Positions 1-64,000 of a stretch of 64,000 nucleotides of DNA are shown here, piece after piece. The notes under the pieces were generated by a model. It worked only from the letters and a program-made list of their open reading frames with translations. It was not told the DNA's origin and ran no database searches. This stretch comes from Pelomonas sp. BJYL3. GTDB taxonomy: Bacteria; Pseudomonadota; Gammaproteobacteria; Burkholderiales; Burkholderiaceae_C. Position 1 is the stretch's first letter. Each line of letters starts with the position of its first letter. The stretch lies in NCBI RefSeq assembly GCF_027257975.1, contig NZ_JANZKX010000002.1, positions 186,001 through 250,000 on the forward strand. Reading direction: 5' to 3'. The translations under genes were made by a program, and so were the position numbers.

Positions 1-881
1 CGGTCCACCATGGGCAGCTTGCGGCCCTTGAGGCGGGCGGCGGCCTCGACCATGCGGGTGTCCGCGGGGTCAGGTGTTTCCTCGTAGAACACGTCCCGGA
101 AGTTGGGGTTCTTCTCGAGCACGATCAGGGAGCTGCGCCGCCACTCGGCCAGGCGCCAGGGGCCGGTGCCCACCGGGTGCTCCATGGTCTTGCCGGGATA
201 GGCCTCGATCACCTCGCGGGCCACGGCGCCGAGCATGGCGTCGGCGAAGTTGTTGATGAAGCGCGGGTCCCCCAGCTCGGTGCGGACCTGGAAGGTGTAG
301 CGGTCCAGCAGCTTGAGCGCGGGCACCTCGCGGTCGTAGTCGAAGGGCTTCTTGTTCTTGAGGGCGTCCTGGCGCAGCTCGGAGAGGCCCGGCAGCAGGG
401 CGTTCTCCAGGATGTAGAGGTTGCTGCTCTTGTTGACCGGGTCGTAGTGGCGCTTGATCGAGTAGATGTAGTCGGCCGCGGTCAGCTCGCGCCTGCGGCC
501 CTTGAAGGCGGGGTCGTCCGCGAAGTAGATGCCAGGCTTGATGCGGAAGGTGAGGGTCTTGAAGTCCTCGCTGATCTCCGGCAGCGCCTGGGCGGTGGAG
601 GGCTTCAGGCGAACCGGGCGGGCCAGGTAGTCGAAGCGCAGCGGGGCGTCGAAGATGCCGGCGGTGATGGTGCGCGAGTAGAGATCGGAGACCTGGGCCG
701 GGTCAAAGCCGGTCTCGGCCACGCGGATGGCGTAGCGCAGGACCTTCTTCGGGGCGGCCTCGGTGGCCGCGGCCTCGGCAGGCTTGGCGGGCGTGGCGGG
801 CGACGCCGCCGGCTGGGCCATCACCGGCGCCAGCGGGCCCAGGGCGCCCATCAGGAGAGCAACAACAACTACAGCGCGCAT
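1..881 (-). CDS. Peptide ABC transporter substrate-binding protein (family 5), 3' part outside window
   Basis: Periplasmic solute-binding protein for an oligo/dipeptide-type ABC importer. Reading leftward from the ATG at 881 gives a signal peptide (MRAVVVVALLMGALGPLAPVMA), an Ala/Pro-rich linker, then the family-5 opening around KKVLRYAIRVAETGFDPAQ and later TLTFRIKPGIYFADDPAF and ADYIYSIKRHYDP, all typical of SBP_bac_5 proteins. About 293 codons are visible; the C-terminal half lies beyond base 1. It is divergent from the permease operon that starts at 1143, so the 261-bp gap must carry both promoters. Family call is firm; the substrate (peptide versus another solute) is inferred from the partner genes. 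Confidence 0.9.
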   Translation of the reverse strand, partial: MRAVVVVALLMGALGPLAPVMAQPAASPATPAKPAEAAATEAAPKKVLRYAIRVAETGFDPAQVSDLYSRTITAGIFDAPLRFDYLARPVRLKPSTAQALPEISEDFKTLTFRIKPGIYFADDPAFKGRRRELTAADYIYSIKRHYDPVNKSSNLYILENALLPGLSELRQDALKNKKPFDYDREVPALKLLDRYTFQVRTELGDPRFINNFADAMLGAVAREVIEAYPGKTMEHPVGTGPWRLAEWRRSSLIVLEKNPNFRDVFYEETPDPADTRMVEAAARLKGRKLPMVD

Positions 882-1142
882 TCTTGGCATCCCTCGAGAA
901 CCGGCGTGCGGGGCATGGCGAGCCCGGCACGGGCTGGCGATTGTGACCCGGAAACGCCGGGCAAAGCCCTGGAATTCCCCTAGGAGAAATCCGGCATCGC
1001 CTCCGCATAAACCGGCATGGGCAGGGGGCTGGGCCTGCACTAGACTGCGCCCGAAGTCCGAGCGGCCAGCGCCCGCCGCCGGGTCCCCTTCTGAGCCCTG
1101 GCCGCCGCCGGGGCTGGCAGTCCGATTTGGAGACCGACAGCC

Positions 1143-2081
1143 ATGACGGCCTATCTCTTGCGGCGCCTGTGGCAAATGATCCCCACCCTGCTGGGGGTCG
1201 TGCTGCTGGTGTTCTTCCTGTTCCGCTGGTTCGGCGGCGACCCTGCCGAGATCCTGGGCGGCCAGAACGCGTCCGCCGAGCAGATCCAGGCCATCCGCGA
1301 ACAGCTGGGCCTGAACCGGCCGGTATGGGAGCAGCTGCTGATCTTCCTGAAGCAGATCGTCACCTTCAACTGGGGCCACAGCTGGGCCACCAACGAGTCC
1401 GTGGCCACGCTCTTCGCCACCCGCATGCCGGCCACGCTGACGGTGATGCTGCCCATCCTGTGCCTGGAGGTGCTGCTGGCCATCCCCTTCGCGCTGGCCG
1501 TGTCCGCCGTGCGCGGCTCGCTGACCGACCGCGCGGTGATGGTGCTCAGCACGGTGGCGGTGTCCATCTCGCTGCTGGTCTACGTGATCGTGGGCCAGTA
1601 CTTCTTCGCCTTCCGCCTGGGCCTGTTCCCGGTGCAGGGCTGGAGCAACAGCACCTGGACCAACCTCACCACCTACGCGCCCCTGCCCGTGATGGTGGCC
1701 GTGGCGGTGGCACTGGCGCCCTACACGCGGCTGTACCGCAGCTTCTTCCTGGACGAGATCGGCCATGACTACGTGCGCACCGCCCGCGCCAAGGGCCTGC
1801 CCGAGCGCCGCATCCTGCTCAAGCACGTGCTGCGCAATGCCATGATCCCCATCCTCACCAACATCTCCGTGGCCCTGCCCGGCGTGTTCGTGGGCTCCTT
1901 CCTGCTGGAAGTCTTCTTCTCCATCCCCGGCCTGGGCCGTGAGCTGCTGCTGGCCGTCAACCGCAGCGACTTCCCCGTCATCCAGGCCTTTGCCATCTAC
2001 CTGGCCATGCTGACCATGGTGATCAACCTCCTCACCGACCTGCTCTACAAGTGGGTCGATCCGCGGGTGGTCCTCAAATGA
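1143..2081 (+). CDS. Peptide ABC transporter permease, DppB/OppB type
   Basis: Inner-membrane permease of a peptide-type ABC importer, 312 aa, the usual length for DppB-like proteins. The N-terminus (MTAYLLRRLWQMIPTLLGVV) is the classic DppB opening with the first membrane helix, followed by a periplasmic stretch and five further hydrophobic segments. The cytoplasmic coupling loop that contacts the ATPase is visible as YVRTARAKGLPERRILLKH near residues 210-230. It is the first gene of a permease-permease-ATPase operon; the next gene overlaps its stop by ATGA. Its binding protein is probably the divergent gene ending at 881. Confidence 0.93.
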   Translation: MTAYLLRRLWQMIPTLLGVVLLVFFLFRWFGGDPAEILGGQNASAEQIQAIREQLGLNRPVWEQLLIFLKQIVTFNWGHSWATNESVATLFATRMPATLTVMLPILCLEVLLAIPFALAVSAVRGSLTDRAVMVLSTVAVSISLLVYVIVGQYFFAFRLGLFPVQGWSNSTWTNLTTYAPLPVMVAVAVALAPYTRLYRSFFLDEIGHDYVRTARAKGLPERRILLKHVLRNAMIPILTNISVALPGVFVGSFLLEVFFSIPGLGRELLLAVNRSDFPVIQAFAIYLAMLTMVINLLTDLLYKWVDPRVVLK

Positions 2082-3136
2082 GCGCCACCCTGACTTCCGC
2101 ACCGGCCGCGACCGGCGCCGACTCGCGCGACTCGCAGGGCGTCTGGGCCGCGGCCTGGCAGCGCATGCGCGGTGACCGTCTGGGCATGGCCTGCCTGTGG
2201 GTGGTGGCTGTCTTCCTGGGCCTGGTACTGGCCACGGGCCTGGGCCTGATCGCCTCGGGCTGGCAGAAGGAGATCGGGGTGCCCAATGCGCCCCCCGGCT
2301 TCATGGGCCCGGCGCCGGCCGAGTCCAGCCAGGCCGCGCAGGGGCCCAAGGGCCCCAACGTGGACCTCTCCGACATCGACCCCCTGGCCCCGCGCTACGC
2401 CGAGTGGGACGCCAAGGCCAGCAGCTTCAAGACCGAGGACCTGGTCAAGCAGGAGACCCTGCCCTTCGGCGCCGACCGCCTGGGCCGCGACGTGCTCTCC
2501 AAGGTGATGAAGGGCGCCGAGGTGTCCATCATGGTGGGCGTGCTGGCGGCCCTCGTCGCCACGCTGATCGGCACCGTGCTGGGGGCCCTGTCCGGCTTTT
2601 TCGGCCGGCGCGTGGGCGACTTCCTCGAGTGGGTCTACAACGTCTTCACCGCGGTGCCGGACATCCTGCTGATCTTCGCCTTCGCGGCCATCTTCGGCCG
2701 CGGCGTGCTGCCGGTGGTGATGATCCTGGGCCTGGCGGGCTGGACCGGCGTCTACCGGCTGGTGCGGGCCGAGTTCATCAAGCATTCCAGCCGCGAGTAC
2801 GTGCGCGCCGCCGAGGCCATCGGCGCCTCGCAGGGCTCGCGCATGTTCCGCCACATCCTGCCCAACGTGTCCCATGTGACGCTGGTGCAGCTGTCCCTGC
2901 TGGTGGTGCGCTTCATCAAGAGCGAGGTGATCCTGTCCTACCTGGGCCTGGGCGTCAGCGTGGACCAGGTCTCCTGGGGCACCATGCTGGCCGAGGCCCA
3001 GAGCGAGCTGATCCTGGGCTACTGGTGGCAGCTCACCGCGGTGGCCGTGTGCATGGCGGTGTTCGTGACGGCGTTTGCGCTGTTCACCGATGCGCTGCGC
3101 GACGCGCTGGACCCGAAACTCCGTGGTCTCGAGTGA
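2078..3136 (+). CDS. Peptide ABC transporter permease, DppC/OppC type
   Basis: Second permease subunit, 352 aa. The start is taken at 2078 because that ATG overlaps the stop of the preceding gene (ATGA), which implies translational coupling; an upstream start at 2051 would lie inside the preceding gene. A cytoplasmic N-terminus precedes helix 1 (LGMACLWVVAVFLGLVLATG), then comes a ~90-residue periplasmic region, and LPFGADRLGRDVLSKVMKGA, the hallmark DppC motif. The coupling loop SREYVRAAEAIGASQGSRMF is near residue 250. The long insertion between helix 1 and the GADRLGRD motif is somewhat larger than in E. coli DppC. Confidence 0.93.
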   Translation: MSATLTSAPAATGADSRDSQGVWAAAWQRMRGDRLGMACLWVVAVFLGLVLATGLGLIASGWQKEIGVPNAPPGFMGPAPAESSQAAQGPKGPNVDLSDIDPLAPRYAEWDAKASSFKTEDLVKQETLPFGADRLGRDVLSKVMKGAEVSIMVGVLAALVATLIGTVLGALSGFFGRRVGDFLEWVYNVFTAVPDILLIFAFAAIFGRGVLPVVMILGLAGWTGVYRLVRAEFIKHSSREYVRAAEAIGASQGSRMFRHILPNVSHVTLVQLSLLVVRFIKSEVILSYLGLGVSVDQVSWGTMLAEAQSELILGYWWQLTAVAVCMAVFVTAFALFTDALRDALDPKLRGLE

Positions 3137-3257
3137 TGACCCACCCACCCCCTACGCGCTCCGCGCGCCCCCTCGAAGGGGGCCAGCCCGCAGGCCCGGC
3201 AAAGCCGGATCCTCGGGCTGCACTCGGTCAAGTCCGATGGTGTCAGGGCCGCAACGA
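3137..3257. repeat. Intergenic hairpin-bearing repeat-like element inside the peptide transport operon
   Basis: This 121-bp gap separates the second permease from its ATPase. It holds a strong hairpin at 3168-3182 (CCCCCT, loop CGA, AGGGGG) flanked by CCTACGCGCTCCGCGCG and GGCCCGGCAAAGCCGG. Similar wording is familiar from dispersed intergenic repeats of Comamonadaceae-type genomes, but that match is from memory. It may weaken read-through to the ATPase or act as an mRNA-stabilising stem-loop. No coding potential was seen. Confidence 0.45.
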
Positions 3258-4952
<1,695 letters not shown>

Positions 4953-5070
4953 GCCGGCCCGCACAGCGGTCTGTCCTTCGCCTGTGGCAGTTCGTCGCTT
5001 GGGCGATGAGACCCGGGCTTGCCGGCCCTACAGTCGCGTCCATTCCAAACGAACTCCCCGGAGGATCCCC

Positions 5071-5262
5071 ATGAAGCGCATCGCCACCCTGGCCGCCGTC
5101 ACTGTCGCCGCCCTGCTCTGCACCGCCTGCGTCATCGCCCCCAACGGCGAGCGCGTCATCAGCGACCGCGATGCGCTGACCCAGATGAGCGAGCAGGCCA
5201 TCAAGACCTGCGGTGCCGGCAACGTCAAGGACGTGACGCACAAGAGCTTCACCTGCAAGTGA
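5071..5262 (+). CDS. Small lipoprotein-like exported protein
   Basis: 63-aa protein with a hydrophobic signal sequence (MKRIATLAAVTVAALLCTAC). Cysteine at residue 20 could be lipidated, although the residue three before it is an unusual Cys, so the lipobox is imperfect. The short mature part is hydrophilic and contains two further cysteines (TCGAGN and FTCK) that might pair. A good ribosome site (CCGGAGG, 5058-5064) precedes the ATG. No family was recognised. It sits alone between the peptide importer and an alpha/beta hydrolase. Confidence 0.7.
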   Translation: MKRIATLAAVTVAALLCTACVIAPNGERVISDRDALTQMSEQAIKTCGAGNVKDVTHKSFTCK

Positions 5263-5295
5263 AGGGCCGTCACGAGCCAGGCCTATGATCGGCGC

Positions 5296-6192
5296 ATGCA
5301 AAGCCATGTGAACGCCAACGGCCTGCGCATCGCCGTCGACGACCAGGGGCCCCGCGGGGCCCCTGCGCTCTTGATGATCATGGGACTGGGGATGCAGCTG
5401 ATCGCCTGGCCCCAGGGCCTGGTCGAGGCCCTCACCGCGCGCGACCTGCGCGTGGTCCGCTTCGACAACCGCGACATCGGCCTCAGCCAGCACCTGGACC
5501 ACCTGGGCCTGCCGCATGTCGGCTGGGCGTCCTTCAAGCACCTGCTGCACCTGCCCGTGCGCAGCCCCTACAGCCTCGCCGACATGGCCCGCGACGCCCT
5601 GGGCGTGCTGGACGCCCTGGATCTGCCCCGCGCCCATGTCTGGGGCGCCTCCATGGGCGGCATGATCGCCCAGCACCTGGTGGACCAGGCGCCGCAGCGC
5701 GTGCAAAGCCTGACCCTCATGATGACCACGGCCGGTGCCCGCCACCTGCCCGGCCCCACCTGGCCGGTGCGCCAGGCCCTGCTGGCCCGCCCGCCCCGGC
5801 GCGACGAGGCCACGCTGCAGGCGCATTTCGCGGCCCTGTACCGCCTGATCGGCAGCCCGGCCTACCCGCCGGCCGCCGGCTGGCTGGAGGCGCGCGTGCT
5901 CGAGGCCCTGCGCCGCAGCGACCATCCCCAGGGCATGCTGCGCCAGCTGATGGCCGTGGTGGCCGACGAGGACCGCACGCCGCTCGTGACCCGCGTCCAG
6001 GCGCCGGCCCTGGTGATCCACGGCGAGGCGGACCCCCTGGTGCCCGTGGCCGCCGGCCGCCACCTGGCCCGCCACCTGCGCCACGTCGAGACCGACTTCA
6101 TCCCCGGCATGGGCCACGATCTGCCCGAGCCCCTGTGGCCGCGCTTCGCGGACCGGGTCGCCGCGCTGGTCCACGGCGCCGGCGCAGCATGA
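5296..6192 (+). CDS. Alpha/beta-fold hydrolase
   Basis: 298-aa cytoplasmic hydrolase of the alpha/beta fold. The nucleophile elbow GASMGG is near residue 118-123, the acid is probably Asp in HGEADPLVP, and the catalytic His is in PGMGHDLPEPLW near the C-terminus, giving a complete triad. The N-terminal strand-loop LLMIMGLGMQLIAWP contains the oxyanion-hole region common to proline-iminopeptidase and epoxide-hydrolase-like members. The substrate cannot be told. The downstream HD-domain gene overlaps its stop by ATGA, so the two are probably co-transcribed. Confidence 0.88.
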   Translation: MQSHVNANGLRIAVDDQGPRGAPALLMIMGLGMQLIAWPQGLVEALTARDLRVVRFDNRDIGLSQHLDHLGLPHVGWASFKHLLHLPVRSPYSLADMARDALGVLDALDLPRAHVWGASMGGMIAQHLVDQAPQRVQSLTLMMTTAGARHLPGPTWPVRQALLARPPRRDEATLQAHFAALYRLIGSPAYPPAAGWLEARVLEALRRSDHPQGMLRQLMAVVADEDRTPLVTRVQAPALVIHGEADPLVPVAAGRHLARHLRHVETDFIPGMGHDLPEPLWPRFADRVAALVHGAGAA

Positions 6193-6821
6193 GTGTCGAA
6201 GCCGCCGGGCTGCGGACCGCCTGGCTGGCCACCTGCGCGGAGCTGTCGATCAGGCAAGACCTGACCCTCTTCGAGGACCTGCTGGCAGCCTGGAACCAGC
6301 CCTGGCGTCACTACCACGCCGGCCAGCACCTGCACGAGTGTCTGGCCGCCCTGGCGCAATGGCGTCAGCTCGCCCGCGAGCCCGGGCTGCTGGCCCTGGC
6401 CCTGTGGTTCCACGACGTCGTCTACGAGCCGCGAGCGCCTGACAACGAGGCCCGCAGCGCCGACTGGGCCCGCGCCGCCCTGCCCGCCCTGGGCCTGCCG
6501 GTGCCGGCCTGCGAGCGCGTGGCGCGGCTGGTGCTGGCCACGCGGGACCATGTGGCCAGTGATGCCGACATGGGCCTGCTGCTGGACCTGGACCTCGCCA
6601 TCCTGGCCGCGCCCGCCGCGCGCTTTGCGCAATACGAAAGCCAGATCCGCGCCGAGTACGCCTTCGTGCCCGAGCCGGACTTCCGGGCGGGCCGGCGCCG
6701 CATCCTGCAGGGCTTCCTGGCGCGCGAGCGGCTCTTCGTCACCGAGGCCCTGCACGCGGCCTGGGACGCGGCGGCCCGCGCCAATCTGCGCCAGGCCTGC
6801 GAGGCGTTGGCCCAGTCCTAG
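6189..6821 (+). CDS. Predicted metal-dependent HD-superfamily phosphohydrolase
   Basis: 210-aa protein resembling the COG4339 group. HYHAGQHLHECL near residues 38-50 and LALWFHDVVYEP near residue 75 supply the His and His-Asp metal ligands of the HD fold; DHVASDADMGLLLDLDLAIL carries later ligands. The start at 6189 overlaps the stop of the preceding hydrolase (ATGA). A perfect copy of the window's palindromic repeat (6250-6264, reverse orientation) lies inside the gene and encodes IRQDLTL. The gene converges on modC: the two stop codons share the palindrome CTAG at 6818-6821. Confidence 0.85.
   Translation: MSVEAAGLRTAWLATCAELSIRQDLTLFEDLLAAWNQPWRHYHAGQHLHECLAALAQWRQLAREPGLLALALWFHDVVYEPRAPDNEARSADWARAALPALGLPVPACERVARLVLATRDHVASDADMGLLLDLDLAILAAPAARFAQYESQIRAEYAFVPEPDFRAGRRRILQGFLARERLFVTEALHAAWDAAARANLRQACEALAQS
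6250..6264 (-). repeat. Palindromic repeat TCAGGTCTTGCCTGA (in CDS)
   Basis: Exact 15-bp copy of the dispersed element, read on the minus strand, inside the HD-protein gene. Arms TCAGG/CCTGA and loop TCTTG are intact and it is followed by a CCC flank as in other copies. It is in frame and adds no stop. Confidence 0.75.
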
Positions 6822-7504
6822 AGCTGGGCCGCCACCACCCGCCCGCCGCGCAGCTGCACCCGTGCCTCGCCGAAGCGCGCCAGGTCCTCGGGGTCGTGGG
6901 TGATCATCAGCAGGGGGATCTGCACGCGGCCCAGCAGGCGCTCCAGCTCCTCGCGCAGGCGTTCGCGCAGCTCGGGGTCGAGCGCCGCGAAGGGCTCGTC
7001 CAGCAGCAGGGCGCGGGGCTCGGTGATCAGGGCGCGGGCCAGGGCCGTGCGCTGGCGCTGACCGCCGGAGAGCTGGTGCGGCAGCTGCGAGGCCACGCCG
7101 TCCAGCTCCATCAGGGCCAGCCAGTGGGCCAGCTTCTCGTTCATCACGCTGCGCGGCGGGTTGCGCCAGCCGCGCTGCAGGCCGAAGGCCACGTTCTGGC
7201 GCACGTTCAGCTGCGGGAAGAGCGCGTAGTCCTGGAACAGATAGCCCAGGCGCCGCTCGCGGCTGGGGCGGTCCAGGCGGGTGGCGCTGTCGAACAGCGG
7301 CTCGCCGGCCACGCAGATCCGACCCTCGTCAGGCTTCAGCAGGCCGGCCACGGCCTGCAGGGTGAGGCTCTTGCCGGCGCCCGAGGGGCCGTGGATCACC
7401 AGGCAGCGCGCCGAAGTGCTCAGGTCGAGCTCCAGGGCAAAACCTGACCCCGCCGCGCCGGGCGCGGGCGGCAGCTGCTTGCGCAGGCGGATCTCGAAGC
7501 TCAT
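6818..7504 (-). CDS. modC: Molybdate ABC transporter ATPase (short form)
   Basis: 228-aa ATPase of a molybdate-type importer. Walker A is GPSGAGKS, the signature LSGGQRQR, Walker B RALLLDEPFAALD and the switch His lies in MITHDPEDL. The protein ends right after the ATPase domain, whereas classical ModC (about 350 aa) has a C-terminal Mop/TOBE regulatory domain, so this form probably lacks allosteric molybdate inhibition. It follows modB with a 70-bp gap containing small hairpins. A loop-variant copy of the palindromic repeat (7435-7451) lies near its 5' end. The specificity call depends on the neighbouring ModB and ModE genes. Confidence 0.9.
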   Translation of the reverse strand: MSFEIRLRKQLPPAPGAAGSGFALELDLSTSARCLVIHGPSGAGKSLTLQAVAGLLKPDEGRICVAGEPLFDSATRLDRPSRERRLGYLFQDYALFPQLNVRQNVAFGLQRGWRNPPRSVMNEKLAHWLALMELDGVASQLPHQLSGGQRQRTALARALITEPRALLLDEPFAALDPELRERLREELERLLGRVQIPLLMITHDPEDLARFGEARVQLRGGRVVAAQL

Positions 7505-7574
7505 GGGGACTCCCGTCGCACGGCGTGCAGTCCCGCCAGGCGGGAAGCAAGCCCTTCGGGCGAGCGTGCGGGCT
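7505..7574. other. Spacer between modB and modC with short inverted repeats
   Basis: The 70-bp gap contains TCCCGCCAGGCGGGA (7531-7545) and GCCCTTCGGGC (7551-7561), both perfect small hairpins. No T-run follows, so these look like mRNA structures or repeat debris rather than a full terminator. Confidence 0.5.
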
Positions 7575-8246
7575 TCATGCCCGCTCCCGGCTCGGCGGCG
7601 CCAGGCGGCTGGCGGCCACCAGCACGGCCACGCAGCTCAGCGAGGTGATCCAGACCAGCAGCTGCGCCGTGTCATCCTGGCCGGCCTGCACGGCCTCGTA
7701 GATGGCGATGGAGAGGGTCTGCGTCTGCCCCGGAATGCTGCCCGCCACCATCAGCGTGGCGCCGAACTCGCCCAGGGCGCGGGCAAAGGCCAGCAGCAGG
7801 CCGGCCAGGAGGCCGCGCCAGGCCAGGGGCAGGCTCACGCGGCAGAACACCGCCCACTCGCTGAGGCCCAGCACGCGCCCGGCCTGCTCCAGCTGCGGGT
7901 CGACCTGCTCGAAGGCGCTGCGCGCGGCCTTGAGCACCAGCGGAAAGGCCACCAGGGCCGCGGCAAGGGTGGCGCCCTGCCAGGTGAAGATCAGGCGGAT
8001 GCCGAAGGTCTCGAACAGCCAGGCGCCCAACCAGCCCTTGCGGCCCACCAGCACCAGCAGGTAGTAGCCCAGCACCGTGGGCGGCAGGACCAGGGGCAGG
8101 GTCAGGATGGCATCCAGCAGCTCGCGGCCTGGGAAACGCCAGCGCGCCAGGGCATAGCCCAGGGCCGTGCCCAGCAGCAGATCCAGGCCGCTGGCCCACA
8201 GCGCCACCTTCAGCGACAGGCCCAGCGCGATCAGGGCGTCAGGCAT
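7575..8246 (-). CDS. modB: Molybdate ABC transporter permease
   Basis: 223-aa inner-membrane permease with five to six hydrophobic helices. The ModB/CysT-type coupling motif is clear: ARALGEFGATLMVAGSIPGQTQTLSIAIYEAV near residues 155-190, and LPLVLPPTVLGYYLLVLVGRKG around residue 50-70 is the ModB signature. It is the first structural gene after the ModE operator at 8326-8349. No modA (periplasmic molybdate-binding protein) is present anywhere in the window, so the receptor must be encoded elsewhere. Confidence 0.95.
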   Translation of the reverse strand: MPDALIALGLSLKVALWASGLDLLLGTALGYALARWRFPGRELLDAILTLPLVLPPTVLGYYLLVLVGRKGWLGAWLFETFGIRLIFTWQGATLAAALVAFPLVLKAARSAFEQVDPQLEQAGRVLGLSEWAVFCRVSLPLAWRGLLAGLLLAFARALGEFGATLMVAGSIPGQTQTLSIAIYEAVQAGQDDTAQLLVWITSLSCVAVLVAASRLAPPSRERA

Positions 8247-8325
8247 GCGCAGGCGGCAGCGGGCCGTTCGGAAGGGCGGTCATGGGGCAGGGCGTTCCGG
8301 CAGGGCGGGAGGCGTGGGGACGGTA

Positions 8326-8349
8326 CGCAATATACCTTCCTGCATAACG
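8326..8349. promoter_or_regulatory. ModE operator
   Basis: Imperfect 9-6-9 inverted repeat CGCAATATA-N6-TGCATAACG in the 119-bp gap between modE and modB. Each half matches the E. coli-type half site CGTTATATA at seven of nine positions. Its place just upstream of modB fits molybdate-dependent repression of modBC. Confidence 0.8.
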
Positions 8350-8365
8350 AACGCCAGCGGGCGGA

Positions 8366-8716
8366 TCAGGCCAGCAGCTTCAGCAGGCGCTGGATGTCCG
8401 GCTTGCAGGCCGCCTGCGCCTGGGTCTCGATGCCGCGGTAGAGGTCCAGCAGCTGCCGGCCGCTGGGGCTCAGCTCGCTGCCACCGCCCTGCGACCCACC
8501 GGCCGCGCTGATCACCGCGGGCTCCTTCAGCGAGCGGTTCAGCTCGTCGATCAGGGCCCAGGCGCGCCGGTAGGACATGCCCAGGGCCTTGGCCGCGGCG
8601 GTGATGGAGCGGGTCTCGTCCAGGGCCTCCAGCAGGGCGATCTTGCCAGGGCCGATGGCGATGGTGTCGTCCACCGTCACCCGCATGCGCAGGCGCAGCT
8701 GGGGTTTGGCGCTCAT
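8366..8716 (-). CDS. modE: ModE-type molybdate-responsive regulator, DNA-binding domain only
   Basis: 116-aa winged-helix protein matching the N-terminal domain of ModE: GPGKIALLEALDETRSITAAAKALGMSYRRAWALIDELN is the LysR-like helix-turn-helix of that family, followed by the wing and dimer helix (LLDLYRGIETQAQ). It ends before the two Mop/TOBE molybdate-binding domains of E. coli ModE (262 aa), as in single-domain ModE proteins of other bacteria. With ModC also lacking its Mop domain, no molybdate-sensing domain is visible in this cluster. It probably binds the 8326-8349 operator. Confidence 0.88.
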   Translation of the reverse strand: MSAKPQLRLRMRVTVDDTIAIGPGKIALLEALDETRSITAAAKALGMSYRRAWALIDELNRSLKEPAVISAAGGSQGGGSELSPSGRQLLDLYRGIETQAQAACKPDIQRLLKLLA

Positions 8717-8717
8717 T

Positions 8718-9125
8718 TCAGGGCTTGCCGGCGAGCTTGTGCAGCGTGAGCACGGCTTCGTAGTCCGCCGGACTGGGCGGCTTGCGGGTGTTGGGGCGGG
8801 GCTCCAGGCTCTTGAGCTGCAGGCTGTAGCCGCCGGCCTTGGCCGGCTCGGCGGCGGGCCAGCTCAGGGTCAGGACTTGCCCGGCGCCCTCGCTGGGCTG
8901 CACCCAGAACAGGGCCTGCGCCGTGCCGGCAGTGATGCACTGCACATTGACCGGGCAGCGCTGGTCGCGGTAGCCGATGAACTGGACCTGCAGGCTGCCC
9001 GCGGCATCGCCGCCAGCGGCCTGGAACTTGAGGCGCAGGGTCTCCTCGGCCGGCGCGGCCAGCGCGGAGGCGGCAGCCAGGGATAGGGCGGCCAGGGCGG
9101 CCAGACGTGAAGGCAGGGCAGTCAT
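8718..9125 (-). CDS. Exported protein of unknown function, just upstream of modE
   Basis: 135-aa protein with a cleavable signal peptide (MTALPSRLAALAALSLAAASALA). The mature domain contains RCPVNVQC, a short CP-x3-C motif seen in many small exported proteins and probably a disulphide, within a beta-rich stretch (LRLKFQAAGGDAAGSLQVQFIGY and QVLTLSW). It ends one base before modE, so the two are likely co-transcribed. It is not ModA: it is too short and lacks the binding-protein fold. A diverged copy of the palindromic repeat (8870-8884) lies in the gene. Confidence 0.75.
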   Translation of the reverse strand: MTALPSRLAALAALSLAAASALAAPAEETLRLKFQAAGGDAAGSLQVQFIGYRDQRCPVNVQCITAGTAQALFWVQPSEGAGQVLTLSWPAAEPAKAGGYSLQLKSLEPRPNTRKPPSPADYEAVLTLHKLAGKP

Positions 9126-9245
9126 CCGGGCATCCTTTCAACGGAGATGGGCGCATTCTGGCACCGTGGCGCGCGGCCGCCTGCGGGCAGACCCGCCCCC
9201 AGGCTAAGCTGCAGGGTCCGCGACTCTTGAACTCCAGGACGCCCC

Positions 9246-9884
9246 ATGGATCCCAGTGCCCAGTCCGCCCAGGTCTTTGACCAGCTGGCGGAGCTGTACC
9301 AGAGCAAGTACATGGACCTCGATCTGTACGACGAGAGCTATGCCCTGCTGGCCGCCCCGCTGCCGCCGCATGCGCGCGTGCTCGATGCCGCCTGCGGCCC
9401 CGGCACCGTGGCGCGCCGCCTGCTGACCTGGCGGCCGGACCTGCAGCTGCTGGGCGTGGACCTGGCGCCGCGCATGGTCGAGCTGGCCCGCGCCGCCGTG
9501 CCGGCCGCGCGCTTCGAGGTGGGCGACTGCCGCCAGCTGCCGGGCGAGGACGGCCGCTGGGATGCCATCGTCTGCGCCTTCGGCCTGCCCTATCTGGACC
9601 CGACGGAAGCCCAGGCCTTCATCGCCCGGGCCGCGCGCCTGCTGGCGCCGGGCGGCCTGCTCTACCTCAGCACCCAGGGCGGCCGCCCCGAGGATTCCGG
9701 CCCGCAGCGCAGCAGCCGCGGTGACGTGGTGCACGTGTGCTTCCATGCGATGGAGGGGCCGGGCAGCGTGGGCGCCTGGCTGACCGAGGCCGGCCTGCAG
9801 CGGCAGTCGCAGGCCCTGCTGCCCTGCCCGGCGAATGCGTCGGTGCAGACGGCGGACTGGTACTGCATCGCCCGCAAGCCATGA
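9246..9884 (+). CDS. Class I SAM-dependent methyltransferase
   Basis: 212-aa methyltransferase. Motif I is VLDAACGPGTVARRLL (about residues 41-56), motif II ends at GVDLAPRMVELAR, and the later strand WDAIVCAFGLPYLD gives the motif corresponding to the catalytic edge. The arrangement resembles UbiE/MenG-like small-molecule methyltransferases, but the substrate is not evident. The next gene starts within its stop (ATGA overlap at 9881), suggesting a two-gene unit. Confidence 0.9.
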   Translation: MDPSAQSAQVFDQLAELYQSKYMDLDLYDESYALLAAPLPPHARVLDAACGPGTVARRLLTWRPDLQLLGVDLAPRMVELARAAVPAARFEVGDCRQLPGEDGRWDAIVCAFGLPYLDPTEAQAFIARAARLLAPGGLLYLSTQGGRPEDSGPQRSSRGDVVHVCFHAMEGPGSVGAWLTEAGLQRQSQALLPCPANASVQTADWYCIARKP

Positions 9885-10315
9885 GCTTCCATGTCTACAT
9901 CGCCCATGCCGGCTTCAAGGACAGCCCGGTAGACCGTGAGCAGTGGCTGGCCGCGGCCCGTGGCCGGCCGGAACTGGTGCCCCTGGGCACGCCGGAGGCG
10001 GCCTGCTTTGCGCTGGCCTCCGACAGCGCCCAGCGCCTCTCGCTCGACCCGCACGGGCTCGTTCACACGCAGAACCCCTCGCGAGAGCTGGTCGTGGTGA
10101 TGTTCGAGTTGGCCGAGGTGCTCGGGGCGGGGGTGTACAGCGAGAAGCTCAAGCGCTACAGCTCCCCGCAGGATTGGGAAGCGCGGACGCGCAGCCATCG
10201 GGCGCAGCACCAGCGCCATCGGGCCCAGCTTCAGCGCGCGCGTCGCAGGACGCAGCTCCTGTGGGCCGCCGGGGCCCTGGGCGTGCTGCTGGTGTGCTGG
10301 CTTCTGCCGGGCTAG
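9881..10315 (+). CDS. Small protein with C-terminal membrane anchor
   Basis: 144-aa protein of unknown family, translationally coupled to the methyltransferase by an ATGA overlap. The N-terminal ~95 residues form a soluble domain (SFHVYIAHAGFKDSPVDREQW and SRELVVVMFELAEVLGAGVY). A very basic, Arg/Gln/His-rich stretch follows (residues ~100-122), and the protein ends in one hydrophobic helix (LLWAAGALGVLLVCWLL), consistent with a tail-anchored topology. Function unknown. Confidence 0.75.
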   Translation: MSFHVYIAHAGFKDSPVDREQWLAAARGRPELVPLGTPEAACFALASDSAQRLSLDPHGLVHTQNPSRELVVVMFELAEVLGAGVYSEKLKRYSSPQDWEARTRSHRAQHQRHRAQLQRARRRTQLLWAAGALGVLLVCWLLPG

Positions 10316-10348
10316 GGCCCCGGCGCGCCGCAGGCGGCGGCCGGGGCC
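10316..10348. terminator. Hairpin between convergent genes
   Basis: A 9-bp perfect stem (GGCCCCGGC with GCCGGGGCC) lies between the ends of the plus-strand gene (10315) and the minus-strand Kelch gene (10386). No T-run is present; it may act as a bidirectional terminator or simply a transcript-end stem. Confidence 0.5.
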
Positions 10349-10385
10349 GTGTCGCCGCCTCAGCAGGCGCGGCGACGCAGGGGCC

Positions 10386-11534
10386 TCAAGGCCAGTAGAC
10401 GGTCACGTCCGCGATGGCCGCACCGCTGTTGTCAATGCCGCCGACGAGGAACACCGCGCCGGTGTTGGCCAGCGTGGCCACGGCCCAGGCGCGCTCCTTG
10501 CGCAGAGTGGCCACGGTCCGGAAGGTGCCGCGGACGGGGTCGTAGCGCTCGATGGAGGGGATGATGGTGTCCGCGCTGAGGCCGCCCAGCACCAGCGCGC
10601 CGCCGTCGTACAGGGCCGTGGCGGCCTCGTAGTCACGGGCCTTCAGAGGGCCGGGCAGCGCCTTGAAGGTCTTGGTGACGGGATCGAAGAGATCAGCGCC
10701 CTGGTTGCTGAGGACCAGCACGCGGCGGGAGCTCAGCTTGAGGGCCTGCGGCGTCTCGTTCTTGAAGTTCAGCGGGGACTCCAGCTGCGTGAAGGTGTTC
10801 GCCACCGGGTCGTACAGCTCGGCCGAGTTGGGGGCGCGGGCGGTCTGCCAATCGGTGCCGCCGACGATCAGGACCTGGCCGGAGTCCAGCAGCGTGGCGG
10901 CGTGATTCGTGCGCGGCGCGACCAGGCGCTGCGGTGTGAGGCTCTCGAACTTGCCGGTGGCGGGGTCGAAGACCTCGGCGGAGAAGGAGACCGTGCCCTG
11001 CCGCAGGCCCTGCCCGCCGGTGATCAGCACCTTGCCGTTCTTCAGCAGCGTGGCCGTGTGGCTGGAGCGCTCCAGCGTCATCGGCGTGGCTGCCAGCTGG
11101 AAGGTCTTGGTGCGGGGATCGAAGAGCTCGGCCGAGCTCAGCGCCAGCACGCGGCCGTCGCCCAGGTCGCCACCGGTCACGAGCACGCGGCCATCGGCCA
11201 GCAGCGTGGCCGTGTGGCCCTGCCGTGCCTGGACCATGCTGCTCAGCTGCTCGACCCGGCCGGTGACGGGGTCGATCAGCTCGGCGGCCACGGTCGCGAG
11301 GCTGCCGCTCTTGCCGCCCAGCACCAGCAGGCGGCCATCGTTCAGCTGGGTCACGGTATGACCCTGGCTGCGGGCGATGTTCAGCCGGATGGGGGCGGCG
11401 ATGCCCACGGTGCTGCCATCGACCCCGGCCAGCGCCGCCGGCGTGGCGGCCACGGCCGCGCTCGATCCCATCAGGGCGCCGGCCAGCAGGCTCAGCACGA
11501 ATCCCAGTCGCACAACTTTTGATTGATTCTTCAT
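10386..11534 (-). CDS. Exported Kelch-repeat (beta-propeller) protein
   Basis: 382-aa secreted or periplasmic protein. A signal peptide (MKNQSKVVRLGFVLSLLAGALMGSSAAVAA) precedes about six Kelch-like blades of ~50 residues with the recurring pattern H-x-A-T-L-L-x-x-G-x-V-L-(V/I)-x-G-G, then SAEL(F/Y)DP and T-x-x-F. Such propellers usually mediate binding, or belong to galactose-oxidase-like folds; no catalytic residues are identifiable. The start at 11534 is chosen because it leads directly into the signal peptide; a TTG at 11573 would add 13 unlikely residues. It is divergent from the lipoprotein at 11844. Confidence 0.85.
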   Translation of the reverse strand: MKNQSKVVRLGFVLSLLAGALMGSSAAVAATPAALAGVDGSTVGIAAPIRLNIARSQGHTVTQLNDGRLLVLGGKSGSLATVAAELIDPVTGRVEQLSSMVQARQGHTATLLADGRVLVTGGDLGDGRVLALSSAELFDPRTKTFQLAATPMTLERSSHTATLLKNGKVLITGGQGLRQGTVSFSAEVFDPATGKFESLTPQRLVAPRTNHAATLLDSGQVLIVGGTDWQTARAPNSAELYDPVANTFTQLESPLNFKNETPQALKLSSRRVLVLSNQGADLFDPVTKTFKALPGPLKARDYEAATALYDGGALVLGGLSADTIIPSIERYDPVRGTFRTVATLRKERAWAVATLANTGAVFLVGGIDNSGAAIADVTVYWP

Positions 11535-11843
11535 GACTTGATGGCGGTGAAGCCAGTTCCTTCGCGAGTGCAAGTAATCCCTTGTGGGGAGTGGATGGCA
11601 TGCGCCCAGGGTGTAGGGGCGTGCCGGCGTGCACTCTAGGGACGCATCAATAACAAATTAGGAAAATGTCCACTGACGAAGTCGACAGGCGCACAGCGCA
11701 GCGGGTGGCGGGTGCCCTCGGTGCCGCTGCGCCGCCACTGGCAGTGCCGGACGTCACGCGCCTGCTGCTTGAGCCTGCGTCTTGCGGAAAGAAGCCTTCG
11801 TCGACAATCCCCGCCTTCAAAAAAACCGATAGATGAGAGAGGG
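11535..11843. other. Divergent intergenic region
   Basis: 309 bp between the Kelch gene and the lipoprotein gene, probably carrying both promoters. A relatively AT-rich patch (about 11641-11675) is the most likely promoter area. No convincing operator or RNA gene was seen. Confidence 0.4.
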
Positions 11844-13466
11844 ATGATGAAGACAGTAGTGCGCAGCCTGAGCTCGAGCCTGAGCCTGAGCCTGGGCCTG
11901 GCCTTGGTACTTGCAGCTTGCGGCGGTGGTGGTGGAAGCAGCGGAACCGACGCCGGAACCACGCCCGTGACGCCCCGCTACCCGACCCGTGGCAGCTACG
12001 CGCCCGTGCTCAAGGTGCTGGGGTCCACGACGGAGCCCCGGCGAGGCCTGTCACTGGTGCACCCGGACGACCCCGGCGTCGAGTACATGATCGAGGACGG
12101 GAGCAAGTCCGTCAGCGACACCCTGACGCTCTATGCCGGTGTGGTGAATGCGGCTGCCGGGCGTGTGGACCAGATCACGCCGCATACGCTGCTGTACATC
12201 GCCGGCGGCATCGTAAGGGCGGTGCCGCTGCTGGCGAACGGGGAGGCGCCGAGCAGCGCCTTGCGCGGCCAGGCAACCCTGTCCATGAGCGCGTGCAGGT
12301 TCATGCAAGAGCCGAACGCCAACAACTATGCCGACCCGACCGCCACAAGGATCGGGGTGATCGCGCAGGGGCCGGACAATCGCTGCGGGACCGCCGACGA
12401 CGTTCCCACGCCCTATTACTACGATCCGGCCTTGAATCTGGTCCAGCTTGTGGGCGGCGGCTCTACCGGCAATTTCGTCCGGGACCCGCAGACGCTGGCA
12501 CCGAGCTACCAGGTCATGCCGTATAGCTTGGTGTCGCCAAGCGCTGCGTATGCGTTCATGCCCTATCCCGGCCCTTCGTTGCGTCGCATGGTGATCAGCT
12601 CGCCCGGCATGGCCGTCATGGAACTGGGCAGCAGCGAGCAGGACATCCAGCTTGTGGCGCTTGACGTGGTCCGCCGCAGCTATGTGGAGCTGGGCCCGGT
12701 CGCCACGGGAGCGAACTGGCAGGCGCTGGGCCATGACGCGTCGGCCTACTACCTCTATCGCAACGCCAGCGCGGCGTCCGGCACGAGCTGGACGGTCCTG
12801 CGGATCAGCAAGTCGCAGCCGCAGGCCGTGCGCATGGCCAGCGGCACCGGCCAGGTCCTGAATGCGGCGATGGGACAAGGCCAGCTGTACCTGACGGTTC
12901 AGCAGCCTGCGGGGAACCGGCTCTATGCAGTCGCCAAGGCAAGCCCGCATGCCTTGGTGCAGCTGGAGGCCACGCCGCCCGACCGCATGAGCGTCGTCCT
13001 GGCCTCTGCGGGGCAGGTCCATCTGTTCCTGCGGGTCAGCGGGGCCGGTGCGAGCGCGACCACCTCCATTGACATGGTGGACGAGGCCGGCGTCGTGCGA
13101 GCGACGGCTGCCAGCGCGCTGCCGCTGGCCCTGGTGGAGCCGGCCTCCATCGACTTCTCCCGCAGCGAGAACCGGACACGCTTCCTCTTTGCGGCCGGCA
13201 TGGGCGCGCAGGGCTATGGCGATGCCAGCCTCCAGTCCTACGACGCCGGCGCGGGCGGCAGCGGGCTGGAGATCGGCCGTCTGCCCGGGACGTCGACCCT
13301 CGGCGGCAGCGCCGTGTTCGCCCACAGCTCGGCGGCGCTGGGCAATGCGGTGGCAGGGCAGGTCGTGTCCTCGGCCAACGGCAGCTTCCTGGCCAACGGC
13401 AGCCGCGTGTTCTCCTTCAAGGCGGACACGCCGAACAGCCTGGTCTTCACAAGCCGGGTTCGCTGA
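11844..13466 (+). CDS. Lipoprotein of unknown function
   Basis: 540-aa predicted lipoprotein. The signal sequence ends in the lipobox LAAC followed by a Gly/Ser linker (GGGGGSSG), typical of surface or periplasmic anchored proteins. The mature part is beta-rich with repeated strand pairs and could be a propeller, but no named domain was recognised. Two adjacent ATGs (11844, 11847) follow a purine-rich GAGAGGG. The signal peptide codons contain an unusual run of the hexamer GAGCCT (SLSLSLGL). The gene ends at a strong terminator. It may work with the divergent Kelch protein; this is inferred only from position. Confidence 0.75.
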   Translation: MMKTVVRSLSSSLSLSLGLALVLAACGGGGGSSGTDAGTTPVTPRYPTRGSYAPVLKVLGSTTEPRRGLSLVHPDDPGVEYMIEDGSKSVSDTLTLYAGVVNAAAGRVDQITPHTLLYIAGGIVRAVPLLANGEAPSSALRGQATLSMSACRFMQEPNANNYADPTATRIGVIAQGPDNRCGTADDVPTPYYYDPALNLVQLVGGGSTGNFVRDPQTLAPSYQVMPYSLVSPSAAYAFMPYPGPSLRRMVISSPGMAVMELGSSEQDIQLVALDVVRRSYVELGPVATGANWQALGHDASAYYLYRNASAASGTSWTVLRISKSQPQAVRMASGTGQVLNAAMGQGQLYLTVQQPAGNRLYAVAKASPHALVQLEATPPDRMSVVLASAGQVHLFLRVSGAGASATTSIDMVDEAGVVRATAASALPLALVEPASIDFSRSENRTRFLFAAGMGAQGYGDASLQSYDAGAGGSGLEIGRLPGTSTLGGSAVFAHSSAALGNAVAGQVVSSANGSFLANGSRVFSFKADTPNSLVFTSRVR

Positions 13467-13482
13467 GAGGGCCTTCGCGCAT

Positions 13483-13518
13483 CTGGGGCCCGCCGCGCGC
13501 GGGCCCCAGTGCCTTTTC
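13483..13518 (+). terminator. Rho-independent terminator
   Basis: Perfect 10-bp stem CTGGGGCCCG / CGGGCCCCAG with a 7-nt loop, followed by TGCCTTTTC. It lies 16 bp after the lipoprotein stop and insulates the downstream GntR operon. Confidence 0.8.
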
Positions 13519-13540
13519 ACGCTTGCTTCTTCTGCCCAAC

Positions 13541-13560
13541 TGTATTACTGTATTGATACA
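13541..13560. promoter_or_regulatory. Candidate YtrA/GntR operator overlapping promoter
   Basis: TGTATTAC followed by the perfect inverted repeat TGTAT-TG-ATACA (13549-13560), 14 bp before the GntR start codon. It is the only AT-rich patch in the gap and overlaps the likely -10 region, so it fits autorepression by the GntR protein. Confidence 0.55.
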
Positions 13561-13574
13561 CAACTCATTCACCC

Positions 13575-13973
13575 ATGAACCCCCTGCACCTCTTCCACAT
13601 CCAGACGGGCTCCACCGAACCCATCTACCGCCAGCTGCTGGAGCAGCTGCGGCGCCTGGTGGCGAGCGCCCAGCTCTCGGCGGGGCAGGAGCTGCCCTCG
13701 GTGCGCGAGCTGGCGGCGCATCTGGCGGTCAACCCGATGACCGTCTCCAAGGCCTACGGGCTGATGGAGGCGGAAGGTCTGGTGGAGCGCCAGCGCGGCC
13801 TGCCCATGCGGGTGGCGGCGCAGCACGGGCGGCGCCAGCCGCTGGGGGCGCGGGTCGAGCTGTTGCGTCCCACGCTGGAGAAGGCCGCCAGCGAAGCCCG
13901 CCAGCTGGAGCTCAAGCCCGCCCAGGCGCTGCAGCTGTTCCAGACCATTCTTGAAGAGGGAGACTCCGCATGA
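13575..13973 (+). CDS. GntR-family regulator, YtrA subfamily
   Basis: 132-aa repressor-type regulator. TEPIYRQLLEQLRRLVASAQLSAGQELPSVRELAAHLAVNPMTVSKAYGLMEAEGLVERQRG is the canonical GntR winged helix; the short (~50 aa) all-helical tail without a ligand-binding domain defines the YtrA subfamily. It overlaps the next gene (ABC ATPase) by ATGA, and the GntR-ATPase-permease order is the standard YtrA cassette, usually derepressed by cell-envelope stress or antibiotics. A candidate operator lies 14 bp upstream. Confidence 0.92.
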   Translation: MNPLHLFHIQTGSTEPIYRQLLEQLRRLVASAQLSAGQELPSVRELAAHLAVNPMTVSKAYGLMEAEGLVERQRGLPMRVAAQHGRRQPLGARVELLRPTLEKAASEARQLELKPAQALQLFQTILEEGDSA

Positions 13974-14896
13974 ACACCCAGACCCTGAACGCCTCCGGCC
14001 TGCAGATGGCCACGCCGCTGTCCAGCCAGTCCGTTGCGCTGTCGCCCGCCCTGGAGCTGCGCGGCCTGAGCCTGCGCTACGGCACGCAGACCGTGCTGGA
14101 CGGCATCGACTGGCAGCTGATGCCCGGCCAGGTGGTGGGCCTGCTGGGCCGCAACGGCGCGGGCAAGACCAGCCTGCTGGAATGCCTGCTGGGCCTGCGC
14201 GACCCGCAGCAGGGCGAGGCGCGGCTCTTCGGCTGCGATGTGCGTGCCCTGGACGACGCCACCCGCGCCCGCATCGGCTATGTGCCCCAGCAGTCCGACC
14301 TCTTCGAGCAGTTCACCCCCGCCCAGCTGCTGGCCTACTTCCGCAGCTTCTACCCGCGCTGGAACGAAGCGCTGGTGGACGGGCTGATGTCGCGCTGGGA
14401 GCTGCCGCGGGACAAGCCCATCGCCAAGCTCTCCGGCGGGCAGCAGCAGCGCCTGTCCATCGTGCGCGCCCTGGCCCATGGGCCGGACCTGCTGGTGCTG
14501 GACGAGCCCGTGGCTGCCCTCGACCCCCTGGGCCGCCGCGACTTCCTGCGCGAGCTGGTGGAGCAGGTGCTGGACCGCGGCACCACGGTGGTCTTCTCCA
14601 CCCACATCCTGTCCGACCTGGAACGGGTGGCCTTCAATGTGGCCTTCATGGCCCGAGGCCGCCTGGCCCTGCAGGCGCCGCTGGACGGGCTGATGGACCA
14701 GTGCCGGATCGCCCAGGGCACGCCCCAGGCCCTGCAGGCCGCCGCGTGCGGCGCCGCGGTGCTGTCACGCCGCACGCTGGGCGAGGGTCAGGAGCGCTGG
14801 CTGCTGCAATGGCCCGAGGGTCAGGTCTTGCCTGACGCCGCGGCCGGCCTGCAGGGCGTGCAGCTGGAAGACCTGTTTGAGGAGCTCACCGCATGA
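13970..14896 (+). CDS. ABC transporter ATPase of the YtrA cassette
   Basis: 308-aa CcmA-like ATPase. Walker A GRNGAGKT, Q-loop YVPQQSDLFEQFTP, signature LSGGQQQR, Walker B LLVLDEPVAALDP and switch His in FSTHILSDLERV are all intact. The C-terminal ~80 residues form the extra domain common in export-type ATPases. A perfect copy of the window's palindromic repeat (14821-14835) lies in this tail and encodes GQVLPD, about 25 residues from the end. It overlaps both neighbours (ATGA), so regulator, ATPase and permease form a tight operon. Confidence 0.93.
   Translation: MNTQTLNASGLQMATPLSSQSVALSPALELRGLSLRYGTQTVLDGIDWQLMPGQVVGLLGRNGAGKTSLLECLLGLRDPQQGEARLFGCDVRALDDATRARIGYVPQQSDLFEQFTPAQLLAYFRSFYPRWNEALVDGLMSRWELPRDKPIAKLSGGQQQRLSIVRALAHGPDLLVLDEPVAALDPLGRRDFLRELVEQVLDRGTTVVFSTHILSDLERVAFNVAFMARGRLALQAPLDGLMDQCRIAQGTPQALQAAACGAAVLSRRTLGEGQERWLLQWPEGQVLPDAAAGLQGVQLEDLFEELTA
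14821..14835 (+). repeat. Palindromic repeat TCAGGTCTTGCCTGA (in CDS tail)
   Basis: Exact 15-bp copy preceded by GGG, in frame near the 3' end of the ATPase gene. Confidence 0.75.
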
Positions 14897-16377
14897 ACGC
14901 CCTTCTTGCCCCCACGAGCCTGCTGCTGTCCGCCCCCTGGCGCTGGCGCCTGAACCAGATGCCGCTGCGCCTGCTGTGGGGCGGCGTGCTGGGGCTGGCC
15001 GCCCTGCTGGGCCTGCTGGCCTGGACCAAGGGCGTCACCGCTGCCGTCTTCGCCGCCGGCCTGGCGGCTGCCGTGCTCTTCGTCATCGCCTGGATGCTGA
15101 CGCTGTCCGGCCTGCGCCGCCAGAACCATCCGCACCTGGCCCGCCTGGTGCCGGCGCATGTGCCGCGCCTGCGCCTGGCCGTCCTGCTGCTGTGGGGCGT
15201 GCCCGTCGTGGTGGCCGGTGCCCTGGCCGCCTGGCTGCAGGCCGATGTCTGGAAGACCGTGCTGGTCACGGCCCTTTGCCTGAGCGTGCTGACCGCCCTG
15301 GTGCGCTGGCCCATGGGCTTCGTGCTGATCTGCTTCGCGCCGCCGGTCCTGGTGCCGCTGCTGCAGGGGAGCGCCCTCGGGCAGGGCCTGGTGCAGGCCT
15401 GGCTGGCCGTCTGGCAGTCCAACCCAGCCTGGCTGTGCCTGCCCCTGCTCGCCGGCCTCGCCCTGTTCCAGATGGACCTGATGGGCCAGGGCGACGCGGC
15501 CCACGCCCGGCGCTACGAGCAGATGCAGCGCCTGCTGGCCTCCATGCAGGACGGGGGCGCAGGCTACAACCCGCGCCACCAGGGCCGCTGGGGCCTGCGC
15601 GTGCTGTGGCTGTTCTCAACGCTGAACCGCTGGTACCTGGCGCGCCTGGTCCGCCGCCCCGAGCCCACGCTGCGCCACGTCCTGGCGCGCCTGGAGCTGC
15701 CGCTGTACGGCAGCGCGCACTGGACCATCGTCGTGGGCAGCATGATGGTCGTGCTGCCGGTGGTCGCGCTGGGCGGGGCGCTGATGTGGCTGCTGCTGCC
15801 TGACATGACACCGCCGGAGATGCACTGGCACGACATCGCCTGGACCTGGCCCCTGATGGCCCTCGGCCAGCTCTTCATGGGGATGATGATGGGCACGATG
15901 TTCAGCCTGGGCACCGCCCTGCAGCGCTCCCGGCGCGAGCAGGCGCTGCTGGTGCTGCTGCCGGGCCTGCCGCAGCAGGGCCAGTTGCGCGCCCGCCTGC
16001 TCGGCCGCCAGGTCCGGCTGATGCTGGGCCTGGCGGTGCCGGGGCTCCTGCTGCTCGGCCAGGCGGCCCTGCCGCCGCCCGGCGCCTTCCTGCAGGGTTT
16101 GGGCGTCGGTGCCCTGCTGGCCAGCCTGCTGCTGCTGCGCCGCTGGGACACCCGGACCTCGCCCGGCAGCACCGGCCTGCTGATCGTGGCCGTGCTCGGC
16201 GCCCTGGCCTGGCATGGCCTGCTGCCAGAGCACTGGGGCGTGGCACAGCGCTGCGGCCTGAGCGGCCTGGTGCTGGCGCTGGTCGCGGGGGCCTGGTTCC
16301 TGGGCCTGCGGCGCCTGCGCGACGAGGCCCTGCCGGCCTTGCCCTGGGGCCGCAACGCCTCCCGCCCCCTGGCCTGA
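14893..16377 (+). CDS. Large ABC-type membrane protein of the YtrA cassette
   Basis: 494-aa very hydrophobic protein with roughly ten to twelve predicted helices arranged in two halves separated by a soluble stretch (residues ~195-275, including NPRHQGRWGLRVLWLFSTLNRWYL). It is translationally coupled to the ATPase and is presumably its membrane partner in an exporter or an envelope-stress extrusion system. No specific family was recognised beyond its context. Confidence 0.8.
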   Translation: MNALLAPTSLLLSAPWRWRLNQMPLRLLWGGVLGLAALLGLLAWTKGVTAAVFAAGLAAAVLFVIAWMLTLSGLRRQNHPHLARLVPAHVPRLRLAVLLLWGVPVVVAGALAAWLQADVWKTVLVTALCLSVLTALVRWPMGFVLICFAPPVLVPLLQGSALGQGLVQAWLAVWQSNPAWLCLPLLAGLALFQMDLMGQGDAAHARRYEQMQRLLASMQDGGAGYNPRHQGRWGLRVLWLFSTLNRWYLARLVRRPEPTLRHVLARLELPLYGSAHWTIVVGSMMVVLPVVALGGALMWLLLPDMTPPEMHWHDIAWTWPLMALGQLFMGMMMGTMFSLGTALQRSRREQALLVLLPGLPQQGQLRARLLGRQVRLMLGLAVPGLLLLGQAALPPPGAFLQGLGVGALLASLLLLRRWDTRTSPGSTGLLIVAVLGALAWHGLLPEHWGVAQRCGLSGLVLALVAGAWFLGLRRLRDEALPALPWGRNASRPLA

Positions 16378-16388
16378 GACCCGCGCCT

Positions 16389-16411
16389 GCCGTCCTGATG
16401 CCATCCTGACG
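16389..16411 (+). promoter_or_regulatory. Direct repeat upstream of the kinase/regulator operon (candidate operator)
   Basis: TCCTGATG (16393-16400) and TCCTGACG (16404-16411) are spaced exactly 11 bp, the geometry of OmpR/PhoB/KdpE-family sites, and end 24 bp before the kinase start. The core is shared with the longer motif in front of kup and of the small membrane gene at 18773, suggesting autoregulation. Confidence 0.5.
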
Positions 16412-16435
16412 CGGGGCCTGCTACCGTAGCGCCCC

Positions 16436-17992
16436 ATGACCCTGCCACCCCTGCTCCAGCGCTGCCTGCCGCCCGCCCTCATCTGGGCGGCGTGCTGGGG
16501 CCTGATGCTGCGGGTGGACGCGCACGTGGAGCTGGCCAACCTGGTGCTGCTGCTGGTGCTGGCGTCCACGCTGAGCACGCTGTGGCTGCCCCTGCTGGCC
16601 TCCATGGTCCTGAGCCTGCTGGCGGTGCTGGCCTTCAACTGGCGCTTCGTCAGCCCCGAGCGCAGCATGGAGCTTCAGGGCTGGAGCCATCTGTGGTTGC
16701 TGGCGACCATGCTGGCGCTGTCCTGGCTGGTGGCCGTGCTGCTGAGCCGGCTGCGGCGCGAGGCGGACGCCGCGCGCCGCCATGCCGAGCAGGCTGACCA
16801 GCTGCGCGCCCTGGGCCAGGCGCTGCGGGACAGCCAGTCTCCCGTCGAGGCCGCTGCGCTGCTGCAGGGGCAGCTCGACGCCCTGCTGCCCACGCCCGCG
16901 CCCCTGCTGCTGGGCGCCGGCCCCTTGCCGCGTGAGAACCGCATGACCGAGGGCCAGCTGCTGATCGGCGATCCTGACGCGGACCAGCTCGCTGGCCTCT
17001 GGGCCTGCTGGCGCCAGGGCGTGCCCTTCGGCCCCGGTACCGGGCGCCACCAGGAGCTGCGGGCCTGGTACCTGCCCTTGCGCGGCCGCCTGGCCAGCCA
17101 TGGCGCGGCCCTGCTGATCCTGCCGGACGCCCTGCATCCCGACCCCGAGCTGCGCGCCCATGCCCAGTCCCTGTGCGACCAGATGGGCCTGGCCCTGGAG
17201 CGCCAGTCGGCCGAGCAGGCCGCGCGCCGCGCCCATGACGAGGCCGAGGGCCAGGCCACCCGCAATGCCCTGCTGGCGGCCATCTCCCACGACTACCGCA
17301 CGCCCCTGGCCACCATCATGGGCGCGGCCAGCTCGCTGCTGGATCAGGGTGAGCGTCAGACCCAGGCCCAGCGCCAGAAGCTGCTCGCCACCGTGCTGGA
17401 CGAAACCCGCCAGCTCTCCCGCATGACCGACAACACCCTGCAGCTGGCCCGCCTGGAGCGCGCCGGCCTGCAGCTGCGCATGGACTGGGAGGCGCCGGAA
17501 GAGGTGGTGGGCGCGGCCCTGCGCCGCGTGCGCCAGCGCCAGGCCCAGGCTGCGCAGCGCGTGCGCCTGCGCGTGGCCAGCGCCCTGCCCCTGCTGCAGT
17601 GCGACGCCGTGCTGCTGGCCCAGCTGCTGGACAACCTGCTGGACAACGCCCTGCGCTATGCGCCGGAGGGGCCCATCGAGCTGCTGGTGCGCCACGAGGC
17701 CGGCGAGCTGCTGATGGCCGTGCGCGACCGCGGCCCCGGCGTGCCGCCGGCCGCGCGGGCGCGCATCTTCGAGCCCTTCCAGCGGGTGGAGGAGCTGGAC
17801 CGCGAACGGCCGGACGCCGCCGGCAGCCGCCGCGGCGCCGGCGTGGGCCTGGCGGCCTGCCGGGCCATCGCCGCAGCCCATGGCGGCAGCCTGCGCCTGC
17901 GGGCCCGCAGCCATGGCGGCTCGAGCTTTGAATGCCGGCTGCCCGTGCAGGCGCCGCCGGCACTGGACACACCGATGGAGGACACGCCATGA
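16436..17992 (+). CDS. KdpD-like sensor histidine kinase without the USP/KdpD N-terminal domain
   Basis: 518-aa membrane kinase. Residues ~10-105 carry four hydrophobic helices of the DUF4118 (KdpD transmembrane) type, followed by a coiled stretch and a GAF-like region, then the H-box AISHDYRTPLATIMGAASSLLD (His about residue 285), N-box LLDNLLDNALRYAP, and G-boxes RDRGPGVPP and RRGAGVGLAACRAIAAAHGG. E. coli KdpD (894 aa) has an extra N-terminal KdpD/USP domain that is missing here. It overlaps the response-regulator gene by ATGA. No kdpFABC operon is nearby, but kup lies 3.5 kb downstream. Confidence 0.9.
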   Translation: MTLPPLLQRCLPPALIWAACWGLMLRVDAHVELANLVLLLVLASTLSTLWLPLLASMVLSLLAVLAFNWRFVSPERSMELQGWSHLWLLATMLALSWLVAVLLSRLRREADAARRHAEQADQLRALGQALRDSQSPVEAAALLQGQLDALLPTPAPLLLGAGPLPRENRMTEGQLLIGDPDADQLAGLWACWRQGVPFGPGTGRHQELRAWYLPLRGRLASHGAALLILPDALHPDPELRAHAQSLCDQMGLALERQSAEQAARRAHDEAEGQATRNALLAAISHDYRTPLATIMGAASSLLDQGERQTQAQRQKLLATVLDETRQLSRMTDNTLQLARLERAGLQLRMDWEAPEEVVGAALRRVRQRQAQAAQRVRLRVASALPLLQCDAVLLAQLLDNLLDNALRYAPEGPIELLVRHEAGELLMAVRDRGPGVPPAARARIFEPFQRVEELDRERPDAAGSRRGAGVGLAACRAIAAAHGGSLRLRARSHGGSSFECRLPVQAPPALDTPMEDTP

Positions 17993-18681
17993 GCCTGCGC
18001 GTGATGCTGGTCGAGGACGATCGCGAGTTGCGCCGCACCCTGCGCGACGCCCTGGCCCTGGAGGGCTACGAGGTGCAGACCGCCGCCAGCCTGGCCGAGG
18101 GCCATGCCTTGCTGAGCCATGCCGAGGCCCCGGACCTCGTGCTGCTGGACCTGGGCCTGCCCGACGGCGAAGGGGAGGAGCTGCTGCAGCGCCTGCGCCG
18201 CGAGCGCGGCACGCCGCTGCTGGTAATCTCTGCCCGCGAGCAGGACGGGGCCAAGGTCCGCCTGCTGGATGCCGGCGCGGACGACTACCTGGTCAAGCCC
18301 TTCTCCATCAGCGAGCTGCTGGCCCGCATGCGTGTGGCCCTGCGCCACCGCGGCGTGCACACGCGCGCGGCCGTCACCCGCTACGAGCAGGGCCGCCTGT
18401 GCGTGGACCTGGAGGCGCACCGCGTGAGCCTGGACGGCGAGGTCCTGCACCTCACGCCCACCGAGTTCAAGCTGCTGGCGCGCCTGGTGCGCAGCGCGGG
18501 ACAGGTCGTCACGCACCGGGCGCTGCTGGCCGATGTGTGGGGCCCCGAGTTCACCGAGCACACCCACTACCTGCGCCTCTACATGGGCCAGCTGCGCGCC
18601 AAGCTGGAGGCCGAGCCGGCCGATCCCCGCCTGCTGCTGACCGAGCCCGGGGTGGGCTACCGCCTGGCCGATGCGCGCTGA
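17989..18681 (+). CDS. OmpR/KdpE-family response regulator
   Basis: 230-aa regulator with a receiver domain (acidic pair ED-D at residues 9-11, phospho-acceptor Asp54 in VLLDLGLPDG, Lys in YLVKPFSISELLARM) and a C-terminal winged helix (LTPTEFKLLARLVRSAGQVVTHRALLADVWGPEFTEHTHYLRLYMGQLRAKLE) that is very KdpE-like. It is translationally coupled to the upstream KdpD-like kinase. Likely targets, judged from a shared motif, are its own operon, the small gene at 18773 and kup. Confidence 0.92.
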   Translation: MSLRVMLVEDDRELRRTLRDALALEGYEVQTAASLAEGHALLSHAEAPDLVLLDLGLPDGEGEELLQRLRRERGTPLLVISAREQDGAKVRLLDAGADDYLVKPFSISELLARMRVALRHRGVHTRAAVTRYEQGRLCVDLEAHRVSLDGEVLHLTPTEFKLLARLVRSAGQVVTHRALLADVWGPEFTEHTHYLRLYMGQLRAKLEAEPADPRLLLTEPGVGYRLADAR

Positions 18682-18702
18682 GGCAGCGGACCGCCCGTCC
18701 CA

Positions 18703-18719
18703 TATGCGTTCCTGATGAC
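18703..18719 (+). promoter_or_regulatory. 17-base motif, copy 1 (upstream of small membrane gene)
   Basis: TATGCGTTCCTGATGAC, identical over 17 bases to the copy 45 bp upstream of kup (21394-21410). It starts 21 bp after the response-regulator stop and 70 bp before the small membrane protein start, consistent with an activator site. Confidence 0.6.
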
Positions 18720-18772
18720 AGGGAGCCGATGCTGCGCTCCAGGGCCCGCACAGAGGCCTGGAGGACGACGGC

Positions 18773-18985
18773 ATGGCTCAGGGAGGCGCGGCGGGCGCGC
18801 AGTGCAGCAGGGGGGGCGAAAGCCGGCGGCAGCCGGGCCGGGGCGCGGGCGCCCTCAGGTGTCTGCTGCCGGCCCTGCTGCTGCTCCTGCCCTGCGCGGG
18901 CCTGGGCCTGCTGGCCAGCGCGCTGCCGCTGCTGCCCCCGGCACCCTGCTGGGGGCTGTGCCTGCTGCTCCTGCTGCGCCGCTGA
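18773..18985 (+). CDS. Small membrane protein downstream of the Kdp-like two-component system
   Basis: 70-aa protein with a polar, Gly/Arg-rich N-terminus (about 25 residues) and two closely spaced hydrophobic segments (LLPALLLLLPCAGLGLLASALPLL and CWGLCLLLLL). A good ribosome site (GGAGG, 8 bp before the ATG at 18773) and the upstream motif at 18703-18719 support a real gene. No family was recognised. The motif shared with kup suggests it belongs to the same regulon; a regulatory role on a potassium transporter is speculation. Confidence 0.5.
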   Translation: MAQGGAAGAQCSRGGESRRQPGRGAGALRCLLPALLLLLPCAGLGLLASALPLLPPAPCWGLCLLLLLRR

Positions 18986-19020
18986 ACGGCCCGGTCGCGG
19001 GACTGGCGGGGCGGCGGCTG

Positions 19021-19036
19021 GGGGTCAGGTCTTGCC
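19021..19036 (+). repeat. Half copy of the palindromic repeat at a gene end
   Basis: GGGGTCAGGTCTTGCC; only the left arm and loop match. On the minus strand it supplies the last codons and the TGA stop of the chalcone-isomerase-like gene. Confidence 0.6.
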
Positions 19037-19627
19037 ACCCAGCAGGGCGGGCTTGAGGCTGGTGTCCACGGGCTTCTCGCCCAGCCAGATCTTCAGCACG
19101 GCGTTGTAGAAGCCGATGTCGGGCAGGGTCTCGCCCACGGTCTTGCCGTTGACGGCCATCACCATGCCGGTGCCGGGCACCCAGTCGGCCGTCAGCGTGT
19201 CGCCCTTCTTCATCGAGCCCACATTGACGAAGACCTCGCCAAAGGCGCCCAGCTGGTTGACGAACTTGGAGCGCTCCGCCTTGTCGGTGTTGGCGGTGAT
19301 GCCGGCCATGAAGGCCTGGCCGAAGTCCTCGCCGGTGACCTCGCGCAGCATGGTGATGGAGAAGCGCCGCGGCCCCTGCGATTCAAAGACACCGGCCGGC
19401 GTGGTCTGCTTCTCCGTGAGGTAGAGGCCCATCACGTAGACCTTGACGATCACCCGCGTGCGGATGCCGGCGCCATTGAGCTTCAGCTCCTTGCCGGCGA
19501 CCTTGGCCGTGGGCTCGACGTTGACGCCGGCGACCTCCACCGCCTGTGCCGTCCAGGGCAGGGCCGCGGCCAGCAGGCCGGCGGCGACGAGGGTGCGGCG
19601 GGAGAGACGAGAGGGACGAAGACTCAT
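19025..19627 (-). CDS. Exported chalcone-isomerase-like protein
   Basis: 200-aa periplasmic protein. A signal peptide (SRRTLVAAGLLAAALPWTAQA) precedes a domain typical of bacterial chalcone isomerase-like proteins (Chalcone_3): KLNGAGIRTRVIVKVYVMGLYL, then ITMLREVTGEDFGQAFMAGI and GETLPDIGFYNAVLKIWLGEKPVD. Members lie in many proteobacteria; their reaction is unknown and flavonoid chemistry is not implied. The stop codon lies within a half copy of the dispersed repeat. It is 26 bp downstream of the chemoreceptor gene on the same strand. Confidence 0.88.
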   Translation of the reverse strand: MSLRPSRLSRRTLVAAGLLAAALPWTAQAVEVAGVNVEPTAKVAGKELKLNGAGIRTRVIVKVYVMGLYLTEKQTTPAGVFESQGPRRFSITMLREVTGEDFGQAFMAGITANTDKAERSKFVNQLGAFGEVFVNVGSMKKGDTLTADWVPGTGMVMAVNGKTVGETLPDIGFYNAVLKIWLGEKPVDTSLKPALLGGKT

Positions 19628-19653
19628 GGGCGCTCCTTGGTTCGAAGGGGGTG

Positions 19654-21207
19654 TCAGCGGCGCTCGTCCAGCTGGAACAGGCTGACGACCTGCTCCAGGG
19701 AATCGGCCTGGCTCTTCATGGAATCCGCGGCGGCGGCTGCCTGCTCGACGAGGGCCGCGTTCTGCTGGGTGCTCTGGTCCATCTCGTGGATGGTACGCGT
19801 GACGCGCTCGATGCCCTCGGTCTGCGATTCGCTGGCCATGGAGATCTCGCCGATCACGGTGGTCATGCGCTGCACGCTGGCCACCACGCCGTCCATGGTC
19901 GAGCCCGCCTGCTGCACCAGCTGGCTGCCCTGGGCGACCTTCTCGACCGAGTCGCTGATCAGGCTCTTGATCTCCTTGGCGGCGCCGGCGCTGCGCTGGG
20001 CGAGGCTGCGCACCTCGGCGGCCACCACCGCAAAGCCGCGGCCCTGCTCGCCGGCCCGCGCGGCTTCCACCGCGGCATTCAGGGCGAGGATGTTGGTCTG
20101 GAAGGCGATGCCGTCGATGACGCTGATGATGTCCACGATCTTCTTGGACGAGGCGTCGATCGAGCCCATGGTGCTCACCACGCGCGAGACCACCTCGCCG
20201 CCCTCGTGCGCCACCTGCGAGGCCTGCTGGGCCAGCTCGTTGGCCTGGTGGGCATTGCGGGCGTTGCGGCGCACGGTCTCGGTGAGTTCGTTCATCGAGT
20301 GCTTGGTCTGCTCCAGGGCCGCGGCCTGCGTCTCGGTGCGGGCCGACAGGTCCATGTTGCCGCTGGCGATCTCGGCGGAGGCCGAGGCGATGGACTCCGT
20401 GCCGTCTCGCACCTTGCCCACGATCTGCTTGAGCCCCTCGTTCATCTCGGCCAGGGCCTCCAGGAGCTGGCTGGTCTCGTCCTGCCCGCGGACCTCGATG
20501 CTGCTGCTCAGGTTGCCCGAGGCCACCTTGCGGGCCACGGCCACCGCGCCCCGCAGCGGGCCGACGATGCCGCGCGAGACCAGCACGCTGATCAGCACGC
20601 TGGCCGCGCTGGCGCACACGGCCAGCACGGCGATCACGGTGATGCTGCGGCTGGCCAGGGCCTGGGCATCGGCGCCGGCCTCGTCCATCTGCTTGTTCTG
20701 GGACTCGACGAACTTGTCCATCAGCGCGAGGTACTTGACCTGCAGCGCGCGCACGGAGAACAGGAACTTCAGCGTGGCCTGGTCCTTGTCGCCTTCGGCC
20801 ACCAGCTTCACGAAGCCGGCCTGGGCCGGCATGAACTTGCCGCGCACCTCGGTCATGGCCTTCAGCGCGGCCTTGCCTTCCTCGTCATTGACCAGCTGCT
20901 CCAGCGCCGCGATGGACTTCTCGTGCGACTGCAGCAGGCTCTCGACGGAGGCCAGCTCCTTCTTGACCTGCTCCTCGTTGGTCATGATCAGGGTGCTCAT
21001 CATGCCGCGCGAGGCATCGCCCAGCTCGGCCTTGGCCTTGTTGGCCAGGTAGGTCTTCTGGAAACCAGCGTTGATGGCCTCGTTCACATCGCGGCTGAGC
21101 GCGCGCGTGCTGGAGATCGCCAACCCTGCCATCACAAGCAGCAGGACGATCACCACCCCAAAACCCAGGGTCAGACGCTGACCGATTCGAAGGGAACTGA
21201 ACTTCAT
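19654..21207 (-). CDS. Methyl-accepting chemotaxis protein
   Basis: 517-aa chemoreceptor. Helix 1 ([20 protein letters not shown]) and helix 2 ([23 protein letters not shown]) flank a ~150-residue periplasmic four-helix-bundle sensor domain (about residues 35-185). A HAMP region follows ([21 protein letters not shown]) and a long signalling domain with the conserved hairpin tip [43 protein letters not shown]. No CheR-binding pentapeptide is seen at the C-terminus (QLDERR). The start MKFSSLRIG at 21207 is chosen because upstream codons have no membrane or signal features. Confidence 0.93.
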
Positions 21208-21393
21208 CGCGGCACACTTTCTCTGACGGATGAGGCCGGCGCCGGGACGCGCGCACAGCCATCCCCCGGGAATGCGGGGGTCTTTCAGTCTTCCACAGGC
21301 GCGCTTTTCCGGTGGCACCAGGGACGTGACTTTTGGCGCTGTTTTGGTGCCTTCAGCGCCCGCCTGTGGCGCGTTCGGCACTGGATCGGCACT

Positions 21394-21410
21394 TATGCGT
21401 TCCTGATGAC
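21394..21410 (+). promoter_or_regulatory. 17-base motif, copy 2 (upstream of kup)
   Basis: TATGCGTTCCTGATGAC, identical to 18703-18719, ending 45 bp before the kup start codon. Its position suits binding of an OmpR/KdpE-type regulator at the kup promoter. Confidence 0.6.
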
Positions 21411-21455
21411 GCCAAGGCGACAGTCCGGCCATCCCCACTGCCGGCTGCTGTGCCC

Positions 21456-23363
21456 ATGGCCTCCCAACTCCCTTCCCCGGCCCCCGACGGCCACGCTCCT
21501 CAGGGCCTGGCCGCCCTGACCCTCGGCGCCATCGGCGTCGTCTACGGCGACATCGGCACCAGCCCGCTCTATACCGTCAAGGAGATCTTCCTGCCGGCCA
21601 CGGGCGTGGCGCTGGCCGCGCCCAACATCATCGGCGCGGTGTCCACCATCCTGTGGGCGCTGATGCTGGTGGTCTCGCTCAAGTACGTGCTGCTGATCCT
21701 GCGCGCGGACAACCGCGGCGAGGGCGGCGGCCTGGCATTGACCGCCCTGGCCGCGCAGGCCGTGAAGGACCGCCCGCAGCTGCGCGGCGTGCTGCTGCTG
21801 CTGGGCGTGTTCGGCGCCACCCTGTTCTATGGCGACAGCATCATCACGCCGGCCGTGTCGGTGATGGGCGCCATCGAGGGTCTGGAGGTGATCACGCCCA
21901 CGCTGAAGCCCCTGGTCCTGCCGCTGTCGCTGCTGATCCTGGTGGGGCTGTTCGTGATCCAGCGTTTCGGCACGGCGGTGGTCGGGCGGCTCTTCGGCCC
22001 GGTGATCACCCTGTGGTTCGCGGTGCTGGCCGGCATGGGCGTCTGGCACATCGCGCAGGAGCCCGGCATCCTGGCCGCCCTGAACCCCGTGCACGCCTGG
22101 CACTTCCTCACGGAGCGCGGCTGGCACCTCTTCGCCACCGTGGGCGCCGTCGTGCTGGCCCTGACCGGCGCCGAGGCACTCTATGCCGACATGGGCCACT
22201 TCGGCGCCCGCCCCATCCGCCTGGCCTGGACCGGCCTGGTCCTGCCCTCCCTGGCCCTGAACTACATGGGCCAGGGCGCCCTGCTGCTCAAGGACCCCGG
22301 CGCCATCGAGAACCCCTTCTACCGGCTCTTTCCCGAAAGCGCGCTGCTGCCCGCCGTGGTGCTGGCGGCCCTGGCGGCGGTGATCGCCTCGCAGGCCGTG
22401 ATCTCGGGCGCCTATTCCATGACCAAGCAGGCCATCCAGCTGGGCTTCCTGCCCCGCATGGAGGTGCGCAACACCTCGGCCCGCGAGGCCGGCCAGATCT
22501 ACATGCCCGGCGTCAACTGGGCCCTGCTGGCGGGCGTGCTGGCGGCCGTGCTCTTCTTCGGCAGCTCCTCGGCCCTGGCCGGCGCCTACGGCATCGCCGT
22601 GACCCTGACCATGATGATCACCACGGTACTGACCTTCTTCGTGGTGCGCCACGGCTGGGGCCTGCCGGCGCCCGTGGCCTACGGTGCCACGCTGTTCTTC
22701 CTGGCCCTGGACGGCCTGCTGGTGGCCGGCTGTGCGATCAAGTTCCTGGACGGCGGCTGGTTCCCCCTGGCCATGGGCGGCCTGCTCTTCCTGGTGATGA
22801 GCACCTGGGCGCGCGGCCGCAAGCTGCTGATGCAGGGCATCCAGCGCGACGGCCTGGCCCTGCTGCCCTTCCTGCAGGGCATCGCCGCCAGCGACAGCGG
22901 CGTGTACCGCGCCAGCCGCACGGCGGTCTATGCCGTGGCCAACCCGGACACCGTGCCCCAGGCCCTGCTGCACAACCTCAAGCACAACCAGGTGCTGCAC
23001 GAGCAGAACCTGATCCTGACCGTGGTCTACGCCGAGCGGCCCCACGTGCCTGAAGGCGAGCGCGTGGAGCTGGCGCCGCTGGTGCCGGGCTTCTGGCGCG
23101 TGACCCTGCACTTCGGATTCATGGATGCGCCCGACGTGCCGGCCGCCCTGGCCCTGTGCAAGCCCCTGGGCCTGGAGGTGCCGTCTTTCGAGACCAGCTA
23201 TTTCCTCAGCCGCGAGACCGTGGTGCCCACGCCCGGTTCCGGCATGGCCCACTGGCGCGAGCGCCTCTTCGCCACGCTGAGCCGCAATGCCGGCAGCGCC
23301 GCGGAGTACTTCCGCCTGCCGGACAACGCCGTGGTGGAGCTGGGCACGCGGGTGCAGATCTGA
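21456..23363 (+). CDS. kup: Low-affinity potassium transporter Kup
   Basis: 635-aa polytopic membrane protein, normal length for Kup. Diagnostic motifs are present: [21 protein letters not shown] near residue 25-45, [43 protein letters not shown], and [15 protein letters not shown]. About twelve helices are followed by a ~170-residue cytoplasmic C-terminal domain that ends in [14 protein letters not shown]. It imports potassium with protons. The start at 21456 follows the 17-base motif shared with the Kdp-like regulator region. Transcription ends at a hairpin (23404-23444). Confidence 0.97.
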
Positions 23364-23403
23364 GCGGATGACGCTCGAGCGGACCTCAGGGAGGAGGTCG
23401 CAG

Positions 23404-23444
23404 ACGCCGGCCCGGTGTGTCCTTCGCAGGGGCCGGGCCGGCGT
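23404..23444 (+). terminator. Long-stem hairpin after kup
   Basis: Perfect 12-bp inverted repeat ACGCCGGCCCGG / CCGGGCCGGCGT with a 17-nt loop, 40 bp after the kup stop. It lacks a T-run but is the best candidate for transcript end before the ParB-like gene. Confidence 0.55.
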
Positions 23445-23509
23445 GACTGCGTGGCGACTGCCTACAATCGCGGCCCGCAGAACCTGTTGTACCCGTCCCC
23501 GCGCCCGTC

Positions 23510-24373
23510 ATGAACATCATCGTCAAGGAAGAACTCAAGGCCTATATCGACCCGCTGACGCCCGAGGAGCATGAGGCCCTGGAGCGCAGCATCCTGGCCG
23601 AGGGCTGCCGCGACGCCCTGGTGCTGTGGGGCGACGTGCTGGTGGACGGGCACAACCGCTACGGCATCTGCCAGAAGCACGGCCTGCCCTTCCAGACCAT
23701 TCAGCATCCGCACTTCAAGTCCATGGAGGACGTGCACCTGTGGATGATCGACCAGCACCTGGGCCGCCGCAGCGTCTCCGACTTCCAGCGCGGCGTGCTC
23801 GCCCTGCGCAAGAAGGAGATCCTGACGGAGCGCCGCAGCCGCAAGCTGGCCGAGAGCGCCGAGCAGATGGCCGCGCAGACGGCCTCGGGCGAGGCCGGCG
23901 TGGCCGATGCCGCCGAGGCGCCCTGGGACGGCCAGGCCGAGCTGCCGCCCGTTCCTGCCCTGAACACCCGCGAGGCGGTGGCCCGGGCCGCCCGCATCAG
24001 CGCGGCCCAGGTCCAGCAGATCGAGAAGATCCAGAAGAGCGCCGCCCCCGAGCTGGTGGCCGCCGTGCGCGCCGGCACCGTCTCGCTCAACACCGCGGCC
24101 ACCGTGGCCGCCCTGCCGGTGGAAGAGCAGCAGGCCGTCGTGGCCGCCGGCAAGGACGAGATCAAGCAGGCGGCCAAGCGCGTGCGCCAGGCCAAGGCCA
24201 AGCCCAAGGAGGGCGCGGCCGAGGGTGACGAGAAGCTCAACAGCGCCGGCCTGCCGCCCGTGACCGCCGAATCCGCCACCGAAGCCCAGATCAAGGCCCT
24301 GCAGGCCCGCGTGGCCGAGCTGGAAGCCGAGAACGCCGCGCTGCGCGGCCAGCTGGCGGCGCTCCAGGGCTGA
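23510..24373 (+). CDS. ParB/Srx-fold protein with C-terminal coiled coil
   Basis: 287-aa protein. The N-terminus (LTPEEHEALERSILAEGCRDALVLWGDVLVDGHNRYGICQKHGLPF) is a ParB N-terminal-like domain with the VDGHNRY motif; MIDQHLGRRSVSDFQRG follows. A central helical region contains a possible HTH (TREAVARAARISAAQVQQIEKI) and repeated Ala/Lys-rich helices. The C-terminus is a leucine-zipper-like coiled coil (ALQARVAELEAENAALRGQLAAL). It resembles stand-alone plasmid- or island-type ParB-like proteins rather than the chromosomal partition ParB; no parA or parS sites are nearby. Confidence 0.8.
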   Translation: MNIIVKEELKAYIDPLTPEEHEALERSILAEGCRDALVLWGDVLVDGHNRYGICQKHGLPFQTIQHPHFKSMEDVHLWMIDQHLGRRSVSDFQRGVLALRKKEILTERRSRKLAESAEQMAAQTASGEAGVADAAEAPWDGQAELPPVPALNTREAVARAARISAAQVQQIEKIQKSAAPELVAAVRAGTVSLNTAATVAALPVEEQQAVVAAGKDEIKQAAKRVRQAKAKPKEGAAEGDEKLNSAGLPPVTAESATEAQIKALQARVAELEAENAALRGQLAALQG

Positions 24374-24420
24374 GCGGGATCCAGCGGCGGGGGCAAGACC
24401 TGGCCCCAGCTTGCCTTCGC
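24374..24420. repeat. Short convergent gap with a repeat copy
   Basis: The 47-bp gap contains GGGCAAGACCTGGCCCC (24391-24407), a variant copy of the dispersed repeat on the minus strand in which the left arm reads CCAGG. It lies between two convergent gene ends. Confidence 0.6.
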
Positions 24421-24960
24421 TCAGATCGGCAGTTCGGTGTAGTAGCGCCCGCCGTGGAAGATCAGCGGCTGGGCCTGGGGCGTCACGCTGCAGCGCTCCA
24501 CCTCGCCCACGAAGATGACGTGGTCGCCCTCTTCATACTGGCTGCGGTTGGCGCATTCGAAGACCGCCGCGCAGCCCTGCAGCACCGGCACGCCGCCGGC
24601 CCCCTCGCTCCAGGCCTGGCCGGCGAAGCGGTCGATGTCGCGGGTGGCGAAGCGCTGGGCCAGGGCCTTCTGGTCGGCCGCCAGGATGTGGATGGCGTAG
24701 TGCGAGCCCCGGCTGAACACCGGCATGGACCCGGCGCGGCGGGCCAGGCTCCACAGCACCAGGGGCGGGGACAGCGAGACACTGTTGAAGGAATTGGCCG
24801 TCAGCCCCACCAGCGCGCCGTCCCCGGAGCGGGCGGTCACGATGCACACGCCGGTGGCGAACAGGCCCAGGGCGGCACGGAACTGCTGGGCATCGGCCGG
24901 GTCGGCCGCGGTGCCGGGGGCTTCGGCCGGGCTTGTCGGAAGCGCAGGTGGAATTGACAT
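24421..24960 (-). CDS. Flavin reductase domain protein (FMN-binding, HpaC/NtaB type)
   Basis: 179-aa cytoplasmic protein of the flavin reductase-like family. FRAALGLFATGVCIVTARSGDGALVGLTANSFNSVSLSPPLVLWSLAR is the characteristic N-terminal FMN-binding region, and the C-terminus HVIFVGEVERC, then LIFHGGRYYTEL, is typical. Such enzymes supply reduced flavin to two-component monooxygenases, but no monooxygenase partner is adjacent. The start at 24960 gives MSIPPALP; upstream codons are not protein-like. It is divergent from the gene at 25087. Confidence 0.9.
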   Translation of the reverse strand: MSIPPALPTSPAEAPGTAADPADAQQFRAALGLFATGVCIVTARSGDGALVGLTANSFNSVSLSPPLVLWSLARRAGSMPVFSRGSHYAIHILAADQKALAQRFATRDIDRFAGQAWSEGAGGVPVLQGCAAVFECANRSQYEEGDHVIFVGEVERCSVTPQAQPLIFHGGRYYTELPI

Positions 24961-25086
24961 GCATCTATTGTCGCCGGCCTGCCATGCCTTCGGGGGCGCC
25001 GGGAAATGGGCGTCGTCCGGGCCGGACTTCGTCAAAGATTGCGCTGGCTCAGAGCGTTTCCGGCGTGACCCGGGTCCACTGCAGGC

Positions 25087-25581
25087 GTGGATACGCAGCG
25101 CCCTTCCCCTTCCAGCAGCGCCGGCACCTGGCCGGTCCTGCCGCCCCTGCCCGTCGCCCTGACGCCGGCGGGGCCGACGGGCCTGTCCGGTCCTTGCGAG
25201 CTGTGGTTGCTGGACGGCAGCCAGCTGCAGGGCTGCCTGAGCGCCTTCCACGACGGCGACCTGGCCCTGGACCTGGTGCTGCCCGGCCAGCGCCGCCCCC
25301 TGTGCGTGCCGGTGGGCCGGCTGCAGTACCTTCACCTGGACACCCTGCCCGAGACCCAGGACGGCCTGGGCGAGCTTCACGGCCCGCGCGTGGCCCTGCA
25401 CGGCCCGGCCTCGGAGCCCCTGCTGGCCGAGTGCCTGGGCGAGCGGACCGTCTCCGGCGGCCACTGGCTGCTGCTGCGCACCGCGCCGGGCCGCGTCGGC
25501 CAATGGTTCCTGCCGCGGCACCGGGCGGTGACGCTGCGCTGCCTGGAGTCGGGCCCGCCGCCCGGCACGCCGCTCAGCTGA
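25087..25581 (+). CDS. Hypothetical protein
   Basis: 164-aa protein with a GTG start. The central part (CELWLLDGSQLQGCLSAFHDGDLALDLVLPG and VPVGRLQYLHLDTL) looks like a small beta-barrel domain, and a second beta-rich stretch follows (GHWLLLRTAPGRVGQWFLPRHRAVTLRCL). No signal peptide or membrane segment was seen. No family was recognised with confidence. It precedes ampG by 58 bp and may share its transcript. Confidence 0.55.
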   Translation: MDTQRPSPSSSAGTWPVLPPLPVALTPAGPTGLSGPCELWLLDGSQLQGCLSAFHDGDLALDLVLPGQRRPLCVPVGRLQYLHLDTLPETQDGLGELHGPRVALHGPASEPLLAECLGERTVSGGHWLLLRTAPGRVGQWFLPRHRAVTLRCLESGPPPGTPLS

Positions 25582-25639
25582 GCCCGGTCGGGGCCCTGTC
25601 CGGGGCAGGGGCCCGTACCCCGCCCCTAGAATCCGCGCC

Positions 25640-27250
25640 ATGCCCCTGTCTCCCGCCCCCGTGGCGCCTTCGGCAGCGCCCGGCCTGGCGGCGCGGCTGC
25701 AAAGCGTCTACCGCCTCGCCGTCGTCACCCTGCTGGGTTTTGCTTCGGGCCTGCCGCTGTCCCTGACCGGGCCCACGATGCAGGCCTGGCTGAGCGGGGA
25801 GGGCATCGACCTCGCCACCATCGGCGTGCTGAGCCTGGTGGGCCTGCCCTACACCTTCAAGTTCCTGTGGGCCCCCCTGATGGACCGCTTCGAGCTGCCG
25901 CTGCTGGGGCGGCGTCGCGGCTGGATGGTGCTGACCCAGCTGGCCCTGGCGGGCCTGATGATGGCCATGGCGGCGGTCTCGCCGTCCGCCAGCACCCACC
26001 TCTTCGCCTTGCTGGCGCTGGGCGTGGCCTTTGCCTCGGCGGCCCAGGACATCGTCATCGACGCCTACCGGACCGACGTGCTGCTGCCCGCCGAGCGCGG
26101 CCTGGGCGCCTCGCTCAATGTGGCGGGCTACCGCCTGGCCATGATCGTCTCCGGCGGCCTGACCTTCATCTGGGTGGACCCGCAGCAGGGCGGTGGCTGG
26201 ACCTGGCCCCAGGTCTACCGGGCCATGGCCTGGCTCATGGTGGTGGCGGCCGTGGCCTCGGTGCTGCTGGTGCCGCGCCTGCGCCAGTCCCGGGCACCGC
26301 AGAGCGTGGCCCAGCACGATGTGCAGGGCTTCCTGCTGGTGCTGGCCACGGTGGCGGCCGGCGCCACGGCGGTCAATCTGCTGCTGGCGCCCGCGCTGCG
26401 CGAGGCCCTGGCCCCGCTGTGGGCCAGCACCCGTCTGCCTGCCCCGCTGGCCGGCAAGTGGACGGACTTCCTCACCCTGCTCGTGGGCATCGCCCTGATC
26501 GGCCCGGCGGCGCTGTGGGCCGCGCGCCGGGCACGCTTCGAGACCCTGCTGAACAGCCTGGGCAACTACTTCGCCCAGCCCGGCGCCATGGCCTTCCTGG
26601 CGCTGATCGTGCTCTACAAGCTGGGTGACGCCTTCGCCCAGGCCCTGTTGACGCCCTTCTTCCTCAAGGGCATGCACTTCAGCACGGCCGAGATCGGCGT
26701 GGCCTACAAGGTGATCGGCATGTGGCTGAGCATCCTGGGCGCTCTGCTGGGCGGGGCGCTGATGCTCAAGCTGCGGCTGTGGCGCTCCCTGCTGCTCTTC
26801 GGCAGCCTGCAGACCCTCAGCGCCCTGGGCCTGTGGTGGCTGGCGCAGGCCGGACCGGGGCAGCTCGGGCGCATCGTCATGCCGGCCTTCGACTGGGGCT
26901 TCGTCAAGCTGGCCCAGGCCACGCCGGTGGATGTGAGCCTCATGCTGGCCGTGGCCAACGAGAACCTCTGCGGCGGCATGGCCACCGCCGCCCTGCTGGC
27001 CCTGCTGATGAGCCTGTGCAACCAGCGCTTCACGGCCACGCAGTTCGCCCTGCTCTCGGCTTTTGCCATGGTGGGACGCGTCTGGGTGGGCCCGCTGGCG
27101 GGCGTGCTGGCGGAGTCCATCGGCTGGCCGGACTTCTTCATCGTCGCCTTTGTGCTGGGCCTGCCGGCCCTGCTGATGCTGCTGGGGCCGTTGCGCCGGG
27201 CCATCCTGGCCCTTGAAGTGGCGCCGGACGACGCCACCTCAGGCACGTGA
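25640..27250 (+). CDS. ampG: AmpG-type muropeptide permease (MFS)
   Basis: 536-aa inner-membrane transporter of the AmpG family, which imports anhydro-muropeptides for peptidoglycan recycling. TLLGFASGLPLSLTGPTMQAWLSGEGIDLATIGVLSLVGLPYTFKFLWAPLMDRF is the classic AmpG N-terminus; later markers are ASAAQDIVIDAYRTDVL and GNYFAQPGAMAFLALIVLYKLGDAFAQALLTPFFL. A ~90-residue insert between helices 6 and 7 makes it longer than E. coli AmpG (491 aa). The C-terminal half keeps the NLCGGMATAALLALLMSLCNQRFTATQFALLSA motif. Confidence 0.93.
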   Translation: MPLSPAPVAPSAAPGLAARLQSVYRLAVVTLLGFASGLPLSLTGPTMQAWLSGEGIDLATIGVLSLVGLPYTFKFLWAPLMDRFELPLLGRRRGWMVLTQLALAGLMMAMAAVSPSASTHLFALLALGVAFASAAQDIVIDAYRTDVLLPAERGLGASLNVAGYRLAMIVSGGLTFIWVDPQQGGGWTWPQVYRAMAWLMVVAAVASVLLVPRLRQSRAPQSVAQHDVQGFLLVLATVAAGATAVNLLLAPALREALAPLWASTRLPAPLAGKWTDFLTLLVGIALIGPAALWAARRARFETLLNSLGNYFAQPGAMAFLALIVLYKLGDAFAQALLTPFFLKGMHFSTAEIGVAYKVIGMWLSILGALLGGALMLKLRLWRSLLLFGSLQTLSALGLWWLAQAGPGQLGRIVMPAFDWGFVKLAQATPVDVSLMLAVANENLCGGMATAALLALLMSLCNQRFTATQFALLSAFAMVGRVWVGPLAGVLAESIGWPDFFIVAFVLGLPALLMLLGPLRRAILALEVAPDDATSGT

Positions 27251-27441
27251 GCCCCTGCTTCCCGGCTGGCCTGAAACTTGCCGATCGCCGCCAGACCACG
27301 GCGCGATGAGCGGTGGCCGCATGGACAAGGCGACGGGGCGGCAGATTCTCCACGCGGCCTGACCGTCGGCGGCGCGCTGTGTACAGTCGGTGCCTGGCGT
27401 CCAGGCATGGGTTTGACCGGCCCGGTCGCGCCAAGACTTGC

Positions 27442-28401
27442 ATGACCATGAACGAATTCATCCTTCACCACCAACTCCCCCTGGACGGCGTGCCGGCCTA
27501 CGGTTTCGGCCGCTGCGACTGCGCGGGCTGTGCGCCCAGGCAGCCTGCCCGCCGGCTCTTCACCGGCCTGCTGGGGCTGGGCGCCCTGGGCGTGGCCGCC
27601 CCGGCGCTGGCTCGCGAGGGTGTGGAGGTGGGGGAGAAGAGCTGGGCCACCAAGCTGGTCTCGGCGGAACAGGTGGAGACCGCGGCGGCCCAGCAGTACG
27701 CGCAGACCATGCGCCAGGCGGCCCAGCAGCGGGCCCTGGCGCCGGCCAACCATCCGCAGGTGATCCGCCTGCGCGCCATTGCCCAGCGCATCATTCCCTT
27801 CGCCCTGCCGTGGAACCCGCGGGCTCAGGGCTGGAAGTGGGAGATCAACCTGATCGGCAGCGCCCAGCTCAATGCCTACTGCATGCCCGGGGGCAAGATC
27901 GCCTTCTATTACGGCATCCTGGAGAAGCTGCAGCTCAGCGATGACGAGGTCGCGATGATCATGGGCCACGAGGTGGCCCACGCCCTGCGCGAACATGCCC
28001 GCGAGCGCATGGGCAAGGGAGCGGCCACGCGCCTGGGCGCAGGCCTCATCTCCGGACTGCTGGGCCTGGGCAATGTGGGCGATGCCGTGGTCAATATCGG
28101 CGCCCAGCTGGCCACGCTCAAGTTCGGCCGCGAGGACGAGACCGAGGCCGACCTGGTCGGCATGGAGCTGGCCGCCCGCGCCGGCTACAACCCGGCGGCT
28201 GGCGTGAGCCTCTGGCAGAAGATGGGCCAGGCGTCTTCGGGGGCGCCGCCACAGTGGCTGTCCACCCACCCGGCAGGGACCACCCGCATCAAGGACATCG
28301 AGGCCAATCTGCCCAAGGTGCAGGGCCTGTACGAGCGCGCGCCCAAGCCCGCCGAGCGCTTCGAGCCCGCTCCGCCGCTGAAGAGCCGCAGCGCCAACTG
28401 A
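27442..28401 (+). CDS. Periplasmic M48-family metalloprotease with Tat-like signal
   Basis: 319-aa zinc protease. The motif GHEVAHALREHARERM (HExxH) lies near residues 176-191 and the third ligand is in DETEADLVGMELAARAGY; CMPGGKIAFYYG precedes it, as in LoiP/YcaL/BepA-like proteases. The N-terminus is unusual: a ~30-residue segment with a C-x-C-x2-C cluster (CDCAGC) precedes a signal with twin arginines (ARRLFTGLLGLGALGVAAPALA), which suggests Tat export. ATGs at 27442 and 27448 are both possible. The protein probably helps outer-membrane quality control. Confidence 0.9.
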   Translation: MTMNEFILHHQLPLDGVPAYGFGRCDCAGCAPRQPARRLFTGLLGLGALGVAAPALAREGVEVGEKSWATKLVSAEQVETAAAQQYAQTMRQAAQQRALAPANHPQVIRLRAIAQRIIPFALPWNPRAQGWKWEINLIGSAQLNAYCMPGGKIAFYYGILEKLQLSDDEVAMIMGHEVAHALREHARERMGKGAATRLGAGLISGLLGLGNVGDAVVNIGAQLATLKFGREDETEADLVGMELAARAGYNPAAGVSLWQKMGQASSGAPPQWLSTHPAGTTRIKDIEANLPKVQGLYERAPKPAERFEPAPPLKSRSAN

Positions 28402-28456
28402 TCGGGCCTGGCTGGCACCGGCCCCACGGGCCTGAGGCCGGGCCGCCATCTCTCCG

Positions 28457-28621
28457 GGGGGCGGGTCACCTGCTGACGATCAGCGGACCATCAGCGAACC
28501 ACCAGCGGGTCCCCCGCCTGCTCGAAGCCGGTCACCCAACGGGCACCAACCGGTTCCCAGCCTGTCACCCGGCTGCTATCCGCCTGCTGTCTGCCTGCTG
28601 TCCGCCCGTTACCAACGGGCC
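28457..28621. repeat. Degenerate 11-bp tandem repeat, about 15 units
   Basis: From 28457 to 28621 the sequence falls into consecutive 11-mers, for example ATCAGCGGACC, ATCAGCGAACC, ACCAGCGGGTC, ACCCGGCTGCT, ATCCGCCTGCT, GTCTGCCTGCT, GTCCGCCCGTT, ACCAACGGGCC. Position 3 is C in almost every unit and position 9 is mostly G. The array fills the gap between the convergent M48 and Crp-type genes and runs through the stop codon of the latter. Function unknown. Confidence 0.7.
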
Positions 28622-29253
28622 GGCAGGTTGCGCACCCGTTCGTAGCGGCCGCGCTCGGCCTTGACCAGGTAGCCGCCCAGCTCCAGGTCCTTGATGAGCT
28701 TGGAGATCATCTCGCGCGAGCAGCCCAGGCGCTGGGCCATGGCCTGGTGCGTGAGCCGCTGGTGGGCGAGTTCCGGGTCCTCCAGCAGGTGTTTGAGGCG
28801 GCCGTAGACGTCGTTCAGCGCCAGCTGCTTGGTGGACAGGGTAGCCGCGCGGGCGCGCTGGATGACCTTGGAGATCAGCTCCAGCGCGAACTCGGGCTCG
28901 GCCCGGATGTGCTCCAGCAGGCTGGCGCGCGTCAGCAGGACGCAGCGACAGGGTGACTCGGTGATGACGCTGGCACTGCGTGGCCCGCCGTCCAGGCTCA
29001 TCTCGCCCACATACTCGCCAGCCCCGTAGACGCCGTAGGTGATCTCGCGACCGCGGTGGTCGCAGCTGAAGACGCGCAGCTGCCCGGTGAGGACCAGGTA
29101 GAGCGTGTCCCCCTGGCTGCCTTCCTCGATCAGCAGGGTGCCCTTGCGGTAGCTGCGCTCCACGCCACGGGCCGCCAGGCGCTGAAGCAGCGGCGGCAGG
29201 CCGGGCCAATCGGCCGCGGGCGGGGTTGGGGAGGGGGCGGCAGCTGGGCTCAT
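28609..29253 (-). CDS. Crp/Fnr-family transcriptional regulator
   Basis: 214-aa regulator with an N-terminal cyclic-nucleotide-binding-like domain (YRKGTLLIEEGSQGDTLYLVLTGQLRVFSCDHRGREITYGVYGAGEYVGEMSLDGGPRSASVITESPCRCVLLTR), a dimer helix, and a C-terminal Crp-type HTH (LTHQAMAQRLGCSREMISKLIKDLELGGYLV). There is no Fnr-type N-terminal cysteine cluster, so it is closer to Crp/Vfr-like proteins; the ligand is unknown. A GTG at 29274 could extend it by seven residues. Its last codons are part of the 11-bp repeat array. Confidence 0.92.
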   Translation of the reverse strand: MSPAAAPSPTPPAADWPGLPPLLQRLAARGVERSYRKGTLLIEEGSQGDTLYLVLTGQLRVFSCDHRGREITYGVYGAGEYVGEMSLDGGPRSASVITESPCRCVLLTRASLLEHIRAEPEFALELISKVIQRARAATLSTKQLALNDVYGRLKHLLEDPELAHQRLTHQAMAQRLGCSREMISKLIKDLELGGYLVKAERGRYERVRNLPARW

Positions 29254-29428
29254 GAAACGGTGCGAAGGCGGCACGGGGTGGGTCGCGCCCGACGCGGATC
29301 ATGTTAGCGCGCTCGCTTCCTGGTGGCTGCTGTCATTGAATGCAAGGCCCCTGGGCTGGCAGGACCGCTGGGGAGCGCTCTGCCAGCCCCGGCAGGGGGT
29401 GGGGCAACAAGGACGGGCGGCGCGCTGC

Positions 29429-30154
29429 TCAGGCCAGCTCCATGCGCAGCGCCGACATCAGCGGCGGCAGCACCGCCAGCTGGCGCAGGAGTTCACCGAT
29501 GCTCTGGGCCCCGGACTTGGCGCGGATGCTCTGGATCTGGGTGCGCACGGTGGAGATGGCCACGCCCTGCTCCTCTGCCACCTTGTTCGGGCGGGCGCCC
29601 TCGCTGAGCAGCTTGAGGACCTCGGTTTCAGTCGGCGTCAGGCCGTAGCGCAGGGCGAACCACTGGGCGGCCAGGTCCGCACAGAGCTGCAGGCGCTCCA
29701 GCACCAGCAGCACGGCGGCCTGCTCCACATTGCGGTTCAGGGGGACCACCACGACGTTCGTTCGCTCGCTGCCTTCGCCCAGTCGCAGCAGGCAGCGCCG
29801 GCCTTCGGTCTCGGCTTTGCCCAGGGCTTCGAACAGCGGCCCGTTGTCGGTGTCCAGGCGGGTGCGCAGCTGGCCGCCCTGCACCTGCAGCGGGAAGCGG
29901 GCGTCCAGCGTGCGGCGGGCGGCATGGTTGGTGTAGAGCAGCTGGCCCGAGCCGCTCACCAGGAGCACGCCGTAGTCCAGCTCCTCCAGGACCAGATTCA
30001 GCCAGTGGGTACTGAGGGACACGGCGCGTCGCCGCTCCTGGGGCACGCTGCGGGGCAGCGGTTGGCGCAGCTCATGCAGCACCTGGTCGGCGATGCGCAA
30101 GGCGCTCACGCGCGACAGGGCGGCCGACTCCATCGACGGATTGCTAGACCACAT
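29429..30154 (-). CDS. LuxR-family regulator with PAS-like domain
   Basis: 241-aa regulator. The middle (LVLEELDYGVLLVSGSGQLLYTNHAARRTLDA) looks like a PAS sensor fold and the C-terminus (YGLTPTETEVLKLLSEGARPNKVAEEQGVAISTVRTQIQSIRAKSGAQSIGELLRQL) is a LuxR/GerE HTH. The start at 30154 is chosen because GGGAG lies 6 bp upstream; an ATG at 30160 is also in frame. It is divergent from the sigma-54 export operon, with about 500 bp between them that hold several TGTCCG-type sites, so it may be regulated together with the operon or regulate it. Confidence 0.88.
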   Translation of the reverse strand: MWSSNPSMESAALSRVSALRIADQVLHELRQPLPRSVPQERRRAVSLSTHWLNLVLEELDYGVLLVSGSGQLLYTNHAARRTLDARFPLQVQGGQLRTRLDTDNGPLFEALGKAETEGRRCLLRLGEGSERTNVVVVPLNRNVEQAAVLLVLERLQLCADLAAQWFALRYGLTPTETEVLKLLSEGARPNKVAEEQGVAISTVRTQIQSIRAKSGAQSIGELLRQLAVLPPLMSALRMELA

Positions 30155-30240
30155 ATTCATCTCCCGGATGTGGCGGAGTCGCGACCTGCGCCCCGCACGT
30201 TGGATGTCACCGGACGGGACGCAGCCAGCGCCAGGTCCCG

Positions 30241-30255
30241 TGTCGGTTGCGGACA
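30241..30255. promoter_or_regulatory. TGTCGG-N3-CGGACA inverted repeat
   Basis: Near-perfect dyad related to the TGTCCG sites at 30488-30551, 86 bp upstream of the LuxR-type gene. It is a candidate second binding site for the NtrC-type activator or for the LuxR protein. Confidence 0.4.
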
Positions 30256-30487
30256 CGGCGCAGACCTCGCGCCAATCGCCACGGAGCGCTCCCAGAAGCG
30301 TCACTTCTTGCCGGCCTTGAGGGTCCAGGCAGCTGGGGCGGGCCGGTGCTTCCTTGAGAGATGACAGGCCCCGTAGCGAAGGCCATAGCCTAGGAGTGCA
30401 CCTGAGACCTCGGCGGTGAATCTTCTGAAACGGAAATGTGAGGAATTCACCTTCGGCGGCGGTGTGGGCGCGGCGGTGGGGCGCGGC

Positions 30488-30551
30488 TGTCCGGGGCGGT
30501 GTCCGCGCTGCCGCGGTCTGTCCGGGCTGGCGTCCGCAGTGTCCGCGGACA
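30488..30551. promoter_or_regulatory. Cluster of TGTCCG half sites (candidate enhancer sites)
   Basis: TGTCCG at 30488, 30500 and 30519, CGTCCG at 30531, and the perfect 12-bp palindrome TGTCCGCGGACA at 30540-30551. The cluster lies about 67-130 bp upstream of a -24/-12 promoter, the usual place for upstream activating sequences of sigma-54 activators. The NtrC-family protein encoded at 36634 in the same gene cluster is the obvious candidate ligand. Confidence 0.55.
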
Positions 30552-30617
30552 CACCGCCGCCCCGGCGAGTCCCATGCAAGTCGTTGATTCGACTCAATTT
30601 TCTCGGCAAGCCTGGCC

Positions 30618-30633
30618 TGGCACGGGGCTTGCA
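30618..30633 (+). promoter_or_regulatory. Sigma-54 (RpoN) promoter
   Basis: TGGCAC-N5-TTGCA, an essentially perfect -24/-12 element (consensus TGGCACRN4TTGC), ending 26 bp before the first ATG of the export operon. The GG and GC dinucleotides have the required 10-bp spacing. The operon encodes its own sigma-54 activator. Confidence 0.85.
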
Positions 30634-30658
30634 AGAAGAGGACATCGCAGCCGCTTCT

Positions 30659-31939
30659 ATGTCCGCCATGATCCGAGATACTTCTGCCCAGGACCGCCCC
30701 ATCACCCGCACCGGCGTGCCCCCGCGCCGCTGGCTGCAGGCGGGCCTGGTCTTGTTCGCTGTCGCAGGTTTGGGCCTGGGCGCGCCTCGCCTGCTGCAGG
30801 GCCTGGGAGGCGCCGCCTCGGTGAGCCTGGCCCGGCTGACGCTGTCCGAGGTGAAGATCGGCCCCCTGACCCGCGACGTGGCGGGCGAGGGCAAGGTGGT
30901 GGCAGCCGTCAGCCCCACGCTGTATGCCGGCAATGCGGGCACGGTCAGCGTCAAGGTGCAGGCGGGGGACCAGGTCCGCAAGGGTCAGGTCTTGCTGGAG
31001 CTGCAGAGCCCCGAGCTGATGGCCCGCCTGGGCCAGGAGCGTTCCAACGCCGACGCCCTGCGCAGCGAGCTGCTGCGCGCCGAGGCGGACGCCCGCCAGC
31101 AGCGCGCCCAGGCCCAGAGCAATCTGGAGACCGCGCAGCTGGCCCGCCGCACCGCGCAGAACGACCTCGCCCGCCAGGAGCAGGCCTTCAAGGCCGGCGC
31201 CACGGCCAGCATGCAGGTCGACCAGGCCCGGGACGCCCTGGCCAAGGCCGAGATCGCGCTGAAGCAGGCCCGCGAGCTGCTGGACCTCAAGGACGACGCC
31301 ACGAAGTTCGAACTGCAGGCCAAGCGCCAGGCGCATGAGCGCCAGCAGCTGGTGGTGGCCGATCTCAGCCGCCAGGAAGAGGAGCTGAAGGTCCGCTCGC
31401 CCGTGGACGGCCAGGTCGGCCAGCTCTTCGTCACCGACCGCATGAGCGTGGCCCGGGACGCCAAGCTGCTGAGCGTGGTCGACCTCTCCGCGCTGGAGGT
31501 GCAGATGCAGGTGGCCGAGAGTTTCGCCCGCGAGCTGCAGCCTGGCATGCCCGGCGAGATCCGCGGTCCCAGCCAGAGCTGGAAGGGCGTGCTGAGCTCG
31601 GTCTCGCCCGAGGTGGTCAACAACGAGGTCGCCGCCCGCCTGCGCTTCGAGGGCGCCCAGCCCGAGCAGCTGCGCCAGAACCAGCGCCTCTCGGTGCGCG
31701 TGCTGCTGGACCGCCGTGAGCAGGTGCTGCAGGTGGCGCGCGGGGCCTTCGTCGACGAGGGCGGCGGCCGCTTCTGCTACGTGGTGCAGGGCACGGAGGC
31801 GGTGCGCCGCCCCATCCGTCTCGGCGCGCAGAGCCTCAGCCAGGTCGAGGTGCTGGACGGCCTCAAGCCCGGCGAGCGCGTGGTCACCAATGGCGCCGAG
31901 GCCTTCAAGGGCGCCGAGCGCGTCTCGCTCAGTCAATAA
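30659..31939 (+). CDS. HlyD/MacA-type periplasmic adaptor of an ABC exporter
   Basis: 426-aa membrane-fusion protein. One N-terminal helix (RRWLQAGLVLFAVAGLGLGAPRL) anchors it; the lipoyl half-motif GTVSVKVQAGDQVRKGQVLLEL lies near residue 95-115, followed by a long coiled coil (about residues 115-235, rich in RAEADARQQRAQAQSNLETAQ-type heptads), the second lipoyl half (VRSPVDGQVGQLFVTDRMSV) and beta-barrel domains. It links the inner-membrane ABC permeases to the TolC-like channel encoded by the next genes. ATGs at 30659 and 30668 are possible. First gene after the sigma-54 promoter. Confidence 0.9.
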   Translation: MSAMIRDTSAQDRPITRTGVPPRRWLQAGLVLFAVAGLGLGAPRLLQGLGGAASVSLARLTLSEVKIGPLTRDVAGEGKVVAAVSPTLYAGNAGTVSVKVQAGDQVRKGQVLLELQSPELMARLGQERSNADALRSELLRAEADARQQRAQAQSNLETAQLARRTAQNDLARQEQAFKAGATASMQVDQARDALAKAEIALKQARELLDLKDDATKFELQAKRQAHERQQLVVADLSRQEEELKVRSPVDGQVGQLFVTDRMSVARDAKLLSVVDLSALEVQMQVAESFARELQPGMPGEIRGPSQSWKGVLSSVSPEVVNNEVAARLRFEGAQPEQLRQNQRLSVRVLLDRREQVLQVARGAFVDEGGGRFCYVVQGTEAVRRPIRLGAQSLSQVEVLDGLKPGERVVTNGAEAFKGAERVSLSQ

Positions 31940-31975
31940 GCAAGCCGGATCCCAGGGACAAGAAAGGACATTCCC

Positions 31976-32704
<729 letters not shown>

Positions 32705-32712
32705 GGGCGGCC

Positions 32713-34014
32713 ATGCAGCGTGCTTTCCCTTCCCTCTGGCGCCGACCAGCCCTGGGCCTGGCCTTGCTGGCCCTGCTCGGCTCGGCCCGCGCCGATGACC
32801 TGCTGAGCATCTACGCCCAGGCCCGCGCCGCCGACCCGGTGCTGGCGCAGGCCCGCGCCCAGCGCGGCGTGCAGGCCGAGCTGCTGGTGCAGAGCCGCGC
32901 GCCCCTGCTGCCGCAGTGGTCCCTCAGTGCCGACGAGGAGCGCAGCGAGGGCCAGCGCAGCCACAGCAGCGCCAGCCACCTCAGCCAGGTGCTGGTGGAC
33001 CTGAGCCAGCTGCGCAGCCTGGACGCCGCCGAGGCCCGGCTGGACGCCGAGGACGCCCGCCTGCGCGCCGCCGAGCAGCAGCTCTGCGCCCGCGTGGCCC
33101 AGGCCTACTTCCAGGTGCTGTCCGCGCAGTCGGCCCTGGAGACGGCCGAGGCCAACGAGTCCGCCTTCGCCCAGCAGGTGTCCCAGGCGCAGACGCGCTA
33201 CGAGGCGGGGCTCTCCGCCCTGGTCGATGTCGAGCAGGCGCGGGCCTACCACGGCCTCTCGCGCGGCCAGACCCAGCAGTCCCGCCAGCAGCTGGCCGAT
33301 GCGCGCCAGGCCCTGGCCGAGATCACCGGCCAGCTGCCCGGCGCCCTGCAGGCCCTGAGCGCCGCGCTGCCCACGCCGCCCCTGCAGCCCGAGGACGCCG
33401 AGGCCTGGGTGGCTCGCGCGATGAGCCAGCAGCCCCTGCTGCAGGCCGCCCAGCGCGGCCTGACGGCCAGCGAGCGCCGCATCGACGCGGCCCGTGCCGC
33501 ACACCTGCCCACGCTGAGCCTGGGCCTGGACAGCCAGCGCCGCAGCGGCTTCGGCATTCCTGCAGCGGATGCCGGCCGTCTGGTCAGCACCGTGGGCGTG
33601 CGACTGAGCATCCCGCTCTTCGCGGGCGGCGCCACCCAGTCACAGCAGCGCCAGGCCGTGCATGAGCGGGACCTGCAGCGCGAGCAGCTGGAGGCCACGC
33701 GCCGCGCCCTGGTGCGCGAGACCCAGGCCCAGGTGCTGGCCGTCAAGCTGGGCATCGAGCAGGTGGCCAGCAGCGCCGCCGCCGTGCAGGCCGCCGAACG
33801 CGCCCTCGCCGCCACCCGCGCCGGCCAGTCGCTGGGCACCCGCTCCATGACCGACCTGCTGCTGGCCATCCAGACCCATGCCCAGGCCCGCAACGCCCAC
33901 GCCCAGGCCCGCCACGCCTACGTGCTGGCGACGCTGCAGCTGCAGGCCGCCGTCGGCCAGCTGGGCGAGCCCGAGCTCGCCCGCGTGAATCAACTTCTGC
34001 AAGGAGCAAGCTGA
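32713..34014 (+). CDS. TolC-family outer-membrane channel
   Basis: 433-aa outer-membrane factor. The signal peptide ends at GSARA, and DLLSIYAQARAADPVLAQARAQR is the standard TolC opening. Two repeats of long amphipathic helices with small strands follow, for example QAYFQVLSAQSALETAEANESAFAQQVSQAQTRYEAGLSALVDVEQARA, the hallmark TolC duplication, and VGVRLSIPLFAGGATQSQQRQA. It completes the adaptor-ATPase-permease exporter. The stop codon overlaps the next start by one base (TGATG). Confidence 0.92.
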   Translation: MQRAFPSLWRRPALGLALLALLGSARADDLLSIYAQARAADPVLAQARAQRGVQAELLVQSRAPLLPQWSLSADEERSEGQRSHSSASHLSQVLVDLSQLRSLDAAEARLDAEDARLRAAEQQLCARVAQAYFQVLSAQSALETAEANESAFAQQVSQAQTRYEAGLSALVDVEQARAYHGLSRGQTQQSRQQLADARQALAEITGQLPGALQALSAALPTPPLQPEDAEAWVARAMSQQPLLQAAQRGLTASERRIDAARAAHLPTLSLGLDSQRRSGFGIPAADAGRLVSTVGVRLSIPLFAGGATQSQQRQAVHERDLQREQLEATRRALVRETQAQVLAVKLGIEQVASSAAAVQAAERALAATRAGQSLGTRSMTDLLLAIQTHAQARNAHAQARHAYVLATLQLQAAVGQLGEPELARVNQLLQGAS

Positions 34015-35318
34015 TGTTTGCCTACTACATCGAACTGGCCCTGCGCAGCTTCCGGCGCAGCCGCGGCCTGACCGCGCTGATGCTGCTGACCATCGCCATC
34101 GGCGTGGCGGCCTGCATGACCACGCTGACCATCTTCCATGTGCTCTCGCGCGACCCCATCCCGCACAAGAGCGACCGGCTCTTCAACGTGCAGCTCGACG
34201 CAGGGCGCGTGCGTGACGGCTTCGTGCCCGGCGGCGAGCCCATCTACCAGCTGACCCGCTTCGACGCCGAAGCCCTGCTGCGCGAAGGCCGCGGCAAGCG
34301 CCAGGTGATGATGAGCGGCGGCGGCGTGGCGGTGACGCCGCCGGACGGCAAGGAGCGCCCCTTCCTGGCCACCGGCCGCTGGGCCAGCAGCGACTTCTTC
34401 GCGATGTTCGAGGCTCCGTTCCAGTACGGCGGCGGCTGGAGCCGCGAGGACGATGCCGGCGAGGCCCGCGTGGTGGTGCTCTCGCGCAAGCTCAACGACC
34501 GCCTCTTCGGCGGCGCCGACAGCCGCGGCAAGACGCTGCGCATGCGCGACAAGGAGCTGCGCATCATCGGCGTGCTGGACCACTGGCGCCCCGTGCCGCA
34601 CTACTTCGACATCAGCCTCGGCGCATATGCCGAGACGGCCGAGCTCTACGCGCCGCTGTCCACCGCCATCGCGCTGAAGTTCAGCAGCTCGGGCAACGTG
34701 AACTGCTGGGGCAACGTCAACGGCGACATGCGCGCCCTGCAAGCACCCTGCGCCTGGCTGCAGTACTGGGTGGAGCTGGCCCAACCGGGCGATGCGACCG
34801 CCTACAAGGCCTACCTGGAGCAGTACTCCGACCAGCAGCGCCAGGCCGGCCGCTACGAGCGCCCGACCAATGTGCGCCTGCGCCCGGTGATGGACTGGCT
34901 GCAGTCCCAGCAGGTGGTGCCGCATGACGTGGGCCTGCAGCTGTGGCTGTCCTTCGGCTTCCTGGTGGTCTGCCTGGTCAACACCGTGGGTCTGCAGCTG
35001 GCCAAGGCGCTGCGGCGCTCCGGCGAGATCGGCGTGCGCCGCGCCCTGGGCGCGCCGCGGCGCCAGATCTTCCTGCAGTTCCTGATCGAGGCCGGCAGCC
35101 TGGGCCTGGCCGGCGGCGTGCTGGGCCTGCTGCTCACTGGGCTGGGCATCTGGGCCGTGCGCCACGGCAGCAGCGACTACGCCGCCACCGTGAACCTGGA
35201 CCTGACCATGCTCATCACCACCCTGGGCGTGGCCCTCGCGGCCAGCCTGCTGGCGGGCCTGCTGCCGGCCTGGCGTGCCTGCCAGGTGCAGCCCGCCCTG
35301 CAACTCAAGACGCAATGA
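34014..35318 (+). CDS. ABC exporter permease 1 (FtsX/MacB domain)
   Basis: 434-aa permease with one N-terminal helix (LTALMLLTIAIGVAACMTTLTIF), a ~260-residue periplasmic MacB_PCD-like domain and three C-terminal helices in an FtsX domain (LWLSFGFLVVCLVNTVGLQLAKALRRSGEIGVRRALGAPRRQIFLQFLIEAGSLGLAGGVLGLLL). The RRSGEIGVRRALGA motif is the conserved cytoplasmic coupling element. It pairs with the similar permease encoded next, so the exporter is a heterodimer. Confidence 0.92.
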   Translation: MFAYYIELALRSFRRSRGLTALMLLTIAIGVAACMTTLTIFHVLSRDPIPHKSDRLFNVQLDAGRVRDGFVPGGEPIYQLTRFDAEALLREGRGKRQVMMSGGGVAVTPPDGKERPFLATGRWASSDFFAMFEAPFQYGGGWSREDDAGEARVVVLSRKLNDRLFGGADSRGKTLRMRDKELRIIGVLDHWRPVPHYFDISLGAYAETAELYAPLSTAIALKFSSSGNVNCWGNVNGDMRALQAPCAWLQYWVELAQPGDATAYKAYLEQYSDQQRQAGRYERPTNVRLRPVMDWLQSQQVVPHDVGLQLWLSFGFLVVCLVNTVGLQLAKALRRSGEIGVRRALGAPRRQIFLQFLIEAGSLGLAGGVLGLLLTGLGIWAVRHGSSDYAATVNLDLTMLITTLGVALAASLLAGLLPAWRACQVQPALQLKTQ

Positions 35319-35328
35319 GGAGCCTCTC

Positions 35329-36543
35329 ATGGAACTGATGCCCATCCTGGCGACCCTGAAGCGCCACAAGACCGCCGCCGGCCTCATCGTGCTGCAGGTC
35401 GCCCTGACCTGCACCATCGTCTGCAACGCCCTGTTCCTGATCAGCCAGCGCCTGGAGCGCATCCAGGAGCCCAGCGGCATGGCGGACGAGGAGCTCATCA
35501 CGCTGCGCGTGTCCGGCGTGACGCCCAACGAGAACCCCCAGGCCCAGACCGAGGTGGACCTGGCCGCGCTGCGCCAGCTGCCCGGCGTCAAGGGCGTCAC
35601 GCTGATGAACCAGGTGCCCTATGGCCCGCAGTTCTCGGTCAGCGGCCTGCGCCGCAGCGGTGACGAGAAGGCCCAGGGCACCGGCGTGCCCGAGTACCGC
35701 ATGGGCGAGGGGGGCCTGGCCCTGCTGGGCCTGCGTCTGGCCGAGGGCCGTGACTTCACGCCGGAGGAGTTCCGCGACGGCAAGGCCTACGAAGAGGAGG
35801 ACGGCGTCAACATCCCCGCCCTCATCGTCAGCCGGGTCACGGCCCGGCGCCTCTTCCCGGATGGGTCGGCCCTGGGCCAGAAGGTGTGGGGCGTGGGCTC
35901 CGGGCCCAGCACCATCGTGGGCGTGGTGGAGCGCATGATCTCGCCGCACCCCGGTGGTGCCGACGAGGACGCGCTCGCCATGATCCTGCCCATCAAGCAG
36001 AGCTTCCAGCGGGCAGAGTACGTGCTGCGGGTCGACGCGGCTCAGCGGGAAGCCGCCCTGAAAGCGGCCATCGCGGCCCTGGATCGCGTGGGGCCGGACC
36101 GCATCCTGCGCGGCAGCCACACCTGGGCCGAGGCACGTGCCCGCTACTACGCGCAGGACCGCAGCATGATCGGCCTGCTGATCGGCGTCTGCGTGGCCCT
36201 GATGGTGGTGACGGCCTTCGGCATCGTCGGCCTGGCCAGCTTCTGGGTGCAGCAGCGCACCCGCATGATCGGCACCCGGCGCGCCCTGGGCGCGACGCGT
36301 GGGCAGATCCTGCGCTACTTCCAGACCGAGAACTTCCTGCTGAGCACCCTGGGCATCGGGCTGGGCGTGCTGGGTGCGGCCGGGCTGAGCAGCGTGCTGG
36401 TGCACCAGTACGAGCTGCCGGGCCTGCCCTGGCACTACCTGCCGGCCGGCGCCGTGGCGCTGTGGATGCTGGGCCAGCTGGCCGTGCTGGGGCCGGCACG
36501 ACGCGCCGCGGCCCTGCCGCCGGTGGCCGCGCTGCGCAGCTGA
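35329..36543 (+). CDS. ABC exporter permease 2 (FtsX/MacB domain)
   Basis: 404-aa second permease with the same layout: helix 1 (TAAGLIVLQVALTCTIVCNALFLI), periplasmic domain, then an FtsX domain with LASFWVQQRTRMIGTRRALGATRGQILRYFQTENFLLSTLGIGLGVLGAAGLSSVLV. The start MELMPILATL at 35329 has an AGGAG site 7 bp upstream. Two non-identical permeases instead of one MacB imply a heteromeric exporter. Followed by a 9-bp-stem hairpin before the regulator genes. Confidence 0.92.
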   Translation: MELMPILATLKRHKTAAGLIVLQVALTCTIVCNALFLISQRLERIQEPSGMADEELITLRVSGVTPNENPQAQTEVDLAALRQLPGVKGVTLMNQVPYGPQFSVSGLRRSGDEKAQGTGVPEYRMGEGGLALLGLRLAEGRDFTPEEFRDGKAYEEEDGVNIPALIVSRVTARRLFPDGSALGQKVWGVGSGPSTIVGVVERMISPHPGGADEDALAMILPIKQSFQRAEYVLRVDAAQREAALKAAIAALDRVGPDRILRGSHTWAEARARYYAQDRSMIGLLIGVCVALMVVTAFGIVGLASFWVQQRTRMIGTRRALGATRGQILRYFQTENFLLSTLGIGLGVLGAAGLSSVLVHQYELPGLPWHYLPAGAVALWMLGQLAVLGPARRAAALPPVAALRS

Positions 36544-36580
36544 ATGCCCTCTTGATGCCCGGCGCCACCCCGGGATGATC

Positions 36581-36609
36581 CGGCCCCGCGTGCCGCCGCC
36601 GCGGGGCCG
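36581..36609 (+). terminator. Hairpin between exporter and regulator genes
   Basis: CGGCCCCGC / GCGGGGCCG, 9-bp perfect stem with an 11-nt loop, followed by TCTGCTTGCT. It may attenuate transcription from the exporter genes into the regulator pair. Confidence 0.5.
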
Positions 36610-36633
36610 TCTGCTTGCTATCCTCGCCCCCAC

Positions 36634-38016
36634 ATGCGAACCGTCCTGATCATCGATGACAACCCCGGCGTGCGCGAGGCCCTGGCCCTGCTGCTGTCCC
36701 TGCACGACATCCGCGCCCTCTGCGCCGCCGACCCCGACGAAGGCCTGGCCCTGCTGGAGCGCGAGGCTGCCGACCTGGTCATCCAGGACATGAACTTCAG
36801 CGCCGACACCACCTCCGGCGAGGAGGGCCGCGTGCTGTTCCAGCGCCTGCGCCAGCGCCACCCCGACCTGCCCGTCATCCTGCTGACGGCCTGGACCCAG
36901 CTGGAGCAGGCCGTGGCCCTGGTCAAGGCCGGCGCGGCCGACTACCTCGCCAAGCCCTGGGACGACCTCAAGCTGCTGGCCACGGTGGAGAACCTGCTGG
37001 AGCTGGCCGAGTCCAACGAGGCCTTGAGCCAGACCCGCCGCCAGCGGCGCCAGCGCGTGGAGGCACTGCGCCAGCGTTACGCGCTGGGCGACATCGTCTT
37101 CGCCTCCGACGCCATGATCAGCACGCTGGAGATGGCCTGCCAGGTGGCCCGTGCGCCGCTGCCGGTGCTGGTCACCGGCCCCAACGGCAGCGGCAAGGAG
37201 CGCATCGCCCGCCTGCTGCACGCCAACTCCGCCGTTGCCCAGGGCCCGCTGGTGGCCCTCAACTGCGGAGCCCTGCCGGCGGACCTGATCGAGGCCGAGC
37301 TCTTCGGTGCCGAGAGCGGGGCCTTCACCGGCGCCGGCAAGGCGCGCGAGGGCCGCTTCGAGGCGGCCGATGGCGGCACGCTGTTCCTGGACGAGATCGG
37401 CAATCTGCCCCTGGCCGGCCAGATGAAGCTGCTGCGCGTGCTGGAGACCGGCCAGTTCGAGCGCCTCGGGTCCACGCGCACCCGCACGACCCGCGTCCGC
37501 GTGGTCAGCGCCACCAATGCCGACCTGCCCGCCATGGTGGCGGCCGGCAGCTTCCGCGAGGATCTCTTCTACCGGCTCAACGTGATCGAGCTGCGCCTGG
37601 CCCCGCTGGCCGAGCGCCGTGATGACATCCTGCCCCTGGCCGAGCAGGCCCTCGCCGAGCACGAGCGGCAGGCCGGCCAGGCCGTGCGCCTCAGTGAGGC
37701 CGCTCGCAGCGCGCTGCTGGCTCATGCCTGGCCCGGCAATGTGCGCGAGCTGCGCAATGCCCTGGCCCGCGCGGCCCTGCTGTGCCGCGAGGGCCTGATC
37801 CAGCCGGCGGACCTGGGCCTCGCCGCCGCGGCCTCCCTCGCACCCGCGGCGCTGGCCCACCGCAACCTGGACGAGCCCAGCCGCGAGGCCGTGCTGGCCG
37901 CCCTGCAGTCCGCCCAGGGCGTGGTGGCCCGCGCGGCGCAGCAGCTGGGCCTCTCGCGCCAGGCCCTGTACCGGCGCATGGACCGCTACGGCCTGCCGCG
38001 CGAGGGTGGTCTCTGA
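36634..38016 (+). CDS. NtrC-family sigma-54-dependent response regulator
   Basis: 460-aa activator. The receiver has acidic residues at D8/D9, phospho-acceptor Asp52 (VIQDMNF) and Lys in YLAKPWDDL. The AAA+ domain has Walker A GPNGSGKE, the sigma-54-contacting loop GAFTGA in ESGAFTGAGKAREG, Walker B GGTLFLDEIGN, and the arginine-finger region SFREDLFYRLNV. The C-terminal Fis-type HTH reads GVVARAAQQLGLSRQALYRRMDRYGL. It probably activates the operon's own -24/-12 promoter at 30618 through the TGTCCG cluster. Confidence 0.95.
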   Translation: MRTVLIIDDNPGVREALALLLSLHDIRALCAADPDEGLALLEREAADLVIQDMNFSADTTSGEEGRVLFQRLRQRHPDLPVILLTAWTQLEQAVALVKAGAADYLAKPWDDLKLLATVENLLELAESNEALSQTRRQRRQRVEALRQRYALGDIVFASDAMISTLEMACQVARAPLPVLVTGPNGSGKERIARLLHANSAVAQGPLVALNCGALPADLIEAELFGAESGAFTGAGKAREGRFEAADGGTLFLDEIGNLPLAGQMKLLRVLETGQFERLGSTRTRTTRVRVVSATNADLPAMVAAGSFREDLFYRLNVIELRLAPLAERRDDILPLAEQALAEHERQAGQAVRLSEAARSALLAHAWPGNVRELRNALARAALLCREGLIQPADLGLAAAASLAPAALAHRNLDEPSREAVLAALQSAQGVVARAAQQLGLSRQALYRRMDRYGLPREGGL

Positions 38017-38021
38017 ATACC

Positions 38022-39515
38022 ATGGGCGCCACCGGCCAGGACCTGCCGCCCGAGGGGGACCGCAAGGCGGCCCCATCGGCTCCGCCGCCGGGCCATGCCA
38101 GGCCGCTGCAATACCTCGGCCTGCGCCTGCTGCTGAGCCTGCTGCTGATCGCCCTGCTGGCCCTGGGCCTGCAGGCGGCCTTCAGCCTGGGGCCACTGCC
38201 GCCCCTGCTGCGCGAGCTGGGCTGGGGGGACCTGACCCTGCGCACCAGCGTCTGGCTGCCCCTGCTCATCCTCGGCCTGCTGCTGCCGGTGGCCGGCCTG
38301 CTGGTGGCCTGGTGCCTGGCCCCCTTGCGCCGTGTGCTGCGGGCCGTGGAGGGCGCCGTGCTGAGCTACCGTGACGGCGACTTCAGCACCACGCTGGCCG
38401 TTGACGGGCAGGGCGAGCTGCGCGCCCTGCTGAGTGCCCACCGCGAGCTGGCCACCACGCTGCGCGGTCAGCGCCAGCACCTCGCCCAGCGCGAGCTGCT
38501 GCTGGACACCGTGGTGCAGAACACGCCCGTGGCCCTGCTGCTGATCGACGCCCAGGGCCAGGTCGCCTATGCCAATATCGCCGCCCGTCAACTGCTGGCC
38601 CAGGGCCGGCGGCTCTCGGGGCAGGCCTGGGAGGCCGTGCTGTCGCCCCTGCCCGAGGCCCTGGCCGAGGCCCTGCGCCAGGGCGAGGACCAGCTGCTCA
38701 CGCTGCCGGAGGCCCTGGATGGCGCCGCCGAGCCCGAGAGCTTCCACCTCTCCCAGCGCGCCCTGAACCTGCTGGGCCAGGCCCACCGTCTGGTGCTGCT
38801 GCGCCGCATCACGCGCGAGCTGTCACGCCAGGAGGTGGCCAGCTGGAAGCGCGTGATCCGCGTGATCAGCCACGAGCTGAACAACTCGCTCGCCCCCATC
38901 TCCTCCCTGGCCCACAGCGGGGCCGAGCTGGCCCGCCGCGGCCAGACCGAGCGCCTGCCCCAGGTCTTCCAGAGCATCGGCGAACGGGCCCGGCATCTGC
39001 ACGAATTCCTGGCCAGCTATGCCAGCGTGGCCAAGCTGCCCCTGCCGCGCCTGGCGCCCGTGCCCTGGGCCGACTTCGTGGCTCAGCTGATGAGCCAGCA
39101 GCCCTTTGTGCTTGACGGCGCCCTGCCGGCCGGCACGGCCAGCTTCGATCGCGTGCAGGTGGAGCAGGCCCTGATCAACCTGCTGAAGAACGCCCATGAG
39201 GCCAGGCAGGGGGCGGGGCCCGCCCCCGAGACGGCGTCGCAAGCCGGCGCCGCCGGCGACGCCGCGCTCGAGGTGCGCCTCGCCGTGCAGCGCCAGGGCA
39301 GCGAATGGTGCGTGACGGTCAGCGACCGCGGCCCCGGCATGAGCGAGGCCGTGCTGGCCCAGGCCCTGTTGCCCTTCTACTCGACCAAGCGCAGCGGCAC
39401 CGGCCTGGGCCTGGCCCTGGCCCGCGAGATCGCGGAAGCCCATGGAGGCCGCATCCTGCTGGCCAACCGCGAGGGCGGCGGCCTGCGGGTCAGCCTGCTG
39501 CTGCCGGTGCGCTGA
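38022..39515 (+). CDS. NtrB/NtrY-like sensor histidine kinase
   Basis: 497-aa membrane kinase partner of the NtrC-type regulator, starting 5 bp after its stop. Two helices (LGLRLLLSLLLIALLALGL and VWLPLLILGLLLPVAGLLVAWCLAP) flank a short periplasmic loop; HAMP-like and PAS-like regions follow (VVQNTPVALLLIDAQGQVAYANIAA), then H-box VISHELNNSLAPISSLAH (His near residue 283), N-box ALINLLKNAHEA, and G-boxes SDRGPGMSE and GTGLGLALAREIAEAHGG. The sensed signal is unknown but is likely an envelope stress or an exported compound. Confidence 0.93.
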   Translation: MGATGQDLPPEGDRKAAPSAPPPGHARPLQYLGLRLLLSLLLIALLALGLQAAFSLGPLPPLLRELGWGDLTLRTSVWLPLLILGLLLPVAGLLVAWCLAPLRRVLRAVEGAVLSYRDGDFSTTLAVDGQGELRALLSAHRELATTLRGQRQHLAQRELLLDTVVQNTPVALLLIDAQGQVAYANIAARQLLAQGRRLSGQAWEAVLSPLPEALAEALRQGEDQLLTLPEALDGAAEPESFHLSQRALNLLGQAHRLVLLRRITRELSRQEVASWKRVIRVISHELNNSLAPISSLAHSGAELARRGQTERLPQVFQSIGERARHLHEFLASYASVAKLPLPRLAPVPWADFVAQLMSQQPFVLDGALPAGTASFDRVQVEQALINLLKNAHEARQGAGPAPETASQAGAAGDAALEVRLAVQRQGSEWCVTVSDRGPGMSEAVLAQALLPFYSTKRSGTGLGLALAREIAEAHGGRILLANREGGGLRVSLLLPVR

Positions 39516-39555
39516 GGATGCAGACGCTGGCATAGACGCTGACGCTGCGCCGGAG

Positions 39556-39649
39556 CCAGGTCTTGCCTGGGCCCCGCTGCAGCGGCTGGCGGGATCAGGT
39601 CTTGTCCGGCTTCCGAGGCGCCGCCCCGCTGGGGTCAGGTCTTGCCTGA
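39556..39649. repeat. Three copies of the palindromic repeat in one gap
   Basis: CCAGGTCTTGCCTGG (39556-39570), TCAGGTCTTGTCCGG (39595-39609) and TCAGGTCTTGCCTGA (39635-39649), spaced 39 and 40 bp. The first copy has a compensatory change in both arms (CCAGG/CCTGG), so the hairpin is kept. The gap lies between convergent genes, the kinase and the MBL hydrolase. Confidence 0.8.
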
Positions 39650-39651
39650 CC

Positions 39652-40302
39652 TCAGCCCCAGCGTGCGTGGCTCAGGAAGGGATTGCTGCGGCGTTCCTCG
39701 CCGAAGGTGGATTCGGGCCCATGGCCAGGGATGAAGACCGTGTCATCGCCCATGGGCCAGAGGCGCTCGGTGATGGAGCTGATCAGCTGCGCGTGATTGC
39801 CGCCGGGGAAATCCGTGCGGCCGATGGAGCCCGCGAAGAGCACGTCACCCACGAAGCAGCGCCTGGCCGAGGCGCTGTGGAAGACCACATGGCCCGGCGT
39901 GTGGCCCGGGCAGTGGCGCACCGTGAGCGTCTCCTGGCCGATCTGCACCGTGTCGCCGTCCGCCAGCCAGCGTGTGGGCGTGAAGGTCTCCACCGCGGGG
40001 AAGCCGAACATGGCGCTCTGCTGCGGCAGCCCGTCGATCCAGAACTGGTCGCCGGGATGCGGCCCGATGATGGGCAGGCCCTTCAGCCGTGCCAGCTCCG
40101 CCGTGCCACCCGCGTGGTCGATGTGCGCATGCGTCAGCCAGATCGCCTTGAGCATCAGCCCCAGCCGCTCCACCTCCTTCAGCAGCCGCGGCACCTCTCC
40201 ACCCGGATCCACCACCGCCGCCTCCAGGGTCTGGTCGCACCAGACGAGGGAGCAGTTCTGCTGGAAGGGGGTGACGGGGAGGGTGAGGTAGTGGAGGGGC
40301 AT
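39652..40302 (-). CDS. MBL-fold hydrolase, glyoxalase II-like
   Basis: 216-aa metallo-beta-lactamase-fold enzyme. The metal motif is THAHIDHAGG (HxHxDH), followed by His in RHCPGHTPGHVVF, Asp in FVGDVLFAGSIGRTDFPGG and His in FIPGHGPESTFGEER. The short form, lacking the glyoxalase II C-terminal domain, matches YcbL-type or ETHE1-related hydrolases; the natural thioester is not known. The start at 40302 gives MPLHYLTLPVTPFQQNCSL, the usual opening of this group. Confidence 0.92.
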   Translation of the reverse strand: MPLHYLTLPVTPFQQNCSLVWCDQTLEAAVVDPGGEVPRLLKEVERLGLMLKAIWLTHAHIDHAGGTAELARLKGLPIIGPHPGDQFWIDGLPQQSAMFGFPAVETFTPTRWLADGDTVQIGQETLTVRHCPGHTPGHVVFHSASARRCFVGDVLFAGSIGRTDFPGGNHAQLISSITERLWPMGDDTVFIPGHGPESTFGEERRSNPFLSHARWG

Positions 40303-40511
40303 GGCTGAAGGAGGCTGAGAACAAAGTTTCGAAGTGGCGGGCAAATTATCGAAGGCTTTGGGGGACGGCCGGCCAGGCGATGAGGCCAAAGCTTCGAAGC
40401 CTGGCGTCGCAGTTGGGAAAGCCGCGGCTTGGACGGGCCTGGCGGCGCGTGTCGTGGCGTTGAGTGGTGAGGGATAGCGAAGGCTGACTGCTAGAGGCTG
40501 GGTGCTGCCAC
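40303..40511. other. Spacer between MBL gene and integrase remnant
   Basis: 209 bp. It contains two similar words, AAGTTTCGAAG (40325-40335) and AAGCTTCGAAG (about 40389-40399), and probably the promoter of the MBL gene. No coding sequence was supported. Confidence 0.4.
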
Positions 40512-40652
40512 TCACCAACGACTGCTTTGCGGCGCTTCAGCGGTGGGCAGTGAGTCCAATGGGCTTCGCACAGCGCCGCCTACCTTGGGAACATGGGTGT
40601 AGATCATGGTGGTGGCCACATCGGCGTGGCCCAGCAGTTCCTGCACGGTTCT
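40512..40652 (-). pseudogene. Remnant of an integron integrase (IntI C-terminus)
   Basis: Read on the minus strand from 40652, the sequence encodes [12 protein letters not shown], then [14 protein letters not shown] and VRSPLDSLP, ending in a stop at 40512. This is the distinctive C-terminus of IntI tyrosine recombinases, including the box II LGH and the catalytic tyrosine in TTMIYTHV. The match stops abruptly before RTVQ; the other ~85 percent of the gene is absent and no start codon is available. The minus-strand orientation, with plus-strand cassettes to the right, is the standard integron layout. Confidence 0.85.
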
Positions 40653-40732
40653 GCTGCGAAAGCGACTGGCACAATCCGCGGCCTGGGAGGTGCCGGTTTG
40701 TGCGGGGATTTATGCTGTACGGAACGACAGTC

Positions 40733-40793
40733 AGTCAACCGATTGTGGATACGGATCAAGGACTTGCAAGCGCACAGTCGCGGTTGGTTAAGC
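40733..40793 (+). other. Candidate attI/attC recombination site 0
   Basis: Core-like GTTAAGC (40787-40793, fits GTTRRRY) preceded by an imperfect inverted repeat pairing CAACCG-ATTGTG with CACAG-N3-CGGTTG. It lies between the integrase remnant and the first cassette gene, where an attI or a decayed attC would be expected. Confidence 0.4.
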
Positions 40794-40849
40794 GGCAAGC
40801 TACTGAGTTCTGCAGCACGCCGTGCTGGATAGACCAATAGATAGGCGTC

Positions 40850-41215
40850 ATGACGAAGACTGAGGTTTTCGAGCAATTGTTCTCGGCCGCCTGGCCGAGG
40901 CCCGCTGAGCTTGTTCAGTACGCGAAAGCCCGACATGGATTTGGCGGTGACGATGGCTACTACGGCGTCACATATCCCTCAGACTTGGATGACTACCAGC
41001 GAGAAGTTGAGGGTGAGCACATCCCCGAAGGATCGGTTGAGGTGCACTACTGGGACGGCGCTTTTAGAGACTTGTTGGTGCCCGAATACGAATTCTTGGA
41101 AGTGCTATATCAACATCTCGTCGACATTGGGCAGGCGGCACTTGCCGCGGAGCTTCGTGATGCCTATCCCGTCATTGCAGCCGACCCTGGCCGGCTGTGC
41201 CGTCCGGTCGGCTGA
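40850..41215 (+). CDS. Integron cassette gene 1, unknown function
   Basis: 121-aa acidic cytoplasmic protein, no signal or membrane segment. It reads as an intact small globular protein (VFEQLFSAAWPRPAELVQYAKARHGFGGDDGYYGVTYPSDLDDYQ, later DLLVPEYEFLEVLYQHLVDIGQ). Base composition is clearly lower in GC than the flanks. The last ~17 codons are part of an attC-like site, as is usual for cassette genes. No family was recognised; an immunity- or toxin-related role is possible but unproven. Confidence 0.75.
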   Translation: MTKTEVFEQLFSAAWPRPAELVQYAKARHGFGGDDGYYGVTYPSDLDDYQREVEGEHIPEGSVEVHYWDGAFRDLLVPEYEFLEVLYQHLVDIGQAALAAELRDAYPVIAADPGRLCRPVG

Positions 41216-41230
41216 ATTTCAACGTTAAAC
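41162..41230 (+). other. attC site 1
   Basis: R''-like GCCTATC (41162-41168), a perfect 9-bp inverted repeat CAGCCGACC / GGTCGGCTG (41178-41186 and 41206-41214), and R' core GTTAAAC (41224-41230). Total 69 bp. This matches the architecture of integron attC sites, with one mismatch in R''. Confidence 0.75.
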
Positions 41231-41236
41231 GGCCAC

Positions 41237-41590
41237 ATGCCTAAGCGTGACCGCAGCCAGTTTTTGCGGGAGCTCAAAGCAGCTTTCGCCGAAATCACTT
41301 CGCAGCTCAACGCCGAGCACGGGCTGCTGCACTTTGAGGTCGACGTGTTTCGCCGCTTTACGCAACGCGCGATTTTCGATGGTGAGCGTGATACTGCAGT
41401 TCAGTGCTTCTTGCTTGCCGCCACCTATCTCACCGAAGGGAACTCCGCAATGCGCAACGCGATCGACGTCTCCTTCGTTGAGCCCATGGAGTTCGGCTCG
41501 CCGCCGAACGAACGTCGTTGGGCTTGGGAAGCTTTGCCGGAGGTCCTGAAGAATGCCTACGTCGCCTTCCATGGCAAGTCAGCCGTTTAG
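41237..41590 (+). CDS. Integron cassette gene 2, unknown function
   Basis: 117-aa protein starting 6 bp after the R' core of attC 1, as in a typical cassette. The sequence (RDRSQFLRELKAAFAEITSQLNAEHGLLHFEVDVFRRFTQRAIFDGERDTAVQCFLLAATYLTEGNSAMRNAIDVSFVE) is helical and resembles small cassette-borne proteins; its stop TAG lies inside the next attC. The DUF7674-like pattern of helices is suggestive only. No function is assigned. Confidence 0.75.
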   Translation: MPKRDRSQFLRELKAAFAEITSQLNAEHGLLHFEVDVFRRFTQRAIFDGERDTAVQCFLLAATYLTEGNSAMRNAIDVSFVEPMEFGSPPNERRWAWEALPEVLKNAYVAFHGKSAV

Positions 41591-41641
41591 CCTGCCGTTG
41601 GAGCGGACCGCCTTCGGCGTCCGCTGACCTTCACGTTGAAC
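41585..41641 (+). other. attC site 2
   Basis: R''-like GTTTAGC (41585-41591), stem AGCGGAC-c-GCC / GGC-GTCCGCT with one extrahelical base (41602-41625), and R' core GTTGAAC (41635-41641); 57 bp. The extrahelical base is a normal attC feature. Confidence 0.8.
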
Positions 41642-41643
41642 GG

Positions 41644-41961
41644 CTGCTTTCGGGCCCTGAGTTCGAGGTAGCGAGAGACTGCAACCGCTGCGCAGCGGCC
41701 CCTTGCCGCTCCAGTCACCCTATCCGGCGGCCACGGAGTCCGGTCTTCGATTTCAAGATCAACGGCGGCGGGATTTCATATTCAAATGAGGCCTCGTATC
41801 TGACCCTGCTGCCCGATTCACTGGCCATCGAAGGCCAGGCCGAGCAACGCGCCGTATGGAAGCTTTGCTGCTTGCTGGAGAGACCGTTGCCTGCCCCACT
41901 CGCGAGCAACTACCAGGAGCTTCTGGCTGTTGCTCGCGATAGGCTTCGGGACCAATCATGA
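41644..41961 (+). pseudogene. Integron cassette gene 3, decayed or with a non-standard start
   Basis: An open frame of 105 codons follows attC 2 directly and ends at 41961. The part from VFDFKINGGGISYSNEASYLTLLPDSLAIEGQAEQRAVWKLCCLLERPLP onward looks like real protein. No ATG, GTG or TTG exists in frame after attC 2; the first possible codon is a CTG at 41644, so the 5' end is probably lost. Function unknown. The next cassette start is separated by a weak attC-like site. Confidence 0.45.
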
Positions 41962-41998
41962 GCGCCGCATTCGGCTACTTCAGGGCGGCAAGCGTGAG

Positions 41999-42067
41999 GC
42001 CTGACCAGTCGCGCGGACCGACACAAGCCGGCGACCCGCCGCTCGCAGCTCAGCGTCAACGTCAGAT
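41999..42067 (+). other. Possible decayed attC site 3
   Basis: R''-like GCCTGAC (41999-42005) and R'-like GTCAGAT (42061-42067, one mismatch to GTTRRRY), 69 bp apart, with a poorly conserved internal stem (GCG-CGG / CCGCCGC). Spacing and position, 12 bp before the next start codon, favour a degraded attC. Confidence 0.4.
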
Positions 42068-42079
42068 GGCCCACGTCCA

Positions 42080-42574
42080 ATGAACGCACCCGAACACTTC
42101 GCACCCGTCACGGATCTGGGCCACGGCGACGCCCTTGCACCGTGGCGCTTCCTCGTCGGCCCCAAGGCGCAGGTACGCCTGCTGACCGCCATGGGCGACT
42201 TCTTCCTCCTGAAGCCTCATGGCTTTCTCCGGCGTCCTCATGTGTTCCTGCTGGATGCGTTCGCAGGCCAATGCCACTTGGTCTCCGATACCTGGGAGGA
42301 CTTCAAGCGCCGCATGGCAGCCCCGGACCTCGAAGCCACCTCATGGCTGAAGTTCGATCTTCTTTGTGAGCTTCACGGCGCGGGCCAGCTTCTGGCCGAG
42401 GGGCAGTGCTTTTCTGCAACCGTCCCCGGCTTCATCGGCGGCCGCTACGAGCTCGAGAACTTCGAGCCCACCCCATGGCGCCTGCATGTCAATGCCAGTG
42501 GTCAGCTTTTCGAGCAGGTGAAGGACCTTCCTCCCGGCACGCCCATTCACGGCATCGACATCAAATGGCACTAG
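42080..42574 (+). CDS. Integron cassette gene 4: Tdi1/DUF1851-like immunity-type protein
   Basis: 164-aa soluble protein. The segment MGDFFLLKPHGFLRRPHVFLLDAFAGQCHLVSDTWEDFKRRMA resembles the DUF1851/T6SS Tdi1 immunity C-terminal domain, in which a strand pattern GDxFLL, then VxFLDxxxG precedes a helix with the aspartate/glutamate pair. The rest (WLKFDLLCELHGAGQLL and GGRYELENFEPTPWRLHVNASGQLFEQV) is compatible. If correct, it would protect against a type VI effector. Family match is from pattern only. The stop codon is the first arm of a 12-bp hairpin. Confidence 0.65.
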   Translation: MNAPEHFAPVTDLGHGDALAPWRFLVGPKAQVRLLTAMGDFFLLKPHGFLRRPHVFLLDAFAGQCHLVSDTWEDFKRRMAAPDLEATSWLKFDLLCELHGAGQLLAEGQCFSATVPGFIGGRYELENFEPTPWRLHVNASGQLFEQVKDLPPGTPIHGIDIKWH

Positions 42575-42600
42575 GCGGGCTCCCCTACGAGCCCGCCTAG
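42571..42600. terminator. 12-bp perfect hairpin at the end of the cassette array
   Basis: CTAGGCGGGCTC / GAGCCCGCCTAG with a 6-nt loop; the gene 4 stop codon is inside the stem. A second hairpin (GACAAC-GCCT / AGGC-ATTGTC) follows at 42613-42636. No T-run, but these lie between convergent genes. Confidence 0.65.
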
Positions 42601-42660
42601 AGGCTCCAGCACGACAACGCCTGTCGAGGCATTGTCAGTCGCACGTCCATCTCGAAGCAC

Positions 42661-43308
42661 TCAGTGGTGGGGCGAGTCCGCACTCTGAAGCGGGACACCC
42701 GGCTCTGCCTTTTGAAGGCCATGCTTCCGCAGGCAGATTTCGGGATGCGCGGACTGGCGTGTCAAGCTTTCCAGGCGGCCGGAAAACGTGCTGGTGGTGA
42801 CTTCCTCGGGACTACGTGAATCTTCCTGCGCCCCGTGCAGCACCTCCAGGACGACCCAGGCGCCCTTCTCTCTGACCAGCAGGAAGTGCAATTGAAGGCG
42901 GCCTGTCATGTGGTCCGTCTTCGGCCCCCAGCTGCACAAGGCGTCCACGCTGGCGGTGAGCCCCAGGGTCCGGCTTCGAAGGGTGCGGCACGAGGTGGGG
43001 GTGTCCCAGCGATCGAACAGACTGCCGCCGTCGGCATACTCGCGCTTTGATACGCCATTCGCTTCGTCGTCTTCTGAGCTGGCCTGGGCAGCGTCGCACT
43101 CGGCCGCCGAGGCGAGCTTCTGAAGACGTGACGACAGCCATCGGAACTCTCCCCTGCGATTCAAGCCCAGTCGCTTCTCGAAGGGCTCATGGACGGCGAG
43201 CTGCAGCAGGGATTTCACGACGGCATCGGGCGTTGCGGGCGTCGCCTCCGAGCTTGTCGCCAGCGCCGCGAGCGCAGCCAGGGTGATCAGGGCTTTCCGT
43301 GTGTGCAT
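42661..43308 (-). CDS. Exported protein of unknown function
   Basis: 215-aa protein with a signal peptide (MHTRKALITLAALAALATSSEA). The mature part begins TPDAVVKSLLQLAVHEPFEKRLGLNRRGEFRWLSSRLQKLASAAECDAAQ, a helical opening seen in small periplasmic proteins of the DUF3828/Tai4-like kind, followed by acidic linkers and a beta-rich half (LQLHFLLVREKGAWVVLEVLHG). Two internal cysteine-containing strands may pair. Function unknown; the DUF3828 comparison is tentative. It lies just outside the integron remnant and is transcribed toward it. Confidence 0.7.
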   Translation of the reverse strand: MHTRKALITLAALAALATSSEATPATPDAVVKSLLQLAVHEPFEKRLGLNRRGEFRWLSSRLQKLASAAECDAAQASSEDDEANGVSKREYADGGSLFDRWDTPTSCRTLRSRTLGLTASVDALCSWGPKTDHMTGRLQLHFLLVREKGAWVVLEVLHGAQEDSRSPEEVTTSTFSGRLESLTRQSAHPEICLRKHGLQKAEPGVPLQSADSPHH

Positions 43309-43427
43309 GGTGAGGTCAAAAAGGTGTTGACGGTGTGTCGGACGTGGGGGCCGGCGAGCAGAAGGGCTTGGCCCAGCTTTCCCAGGCTTGCGGCAGCCCT
43401 CCTGCCGCCGCTGCAATGCTGGCCTGG

Positions 43428-43742
43428 CTAGCCCTCGTCTTCCACAAGCTCCAGCCGCGCCACCTGCCAATGCTCCCAGACCCGCTCGGGATCGAGGTCG
43501 GCGTAGCCTCGCTTCTCTTCCAGTTGCCACTTCATCTCGGCGGTCATCGCCATGCAGGCGGCATCGTCCCGGATGCGGACGACCTCCTCCTCGGTGAGCG
43601 GGGCGCCCTTGAGCTGCTCGGCACGAAGCAGCAGCGCCACGAGTGCGGGGATCGGGACCAGGAGCACGGATTCTTCGGCGTCGCGACGCGGCGGCTCGGC
43701 GGGCGCGGGCGCGGAACCGAACAGTTTCTTGAGTAGTTTCAT
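43428..43742 (-). CDS. Hypothetical small protein
   Basis: 104-aa protein with an amphipathic basic start (MKLLKKLFGSAPAPAEPP) and an all-helical body (VLLVPIPALVALLLRAEQLKGAPLTEEEVVRIRDDAACMAMTAEMKWQLEEKRGYADLDPERVWEHWQ). There is no cleavable signal. No family recognised. It stands between two other uncharacterised minus-strand genes. Confidence 0.6.
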   Translation of the reverse strand: MKLLKKLFGSAPAPAEPPRRDAEESVLLVPIPALVALLLRAEQLKGAPLTEEEVVRIRDDAACMAMTAEMKWQLEEKRGYADLDPERVWEHWQVARLELVEDEG

Positions 43743-43887
43743 GGGCGATCCCGGGAGTGCTGACGGCGTCTGCACGGGATTGGATCACGCATCGATGTCC
43801 TGCCGTCTGCACACGCGCCGCGTCGGCAATGCCCACCATCTGCCGAGGTTCAGCCGCTGCGGCGCAAGCCGCAGCCTTCGATCTCCG

Positions 43888-44322
43888 CTAGGCCTGGCCG
43901 GCTGCTTGCACGCCTGTGGCGGCCGTCTCGTCCTCGGCCTGGACCACGCGCTGCCGTTCGGCAGGGGCGCAACCCTTGAACTTGATGACTCGCTTGGTGA
44001 CCCGCCGGCCTTCGCCGCTCAAGCCGAGGCTGGCCGCCTCGCCGTTGGTCTCAAGGCCCAGACCGCCTTTGCCGGAGGTGTCGTAGTACTCCTCGATCTC
44101 CACTTCCTCCGCGCTGTCGATGCGCCGTGAGATGGCCAGCTCCTGCTCGACCTTGGCCTGGGCCAGCAGCGCCTTCGCCTTGATCTCGGCGCGTCTGGAC
44201 TCTTCGGCCAGCTGCGCAAGAGGCTGGCTGCTGTCGGATTCGGTGATGCCGTCAACGACCTTCTTCAGGCCCTTGCTGATCAGGTAGCCGACGGGGTTGA
44301 TGGCGTACTCGAGATAGGACAT
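43888..44322 (-). CDS. Hypothetical protein with helical body
   Basis: 144-aa protein starting MSYLEYAINPVGYLISKGLKKVVDGI, preceded by a strong AGGAG site. A charged helical region (PLAQLAEESRRAEIKAKALLAQAKVEQELAISRRIDSAEEVEIEEYYD) suggests a coiled coil that could associate with a membrane or a partner. The C-terminal half is Gly-rich and basic. No family recognised. Confidence 0.6.
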   Translation of the reverse strand: MSYLEYAINPVGYLISKGLKKVVDGITESDSSQPLAQLAEESRRAEIKAKALLAQAKVEQELAISRRIDSAEEVEIEEYYDTSGKGGLGLETNGEAASLGLSGEGRRVTKRVIKFKGCAPAERQRVVQAEDETAATGVQAAGQA

Positions 44323-44513
44323 GGGGTCTCCTGGCTCCATGGCTGAGCCTGTTGCCCGCCCAGGCGGGTGTGGCTGGATGCTAGGTCTCGCGGTGCCGGC
44401 CGGCGTGCAACTCCGTCACGCTTTGCCGGGGAACCTCGCCGCCTATCGGCTACAGTCCCCGCCGCCTGGTGACCTGGGCGACCGCACCTTCGTTTCGTAC
44501 GCATCCCTCGCCC

Positions 44514-45155
44514 ATGATCAATCGCCTGCTGCTGACCGCTGCCCTCCTCCTTTCCGGCATGGCCCGCGCCGCCTGCCCAGGCGCCAGCGAAGCGCCGCCC
44601 GCGCCCGAGGTGGCGCTGGCAGTGAAGCTGTCCACCCTCGAGGTGATCCAGGAGGACGAGCACCGCAACGTGCTGTCCCTGGGCACGATCAGGAACAGCG
44701 CGGGCAGCTGCTTCGAGGACGTGGTGCTCGAAGTCCGGTACTTCGACGCCTCCCACACCCTTTCTGACACCGTGGTGCAGCCCCTGTTCGGCCTGGTGGT
44801 GCCGGCGCATGGCGAGGCGGCGATCCGGGTCACGGGCAGCGCCGCCAGGCCCAGGGAGGCCTATGTCAGCCAGGAGGCGAGGATCCTGAATGCCGAGGCG
44901 CGACGGCCTGTGGAGAAGGCGCAGCCGACCCTCGGGTCCACGCTGCTGGAGGTCCTGATCGCCTGGGGCCCCATGATGATGCTGATCGGCATGTTCATCG
45001 CCCTCATGCGGCGCATGCGTGGCAAGGAGTCGCTTCAGGAGCGAAGCATCGCGCTGCTGCAGCAGCAGGTGGAGGGGTCCATCGCCCAGGTGCAGGCGCT
45101 CCAGCGGGTCGCCGACGCCCTGGAATGCAAGGTCTCGAAGCATGTGGACCCCTGA
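44514..45155 (+). CDS. Exported membrane protein with FxLYD-like domain
   Basis: 213-aa protein. A signal peptide (INRLLLTAALLLSGMARAAC) precedes a ~90-residue beta-sandwich resembling the FxLYD domain (VLSLGTIRNSAGSCFEDVVLEVRYFDASHTLSDTVVQPLFGLVVPAHGEAAIRV). A C-terminal helix (LEVLIAWGPMMMLIGMFIALMRRM) is followed by a coiled coil (LQERSIALLQQQVEGSIAQVQALQRVADAL) that would lie in the cytoplasm. The topology, periplasmic sensor-like domain and cytoplasmic coil, suggests a scaffold; this is inferred. Confidence 0.7.
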   Translation: MINRLLLTAALLLSGMARAACPGASEAPPAPEVALAVKLSTLEVIQEDEHRNVLSLGTIRNSAGSCFEDVVLEVRYFDASHTLSDTVVQPLFGLVVPAHGEAAIRVTGSAARPREAYVSQEARILNAEARRPVEKAQPTLGSTLLEVLIAWGPMMMLIGMFIALMRRMRGKESLQERSIALLQQQVEGSIAQVQALQRVADALECKVSKHVDP

Positions 45156-45181
45156 GCCCCACGGCCGGGCCACAGTCGGGG

Positions 45182-45215
45182 GGCAGGTCTTGACCGGTTG
45201 AAACGGCCAGACCTT
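45182..45215. repeat. Partial palindromic-repeat copy forming a hairpin
   Basis: GGCAGGTCTTGACCGG is a partial copy of the dispersed repeat; GGTCT-TGA-CCG pairs with CGG-CC-AGACC downstream to give a hairpin after the preceding gene. Confidence 0.5.
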
Positions 45216-45339
45216 GGGGCACGCCGCAGCGATGCGCTGCTTGGGATAAGCTGCGCGGCGCGAGAGACCGGGGGCTTGCCGTGAAGCGACAGGTCCTCCC
45301 GCGGTGCCGCCGCCACCGCCCTGCCAACAAGGACGCCTC

Positions 45340-46383
45340 ATGCCCCACGACACCCTCGACGACCTGCTGCTCCGCGACGCGCACATCCAGACGGTGAAGC
45401 CCATGCTGTGGGCCTCGCTGGCCCTGGCGGTGGCCGGCCTGGTGGGGTTGCTCTTCAAGGCGATGCCGCTGACCATCGTCGGCTGGATCGGCAGCTGGCT
45501 CGCCGGGCCCACGGCCTTGAGCCGCCTGGCTCCGGCCCTGGGGACCTCGCCCCTGCTGAAGTACCCTCTGTTCCTCGGTTGCGCCATGCCGGGCCTCAGC
45601 CTGGCCGCGCCCGTCTACGGCCTCCTGGCCTCACGGAGCCTGCAGCAGACCGCGCAGCAGGCGCTGCGTCAGCACGAGGCGCGCGAGCGGCGCCGTGAGC
45701 GGGAGGCCCGCGTCCAGCCGCCGCCGGCCGCCGCCGCATCTGCGGCTGCGTCTGATGCCGCTTCGGCCGCCGCTGCGGCGCCCCGTAGCGCGGTGGAGGC
45801 CCTGCCGGTGCTGCGCCTCGTCGCTGCGGGCATCGGGGACGGCGCGGAGCTGCAGCTGCGGATCAAGAACCCGCCGCCCGGCATGACGGTGCCGGCCGAT
45901 GCCGAGCTGCCGCCCGTGCGCGCCAGCCACGATGTCTTCGGCGTGGGCTACCACCTGGACGCCGGCTCGCACTGGGTCTCGGTCAGCCGCCAGGAAATGA
46001 AGGAGGCCGGGCTGAGCCTGGACCAGCTCCATCAGCGCTCGCTGGCCAACCTGACGAAGCTGGTCAAGGGCAAGCCGGGCCTGCGCGTGATCGGGGATCC
46101 CGAACAGGCGAGCTACCGCGGCCTGCTGCTGGATGGCGACCATGAGGCCTGCCTGGTGCTGCTGGATGCCTTGTGGGACCAGGTGCTCAAGCCCCACACA
46201 CCCAATGGCGCGGTGGTGGCCATTCCCAGCCGCGACGTCCTGGCCTTCTGCGATGCCCACTCGAAGGAGGGCATCGCGCAGCTGCGTGAGGCCGCCGCGC
46301 GCATCAAGCCGGACGCCCGCGGCGCGCTGAGCCAGCAGCTGCTGCTGCGCCGCCAGGGGCGGTGGGAGCTGTTCAAGGGCTGA
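45340..46383 (+). CDS. Membrane protein with C-terminal DUF1444-like domain
   Basis: 347-aa protein. Two N-terminal hydrophobic regions (MLWASLALAVAGLVGLLFKAMPLTIVGW and LFLGCAMPGLSLAAPVYGLLA) are followed by a charged coil and an Ala-rich linker (AAAASAAASDAASAAAAA). The C-terminal ~190 residues match the DUF1444 pattern (YHLDAGSHWVSVSRQEMKEAGLSLDQLHQRSLANL, later VVAIPSRDVLAFCDAHSKEGIAQLREAA). Function of DUF1444 proteins is unknown. The fusion of a membrane anchor with this domain is unusual. Confidence 0.75.
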   Translation: MPHDTLDDLLLRDAHIQTVKPMLWASLALAVAGLVGLLFKAMPLTIVGWIGSWLAGPTALSRLAPALGTSPLLKYPLFLGCAMPGLSLAAPVYGLLASRSLQQTAQQALRQHEARERRREREARVQPPPAAAASAAASDAASAAAAAPRSAVEALPVLRLVAAGIGDGAELQLRIKNPPPGMTVPADAELPPVRASHDVFGVGYHLDAGSHWVSVSRQEMKEAGLSLDQLHQRSLANLTKLVKGKPGLRVIGDPEQASYRGLLLDGDHEACLVLLDALWDQVLKPHTPNGAVVAIPSRDVLAFCDAHSKEGIAQLREAAARIKPDARGALSQQLLLRRQGRWELFKG

Positions 46384-46401
46384 TCCGCGCGCGGCGCTCG
46401 A

Positions 46402-47391
46402 TCATCCGCGCCGCTTCGTCGTCCCCGCCTTGCGAAACGCCGCCGGCGGCCGCCCCAGCAGGCGCTGGAAAGCGCGGCGCATGCGTTCGGTGCTGCCGAA
46501 GCCGCAGTCTTCGGCGATGCGCTGCACTGAGGGCTGCCCGCCCTCCAGCGCGGCGCGGGCGGCCTCCACGCGCAGGCGTTCCACCACCTGGGCCGGCGTG
46601 GTGCCGGTCTCGGCGCGGAAGCAGCGGGCGAAGTGGCGGGGGCTCATGCAGGCGCGCGCGGCCAGCTCGTCCACGCGATGGTCCTGCCGCAGGTGCAGGC
46701 GGATGTGCTGCAGCAGCTCACCGAAGCGGCCCTCCGGCCGCTGGGCGTCCAGCAGAGGCGAGAACTGCGACTGCCCGCCCGGGCGCCTGCGCTCCACCAC
46801 CAGCTGGCGCGCGGCCTCTCGGGCCACGTTCTCGCCGCAGTCGTGCGCGACCAGGGCCAGGCACAGGTCGATGCCGGCGGTCATGCCGGCGCTGGTCCAG
46901 AGCTCGGGGCGCGGGGCCGAGCGGCTGCGCTGGGCGGGCTCGCGCACGAAGATGCGGTCGGGCTGCAGCCGCACGGCCGGGTAGGTGCGCTCGAACTGCC
47001 GGCTGCGGGACCAGTGCGTGGTGGCCGCGCGGTGGTCCAGCAGCCCGGCTGCCGCGAGCAGCAGGCTGCCGCTGCAGATGCTGGCCACGCGCGCCCCGCT
47101 GCGGCTGGCGCGCTGCAGCCAGGCGACCAGGCGGGCATCGCGGCTGGCGGCATCGACGCCGTCTCCGCCAATCACCATGACGAGATCGTCGGCGCTGCAG
47201 GCGCGCGGCAGCGGCTGCACCGGCCAGGGCACACCGGCCGAGCTGCGCACGGTGCCGCCCGCGTTCGCGGCCAGCCGCCAGGTGTAGCTGCCCGGCTGCT
47301 GCAGCCGGGCGACCTCGAAGACCGCCATGGGGCCGGCCAGGTCCAGCTGCTGGAATCCGGGGAAGAGGACGAAGACGATGCGGCAGGCCAT
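46402..47391 (-). CDS. GlxA-type AraC-family regulator (DJ-1 domain plus HTH)
   Basis: 329-aa regulator with an N-terminal DJ-1/PfpI amidotransferase-like domain (RIVFVLFPGFQQLDLAGPMAVFEVA, nucleophile-position Cys in ASICSGSLLLAAAGLL) and a C-terminal AraC double HTH (MSPRHFARCFRAETGTTPAQVVERLRVEAARAALEGG, then RIAEDCGFGSTERMRRAFQRLLGRPPAAFR). The proteins regulate catabolism of small nitrogen compounds in relatives. It is divergent from a DJ-1 protein and an aminotransferase, its likely targets. Confidence 0.93.
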   Translation of the reverse strand: MACRIVFVLFPGFQQLDLAGPMAVFEVARLQQPGSYTWRLAANAGGTVRSSAGVPWPVQPLPRACSADDLVMVIGGDGVDAASRDARLVAWLQRASRSGARVASICSGSLLLAAAGLLDHRAATTHWSRSRQFERTYPAVRLQPDRIFVREPAQRSRSAPRPELWTSAGMTAGIDLCLALVAHDCGENVAREAARQLVVERRRPGGQSQFSPLLDAQRPEGRFGELLQHIRLHLRQDHRVDELAARACMSPRHFARCFRAETGTTPAQVVERLRVEAARAALEGGQPSVQRIAEDCGFGSTERMRRAFQRLLGRPPAAFRKAGTTKRRG

Positions 47392-47522
47392 GCCTCATTG
47401 TGGCAGGCACAGGCGCGGGCGGCGATGGCAGAAAAGGTGGGAACAGCGTCATGGCTGTCAGCGCCGTCCTTGCGCACACTGGCGGCCTCTGGACTCAACG
47501 CACGCCTGGGAGGTGCATGCAG

Positions 47523-48125
47523 ATGAATGTGGGCATCCTGATCTTCGACGAGGTGGAGCTGCTGGACATGGCCGGCCCCTACGAGGTCTTCACCACTGCG
47601 GCCCGGGTGCATGGCCGCAGCCAGCCGGCCGGCACGCCGCCGCTCTTCAATGTCTTCACGCTGGCCCGCAGCGCCGCGCCGGTACAGGCCCGTGCGGGGC
47701 TGCGCCTGCAGCCGGACTGCACGCTGGACGACCATCCGCCACTGGACTGCGCCATCGTGCCCGGTGGCGTGGTGGATGCCGAGCTGGGGCAGGCGGCGCT
47801 GATGGACTGGATCGCCGCGCAGGCGGGCTCGGCGCGGCTGCTGGCCTCGGTCTGCACCGGCGCCCTGCTGCTGGCGCAGGCCGGCGTGCTGGACGGCCTG
47901 GAGGCCACCACGCACTGGGAGGACGTGGAGGCCCTGCGTGCGCTGCGGCCCGGCCTGCGCGTGCTGGAGGGCCGGCGCTGGGTCGATGCTGGGCGCATCG
48001 TCAGCTCGGCGGGCATCTCGGCCGGCATCGACATGAGCCTGCACCTGGTCGAGCGCCTGCAGGGCCGCGAACTTGCGCTGCGCACCGCGCGCCAGATGGA
48101 ATTCGACTGGACGGAGGCCGCATGA
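47523..48125 (+). CDS. DJ-1/PfpI-family protein
   Basis: 200-aa protein with the fold of the regulator's N-terminal domain: MNVGILIFDEVELLDMAGPYEVFTTAARVHG, DCAIVPGGVVDAELGQ and the nucleophile motif LASVCTGALLLAQAGVLDGLEATTHWEDVEAL. GlxA-like isonitrile hydratase and chaperone-type members share this pattern, so the activity is not certain. The start at 47523 is 9 bp after GGGAGG; an ATG at 47517 is also possible. The aminotransferase gene overlaps its stop by ATGA. Confidence 0.9.
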   Translation: MNVGILIFDEVELLDMAGPYEVFTTAARVHGRSQPAGTPPLFNVFTLARSAAPVQARAGLRLQPDCTLDDHPPLDCAIVPGGVVDAELGQAALMDWIAAQAGSARLLASVCTGALLLAQAGVLDGLEATTHWEDVEALRALRPGLRVLEGRRWVDAGRIVSSAGISAGIDMSLHLVERLQGRELALRTARQMEFDWTEAA

Positions 48126-49303
48126 GCGAGCGCGGCCGCGATCTGATCACCATCACCGCCCGCCCGGACATCGTCTTCGCGGAGGGCCAGGGTTCCTGGC
48201 TGGTCGATGAAGCCGGCAAGCGCTACCTCGACCTCGTGCAGGGCTGGGCCGTCAACAGCCTGGGGCACAGCCCGGCGCTGCTCGCGCAGGCGCTGGCTGC
48301 CCAGGCGGGGCGGCTGGTGAACCCGAGCCCGGGCTTCTACAACCGGCCGATGCTGGACCTGGCCCGGCGCCTGGTGGAACTGAGCTGCTTCGACCGCGTC
48401 TTCCTGGCCAGCTCAGGGGCAGAGGCCAACGAGGGCGCGCTCAAGCTGGCCCGCCGCTGGGGCCGCAAGGAACGCGGCGGGGCGCACGAAATCATCAGCT
48501 TCGAGCAGGGCTTCCATGGCCGGACCCTGGCGATGATGAGCGCCTCCGGCAAGCCCGGCTGGGATCGCCTCTATGCGCCCATGCCGCAGGGCTTCGCCAA
48601 GGCCAGGCTCGATGACATCGGCTCGGTGGAGCGCGCCATCACGCCGGCCAGCGTGGCCGTGATGATCGAGTTCGTGCAGGGCGAGGCCGGCGTCCATGTG
48701 GCCGACCCGGGCTTCGTGCGCGAGCTGCGGGCCCTGTGCACCGAGCGCCAGCTGCTGCTGATCGCGGACGAGGTGCAGACGGGCATCGGCCGCTGCGGCC
48801 ATGCCTTCGCCTACGAGCGCTATGACGTGGAGCCCGACCTGATGACCCTGGCCAAGGGCATCGCCGGCGGCGCGCCGCTGTCTGCCCTGCTGTGCAAGGA
48901 GCGCTTCAACTGCTTCGAGCCGGGCGACCAGGGCGGCACCTTCTGCGGCAATCCCTTGATGGCGGCGGCCGGTCTGGCGGTGGTGAACGAGGTGTGCCGG
49001 CCCGACTTCCTGGCCGCGGTCCGCCAGCGCAGCGAGCAGCTGTCGCGGGGTCTGCAGGCGATCGCCGAGGACTTCCGCCTGCCCGGCGAGCGCGGCCTGG
49101 GCCTGCTGAGGGCGCTGGTCCTGCCCGTGGCCCGCGCCGAGGAGGTGGTCGAGGCGGCGCGCGGCCTGGCACCCGTGGGCCTGCTGCTCAATGCGCCGCG
49201 GCCGCAGCTGCTGCGCTTCATGCCGGCGCTGAACATCGGCGCCGAGGAGCTTGACGAAGGCCTGGCGCTGCTGCGGCGGGCGCTGCGGCAGGTCCTGGGC
49301 TGA
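48122..49303 (+). CDS. Class III PLP-dependent aminotransferase (ArgD-like)
   Basis: 393-aa enzyme close to acetylornithine/succinylornithine transaminases. VFAEGQGSWLVDEAGKRYLDLVQGWAVNSLGHSPALL is the N-terminal motif, FLASSGAEANEGALKLARRWG binds the phosphate, ISFEQGFHGRTLAMMSASG and the Asp in LLIADEVQTGIGRCG bind the pyridine ring, and the Schiff-base Lys is in LMTLAKGIAGGAPLSA. Normal length. Coupled to the DJ-1 gene, so it may act in a GlxA-controlled catabolic unit rather than arginine synthesis; ArgD activity is inferred. Confidence 0.9.
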   Translation: MSERGRDLITITARPDIVFAEGQGSWLVDEAGKRYLDLVQGWAVNSLGHSPALLAQALAAQAGRLVNPSPGFYNRPMLDLARRLVELSCFDRVFLASSGAEANEGALKLARRWGRKERGGAHEIISFEQGFHGRTLAMMSASGKPGWDRLYAPMPQGFAKARLDDIGSVERAITPASVAVMIEFVQGEAGVHVADPGFVRELRALCTERQLLLIADEVQTGIGRCGHAFAYERYDVEPDLMTLAKGIAGGAPLSALLCKERFNCFEPGDQGGTFCGNPLMAAAGLAVVNEVCRPDFLAAVRQRSEQLSRGLQAIAEDFRLPGERGLGLLRALVLPVARAEEVVEAARGLAPVGLLLNAPRPQLLRFMPALNIGAEELDEGLALLRRALRQVLG

Positions 49304-49365
49304 CGCCGCGGTGCCGGGCGGGGCGGCCCCAAAGGACCTGCCCGCTCGCGCCGCAGCGACCCGCT

Positions 49366-50574
49366 TCAAGGGAAGGTGAAGTGGGTGCTGAGGGTGCCGC
49401 CGGCCGTCAGCGTGAAGGGCCCCGCGTTCTTGACGGCACCGGCCGCGTTGCTCGCCGCGAGGCTGTAGCGCGCCGCTGCCGCGGTGTCCGGTGCGAAGCT
49501 CAAGGCGGTGGGCGCGGCGACGTAGGGTGCGACCAGCGGGGCGCCGATGGGCACGAGGTAGGCATAGGCACCCGTGCTGGCATCGACACTGCCGCGGGCC
49601 ACGGTGACCGAGCGGCCCATGCTGAGCGCCTGCGTGACGCGGACGCCGGCATCGACGGGCACGCTGCCCGTCAGCACCGTCCCTGCCAGCGTGCCGCCGG
49701 CCGAGGCGGGCGGGTTCAGCCCGCTGGCGCCGGTGGAGAGCGTGGTGACCACGCCGCTGGCCACGCTCACCCCGGTCACGACGGCCGTGGCACGGCCCGG
49801 GGCGCTGACCACCAGGTCATAGCTGCCGGGTGCCACGGGCTGCAGCAGGTACATGCCGCTGCTGTCCGGCGAGGTGCTCTTGACGATGGTGCCGCCCTGC
49901 TCCAGCGTGACCACGGTGGCGCCCGTCGCGAGGCTGGCGTCGACGGAGCCGCGCACGCCCGAGACCAGGCGCGGAATCACGGCCACGACCGGCTTGAGCA
50001 GGTACTGCCCCGAGTTGCCGGCGCTCACGATGGACTTGCAGGCGTCGAAGTCCAGCACGAAGTCGGCCAGCTCGTTGGCATTGACGGTGATGTCCACATT
50101 GAGCTTGACGCCGGCCTGCGTGGCGCTGGGCGTGGTCAGGGCGACCTCGGTGCCGCCGGTCGGGACCACCGAGTTGGCCAGGGGCGTGCTGCCCCCGTTG
50201 CTGCCCAGCACCAGGCGCATCTGCGTGTAGTGGCCGGCGGCCAGCGGCGTGGAGCCCAGGGTGGTCAGCACGCCGTTGCGCAGGGTGAGCAGGTCCACGC
50301 GCAGCGCGGGGTTGAGGGTGAGATCGGTCCAGCCGGCATCGGTGTCGGTGGCGCTGCTGCTCTGGTGGATGCGCACCTTCTGCAGCGTCACGTAGACCTT
50401 GTCGAAGCCGCAGGCCGGGGCGTCCGTCAGGGAGAGCTGCAGCGTGCCGGCATTGCTGGCGGGCGTGCCACCGTCACCGCCGCCGCAGGCGCTCAAGGTG
50501 GCCAGCGTCAGTGCGGCCACCCCGGCGGCCACCCGGGCAACGCCCTGTCTCAGGAAGGGCAGGAACTTCAGCAT
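49366..50574 (-). CDS. DUF4382-family lipoprotein with carboxypeptidase-regulatory-like repeats
   Basis: 402-aa lipoprotein (lipobox LSAC after a 29-residue signal). GTLQLSLTDAPACGFDKVYVTLQKVRIHQ and VDLLTLRNGVLTTLGSTPLAAGHYTQMRLVL are diagnostic of DUF4382, an Ig-like domain of surface lipoproteins. The second half contains a carboxypeptidase-regulatory-like beta sandwich (GSVDASLATGATVVTLEQGGTIVKSTSPDSSGMYLLQPVAPGSYDLVVSAPG). ATG 50574 is preferred over GTG 50580, as GGAGG lies 6 bp before it. Function unknown; likely envelope adhesion or binding. Confidence 0.88.
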   Translation of the reverse strand: MLKFLPFLRQGVARVAAGVAALTLATLSACGGGDGGTPASNAGTLQLSLTDAPACGFDKVYVTLQKVRIHQSSSATDTDAGWTDLTLNPALRVDLLTLRNGVLTTLGSTPLAAGHYTQMRLVLGSNGGSTPLANSVVPTGGTEVALTTPSATQAGVKLNVDITVNANELADFVLDFDACKSIVSAGNSGQYLLKPVVAVIPRLVSGVRGSVDASLATGATVVTLEQGGTIVKSTSPDSSGMYLLQPVAPGSYDLVVSAPGRATAVVTGVSVASGVVTTLSTGASGLNPPASAGGTLAGTVLTGSVPVDAGVRVTQALSMGRSVTVARGSVDASTGAYAYLVPIGAPLVAPYVAAPTALSFAPDTAAAARYSLAASNAAGAVKNAGPFTLTAGGTLSTHFTFP

Positions 50575-50811
50575 GATCACCTCCGGAGGAAGAGGGGCAG
50601 GGGCGCTGTCGAGGCAGGCCCGCCGCCCAGGACAGTCTGCAAAGTGCTCGTGAATGGTAGGTCGACGCCGCGCTCGCGTGGGAGGCGTGGGACCGTGGCT
50701 GTAAGCGAGTGCATCCCCTTGCGGGGAGGCCGGCCCGCCCCTGCAGCGTGCCTACACGCAAATTACTTCTCGCAACGGCGCCGCAAGGGCAGTCAGCGTA
50801 GTCTCGGCGCC

Positions 50812-51255
50812 GTGAACACGACACGCCACCCCCTGCGGCTGACGCTCACGCGCCGGCCCTTTCGCCCGTCGGCGGCGCCGACGGCCCTGTGCCTGACCTT
50901 GGCCGGCCTGGCCGTGCTGGGCGGATGCGCCGCGCCCACCGCGCCCGCGACGCCCGCGGCGCCACCGCCGGCGGCCACACCACCGTCCCCGGCCCCCTCG
51001 GCGGCCGACCAGCAGCGCCGCGGCGAATTCGACAAGGCCCTGGACAGCTGGCATGGCGCCACGGTCCAGGAGCTGCTGCGCAAGATGGGCAAGCCCGAGG
51101 CCATCACGCGGCGGGCCGACGGCAGTTTCGACTACCGCTATTCCAAGTCCACGCGGGCGGGCACCGACGGCCGGCCGGCCTTCAGCTGCACGGTGCGCTA
51201 CCTGGTGGATGCGCCGGCCCGGCAGGTGATCGGCCACACCATCGAGGGCTGCTGA
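50812..51255 (+). CDS. Small lipoprotein
   Basis: 147-aa protein with a GTG start and a long basic n-region leading to the lipobox LGGC. A Pro/Ala-rich linker (TAPATPAAPPPAATPPSPAPS) precedes a domain QRRGEFDKALDSWHGATVQELLRKMGKPEAITRRADGSFDYRYSKSTRAGTDGRPAFSCTVRYLVDAPARQVIGHTIEGC, which resembles small outer-membrane assembly-type (SmpA/BamE-like) or DUF-type lipoproteins that bind WG(K)P motifs. Not recognised exactly. The MFS gene starts 29 bp later. Confidence 0.75.
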   Translation: MNTTRHPLRLTLTRRPFRPSAAPTALCLTLAGLAVLGGCAAPTAPATPAAPPPAATPPSPAPSAADQQRRGEFDKALDSWHGATVQELLRKMGKPEAITRRADGSFDYRYSKSTRAGTDGRPAFSCTVRYLVDAPARQVIGHTIEGC

Positions 51256-51284
51256 ACGGGCGGCGGCGCGCCACAATCCGCCGC

Positions 51285-52532
51285 ATGATTCTTGACCTCG
51301 GCCCCCTGCGCCACAACACCGCCTTTCGCCGCCTCTTCGCCAGCCAGTTCGTCTCCGGCCTCGGCACCATGGTCAGCTATGTGGCCGTGCCCTGGCAGCT
51401 CTATGAACTGACGCATTCCAACGCGCAGGTCGGCCTGCTGGGCCTGGTGCAGCTGCTGCCGGTGGTGCTGTGCGGCCTGCTGGGCGGCGCGGTGGCCGAT
51501 CGCATGGACCGCAAGCGCCTGCTGATCGGCTCCGAGGCGCTGATGGCCCTGTGCCTGGCCGGCCTGCTGGCCAATGCCCTGAGCGCGGCGCCGAGCGTGG
51601 TCATGATCTACGCCCTCGTGGCGGTGCTGCAGGGCGCCAGCGGCTTTCACCGCCCGGCCCTGGAGGCGCTGACCCAGAAGCTCGCGCGGCCTGAGGAGTT
51701 CGCGGCCGTGGCGGCGCTCTCTTCGGTGCGGGGCACGGTGGGCATGGTGGCCGGCCCGGCGCTGGCGGGGCTGCTGCTGGCACGCTGGGGCGCGGTGGGC
51801 GCCTATGTCTTTGACTTCTGCACCTTCCTGGCCGCGCTGTTCTTCATCGCCCGCATCCCGAGGGCCGCCATCGGCACGCCCGCCTCGTCCGAGGACCGTC
51901 CGCATCTGCTGGCCGACCTCGCCGAGGGACTGCGCTTCGCCTGGCGGCGCCCGGAGCTGATGGGGACGTACATCGTCGACATCGTCGCCATGGCCTTCGC
52001 CTTCCCGGTGGCCCTGTTCCCGGCCATGGCCGCGGCGGATGGGCGCACCGAGTCCGTGGGCTGGCTGCTGTCGGCGATGTCGGTCGGCGCCCTGGTCATC
52101 GGCGTCTTCAGCGGCTGGACGGGGCGGGTGCGGCGGCATGGCCGGGCCGTGGTCCTCGCCGCGGCCGTATGGGCGCTGGGCATCGTGGCGCTGGGCTTCG
52201 CGCCCAGCCTGCTGCTGGGGCTGGCCTGCCTGGCCGTGGCCGGCGCGGCGGACATGGTCAGCGGCGTGTTCCGCGGCACCATCTGGAACGAGACCATCCC
52301 CAACGAGCTGCGCGGCCGCCTGGCCGGGATCGAGATGATCAGCTACCTCACCGGCCCCCTGATCGGCAACGCCCGCGCCGGCTTCATGGCCGATGCCTGG
52401 GGCGTGTCGACCGCCATCTGGATGGGCGGCGCGATCTGCCTGGCCGGCGTGGTCGCCACCGGCTTTGCGCTGCCGCGCTTCTGGGCCTACCGCAGCGCAT
52501 CGGCGCAGGCCGCCGGCGCGCCGGCGGCCTGA
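51285..52532 (+). CDS. MFS transporter (EntS-like exporter family)
   Basis: 415-aa permease with about twelve helices. FRRLFASQFVSGLGTMVSYVAVPWQLYELTHSNAQVGLLGLVQLLPVVLCGLLGGAVADRMDRKRLLI is the standard MFS_3/EntS opening with the GG-x-V/A-D-R-x-D-R-x-R loop between helices 2 and 3. Members export enterobactin, macrolides or are of unknown substrate. It is separated from the beta-helix gene by a strong hairpin (52570-52616). Confidence 0.9.
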   Translation: MILDLGPLRHNTAFRRLFASQFVSGLGTMVSYVAVPWQLYELTHSNAQVGLLGLVQLLPVVLCGLLGGAVADRMDRKRLLIGSEALMALCLAGLLANALSAAPSVVMIYALVAVLQGASGFHRPALEALTQKLARPEEFAAVAALSSVRGTVGMVAGPALAGLLLARWGAVGAYVFDFCTFLAALFFIARIPRAAIGTPASSEDRPHLLADLAEGLRFAWRRPELMGTYIVDIVAMAFAFPVALFPAMAAADGRTESVGWLLSAMSVGALVIGVFSGWTGRVRRHGRAVVLAAAVWALGIVALGFAPSLLLGLACLAVAGAADMVSGVFRGTIWNETIPNELRGRLAGIEMISYLTGPLIGNARAGFMADAWGVSTAIWMGGAICLAGVVATGFALPRFWAYRSASAQAAGAPAA

Positions 52533-52569
52533 CCAGGCGCGAGACCCAGGCCGGTGCGCTCCGCCCCGA

Positions 52570-52616
52570 GGCGGCCCCCGGCTCGGCAGCCGCTGCTGCC
52601 GGAGCCGGGAGCCGCC
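52570..52616. terminator. Nested hairpin between convergent genes
   Basis: Outer stem GGCGGC-c-CCCGGCTC with GAGCCGGG-a-GCCGCC, enclosing GGCAGC-cgct-GCTGCC. It lies between the MFS gene and the convergent beta-helix gene and probably terminates both. Confidence 0.65.
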
Positions 52617-52642
52617 CCAGGGCGGGCCGCTTGAGTGGGCCC

Positions 52643-54049
52643 TCAGCGGACCAGGTAGCTGAACTCCAGGTCGATGGTGCTACCGGCCGTCCAGGCCGCC
52701 GGATGACCCAGTCGCACGGACTGGCCGTTGAAGCCCAGCGTGAGGACATCCTCGTTCGCACCGATCGTGGCCCAGCAGGGGTAGGTCGTTCCATTGATGG
52801 TGACGACGGCGGGCAGCCCGCGCTGGTCAACCGACACATGCCCCTTGAACGGCAGGCTGAGCTGGTAGGCGCTCGTGCCATTGCCATAGGTGGTGGTGCT
52901 GCCCGTCACGACCCGGATCGACACCAGGCACGCATAGCCGCTGCGCTGGTAGGAGGCCGTGATCGAGCCGTTGCCGATGCTGGGCTGCGTGCCGCTGCCG
53001 GCAGGCTGAGTCCACAGCGGGGTGTAGGGCTTGCGCTGGTCGTAGACCTCGTTGTACTGGCAGGTGGCCGCTTCCTCCGTGAAGCCCGAACCGAGGGTGC
53101 AGGCGGTGATCTTCGCGCCCTGCATGTTCTTCAGGGCCACTGGCCCGGAGAAGGCCACGCCAGTGAGCGTGATGTCTGAGCCGCTCAGCGTGACAGGGTC
53201 GCTCAGGGAGGCAAAGCGCCCGTTGGCGATGTGCAGCAGGGCGGTGCTGGCCGAGGTCAGAAGGTTGCGTGCGTAGAAGTTGGTGACGGACACGCCATTG
53301 CCACCGGCCGAGAAGTCGAACAGCCCTCCGCTCAGCCAGATATTGCTGAAGAACTTGGGACTGGCCGTGTTGTCGGACAGCTTGACCGCCGCCACCGTGC
53401 CCGGGTTGGTCGTGGTGGCCTCCAGGTCCGCGATGGTCGAACCGCCGCCCTGGTTGAGAGCGAACTCCAGGGCGATGCCCTGCGACTGGCTGATGCGCAC
53501 GCGCCGGATCAGCTGGCTGAAGCCATTGCTGACGACGATGCCGCGGCCCGAATAGCTGGCGCCCTGGCACTCCAGGTTGATGTCCTGGATCGAGCCCAGG
53601 TCACCCAGGGTCACGAGGTCGAAGTTGCCCATCTTCTTGAGAGTGGTGGCCCGCTGACCACCGGCGCCCTGCCAGGACTGGGAGGCCGGCTGCACGAGGC
53701 CGCCATACACCAGGTAGGTACCGGCAGGCCAGTAGAGGGTGCCCGCGCCGGTTGCGCTGATGGCCTTGTTGAGGCTCGCGGTGTCGTCTGCGCTGCCATT
53801 GCCGCGGGCGCCGAACTGCCTGACGGAGAAGCCGCCCGTGGCGCGCAGCTTCCAGCGCTTGCCGTCGTTGGCGACGATGATGGAACCGCCGTTGTCCAGC
53901 GAGCTCGAATCGGTGGCGTCGTAGTAGTAGGAACCGCCGCCGCCGTCGCCAGCGCCGTAGTAGCCGAGGACTTCGTAGACATCACCGGCGCTGGCACCGG
54001 TGATTGCGCGCAGCGTGCTGATGTTGGCAGTGGTCGAGATGATGGCCAT
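52643..54049 (-). CDS. Tailspike-like right-handed beta-helix protein
   Basis: 468-aa protein without a signal peptide. The N-terminal ~80 residues (TLRAITGASAGDVYEVLGYYGAGDGGGGSYYYDATD and GSIIVANDGKRWKL) match the head-binding part of phage tailspike or pectate-lyase-3 proteins; VRQFGARGNGSADDTASLNKAI is the classic Pectate_lyase_3 start. A long beta-helix of short degenerate repeats follows, then a C-terminal strand-rich cap. Such proteins usually act in phage tails as receptor-binding depolymerases, but no other phage gene is nearby. Start 54049 has AAGGG-type spacing; ATG 54064 is also possible. Confidence 0.8.
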   Translation of the reverse strand: MAIISTTANISTLRAITGASAGDVYEVLGYYGAGDGGGGSYYYDATDSSSLDNGGSIIVANDGKRWKLRATGGFSVRQFGARGNGSADDTASLNKAISATGAGTLYWPAGTYLVYGGLVQPASQSWQGAGGQRATTLKKMGNFDLVTLGDLGSIQDINLECQGASYSGRGIVVSNGFSQLIRRVRISQSQGIALEFALNQGGGSTIADLEATTTNPGTVAAVKLSDNTASPKFFSNIWLSGGLFDFSAGGNGVSVTNFYARNLLTSASTALLHIANGRFASLSDPVTLSGSDITLTGVAFSGPVALKNMQGAKITACTLGSGFTEEAATCQYNEVYDQRKPYTPLWTQPAGSGTQPSIGNGSITASYQRSGYACLVSIRVVTGSTTTYGNGTSAYQLSLPFKGHVSVDQRGLPAVVTINGTTYPCWATIGANEDVLTLGFNGQSVRLGHPAAWTAGSTIDLEFSYLVR

Positions 54050-54064
54050 GGTGCTTCCCTTCAT

Positions 54065-54407
54065 TCCTTGTTGGTCGTTGCTGAATGCCTGCTGGATGGT
54101 CAGCAGATGCCAGTTCGAGTGAAGCCATCCAACGGGTTGGATGAGCGCATGGATTCCCCCTCGTTTTGCATCATGAATGCGAGGTCATGCCGGACGTGCT
54201 GTCCGTGCTTGGGAGGGGGCTGCCCGTCCCTCAGGGGGCGGGGCAGCGTGGAGGGAATCGCCTGGAAATGCGTTGACTGCTTCTTTTGTCTGGCATGAGA
54301 GATAGCTTACGGGGCTGGTAGCTCATGGCGTGAGCTACCAGGAAATCCGCCGGAATTTCCTGCGCTGTGTGCGCTCCTCGCCCCGCCGCCAGCGCGCCCT
54401 CAGGCGG
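54065..54407. promoter_or_regulatory. Intergenic region with promoter-like element and two hairpins
   Basis: TTGACT (54273-54278) followed after 17 bp by TGAGAG could be a plus-strand promoter. Two adjacent hairpins follow: TGGTAGCTCA / TGAGCTACCA (54316-54340) and the near-palindrome GGAAATCCG-CCGGAATTTCC (54341-54360). They could terminate the minus-strand pncB transcript or belong to a short RNA. Neither is proven. Confidence 0.4.
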
Positions 54408-55619
54408 TCACAGGGGCCGGACCCCGAAGACCTGGCGCAGGTAGGCCAGGAAGGTCTCGTCGTCGCACAGCGTCTTGCCGGGGCTGTCGCTGAGCTTGGC
54501 CACGGGCTGGCCGTTGGCATGGGTCAGCTTCATCACGATGTTCAGCGGCGTCAGGCCGAGGTCGTTGCTCAGGTGGGTGCCAATGCCGAATCCCAGCTGC
54601 ACGCGGTCCGCGAAGTGGCGGTACAGCGCGATGGCCTTGTCCACGCTGAGGCCGTCGCTGAACACCAGGCGCTTGGTGTGGGCGTCGATGCGCAGGGCGG
54701 CGTAGTGGGCCAGGGCCTTCTCGCCCCAGGCGACGGGATCGCCGCTGTCATGGCGCAGGCCGTCGAAGAGCTTGGCGAAGTAGAGGTCGAAGTCGGCCAG
54801 GAAGGCGTCCATGCCCACCACGTCGGTCAGGGCGATGCCCAGGTCGCCGCGGTACTCCTGCACCCAGTCCTCCAGCGCGGCCTTCTGGTGGTCGCGCAGG
54901 CGCACGGTGCCCAGGGCCTGGAAGGTCTGCAGGTACTCGTGCGCCATGGTGCCGATGGGCACCAGGCCCAGCTCGCGCGCCAGCTTCACATTGGAGCTGC
55001 CCTTGAAGTGTTGCGGCAGGGCGTCGCGCAGCTGGCGCACGACCTCGCGCTGCCAGTCGCCCGAGAAGCGGCGGCGCAGGCCGAAGTCGAAGAGCTCGAA
55101 GGGATGGCGATGCCGCCCGGCCTCCTGCGCGAAGGCCTGCAGCGTGGCGATCTTGGCGTCCAGGCGGCGCTGGCCCTCGGCGCGCACGGCGGGGGTGTCC
55201 AGGCGGCGGAAATAGAGCTCGTTGACGATGGCCAGCACCGGGATCTCGAAGCCCATCACATGCACCTGCGGGCCGCGCGCGACGATGTGCAGGGTGTCGC
55301 CCTCGGTGCTGACCTCGATGAAGGCGCGCTGGAAACGGAACAGGCGCAGGAAGTCGATGAAGTCGCTCTTGATGAAGCGCAGCCCTCGCAGATAGGCCAG
55401 CTCCTCGTCCGTGAGGCTCAGGGCGCACAGGGCGTCGAGCTCGCGCTCGACCTCGGCCTTCAGCGTGCTGAGCGGATAGGCCGGCGTGTTGCGGCACACG
55501 AAGCGGTACTCCGCCTGCGTCTGCGGATGGCGGTGCAGCAGGGCCTGCCACATCGTGAACTTGTAGAGATCGGTGTCCAGCAGGCTGCGGATCACGGGGG
55601 CTTGGGCGGGGGCGCTCAT
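54408..55619 (-). CDS. pncB: Nicotinate phosphoribosyltransferase
   Basis: 403-aa enzyme that converts nicotinate and PRPP to nicotinate mononucleotide (NAD salvage), normal PncB length. The N-terminus [24 protein letters not shown] and the catalytic/phosphate-binding parts [16 protein letters not shown] and [31 protein letters not shown], then [36 protein letters not shown] are diagnostic. It starts 11 bp after the adjacent nicotinamidase-like gene, so both form an operon with the NrtR regulator divergent upstream. Confidence 0.96.
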
Positions 55620-55630
55620 GGGGCGGTCCT

Positions 55631-56467
55631 TCAGAAGTCGGTGCTGAGGGCCAGGCGCACGCCGCGCGCCTGCATGGCCGCGAAGAAGTCGGCCTGCGCG
55701 GCCTCGAAGCCGGCCACGGGGCTGATGCAGTCGCGCAGCAGCACCAGCTTGCCGCAGGAGGCCGCGGGCAAATGCTCGACCAGGTGCTCCACCGTGGCCC
55801 GCACGCAGTGGCTGCCGGCCTCACCCGCGATCAGGAGCTGGTCCGCGCTGTCCAGCGCGGCCAGCAGCGGGCGGTTGAGCTGGGTGCGGGCATCCTGTGC
55901 GTCGGGCACCTCGGCCTGCAGGGCGCTGTAGTGCTCGGTCCAGGGGTTCTCGCCCTTGCAGACGATCTGCACCGAGCGGCCCTGCGCATCGGCCCAGCGG
56001 TCCAGTGCCGACTGCAGGCCGGCATGCACGGCCTGGCCCCAGCTGCCCATCTGGCAGTGCACGGGCCAGACCATCAGCGTGTAGCGGCCGGTGGCCTCGA
56101 GCGCGTCAAGATAGTCCAGCACGCGAGGAAGGGCCGCGGCCTCGCGCGGGCGCCACGTGCCGGCGCGGACCTCGGCCGCGCTGATCGGGGTGAAGGGCGC
56201 CGGGGCGGCCTGGCCGCTCGCATCCCGCCAGAAGCCGGGGTGGGCGATGTCAATGCGCTGGTGCGAATCCAGCGTCACGGTGATGCCCTGCAGGCGCGCG
56301 CCCAGGCGCTCCACCAGGGCTGCGGCGCGCAGCAGGTCCGCATGGGCGCCCCCCACCGGCAGGGCCGGCCGGGCCGGAGCGCCCAGGGCCGGCGTGTGCG
56401 GCAGCCACTCCTCGGGCAGGTCACAGAAATCGTTCTGGGGATCAATCAGCAGCAGCTGGGTGTTCAT
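55631..56467 (-). CDS. Nicotinamidase-like cysteine hydrolase
   Basis: 278-aa cysteine hydrolase. Catalytic Asp is in [10 protein letters not shown] (residue 9-10 area), Lys in IVCKGENPW and the nucleophile Cys in [15 protein letters not shown]; zinc-ligand-like residues ([19 protein letters not shown]) lie between. Length exceeds E. coli PncA (213 aa) because of inserts. Next to pncB and nrtR it most likely deamidates nicotinamide to nicotinate. A repeat fragment (56482-56491) sits next to its ribosome site AGGAGG. Confidence 0.88.
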
Positions 56468-56637
56468 GGCGGTCCTCCTGTTCAGGTCTTGCGCATGGAT
56501 CCCATCATACGCCTACTTAAATACAACATGAAATTAACTAGAGCCAGCGGCTGGATGCGGCGTGCGCAGGCCGGTCCAGCAGGCATGAGCGCTGCGGCCG
56601 CCCAGCCCGGACCGGATTCGGCGCTATCCTCTGTTCG
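56468..56637. promoter_or_regulatory. Divergent NAD-salvage/nrtR promoter region
   Basis: 170 bp between the nicotinamidase-like gene and nrtR. The only AT-rich patch is 56511-56542, an imperfect dyad around TTAAAT-N9-AATTAA that would suit an NrtR operator. A TCAGGTCTTG fragment (56482-56491) lies nearer the minus-strand start. Assignment of the operator is tentative. Confidence 0.4.
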
Positions 56638-57345
56638 GTGAGCACTTCAACAAACTCCGCCCGCAAGCCGCCGCCCCTGATCTGCACCGTGGACCTGGTG
56701 CTGCTGACCCTCAGGGACGAGCAGCTGCAGGTGCTGCTGCTCAAGCGCGAGCGCGATCCCTTTGCCGGCGCCCTGGCCCTGCCGGGCGGCTATGTGCATG
56801 CGGACCAGGACCAAGGCTGCGAGGACGCTGCCCATCGCGTGCTGCGCGACAAGGCCGGCCTGGAGGGGCTCTACCTGGAACAGCTGGCCACCTTCAGCGG
56901 GCCGGGCCGGGATCCGCGGGGCTGGAGTGTGTCCGTGGCCTATGTGGCTCTGGTGGATGCCGGCCGGCTGGCCCGGCGTGCGCTCCCGGCGCCGGGCTGC
57001 AGCTGGCTGCCCGTGGACCGCCTGCCCGCCCTGGCCTTCGACCATGGGCACATCGTGGAGGCGGCGGTGGCGCGGGTGCGCAGCAAGAGCCTTTATTCCT
57101 CGCTGCCGGCCCACCTGTGCCCGGAGCCCTTCACCCTGCCCGAGCTGCATGCCGTCTACGAGGCGGTGCTGGGCGAGAGCGTCAATCCGGTGAGCTTCCG
57201 GCGCAAGATGGACGAGCTGGACATCCTCGACGCCGTCACCGGCGCCAAGCGGGCCGAGGGCGCCCACCGCCCGGCCCAGCTGTACCGGCTCAGGAAGGAA
57301 TTCAGGCAGCGCCTGCGCCTGGTCGGGCGAGGGCTGAAAGCCTGA
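56638..57345 (+). CDS. nrtR: NrtR, Nudix-related NAD-metabolism repressor
   Basis: 235-aa regulator with a GTG start. A Nudix-like domain (VDLVLLTLRDEQLQVLLLKRERDPFAGALALPGGYVHADQDQGCEDAAHRVLRDKAGL) lacks the strict REUXEE hydrolase motif, as in NrtR; the C-terminus is the NrtR winged helix (FTLPELHAVYEAVLGESVNPVSFRRKMDELDILDAVTGAKR). It represses NAD-biosynthesis or salvage genes and is released by ADP-ribose. Divergent pncA-like and pncB genes are its obvious targets. Confidence 0.93.
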   Translation: MSTSTNSARKPPPLICTVDLVLLTLRDEQLQVLLLKRERDPFAGALALPGGYVHADQDQGCEDAAHRVLRDKAGLEGLYLEQLATFSGPGRDPRGWSVSVAYVALVDAGRLARRALPAPGCSWLPVDRLPALAFDHGHIVEAAVARVRSKSLYSSLPAHLCPEPFTLPELHAVYEAVLGESVNPVSFRRKMDELDILDAVTGAKRAEGAHRPAQLYRLRKEFRQRLRLVGRGLKA

Positions 57346-57362
57346 TTGAGGGGGGTGCGCAC

Positions 57363-57381
57363 GGTCCGGCCGTGCCGGACC
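57363..57381 (+). terminator. Hairpin after nrtR
   Basis: GGTCCGGC-CGT-GCCGGACC, a perfect 8-bp stem, 17 bp after the nrtR stop. It probably ends the nrtR transcript. Confidence 0.55.
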
Positions 57382-57454
57382 CTGTCTAGAATTGTCTCCA
57401 GACTAAATGCAGATGACAGATTCAGGGAGTCATCCCACTCTTGCGGAGGCCGCC

Positions 57455-58474
57455 ATGCTGACTGCGGCTGAACTCCTTCGAATCATCGACATCCACGGCC
57501 AGGTGGCCGAGATGGGCCTGGACCAGGCCGGCGTCATGAAGCTGGTGACCCAGACGACCCTGGAGCTGGTCGCCGCCGATGGCGCCGTCATCGAGATCGC
57601 CGAGGGCGACAGTCTCAGCTACCGGGCCGCCAGCGGCACCGCCGTCGCGCAGCTGGGGGTGAAGGTGGCGCTGAAGGCCAGCCTGTCCGGCGAATGCATG
57701 CGCCGCGCCGAGGCCCTGATCTGCACCGACTCCGAAGCGGACCCGCGCGTGGACCGCGCCGCCTGCCGCCGCGTGGGCCTGCGCTCCATGGTGGTCGTGC
57801 CCCTGATGCACCTGGGCCAGCCGGTGGGCGTGCTCAAGGCCATGTCCCGCGAGGTCGGCCACTTCGGGCCCAGGCAGGCGGAGCTATTGACCCTGCTGGC
57901 ACGCGTGGTGGGCACGGCCATGTACTGGGCCACGCACTACGGGCAGGACGACCTGTTCCAGCGGGCCACCCATGACGACCTCACCGGCCTGGCCAACCGC
58001 GCCATGTTCCTGGAGCAGCTGCGCGGGGCCCTGCAGCGCGCGCGCCGCACCCAGCAGGGCCTGGCCGTGCTGATGCTGGACATGGATGGGCTCAAGTCCC
58101 TCAACGACGACCATGGCCACAGCGTCGGCGATGCCGCCCTGGTCGAATTCGCCCGGCGGCTGAAGGACACGGCCCGCAGCGAGGACGTGGTCGCCCGCCT
58201 GGGGGGCGACGAGTTTGCCGTCCTGATGCCCTCGATCAGCGAGGCGGGCGGTCCCGTGCAGTTCCATCGCCGGCTGCAGGAGGCCCTGGTGGCTCCCTTT
58301 GACTTTCGTGGCGCCTGTCATCTGGTGGAGGGGAGCTGCGGCTGGGCCTTGCACCCGGCCGATGGGAGCAGTGCCGAGGCCTTGATCGACTGCGCCGACC
58401 AGCGCATGTACGCGTCCAAGCGCGAGCGCAAGAAGGGCCTGGCGGACGTGCCGGCGGACCAGCCGGGCACCTGA
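57455..58474 (+). CDS. GAF-GGDEF diguanylate cyclase
   Basis: 339-aa protein. Residues ~1-165 form a GAF sensor domain (IIDIHGQVAEMGLDQAGVMKLVTQTTLELVAADGAVIEIAEGD and VVVPLMHLGQPVGVLKAMSREVGHFGPRQAELLTLLARVVG), followed by a GGDEF domain (THDDLTGLANRAMFLEQL, LMLDMDGLKSLNDDHGHSVGD and RLGGDEFAVLMP) with an intact GGDEF active site. It should make cyclic di-GMP; no inhibitory RxxD motif is obvious. Start 57455 is chosen for GGAGG at 6 bp; an ATG at 57407 would add 16 residues. Confidence 0.92.
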   Translation: MLTAAELLRIIDIHGQVAEMGLDQAGVMKLVTQTTLELVAADGAVIEIAEGDSLSYRAASGTAVAQLGVKVALKASLSGECMRRAEALICTDSEADPRVDRAACRRVGLRSMVVVPLMHLGQPVGVLKAMSREVGHFGPRQAELLTLLARVVGTAMYWATHYGQDDLFQRATHDDLTGLANRAMFLEQLRGALQRARRTQQGLAVLMLDMDGLKSLNDDHGHSVGDAALVEFARRLKDTARSEDVVARLGGDEFAVLMPSISEAGGPVQFHRRLQEALVAPFDFRGACHLVEGSCGWALHPADGSSAEALIDCADQRMYASKRERKKGLADVPADQPGT

Positions 58475-58568
58475 GCCGCGGGGCCACGCGCCAGCGGGTC
58501 TCAGCGGAGCCCGCACACCGCGATCGCGCCGGGTGTCCGGGCGCGGGCCAGTGGCTCTCTTCGCTGGC

Positions 58569-59045
58569 TCAGCCGGGTGAGGCACCGGCCCGCGCCTTGC
58601 GGGCCCGACGGGCCTGCTCGGCGGGCGGGGCGCCACCGCCTTCGCGCTGCAGGTCCAGCGCCCCCGCTGCCGCGGCCTTGAGCAGGCGCTGGAAGGTGGG
58701 GCATTGCGCATGGCTGGGCGCCGGGCAGGCGGCGGCATGGCGCAGCCCGCGGCTCACGGCGCGCAGGCGCAGGACCTGGGCGTCGATCTCGTCCGCCTTG
58801 GACGCCAGCAGGCCGCGGTCCACGCTGGGCTCGCCGTTGGGCAGGACCATGGTGCGGATCTCATCCAGCGACAGCCCCGCGGCCTGCCCCAGCGCGATCA
58901 GGGCCAGCTGGTTCATCACGCCGGCCGGATAGCGCCGCCGGCCCGCACCCTCCCGCTCGAGGGGGGCGATGAGGCCGCGGCGCTCGTAGTAGCGCAGCGT
59001 GGATGCCGGCACACCCGAACGGCGGGCGACTTCCGCGATATCCAT
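58569..59045 (-). CDS. MerR-family regulator of the DUF2938 operon
   Basis: 158-aa regulator with a MerR-type HTH (DIAEVARRSGVPASTLRYYERRGLIAPLEREGAGRRRYPAGVMNQLALIALGQAAGLSLDEI) and a dimer coiled coil. Two cysteines (CPAPSHAQCP) lie where SoxR-type or metal-sensing members have ligand cysteines. It is divergent from the operon starting at 59155 and the gap contains a MerR-type promoter, so it most likely senses redox-active compounds or electrophiles. GTG 59048 is an alternative start. Confidence 0.9.
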   Translation of the reverse strand: MDIAEVARRSGVPASTLRYYERRGLIAPLEREGAGRRRYPAGVMNQLALIALGQAAGLSLDEIRTMVLPNGEPSVDRGLLASKADEIDAQVLRLRAVSRGLRHAAACPAPSHAQCPTFQRLLKAAAAGALDLQREGGGAPPAEQARRARKARAGASPG

Positions 59046-59058
59046 CACAGATCACCTC

Positions 59059-59089
59059 TTGACTTGAAGTTGACTTCAACTTCTATCCT
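59059..59089 (+). promoter_or_regulatory. MerR/SoxR-type promoter with 19-bp spacer
   Basis: -35 TTGACT (59059-59064) and -10 TATCCT (59084-59089) are separated by 19 bp, the hallmark of MerR-activated promoters. The spacer holds the near-perfect dyad GAAGTTGA-CTTCAACTTC. It faces the DUF2938/flavodoxin/DUF2798 operon. Confidence 0.8.
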
Positions 59090-59154
59090 GACTTCCATGG
59101 GCTCGAAGGTCAAGTGGCCGGAGGGCGCAGGACGCAATCCACAGGAGGTGTGTG

Positions 59155-59667
59155 ATGAATGGATCGACGGACATGCTGTCCATCCTGGCGCAGGGCCTGG
59201 CCCTGGGCGCGGGTGCGACGGCGCTGATGGACCTCTGGCTCATGGGCCTGCGACGCGCTGGCGTGGCGACCCTGGACTTCGCCCTGCTGGGCCGCTGGGC
59301 GGGGCACCTGCCGCAGGGGCGCTGGCGGCACGAGGCCATTGCGAAGGCCCGCCCGGTGCGCGGCGAGCGGGTGCTGGGCTGGCTCGCGCACTACGCCGTG
59401 GGCCTGCTCTTCGCGGGCCTGCTGCTGGCCTGGCAGGGGCCCGCCTGGCTGGACGCCCCCCGCCTGGCGCCGGCCCTGCTGCTGGGCCTGGCCACCGTGG
59501 CGGCGCCCCTGCTCCTCATGCAGCCGGCCATGGGCGCCGGCCTGGCGGGGCGGCACAAGGGGCCGGTGGGCCCCAATGTGCTGCGCAGCGCGGCCAACCA
59601 CCTCGTCTTCGGCCTCGGCCTCTACCTCAGCGCGCTGGCGATCCAGCTGCTGCGCGCCGCCGCCTGA
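59155..59667 (+). CDS. DUF2938 membrane protein
   Basis: 170-aa protein with four to five helices (ILAQGLALGAGATALMDLWLMGL, LAHYAVGLLFAGLLLAW, LAPALLLGLATVAAPLLLMQPAMGAGLAG and LVFGLGLYLSALAIQLL). The order and the MQPAMGAGLAG motif match the DUF2938 family, commonly next to MerR regulators and quinone reductases. AGGAGG lies 6 bp before the ATG at 59155. Role unknown, probably redox or solvent stress. Confidence 0.85.
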   Translation: MNGSTDMLSILAQGLALGAGATALMDLWLMGLRRAGVATLDFALLGRWAGHLPQGRWRHEAIAKARPVRGERVLGWLAHYAVGLLFAGLLLAWQGPAWLDAPRLAPALLLGLATVAAPLLLMQPAMGAGLAGRHKGPVGPNVLRSAANHLVFGLGLYLSALAIQLLRAAA

Positions 59668-59714
59668 GTGCCGGCTTCCTTTCCCATTCATTCCAACGCA
59701 AGGAGTACTCCCTC

Positions 59715-60281
59715 ATGAAGAAGCTCGCAGTCATCTATCACAGCGCCCATGGGCACACGGCCCACATCGCCCGCCACATCGTCGAGGGGGCGCGGGGCGT
59801 GACCGGCGTGGAGGTCGACCTGCTGCAGGCCGAGACACTGGCCGACAGCCCCGATGCCGTCACCGCCTACGACGGCCTGCTGATGGGCTCGCCCACCTAT
59901 CTGGGCGGCGTCTCCAGCGTGTTCAAGCGCTTCATGGACGCCACCGGTCGCCTGTGGCGCCAGCAAGGCCTGCGCGGCAAGCTGGCCGGCGGCTTCACGG
60001 TGTCCTCGCTGCCCTCGGGGGACAAGCAGTCCACGCTGATGTCGATGTTCGTCTTCGCCATGCAGCACGGCATGGTGTGGGTGGGCAATCCCATCCTGCC
60101 CGAGCAGCATGCGGGCGTTCCTGAGCATGAGGCGGCCAACCGGCTGGGGTCCTGGTCGGGCCTGATGGCGCAGTCCGGGCACGGCATGCCGGCCGATGCC
60201 TTCGAGCCGGGCGACGTCAAGACCGCCCGCATGTTCGGCCGCCACATGGCCGAGACGCTGCACCGCATGGGCGCGGCCTGA
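59715..60281 (+). CDS. WrbA-like flavodoxin-fold NAD(P)H:quinone reductase
   Basis: 188-aa flavoprotein. The FMN phosphate loop is IYHSAHGHTAHIARHI (residues 7-22); GLLMGSPTYLGGVSSVFKRFMDATGRLW and GKLAGGFTVSSLPSGDKQSTL are the isoalloxazine contacts of flavodoxin_2/WrbA-like enzymes. It likely reduces quinones by two electrons, protecting against redox cycling, consistent with MerR control. Start 59715 follows AAGGAGT. Confidence 0.9.
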   Translation: MKKLAVIYHSAHGHTAHIARHIVEGARGVTGVEVDLLQAETLADSPDAVTAYDGLLMGSPTYLGGVSSVFKRFMDATGRLWRQQGLRGKLAGGFTVSSLPSGDKQSTLMSMFVFAMQHGMVWVGNPILPEQHAGVPEHEAANRLGSWSGLMAQSGHGMPADAFEPGDVKTARMFGRHMAETLHRMGAA

Positions 60282-60297
60282 GGCGCGGGAGACGGCC

Positions 60298-60537
60298 ATG
60301 ATTCCTGCCCGCTTCGCCCCGGTCCTGTTCGCCCTGATCCTGTCAGGCCTGATGTCCGCGCTGGTCGCCGGCATCGCCAGCTGGAGCACATCCACGGCTG
60401 ACATCCAGGATCCGTGGCCCTGGCTCCTGGCCTGGCGCAGCGCCTGGCTGCATGCCTGGCCCGTGGCCTTCCCCGCCGTGCTGCTGATGGCCCCGCTGAC
60501 CCGCCGCCTCGTGGCCTGGCTGACGACACCGCGCTGA
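60298..60537 (+). CDS. DUF2798 small membrane protein
   Basis: 79-aa protein with two helices (FAPVLFALILSGLMSALVAGIASW and WLHAWPVAFPAVLLMAPLTRRLVAWL), the DUF2798 pattern. It closes the MerR-controlled operon (16-bp gap after the flavodoxin gene). Function unknown. Confidence 0.82.
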   Translation: MIPARFAPVLFALILSGLMSALVAGIASWSTSTADIQDPWPWLLAWRSAWLHAWPVAFPAVLLMAPLTRRLVAWLTTPR

Positions 60538-60545
60538 GTGGGCCC

Positions 60546-61667
60546 TCAGTCCAGCGGCCAGGGCATCCAGCGCGGCACGCGCGGCGCCTGGGCCGGCGCC
60601 TCCGCGGGCGCGGCGGGCTGGCCCGCCTGGCGCCACCAGGCGGCGGGGCTGGGCGTGGCCTGCGCAGGCTCCAGCGCCTCGCCCAGGCGGGGCATCAACA
60701 GGGGCACGCCGCGTGCGGGGGCGAGTTGCAGCAGGGTCTCGGCGGGCTCGTCCCAGTCGTGGGTGGCGAGGTTGAAGGTGCCCCAATGCACCGGCAGCAG
60801 GGCGCCGCCGCCGAGCCACTCCCAGGCCTGCAGGGCGTTCACCGGACCCAGGTGGATGTCGCCCCACGAGGGGTGGTAGGCGCCCACCTCCAGCATCACC
60901 AGGTCGAAGGGGCCGAAGCGCTCGCGGATGAGCTGGTACTCGCTGCTCAGGCCGGTGTCCCCGCTGAAGAAAACGCGGTGGCGGGGCGACTCGATCACGA
61001 AGGAGGACCACAGCGTGGCGTTCCTGTCCTTGAGCCCGCGGCCCGAGAAGTGCTGGGAGGGCGCGGCATGCACGCGCAAGTCGGTGCCGGGCAGGGTGTG
61101 CGACTCCCACCAGTCCAGTTCGATGATGCGCTCGGGCGGGATGCCCCAGGCTTCCAGGTGCGCGCCCACGCCCAGGGAGGTGATGAAGGGCTGCGGCCGC
61201 TTGGCCAGGGCGCGGAGGGTGGGGTAGTCGAGGTGGTCGTAGTGGTCGTGCGAGATCAGCACGGCGTCCAGCGCAGGCAGGGCGCGCAGCGGCACGGGGG
61301 GCGCTTGGTAGCGCCTGGGGCCGGCCAGGGTGGAGGGCGAGACTCGCGGGCCCCAGACCGGGTCGGTCAGCAGGCGCAGGCCGTCGATCTCGATCAGCAC
61401 GCTGGAATGGCCCAGCCAGCTGGCGCGCAGGCCGCTGCCGGGCGCGCGGGTCCAGGTCTCGCGCGGGTTGGCCACGGGCAGCGGGCCGGGCGGGCGGCGG
61501 CGGCCGTCGGGACAGAGGATCTCCAGCATGGAGGCCCGCGGGCCGTCGACATCACGCAGCCCCGGGGCGATGGGATGGACGTTGCGGAAGCCCTGGCCGT
61601 CCCAGCGCGGCGAGGCCTGCATGCGTTCCAGACGTGCGCCGCTGGCGCGCTTGCCCATTGATTTCAT
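60546..61667 (-). CDS. MBL-fold hydrolase, UlaG/NAPE-PLD-like
   Basis: 373-aa protein. The metal motif is ISHDHYDHLD, with later His in SLGVGAHLEAWG, Asp in VFFSGDTGLSSEYQLI and His in PVHWGTFNLATHDW. WLGHSSVLIEIDGLRLLTDPVWGPRVSP is the signature opening of L_lactonase_2/NAPE-PLD-like enzymes. The N-terminal ~60 residues are a basic extension with no signal. Substrate unknown; phospholipase D-like or lactonase activity is possible. Confidence 0.9.
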   Translation of the reverse strand: MKSMGKRASGARLERMQASPRWDGQGFRNVHPIAPGLRDVDGPRASMLEILCPDGRRRPPGPLPVANPRETWTRAPGSGLRASWLGHSSVLIEIDGLRLLTDPVWGPRVSPSTLAGPRRYQAPPVPLRALPALDAVLISHDHYDHLDYPTLRALAKRPQPFITSLGVGAHLEAWGIPPERIIELDWWESHTLPGTDLRVHAAPSQHFSGRGLKDRNATLWSSFVIESPRHRVFFSGDTGLSSEYQLIRERFGPFDLVMLEVGAYHPSWGDIHLGPVNALQAWEWLGGGALLPVHWGTFNLATHDWDEPAETLLQLAPARGVPLLMPRLGEALEPAQATPSPAAWWRQAGQPAAPAEAPAQAPRVPRWMPWPLD

Positions 61668-61728
61668 GTGCCGGAGCTCCCGGGGTGTCGAGGCTTCACA
61701 TCCTATGCGCTGAGGGACTCGGCGGTTC

Positions 61729-62586
61729 TCAGCGGGCGCCGCTGCCGGGCCGTCCGGCGGCCGGGGCCTCCAGGGGCTTCACGATGAGGCGGCTGGCCTG
61801 GACGGGCCCCAGATGGCGGTCCGCCAGGCGCTGCACGGTGCCGTCGTGCAGCAGGCTCAGCAGGGCCTCGCGCAGGCGGCGGCGCTCGGCCTCGGGCAGG
61901 GTCTTGCGCGACAGGGCCCAGGCGCCCACGCTCAGCGATTCCGGCCACCAGGCGCGCAGGGCCAGGTCCTCCGGCCACTGGGGTGACCCTTCGTAGAGCT
62001 CCATGGGATAGACCAGGACGGCCTCGATGCGCCGGGCCTTGAAGGCCTTCAGCAGGCTGGGCTTGTCGGCGCTTTCGCTGACCCGACCGGCCTGGCGCAG
62101 GGCCTCGATCCAGGGCTCGGTGGCGGGCGCATGGCGGGCGCCGCGCACCACGCCCAGGCGCAGACGGGCATCGGCCAGGAAGTCCGCCGGGCCGGCCAGC
62201 CGGCGTGCCAGCTCCAGCGAGACCAGCAGGTGCAGCTGGGCCTGCACCAGGGGAACGAACTCCGCCAGGCGCTCGCGGTCCGGGGTGACCAGGGCGGCGG
62301 TCACGATGTCCGCGTCGCCCGTCTCCAGCGCCTGCCACAGCCGCACATTGCTGACCGCCGTGCCCTGCAGCCGGCATTGGCTGCGCGCGGCCAGGGCTTC
62401 CAGGAGGTCCACGTCCAGGCCGTGAGCCCGGCCGTCACTGCTGACTTCATAGAGGCCGGGGTAGTGCTGGAAGGCCACGCGGAAAGGGCCGCAGGCCTGG
62501 GCGGCGGGCAGCAGCAGGGTGGCGAGCACGAGCGCGGCCCCGGCGGCCTGCAGCAGGAAGCAAGGGCGGGGGCCGGCAATCGGCAT
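61729..62586 (-). CDS. Periplasmic amino-acid-type substrate-binding protein
   Basis: 285-aa protein with a signal peptide (FLLQAAGAALVLATLLLPAAQA) and a type-3 substrate-binding fold (FRVAFQHYPGLYEVSSDGRAHGLDVDLLEALAARSQCRL, later VSNVRLWQALETGDADIVTAALVTPDRERLAEFVPLV). It lacks adjacent permease or ATPase genes, so it may be an orphan receptor or part of a signalling protein partner. The ligand is unknown. Confidence 0.85.
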   Translation of the reverse strand: MPIAGPRPCFLLQAAGAALVLATLLLPAAQACGPFRVAFQHYPGLYEVSSDGRAHGLDVDLLEALAARSQCRLQGTAVSNVRLWQALETGDADIVTAALVTPDRERLAEFVPLVQAQLHLLVSLELARRLAGPADFLADARLRLGVVRGARHAPATEPWIEALRQAGRVSESADKPSLLKAFKARRIEAVLVYPMELYEGSPQWPEDLALRAWWPESLSVGAWALSRKTLPEAERRRLREALLSLLHDGTVQRLADRHLGPVQASRLIVKPLEAPAAGRPGSGAR

Positions 62587-62742
62587 GCCTGTCTCCGACG
62601 TGAGTCTTGGCTCCCTGACCCGTGCGGGCGAGCGGACTCGGTCGAGGGCTGGCCCGCTTCATCGCAGGGTCCAGGATAGCGCGAGGTCGGTCGCGCTGCA
62701 GCACCTGCTCAGCGGACGCTGGCGCGTGGGGCTGAAGAAATG

Positions 62743-62771
62743 AAAAAGGACGCGCCGAAGCGCGTCCTTTT
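62743..62771. terminator. Bidirectional rho-independent terminator
   Basis: AAAAGGACGCG-CCGAAG-CGCGTCCTTTT with A-run on one side and T-run on the other. It serves the minus-strand symporter gene (stop 62790). Confidence 0.9.
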
Positions 62772-62789
62772 GCACAGGGTCTGGAGAAA

Positions 62790-64000
62790 TCAGGCCTTGG
62801 TGTCCTCGGCGCCATGCGTCCAGTTCACCAGCTTGCCGGATATGGCCCACAAACCCGCGCCGAAGATGAGCAGGAAGACGGTCAGTCCGCCGAAGATGGC
62901 CAGGTCACCGGCATGCTTGGCATAGGCACCCACCACACCGGCCAGCTTGTTGGCGACGGCATTGATCAGGAACCACACGCCCATCATCAGGCTGGCCAGG
63001 CGCAGCGGTGCGAGCTTGGTGACCATGGACAGGCCCACAGGCGAAATGCACAGCTCGCCCATGGTGTGCAGCATGTATGCAAGCACCAGCCAGTGCATGC
63101 CAGCCTTGCCGTGGGCAGACTGCTCCAGCGAGGCGCCCACCATGAACATGAAGCCCAGGGCGGTGAACACCAGGCCCAGGATCATCTTGGTCGGCGTACT
63201 GGGGTTCCGGCCCGCGCGGCCCATGCGGCTCCAGATCATGGCGAAGACCGGGCCCAACAGCACGATGAAGAAGGAGTTGACGGCCTGGAACCAGCCAGCC
63301 GGCACCTCGAAGCTGCCGATGAAGCGGTCGGTCTTCTGCGAAGCATAGATGTTCAGCAGGCCGCCGGCCTGCTCGAAAGCCGTCCAGAAGACCACGATGA
63401 AGACGAAGAGCACAAAGACGACGCGCATGCGGTCCCACTCGACCTGAGTCAGCGGCTCCTTCTTGCCACCGCTGGCGGCCAGTGCACGCTTAGCCCCGGG
63501 CTCCTTACCGACATCGCTCAGCAGACGCTGAGCCAGCAAAAGCTGGGTCACCACGGAGATGAGCATGCCGATGCCGGCAGACATGTAGCCGTACTTCCAG
63601 CCCCAGTCGGCGCTCTCGCCGAGGGTGGAGCAGATCAGCGGAGCCATGAAGGCACCCACGTTGATGCCCATGTAGAAGATCGTGAAGGCGGCATCACGGC
63701 GGGCGTCGCCTGGCCGGTAGAGGTCGCCCACCATCGTCGAGATATTGGGCTTGAAGAAGCCGTTGCCCACGATCAGGAGTCCCAGCCCCACCTTGAACAG
63801 CTGTTCATTGCCGGGAACGGCTGCCGACAGGGTGAACTGGCCAGCGGCCATGATCAGACCACCCAGGATGATGGACTTGCGTTGGCCCAGGAAGTTGTCC
63901 GCGATCCAGCCACCGAAGAGGGGCGTCAGGTAGCAAAGGCCGGTGAAGGTGCCGTAAAGGCTCAGCGCCTCGACCTCGGTCCATCCGAAGCCCGGATTGG
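62790..64000 (-). CDS. Peptide:proton symporter (POT/PTR2 family), N-terminus beyond window
   Basis: At least 403 codons are visible, open past base 64000. Upstream residues (GFGWTEVEALSLYGTFTGLCYLTPLFGGWIADNFLGQRKSIILGGLIMAAG) include the PTR2 motif GGWIAD, followed by LLIVGNGFFKPNISTMVGDLYRPGDARRDAAFTIFYMGINVGAFMAPLIC and FWTAFEQAGGLLNIYA, diagnostic of the proton-coupled oligopeptide transporters (DtpT-like). About ten to eleven helices are present in the visible part. It imports di- and tripeptides. Ends at a strong terminator. Confidence 0.95.
   Translation of the reverse strand, partial: NPGFGWTEVEALSLYGTFTGLCYLTPLFGGWIADNFLGQRKSIILGGLIMAAGQFTLSAAVPGNEQLFKVGLGLLIVGNGFFKPNISTMVGDLYRPGDARRDAAFTIFYMGINVGAFMAPLICSTLGESADWGWKYGYMSAGIGMLISVVTQLLLAQRLLSDVGKEPGAKRALAASGGKKEPLTQVEWDRMRVVFVLFVFIVVFWTAFEQAGGLLNIYASQKTDRFIGSFEVPAGWFQAVNSFFIVLLGPVFAMIWSRMGRAGRNPSTPTKMILGLVFTALGFMFMVGASLEQSAHGKAGMHWLVLAYMLHTMGELCISPVGLSMVTKLAPLRLASLMMGVWFLINAVANKLAGVVGAYAKHAGDLAIFGGLTVFLLIFGAGLWAISGKLVNWTHGAEDTKA

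Follow-up and report, generated by a model that had tools for sequence, protein, structure and literature searches.

A KdpDE-family paralogue and its direct-repeat operator as a candidate control system for Kup potassium uptake in Pelomonas sp. BJYL3 and its relatives

The closest described systems are the KdpD/KdpE pair of Escherichia coli and a kup-containing cluster of Azotobacter. The linked target of the E. coli system is kdpFABC, whose promoter carries a direct-repeat operator with an 11-bp period. The KdpE site is given as a pair of 6-bp direct repeats separated by 5 bp, with half-sites TTTATA and TTTACA, and residues R193, R200 and T215 of KdpE have been named (PMC3264566). The N-terminal domain of KdpD is the part that phosphorylates KdpB (PMC11018627), and expression of kup in E. 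coli is described as constitutive (PMC5458449). S. fredii KdpE, a canonical KdpE, is reported to bind kdpFABC and not kup, and kup fell there at low K+. For Azotobacter chroococcum and A. vinelandii, KupA-KdpD1-KdpE1 is described, with kup distal in a kdpD-kdpE-kup cluster and stated to be co-transcribed with and regulated by that cluster; the passages on this describe no test of it and name no operator, SPFH or trkH member (PMC4465626). The linkage of kinase, regulator and kup is already stated in that work, while literature searches for the arrangement turned up no printed mention of the operator, of SPFH or trkH genes as members, or of a predicted leaderless kinase mRNA.

The window analyzed here is a 64,000-nucleotide stretch of the Pelomonas sp. 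BJYL3 genome, in which the following features lie on the forward strand.

16396..16411, +, operator in front of the kinase gene (TGATGCCATCCTGACG); full direct repeat 16393-16411
16422..16427, +, -10-like hexamer TACCGT of the kinase, 10 nt after the operator; the TGC before it makes an extended -10
16436..17992, +, short KdpD-like sensor histidine kinase (DUF4118 + HisKA + HATPase_c)
17989..18681, +, KdpE-like OmpR-family response regulator, paralogous to the genome's own KdpE
18702..18717, +, operator in front of the small ORF (ATATGCGTTCCTGATG)
18728..18733, +, -10-like hexamer GATGCT of the small ORF, 10 nt after the operator
18773..18985, +, 70-aa hydrophobic ORF, possibly a small membrane protein
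21393..21408, +, operator in front of kup (TTATGCGTTCCTGATG)
21419..21424, +, -10-like hexamer GACAGT of kup, 10 nt after the operator
21456..23363, +, kup, potassium transporter (K_trans + K_trans_C)

A preliminary description of the locus had named a KdpD-like kinase, a KdpE-like regulator and Kup, and these gene calls hold against Pfam and NCBIfam. The kinase shares the DUF4118 transmembrane domain and the HisKA and HATPase_c kinase core with E. coli KdpD, but these are its only Pfam matches, and the N-terminal KdpD domain (PF02702) that the E. coli protein possesses was not detected in it; the NCBIfam KdpD model covers profile positions 422-893 with a score of 209.5 against a cut-off of 1123. 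The regulator combines a receiver with a winged-helix domain and is nearest to KdpE, both by its best NCBIfam model (KdpE, 241.5, under the equivalog cut-off of 325) and by its closest relative among solved structures (KdpE, 4kny). By eye, the recognition-helix arginines and the wing threonine matching R193, R200 and T215 appear to be kept. Kup scores below the cut-offs of both NCBIfam kup models (676.3 vs 883 and 531.1 vs 539.6). In a tree of the 96 of 102 loci with a long enough regulator match, the genome's own KdpE falls in another clade, and the clade of the regulator has a support of 98/99. By gene linkage the regulator goes with kup. Because the genome also carries a canonical kdp locus with a full KdpD, the kinase-regulator pair is a paralogous and probably dedicated system.

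The 17-base identity on which the preliminary description was built is exact, with TATGCGTTCCTGATGAC at 18703-18719 and 21394-21410, and the related direct repeat that it placed before the kinase is present as TCCTGATG (16393-16400) and TCCTGACG (16404-16411), read from the sequence with a step of 11 bp. Three matches to TATGCGTTCCTGATGAC within 3 mismatches were found in the window, against 0.10 expected from window shuffles. A scan of the whole genome (5,238,745 b) with the 17-bp repeat returned 12 matches at up to 3 mismatches, compared with 5 for the reversed control; the 12 comprise 3 exact copies, 1 with 2 mismatches inside a long ORF and 8 with 3 mismatches. The exact copies each lie 5' of an ORF, namely kup, the 70-aa ORF and, outside the window at a distance of 638 kb, an SPFH/Band_7 gene; a diverged copy precedes the kinase gene. 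The site consensus is a direct repeat of 11-bp period, TNATG-N3-TCCTGATG, differing from the E. coli KdpE half-sites. A possible fifth regulon member at TTATGCCTTCCTGTCG (G000:C22:221351 and G001:C113:72242) occurs in two of three congeners and was not counted, no same-strand gene start being seen just 3' of these sites in the stretch read.

We propose, at a probability of roughly 0.8, that this KdpDE-family paralogue is dedicated to Kup potassium uptake and drives four promoters through the direct-repeat operator. The kinase, with its KdpD transmembrane domain and core and without the N-terminal KdpD part, would phosphorylate the KdpE-like regulator, probably at low potassium. A regulator dimer would then bind TNATG-N3-TCCTGATG, which occupies the -35 position 10 nt ahead of the -10 hexamer, and activate the kinase-regulator operon itself together with kup, the SPFH membrane-scaffold gene and the small membrane-protein gene. 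What the sequences show is the sites with their constant geometry, their conservation and their co-occurrence with the kinase; that the regulator binds and activates, and that potassium is the signal, we infer.

Comparative evidence supports the suggested Kdp-like regulon around Kup: the co-occurrence of site and kinase, the recurring gene order, the fixed promoter geometry and the replacement of kup by trkH in one genome. The order kinase-regulator-kup recurs across the bacterial order and in Azomonas (named-genome search, in which the 80 best relatives out of at least 575 were kept), where the same trio as in the Azotobacter cluster is found with the operator preceding kup. Among 20 fetched kinase regions, picked by us from the kinase match table and mostly carrying shorter-frame kinases, kup is present in 18; G106:C38:98146 and G019 (both short) and full-length KdpD-like matches were left out of this set. 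In G295, kup was not detected and trkH stands in its place behind the same site. The sites in front of kup in relatives include intermediates such as TTATGCGTTTTTTACG, and 3 of the 19 kup loci submitted to scoring had no anchor and were left unscored. In G285 the operator was not seen before the kup genes. The S. fredii data count against a kup regulon, though the protein in question there is a canonical KdpE.

The remote regulon gene encodes a Band_7 domain (SPFH family), and its product matched neither a solved-structure sequence nor an NCBIfam model at E 0.01. In relatives, SPFH genes are found repeatedly as targets or neighbours. In three genomes of one genus (G031, G285 and G353) the kinase directly follows an SPFH gene, which is preceded by a diverged operator in two of the three; none was seen in the 240 nt read 5' of that of G285. 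The kinase match in these genomes begins at query residue 88-90, and no DUF4118 was found in the G353 kinase. A transmembrane sensor domain seems to have been lost from their kinase. These same observations favor a different signal, such as envelope stress, turgor or pH, with Kup as one of several membrane targets; we consider this possible but on the unlikely side, as the commonest linked target is kup, or trkH in G295. A more doubtful extension, offered tentatively, is that an SPFH scaffold could be a working part of the potassium circuit and no bystander, its level set by the same regulator, organizing or gating Kup and feeding the kinase. In the genus of G031, G285 and G353, with its seemingly reduced kinase next to the SPFH gene, the SPFH protein would on this view be the sensor, and leaderless kinase mRNAs would keep sensor levels low.

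Promoter geometry bears on the sign of regulation. In PhoB-type class II activator promoters, the activator box takes the -35 position. The promoters described here share with them a direct-repeat box in place of -35 and a constant distance to -10, although half-site and regulator are different and the present cases are known from sequence. Of 45 promoters, 36 have a site of at least 10/12 and were used to evaluate spacing, gene starts being estimated in part from tblastn. A -10-like hexamer (NAnnnT) lies exactly 10 nt 3' of the site in 32 of these 36, whereas each other spacing from 0 to 23 accounts for 0 to 7 promoters. The nine promoters below that threshold are the kinase promoters of G009, G035, G069, G014, L112, Azomonas and Cellvibrionaceae and the kup promoters of G069 and Cellvibrionaceae; by eye, the site looks diverged in several of them, not absent. 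No -35-like hexamer was seen at matching distance, and the fixed 10-nt spacing fits an activator that replaces the -35 box. Repression of kup, the SPFH gene and the operon itself is improbable for the same reasons, and the target of E. coli KdpE is reported to be up-regulated by it; a repressor could nevertheless also act from a site that abuts the core promoter. The kinase ATG stands 8 nt after TACCGT, so the kinase mRNA is predicted to be leaderless (16 kinase promoters with a clear site were checked).

Absence of kdpFABC, also claimed initially, is true of the window and not of the genome, which has KdpA at C12:747276-749024 (Pfam) adjoining its own full-length KdpD (C12:739868-742504), with kdpB, kdpC and kdpF recognized there by eye. 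Binding of the sites by canonical KdpE, making kup an ordinary member of the Kdp regulon, would agree with the KdpE-family membership of the regulator and with a related box, CTTTACATCTTCTTGATG, seen by eye in the genome's own kdpF promoter 10 nt before GACCTT. We judge this improbable. The paralogous kinase itself has a site in front, the two regulators belong to different clades, and in 9 of the 12 site-bearing genomes of a 120-genome set (G001, G009, G013, G016, G035, G047, G061, G072 and G077) no match to KdpA or the KdpD N-domain was found, so that a Kdp locus is no explanation for the sites there. Since the operators are alike, cross-talk between the regulator and KdpE may occur.

Of 399 family genomes, 71 carry the kinase, and 38 of these have the exact site; among the 328 that lack the kinase, 3 have it (Fisher p 7e-30, uncorrected for kinship), in each case inside a long ORF. 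Exact TTATGCNTTCCTGATG is absent from the other 33 kinase-bearing genomes. By hand comparison, 38 of 46 site matches are no more than about 4 kb from the kinase. The pattern TNATGNNNTCCTGATG gave 23 matches in 12 of 13 genomes (reversed control, 0), 19 of them in promoters (kinase 6, kup 11, SPFH 2) and 4 inside ORFs. When operator and -10 were searched together with 2 mismatches allowed, the window genome and two congeners gave 20 matches, 12 of which fall on the same four promoters (reversed control, 7). Repeats can be identical over 17 bases, yet an origin by chance or as a nonfunctional dispersed repeat is very remote given that the genome has no more than three exact copies, each 5' of an ORF, 0 matches to the reversed pattern in 399 genomes and the spacing kept in 32 of 36 promoters.

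Some further matches were recorded. Those in L090, L109, L091 and L103 lie inside long ORFs, as do those in G177, G243, G298 and G248:C46, which have no -10 pattern. A one-mismatch search matched 7 of 60 genomes, L019 and L020 at unrelated genes, and in L077, L228 and L229 an 11/12 match without the -10 pattern falls within the kinase gene.

The 70-aa ORF is open in the window genome and both congeners, with the operator upstream in each, and has a coding-like GC content by codon position and, by eye, a possible Shine-Dalgarno sequence. Substitutions by codon position are 17/17/17, and the 26 amino-acid differences observed compare with 28.6 under neutrality (P 0.21); no amino-acid constraint is evident from these counts. 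A tblastn search with the ORF at E 1e-8 gave no match in the 20 fetched regions, those of the congeners among them. The -10 region at the 18703 site, GATGCT-GCGC, is the same as in the regulator-kup promoters of G009 and G047 and resembles that of G035, and this operator and promoter may be the ancestral kup promoter. A mere remnant was suspected from this likeness and set aside in view of the open frame, Shine-Dalgarno sequence and coding-like GC, and the ORF is likely a real gene.

The system would exemplify how a paralogous regulator can drift toward a new half-site, and its operator renders the regulon directly testable. The recurrent SPFH member would link membrane scaffolds with potassium transport. 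A KdpDE paralogue appears to control Kup whether or not a genome has kdpFABC, and a large bacterial group would then differ in how its potassium uptake is wired.

The 17-base repeat of the preliminary description, TATGCGTTCCTGATGAC, is present in both exact copies, at 18703 and 21394, where window shuffles give 0.10 expected matches at up to three mismatches; the direct repeat upstream of the kinase is likewise there, as TCCTGATG-N3-TCCTGACG with an 11-bp step, so that the original observation is confirmed. A search of the whole 5.24-Mb genome, in which the window is contig C12, 186001-250000, returned a third exact copy at C12:845784, its first base 90 nt ahead of the coding sequence for an SPFH/Band_7 protein of 652 aa. 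At up to three mismatches there were 12 matches, versus 5 with the reversed pattern. The genes of the locus are as follows.

13970-16377, ABC ATPase and putative permease, ending 58 nt upstream of the kinase start codon
16436-17992, kinase with DUF4118, HisKA and HATPase_c domains
17989-18681, regulator with receiver and winged-helix domains, fitted best by KdpE models
18773, hydrophobic ORF of 70 aa
19025-21207, minus strand, chalcone-isomerase-like gene and chemotaxis receptor, between regulator and kup
23510-24373, gene without Pfam match, ParB-like by eye, after kup

The kinase has no Pfam match to PF02702, the KdpD N-domain. The calls of a KdpE-like regulator and of Kup stand, the former scoring under the equivalog cut-off of the KdpE model and the latter matching both Pfam domains. 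The proposed absence of kdpFABC holds for the window but not for the genome, in which kdpA lies about 0.5 Mb from the locus with a full-length KdpD, and kdpB, kdpC, kdpF and kdpE were recognised by eye near kdpA. Among the compared genomes of the family (G-numbers; G000 is the window genome, G001 and G002 its congeners), the chalcone-isomerase-like/chemotaxis-receptor insert is common to these three and was not seen in the other fetched regions; a regulator-kup gap of about 2-3 kb also occurs in G015, G160, G254 and G182. The ParB-like gene follows kup in the window's genus, G160 and G254. The ABC ATPase and permease may be part of the kinase-regulator system. Matches to this ATPase are likewise found upstream of the kinase in G001, G002, G015 and G160, and lower ones, with just 28-30% identity, in G188, G400 and G145.

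Promoter spacing was surveyed in 45 promoters from 20 systems, which are not independent, some being near-copies (the three congeners; G047 and locus L112). A site, defined as at least 10 of the 12 positions of TNATGNNNTCCTGATG, occurs in 36 of the 45, with 27 of 9000 shuffled upstreams and 1 of 45 reverse strands as controls. In 32 of these 36 an NAnnnT hexamer starts exactly 10 nt after the site (0 to 7 at the remaining spacings from 0 to 23), and the four exceptions are all SPFH promoters, with GACAAA. No -35 hexamer was seen in these promoters at the corresponding distance. In PhoB-type activator promoters the box replaces the -35, and the geometry is the arrangement that would be expected of such an activator, the likeness being a box that stands in for the -35. 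For E. coli KdpE, PMC3264566 describes a target made of two direct repeats of 6 bp, TTTATA and TTTACA, with 5 bp between them; the period is thus the same, whereas the half-site is different. The genome's own kdpF promoter carries CTTTACATCTTCTTGATG and, after 10 nt, GACCTT (by eye), and intermediate boxes such as TTATGCGTTTTTTACG lie upstream of kup in G069 and of the second kup of G188.

Across 13 genomes, TNATGNNNTCCTGATG gave 23 matches (6 kinase, 11 kup and 2 SPFH promoters, and 4 in long ORFs) and its reversed form none. With the -10 included and up to two mismatches allowed, the window genome and two congeners yielded 20 matches versus 7 for the reversed control, and 12 of the 20 fall on one set of four promoters, those of the kinase, small ORF, kup and SPFH, shared by all three species. 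A weaker site with the -10 pattern, TTATGCCTTCCTGTCG, lies at G000:C22:221351-221382 and recurs in G001; in the sequence read, no gene begins shortly downstream of it. Among 399 family genomes, TTATGCNTTCCTGATG occurs in 41 and the kinase, with E no higher than 1e-70, in 71, while 38 have both; the Fisher p of 7e-30 overstates independence, these genomes being related. Reversed TTATGCNTTCCTGATG occurs in none. Thirty-eight of the 46 matches share a contig with the kinase and lie no more than about 4 kb from it, by hand comparison. The remaining eight are a kup promoter whose contig is a separate one (G159), two SPFH promoters (G000, G009), the promoter of a 284-aa Band_7 protein (G400) and four positions that fall within long ORFs (G177, G243, G298, G248). 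Of all genomes with the site, only G177, G243 and G298 lack the kinase. In a 120-genome set, neither KdpA nor the KdpD N-domain had a match in 9 of 12 site-bearing genomes (G001, G009, G013, G016, G035, G047, G061, G072, G077).

Kup is found in 18 of 20 regions hand-chosen from the table of kinase matches; the other two are G031 (SPFH-kinase-regulator) and G014, whose contig ends 1.5 kb past the regulator. In a kinase-profile search of named genomes, kup accompanies the pair in 10 of the best 80 loci, the rest having mostly kdp genes, and in five of the ten (a betaproteobacterial assembly, a Burkholderiales assembly, Azomonas macrocytogenes, a Cellvibrionaceae assembly and Hylemonella) the regulator is nearer to the window's than to KdpE. 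Azomonas has TTATGCGTTCCTGATA upstream of kup and no clear site in its kinase promoter. In a tree of 96 regulators, that of the window belongs to a 19-member clade (18 members kup-linked; support 98/99) from which the genome's own KdpE is excluded. Further kup-linked regulators fall within the KdpE clade, the kup label needing four changes, suggesting repeated capture of kup. KdpE-clade regulators adjoining kup form a second set (L083, L084, L086, L087, L154, L168, L178, L180), in which some kinase promoters have TTTAC/TTTTTA repeats placed, by eye, some 10 nt upstream of a -10-like hexamer. In G295, where no kup turned up at E 1e-60, the operator is followed by a TrkH-family gene, itself upstream of kinase and regulator. 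Judging by named relatives of this kind, the order is taken as Burkholderiales.

An in-frame start codon follows the -10 hexamer by only 6-9 nt in 15 of 16 kinase promoters (14 ATG, 1 GTG; the exception is G061, whose ATG, 7 nt away, is in another frame), and we therefore predict a leaderless kinase mRNA, with transcription beginning on the start codon or immediately beside it. The corresponding distances in the window genome are 31 (kup), 39 (small ORF) and 59 nt (SPFH). In all three genomes, the window's and those of its two congeners, the small ORF stays open (at 70, 67 and 58 aa) and has the operator upstream; its GC by codon position is coding-like, but a test for amino-acid constraint did not demonstrate any (P 0.21). 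The 18703 promoter looks like the regulator-kup promoters of G009, G035 and G047; it may represent the ancestral promoter of kup, and kup would then have gained a copy of its own later.

A close SPFH orthologue exists in 4 of 13 genomes (G000, G001, G002, G009), each time with the operator upstream. A more distant SPFH gene lies upstream of the kinase in G031, G285 and G353, where the kinase match begins at query residue 88-90 and Pfam finds no DUF4118 in the G353 protein. A diverged operator, again spaced by 10 nt, lies before the SPFH gene of G353 and, by eye, that of G031; none was seen in 240 nt upstream in G285. In this genus kup is away from the pair, on another contig in G353 and G031 (L233, L234). 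A diverged site with 10-nt spacing precedes one kup in G353 (11/14) and G031 (9/14), with chance at about 8-10, and none was recognised for kup in G285 (L236). That SPFH genes recur in three settings speaks for some functional link.

Linkage of kup and kdpDE is already in print, since the Azotobacter genome paper (PMC4465626) states that KupA shares a transcript with its regulators KdpD1 and KdpE1. In S. fredii, according to PMC9239096, kdpFABC is bound by KdpE and kup is not, with kup down at low K+; E. coli Trk and Kup are described as constitutively expressed in PMC5458449. Searches of open-licence PMC papers, none of them naming leaderless transcripts, turned up no report of the operator, of SPFH or trkH members or of a leaderless kinase. 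The proposal of a potassium regulon built on Kup and a putative small protein is largely supported by the recurrent kup linkage and the co-occurrence of site and kinase, with the amendments that the genome does carry a kdp locus and that an SPFH gene is added as a member. The candidate Kup-linked regulon, with binding, direction of control and the potassium signal all as predictions, would be a variant of the KdpDE kind.
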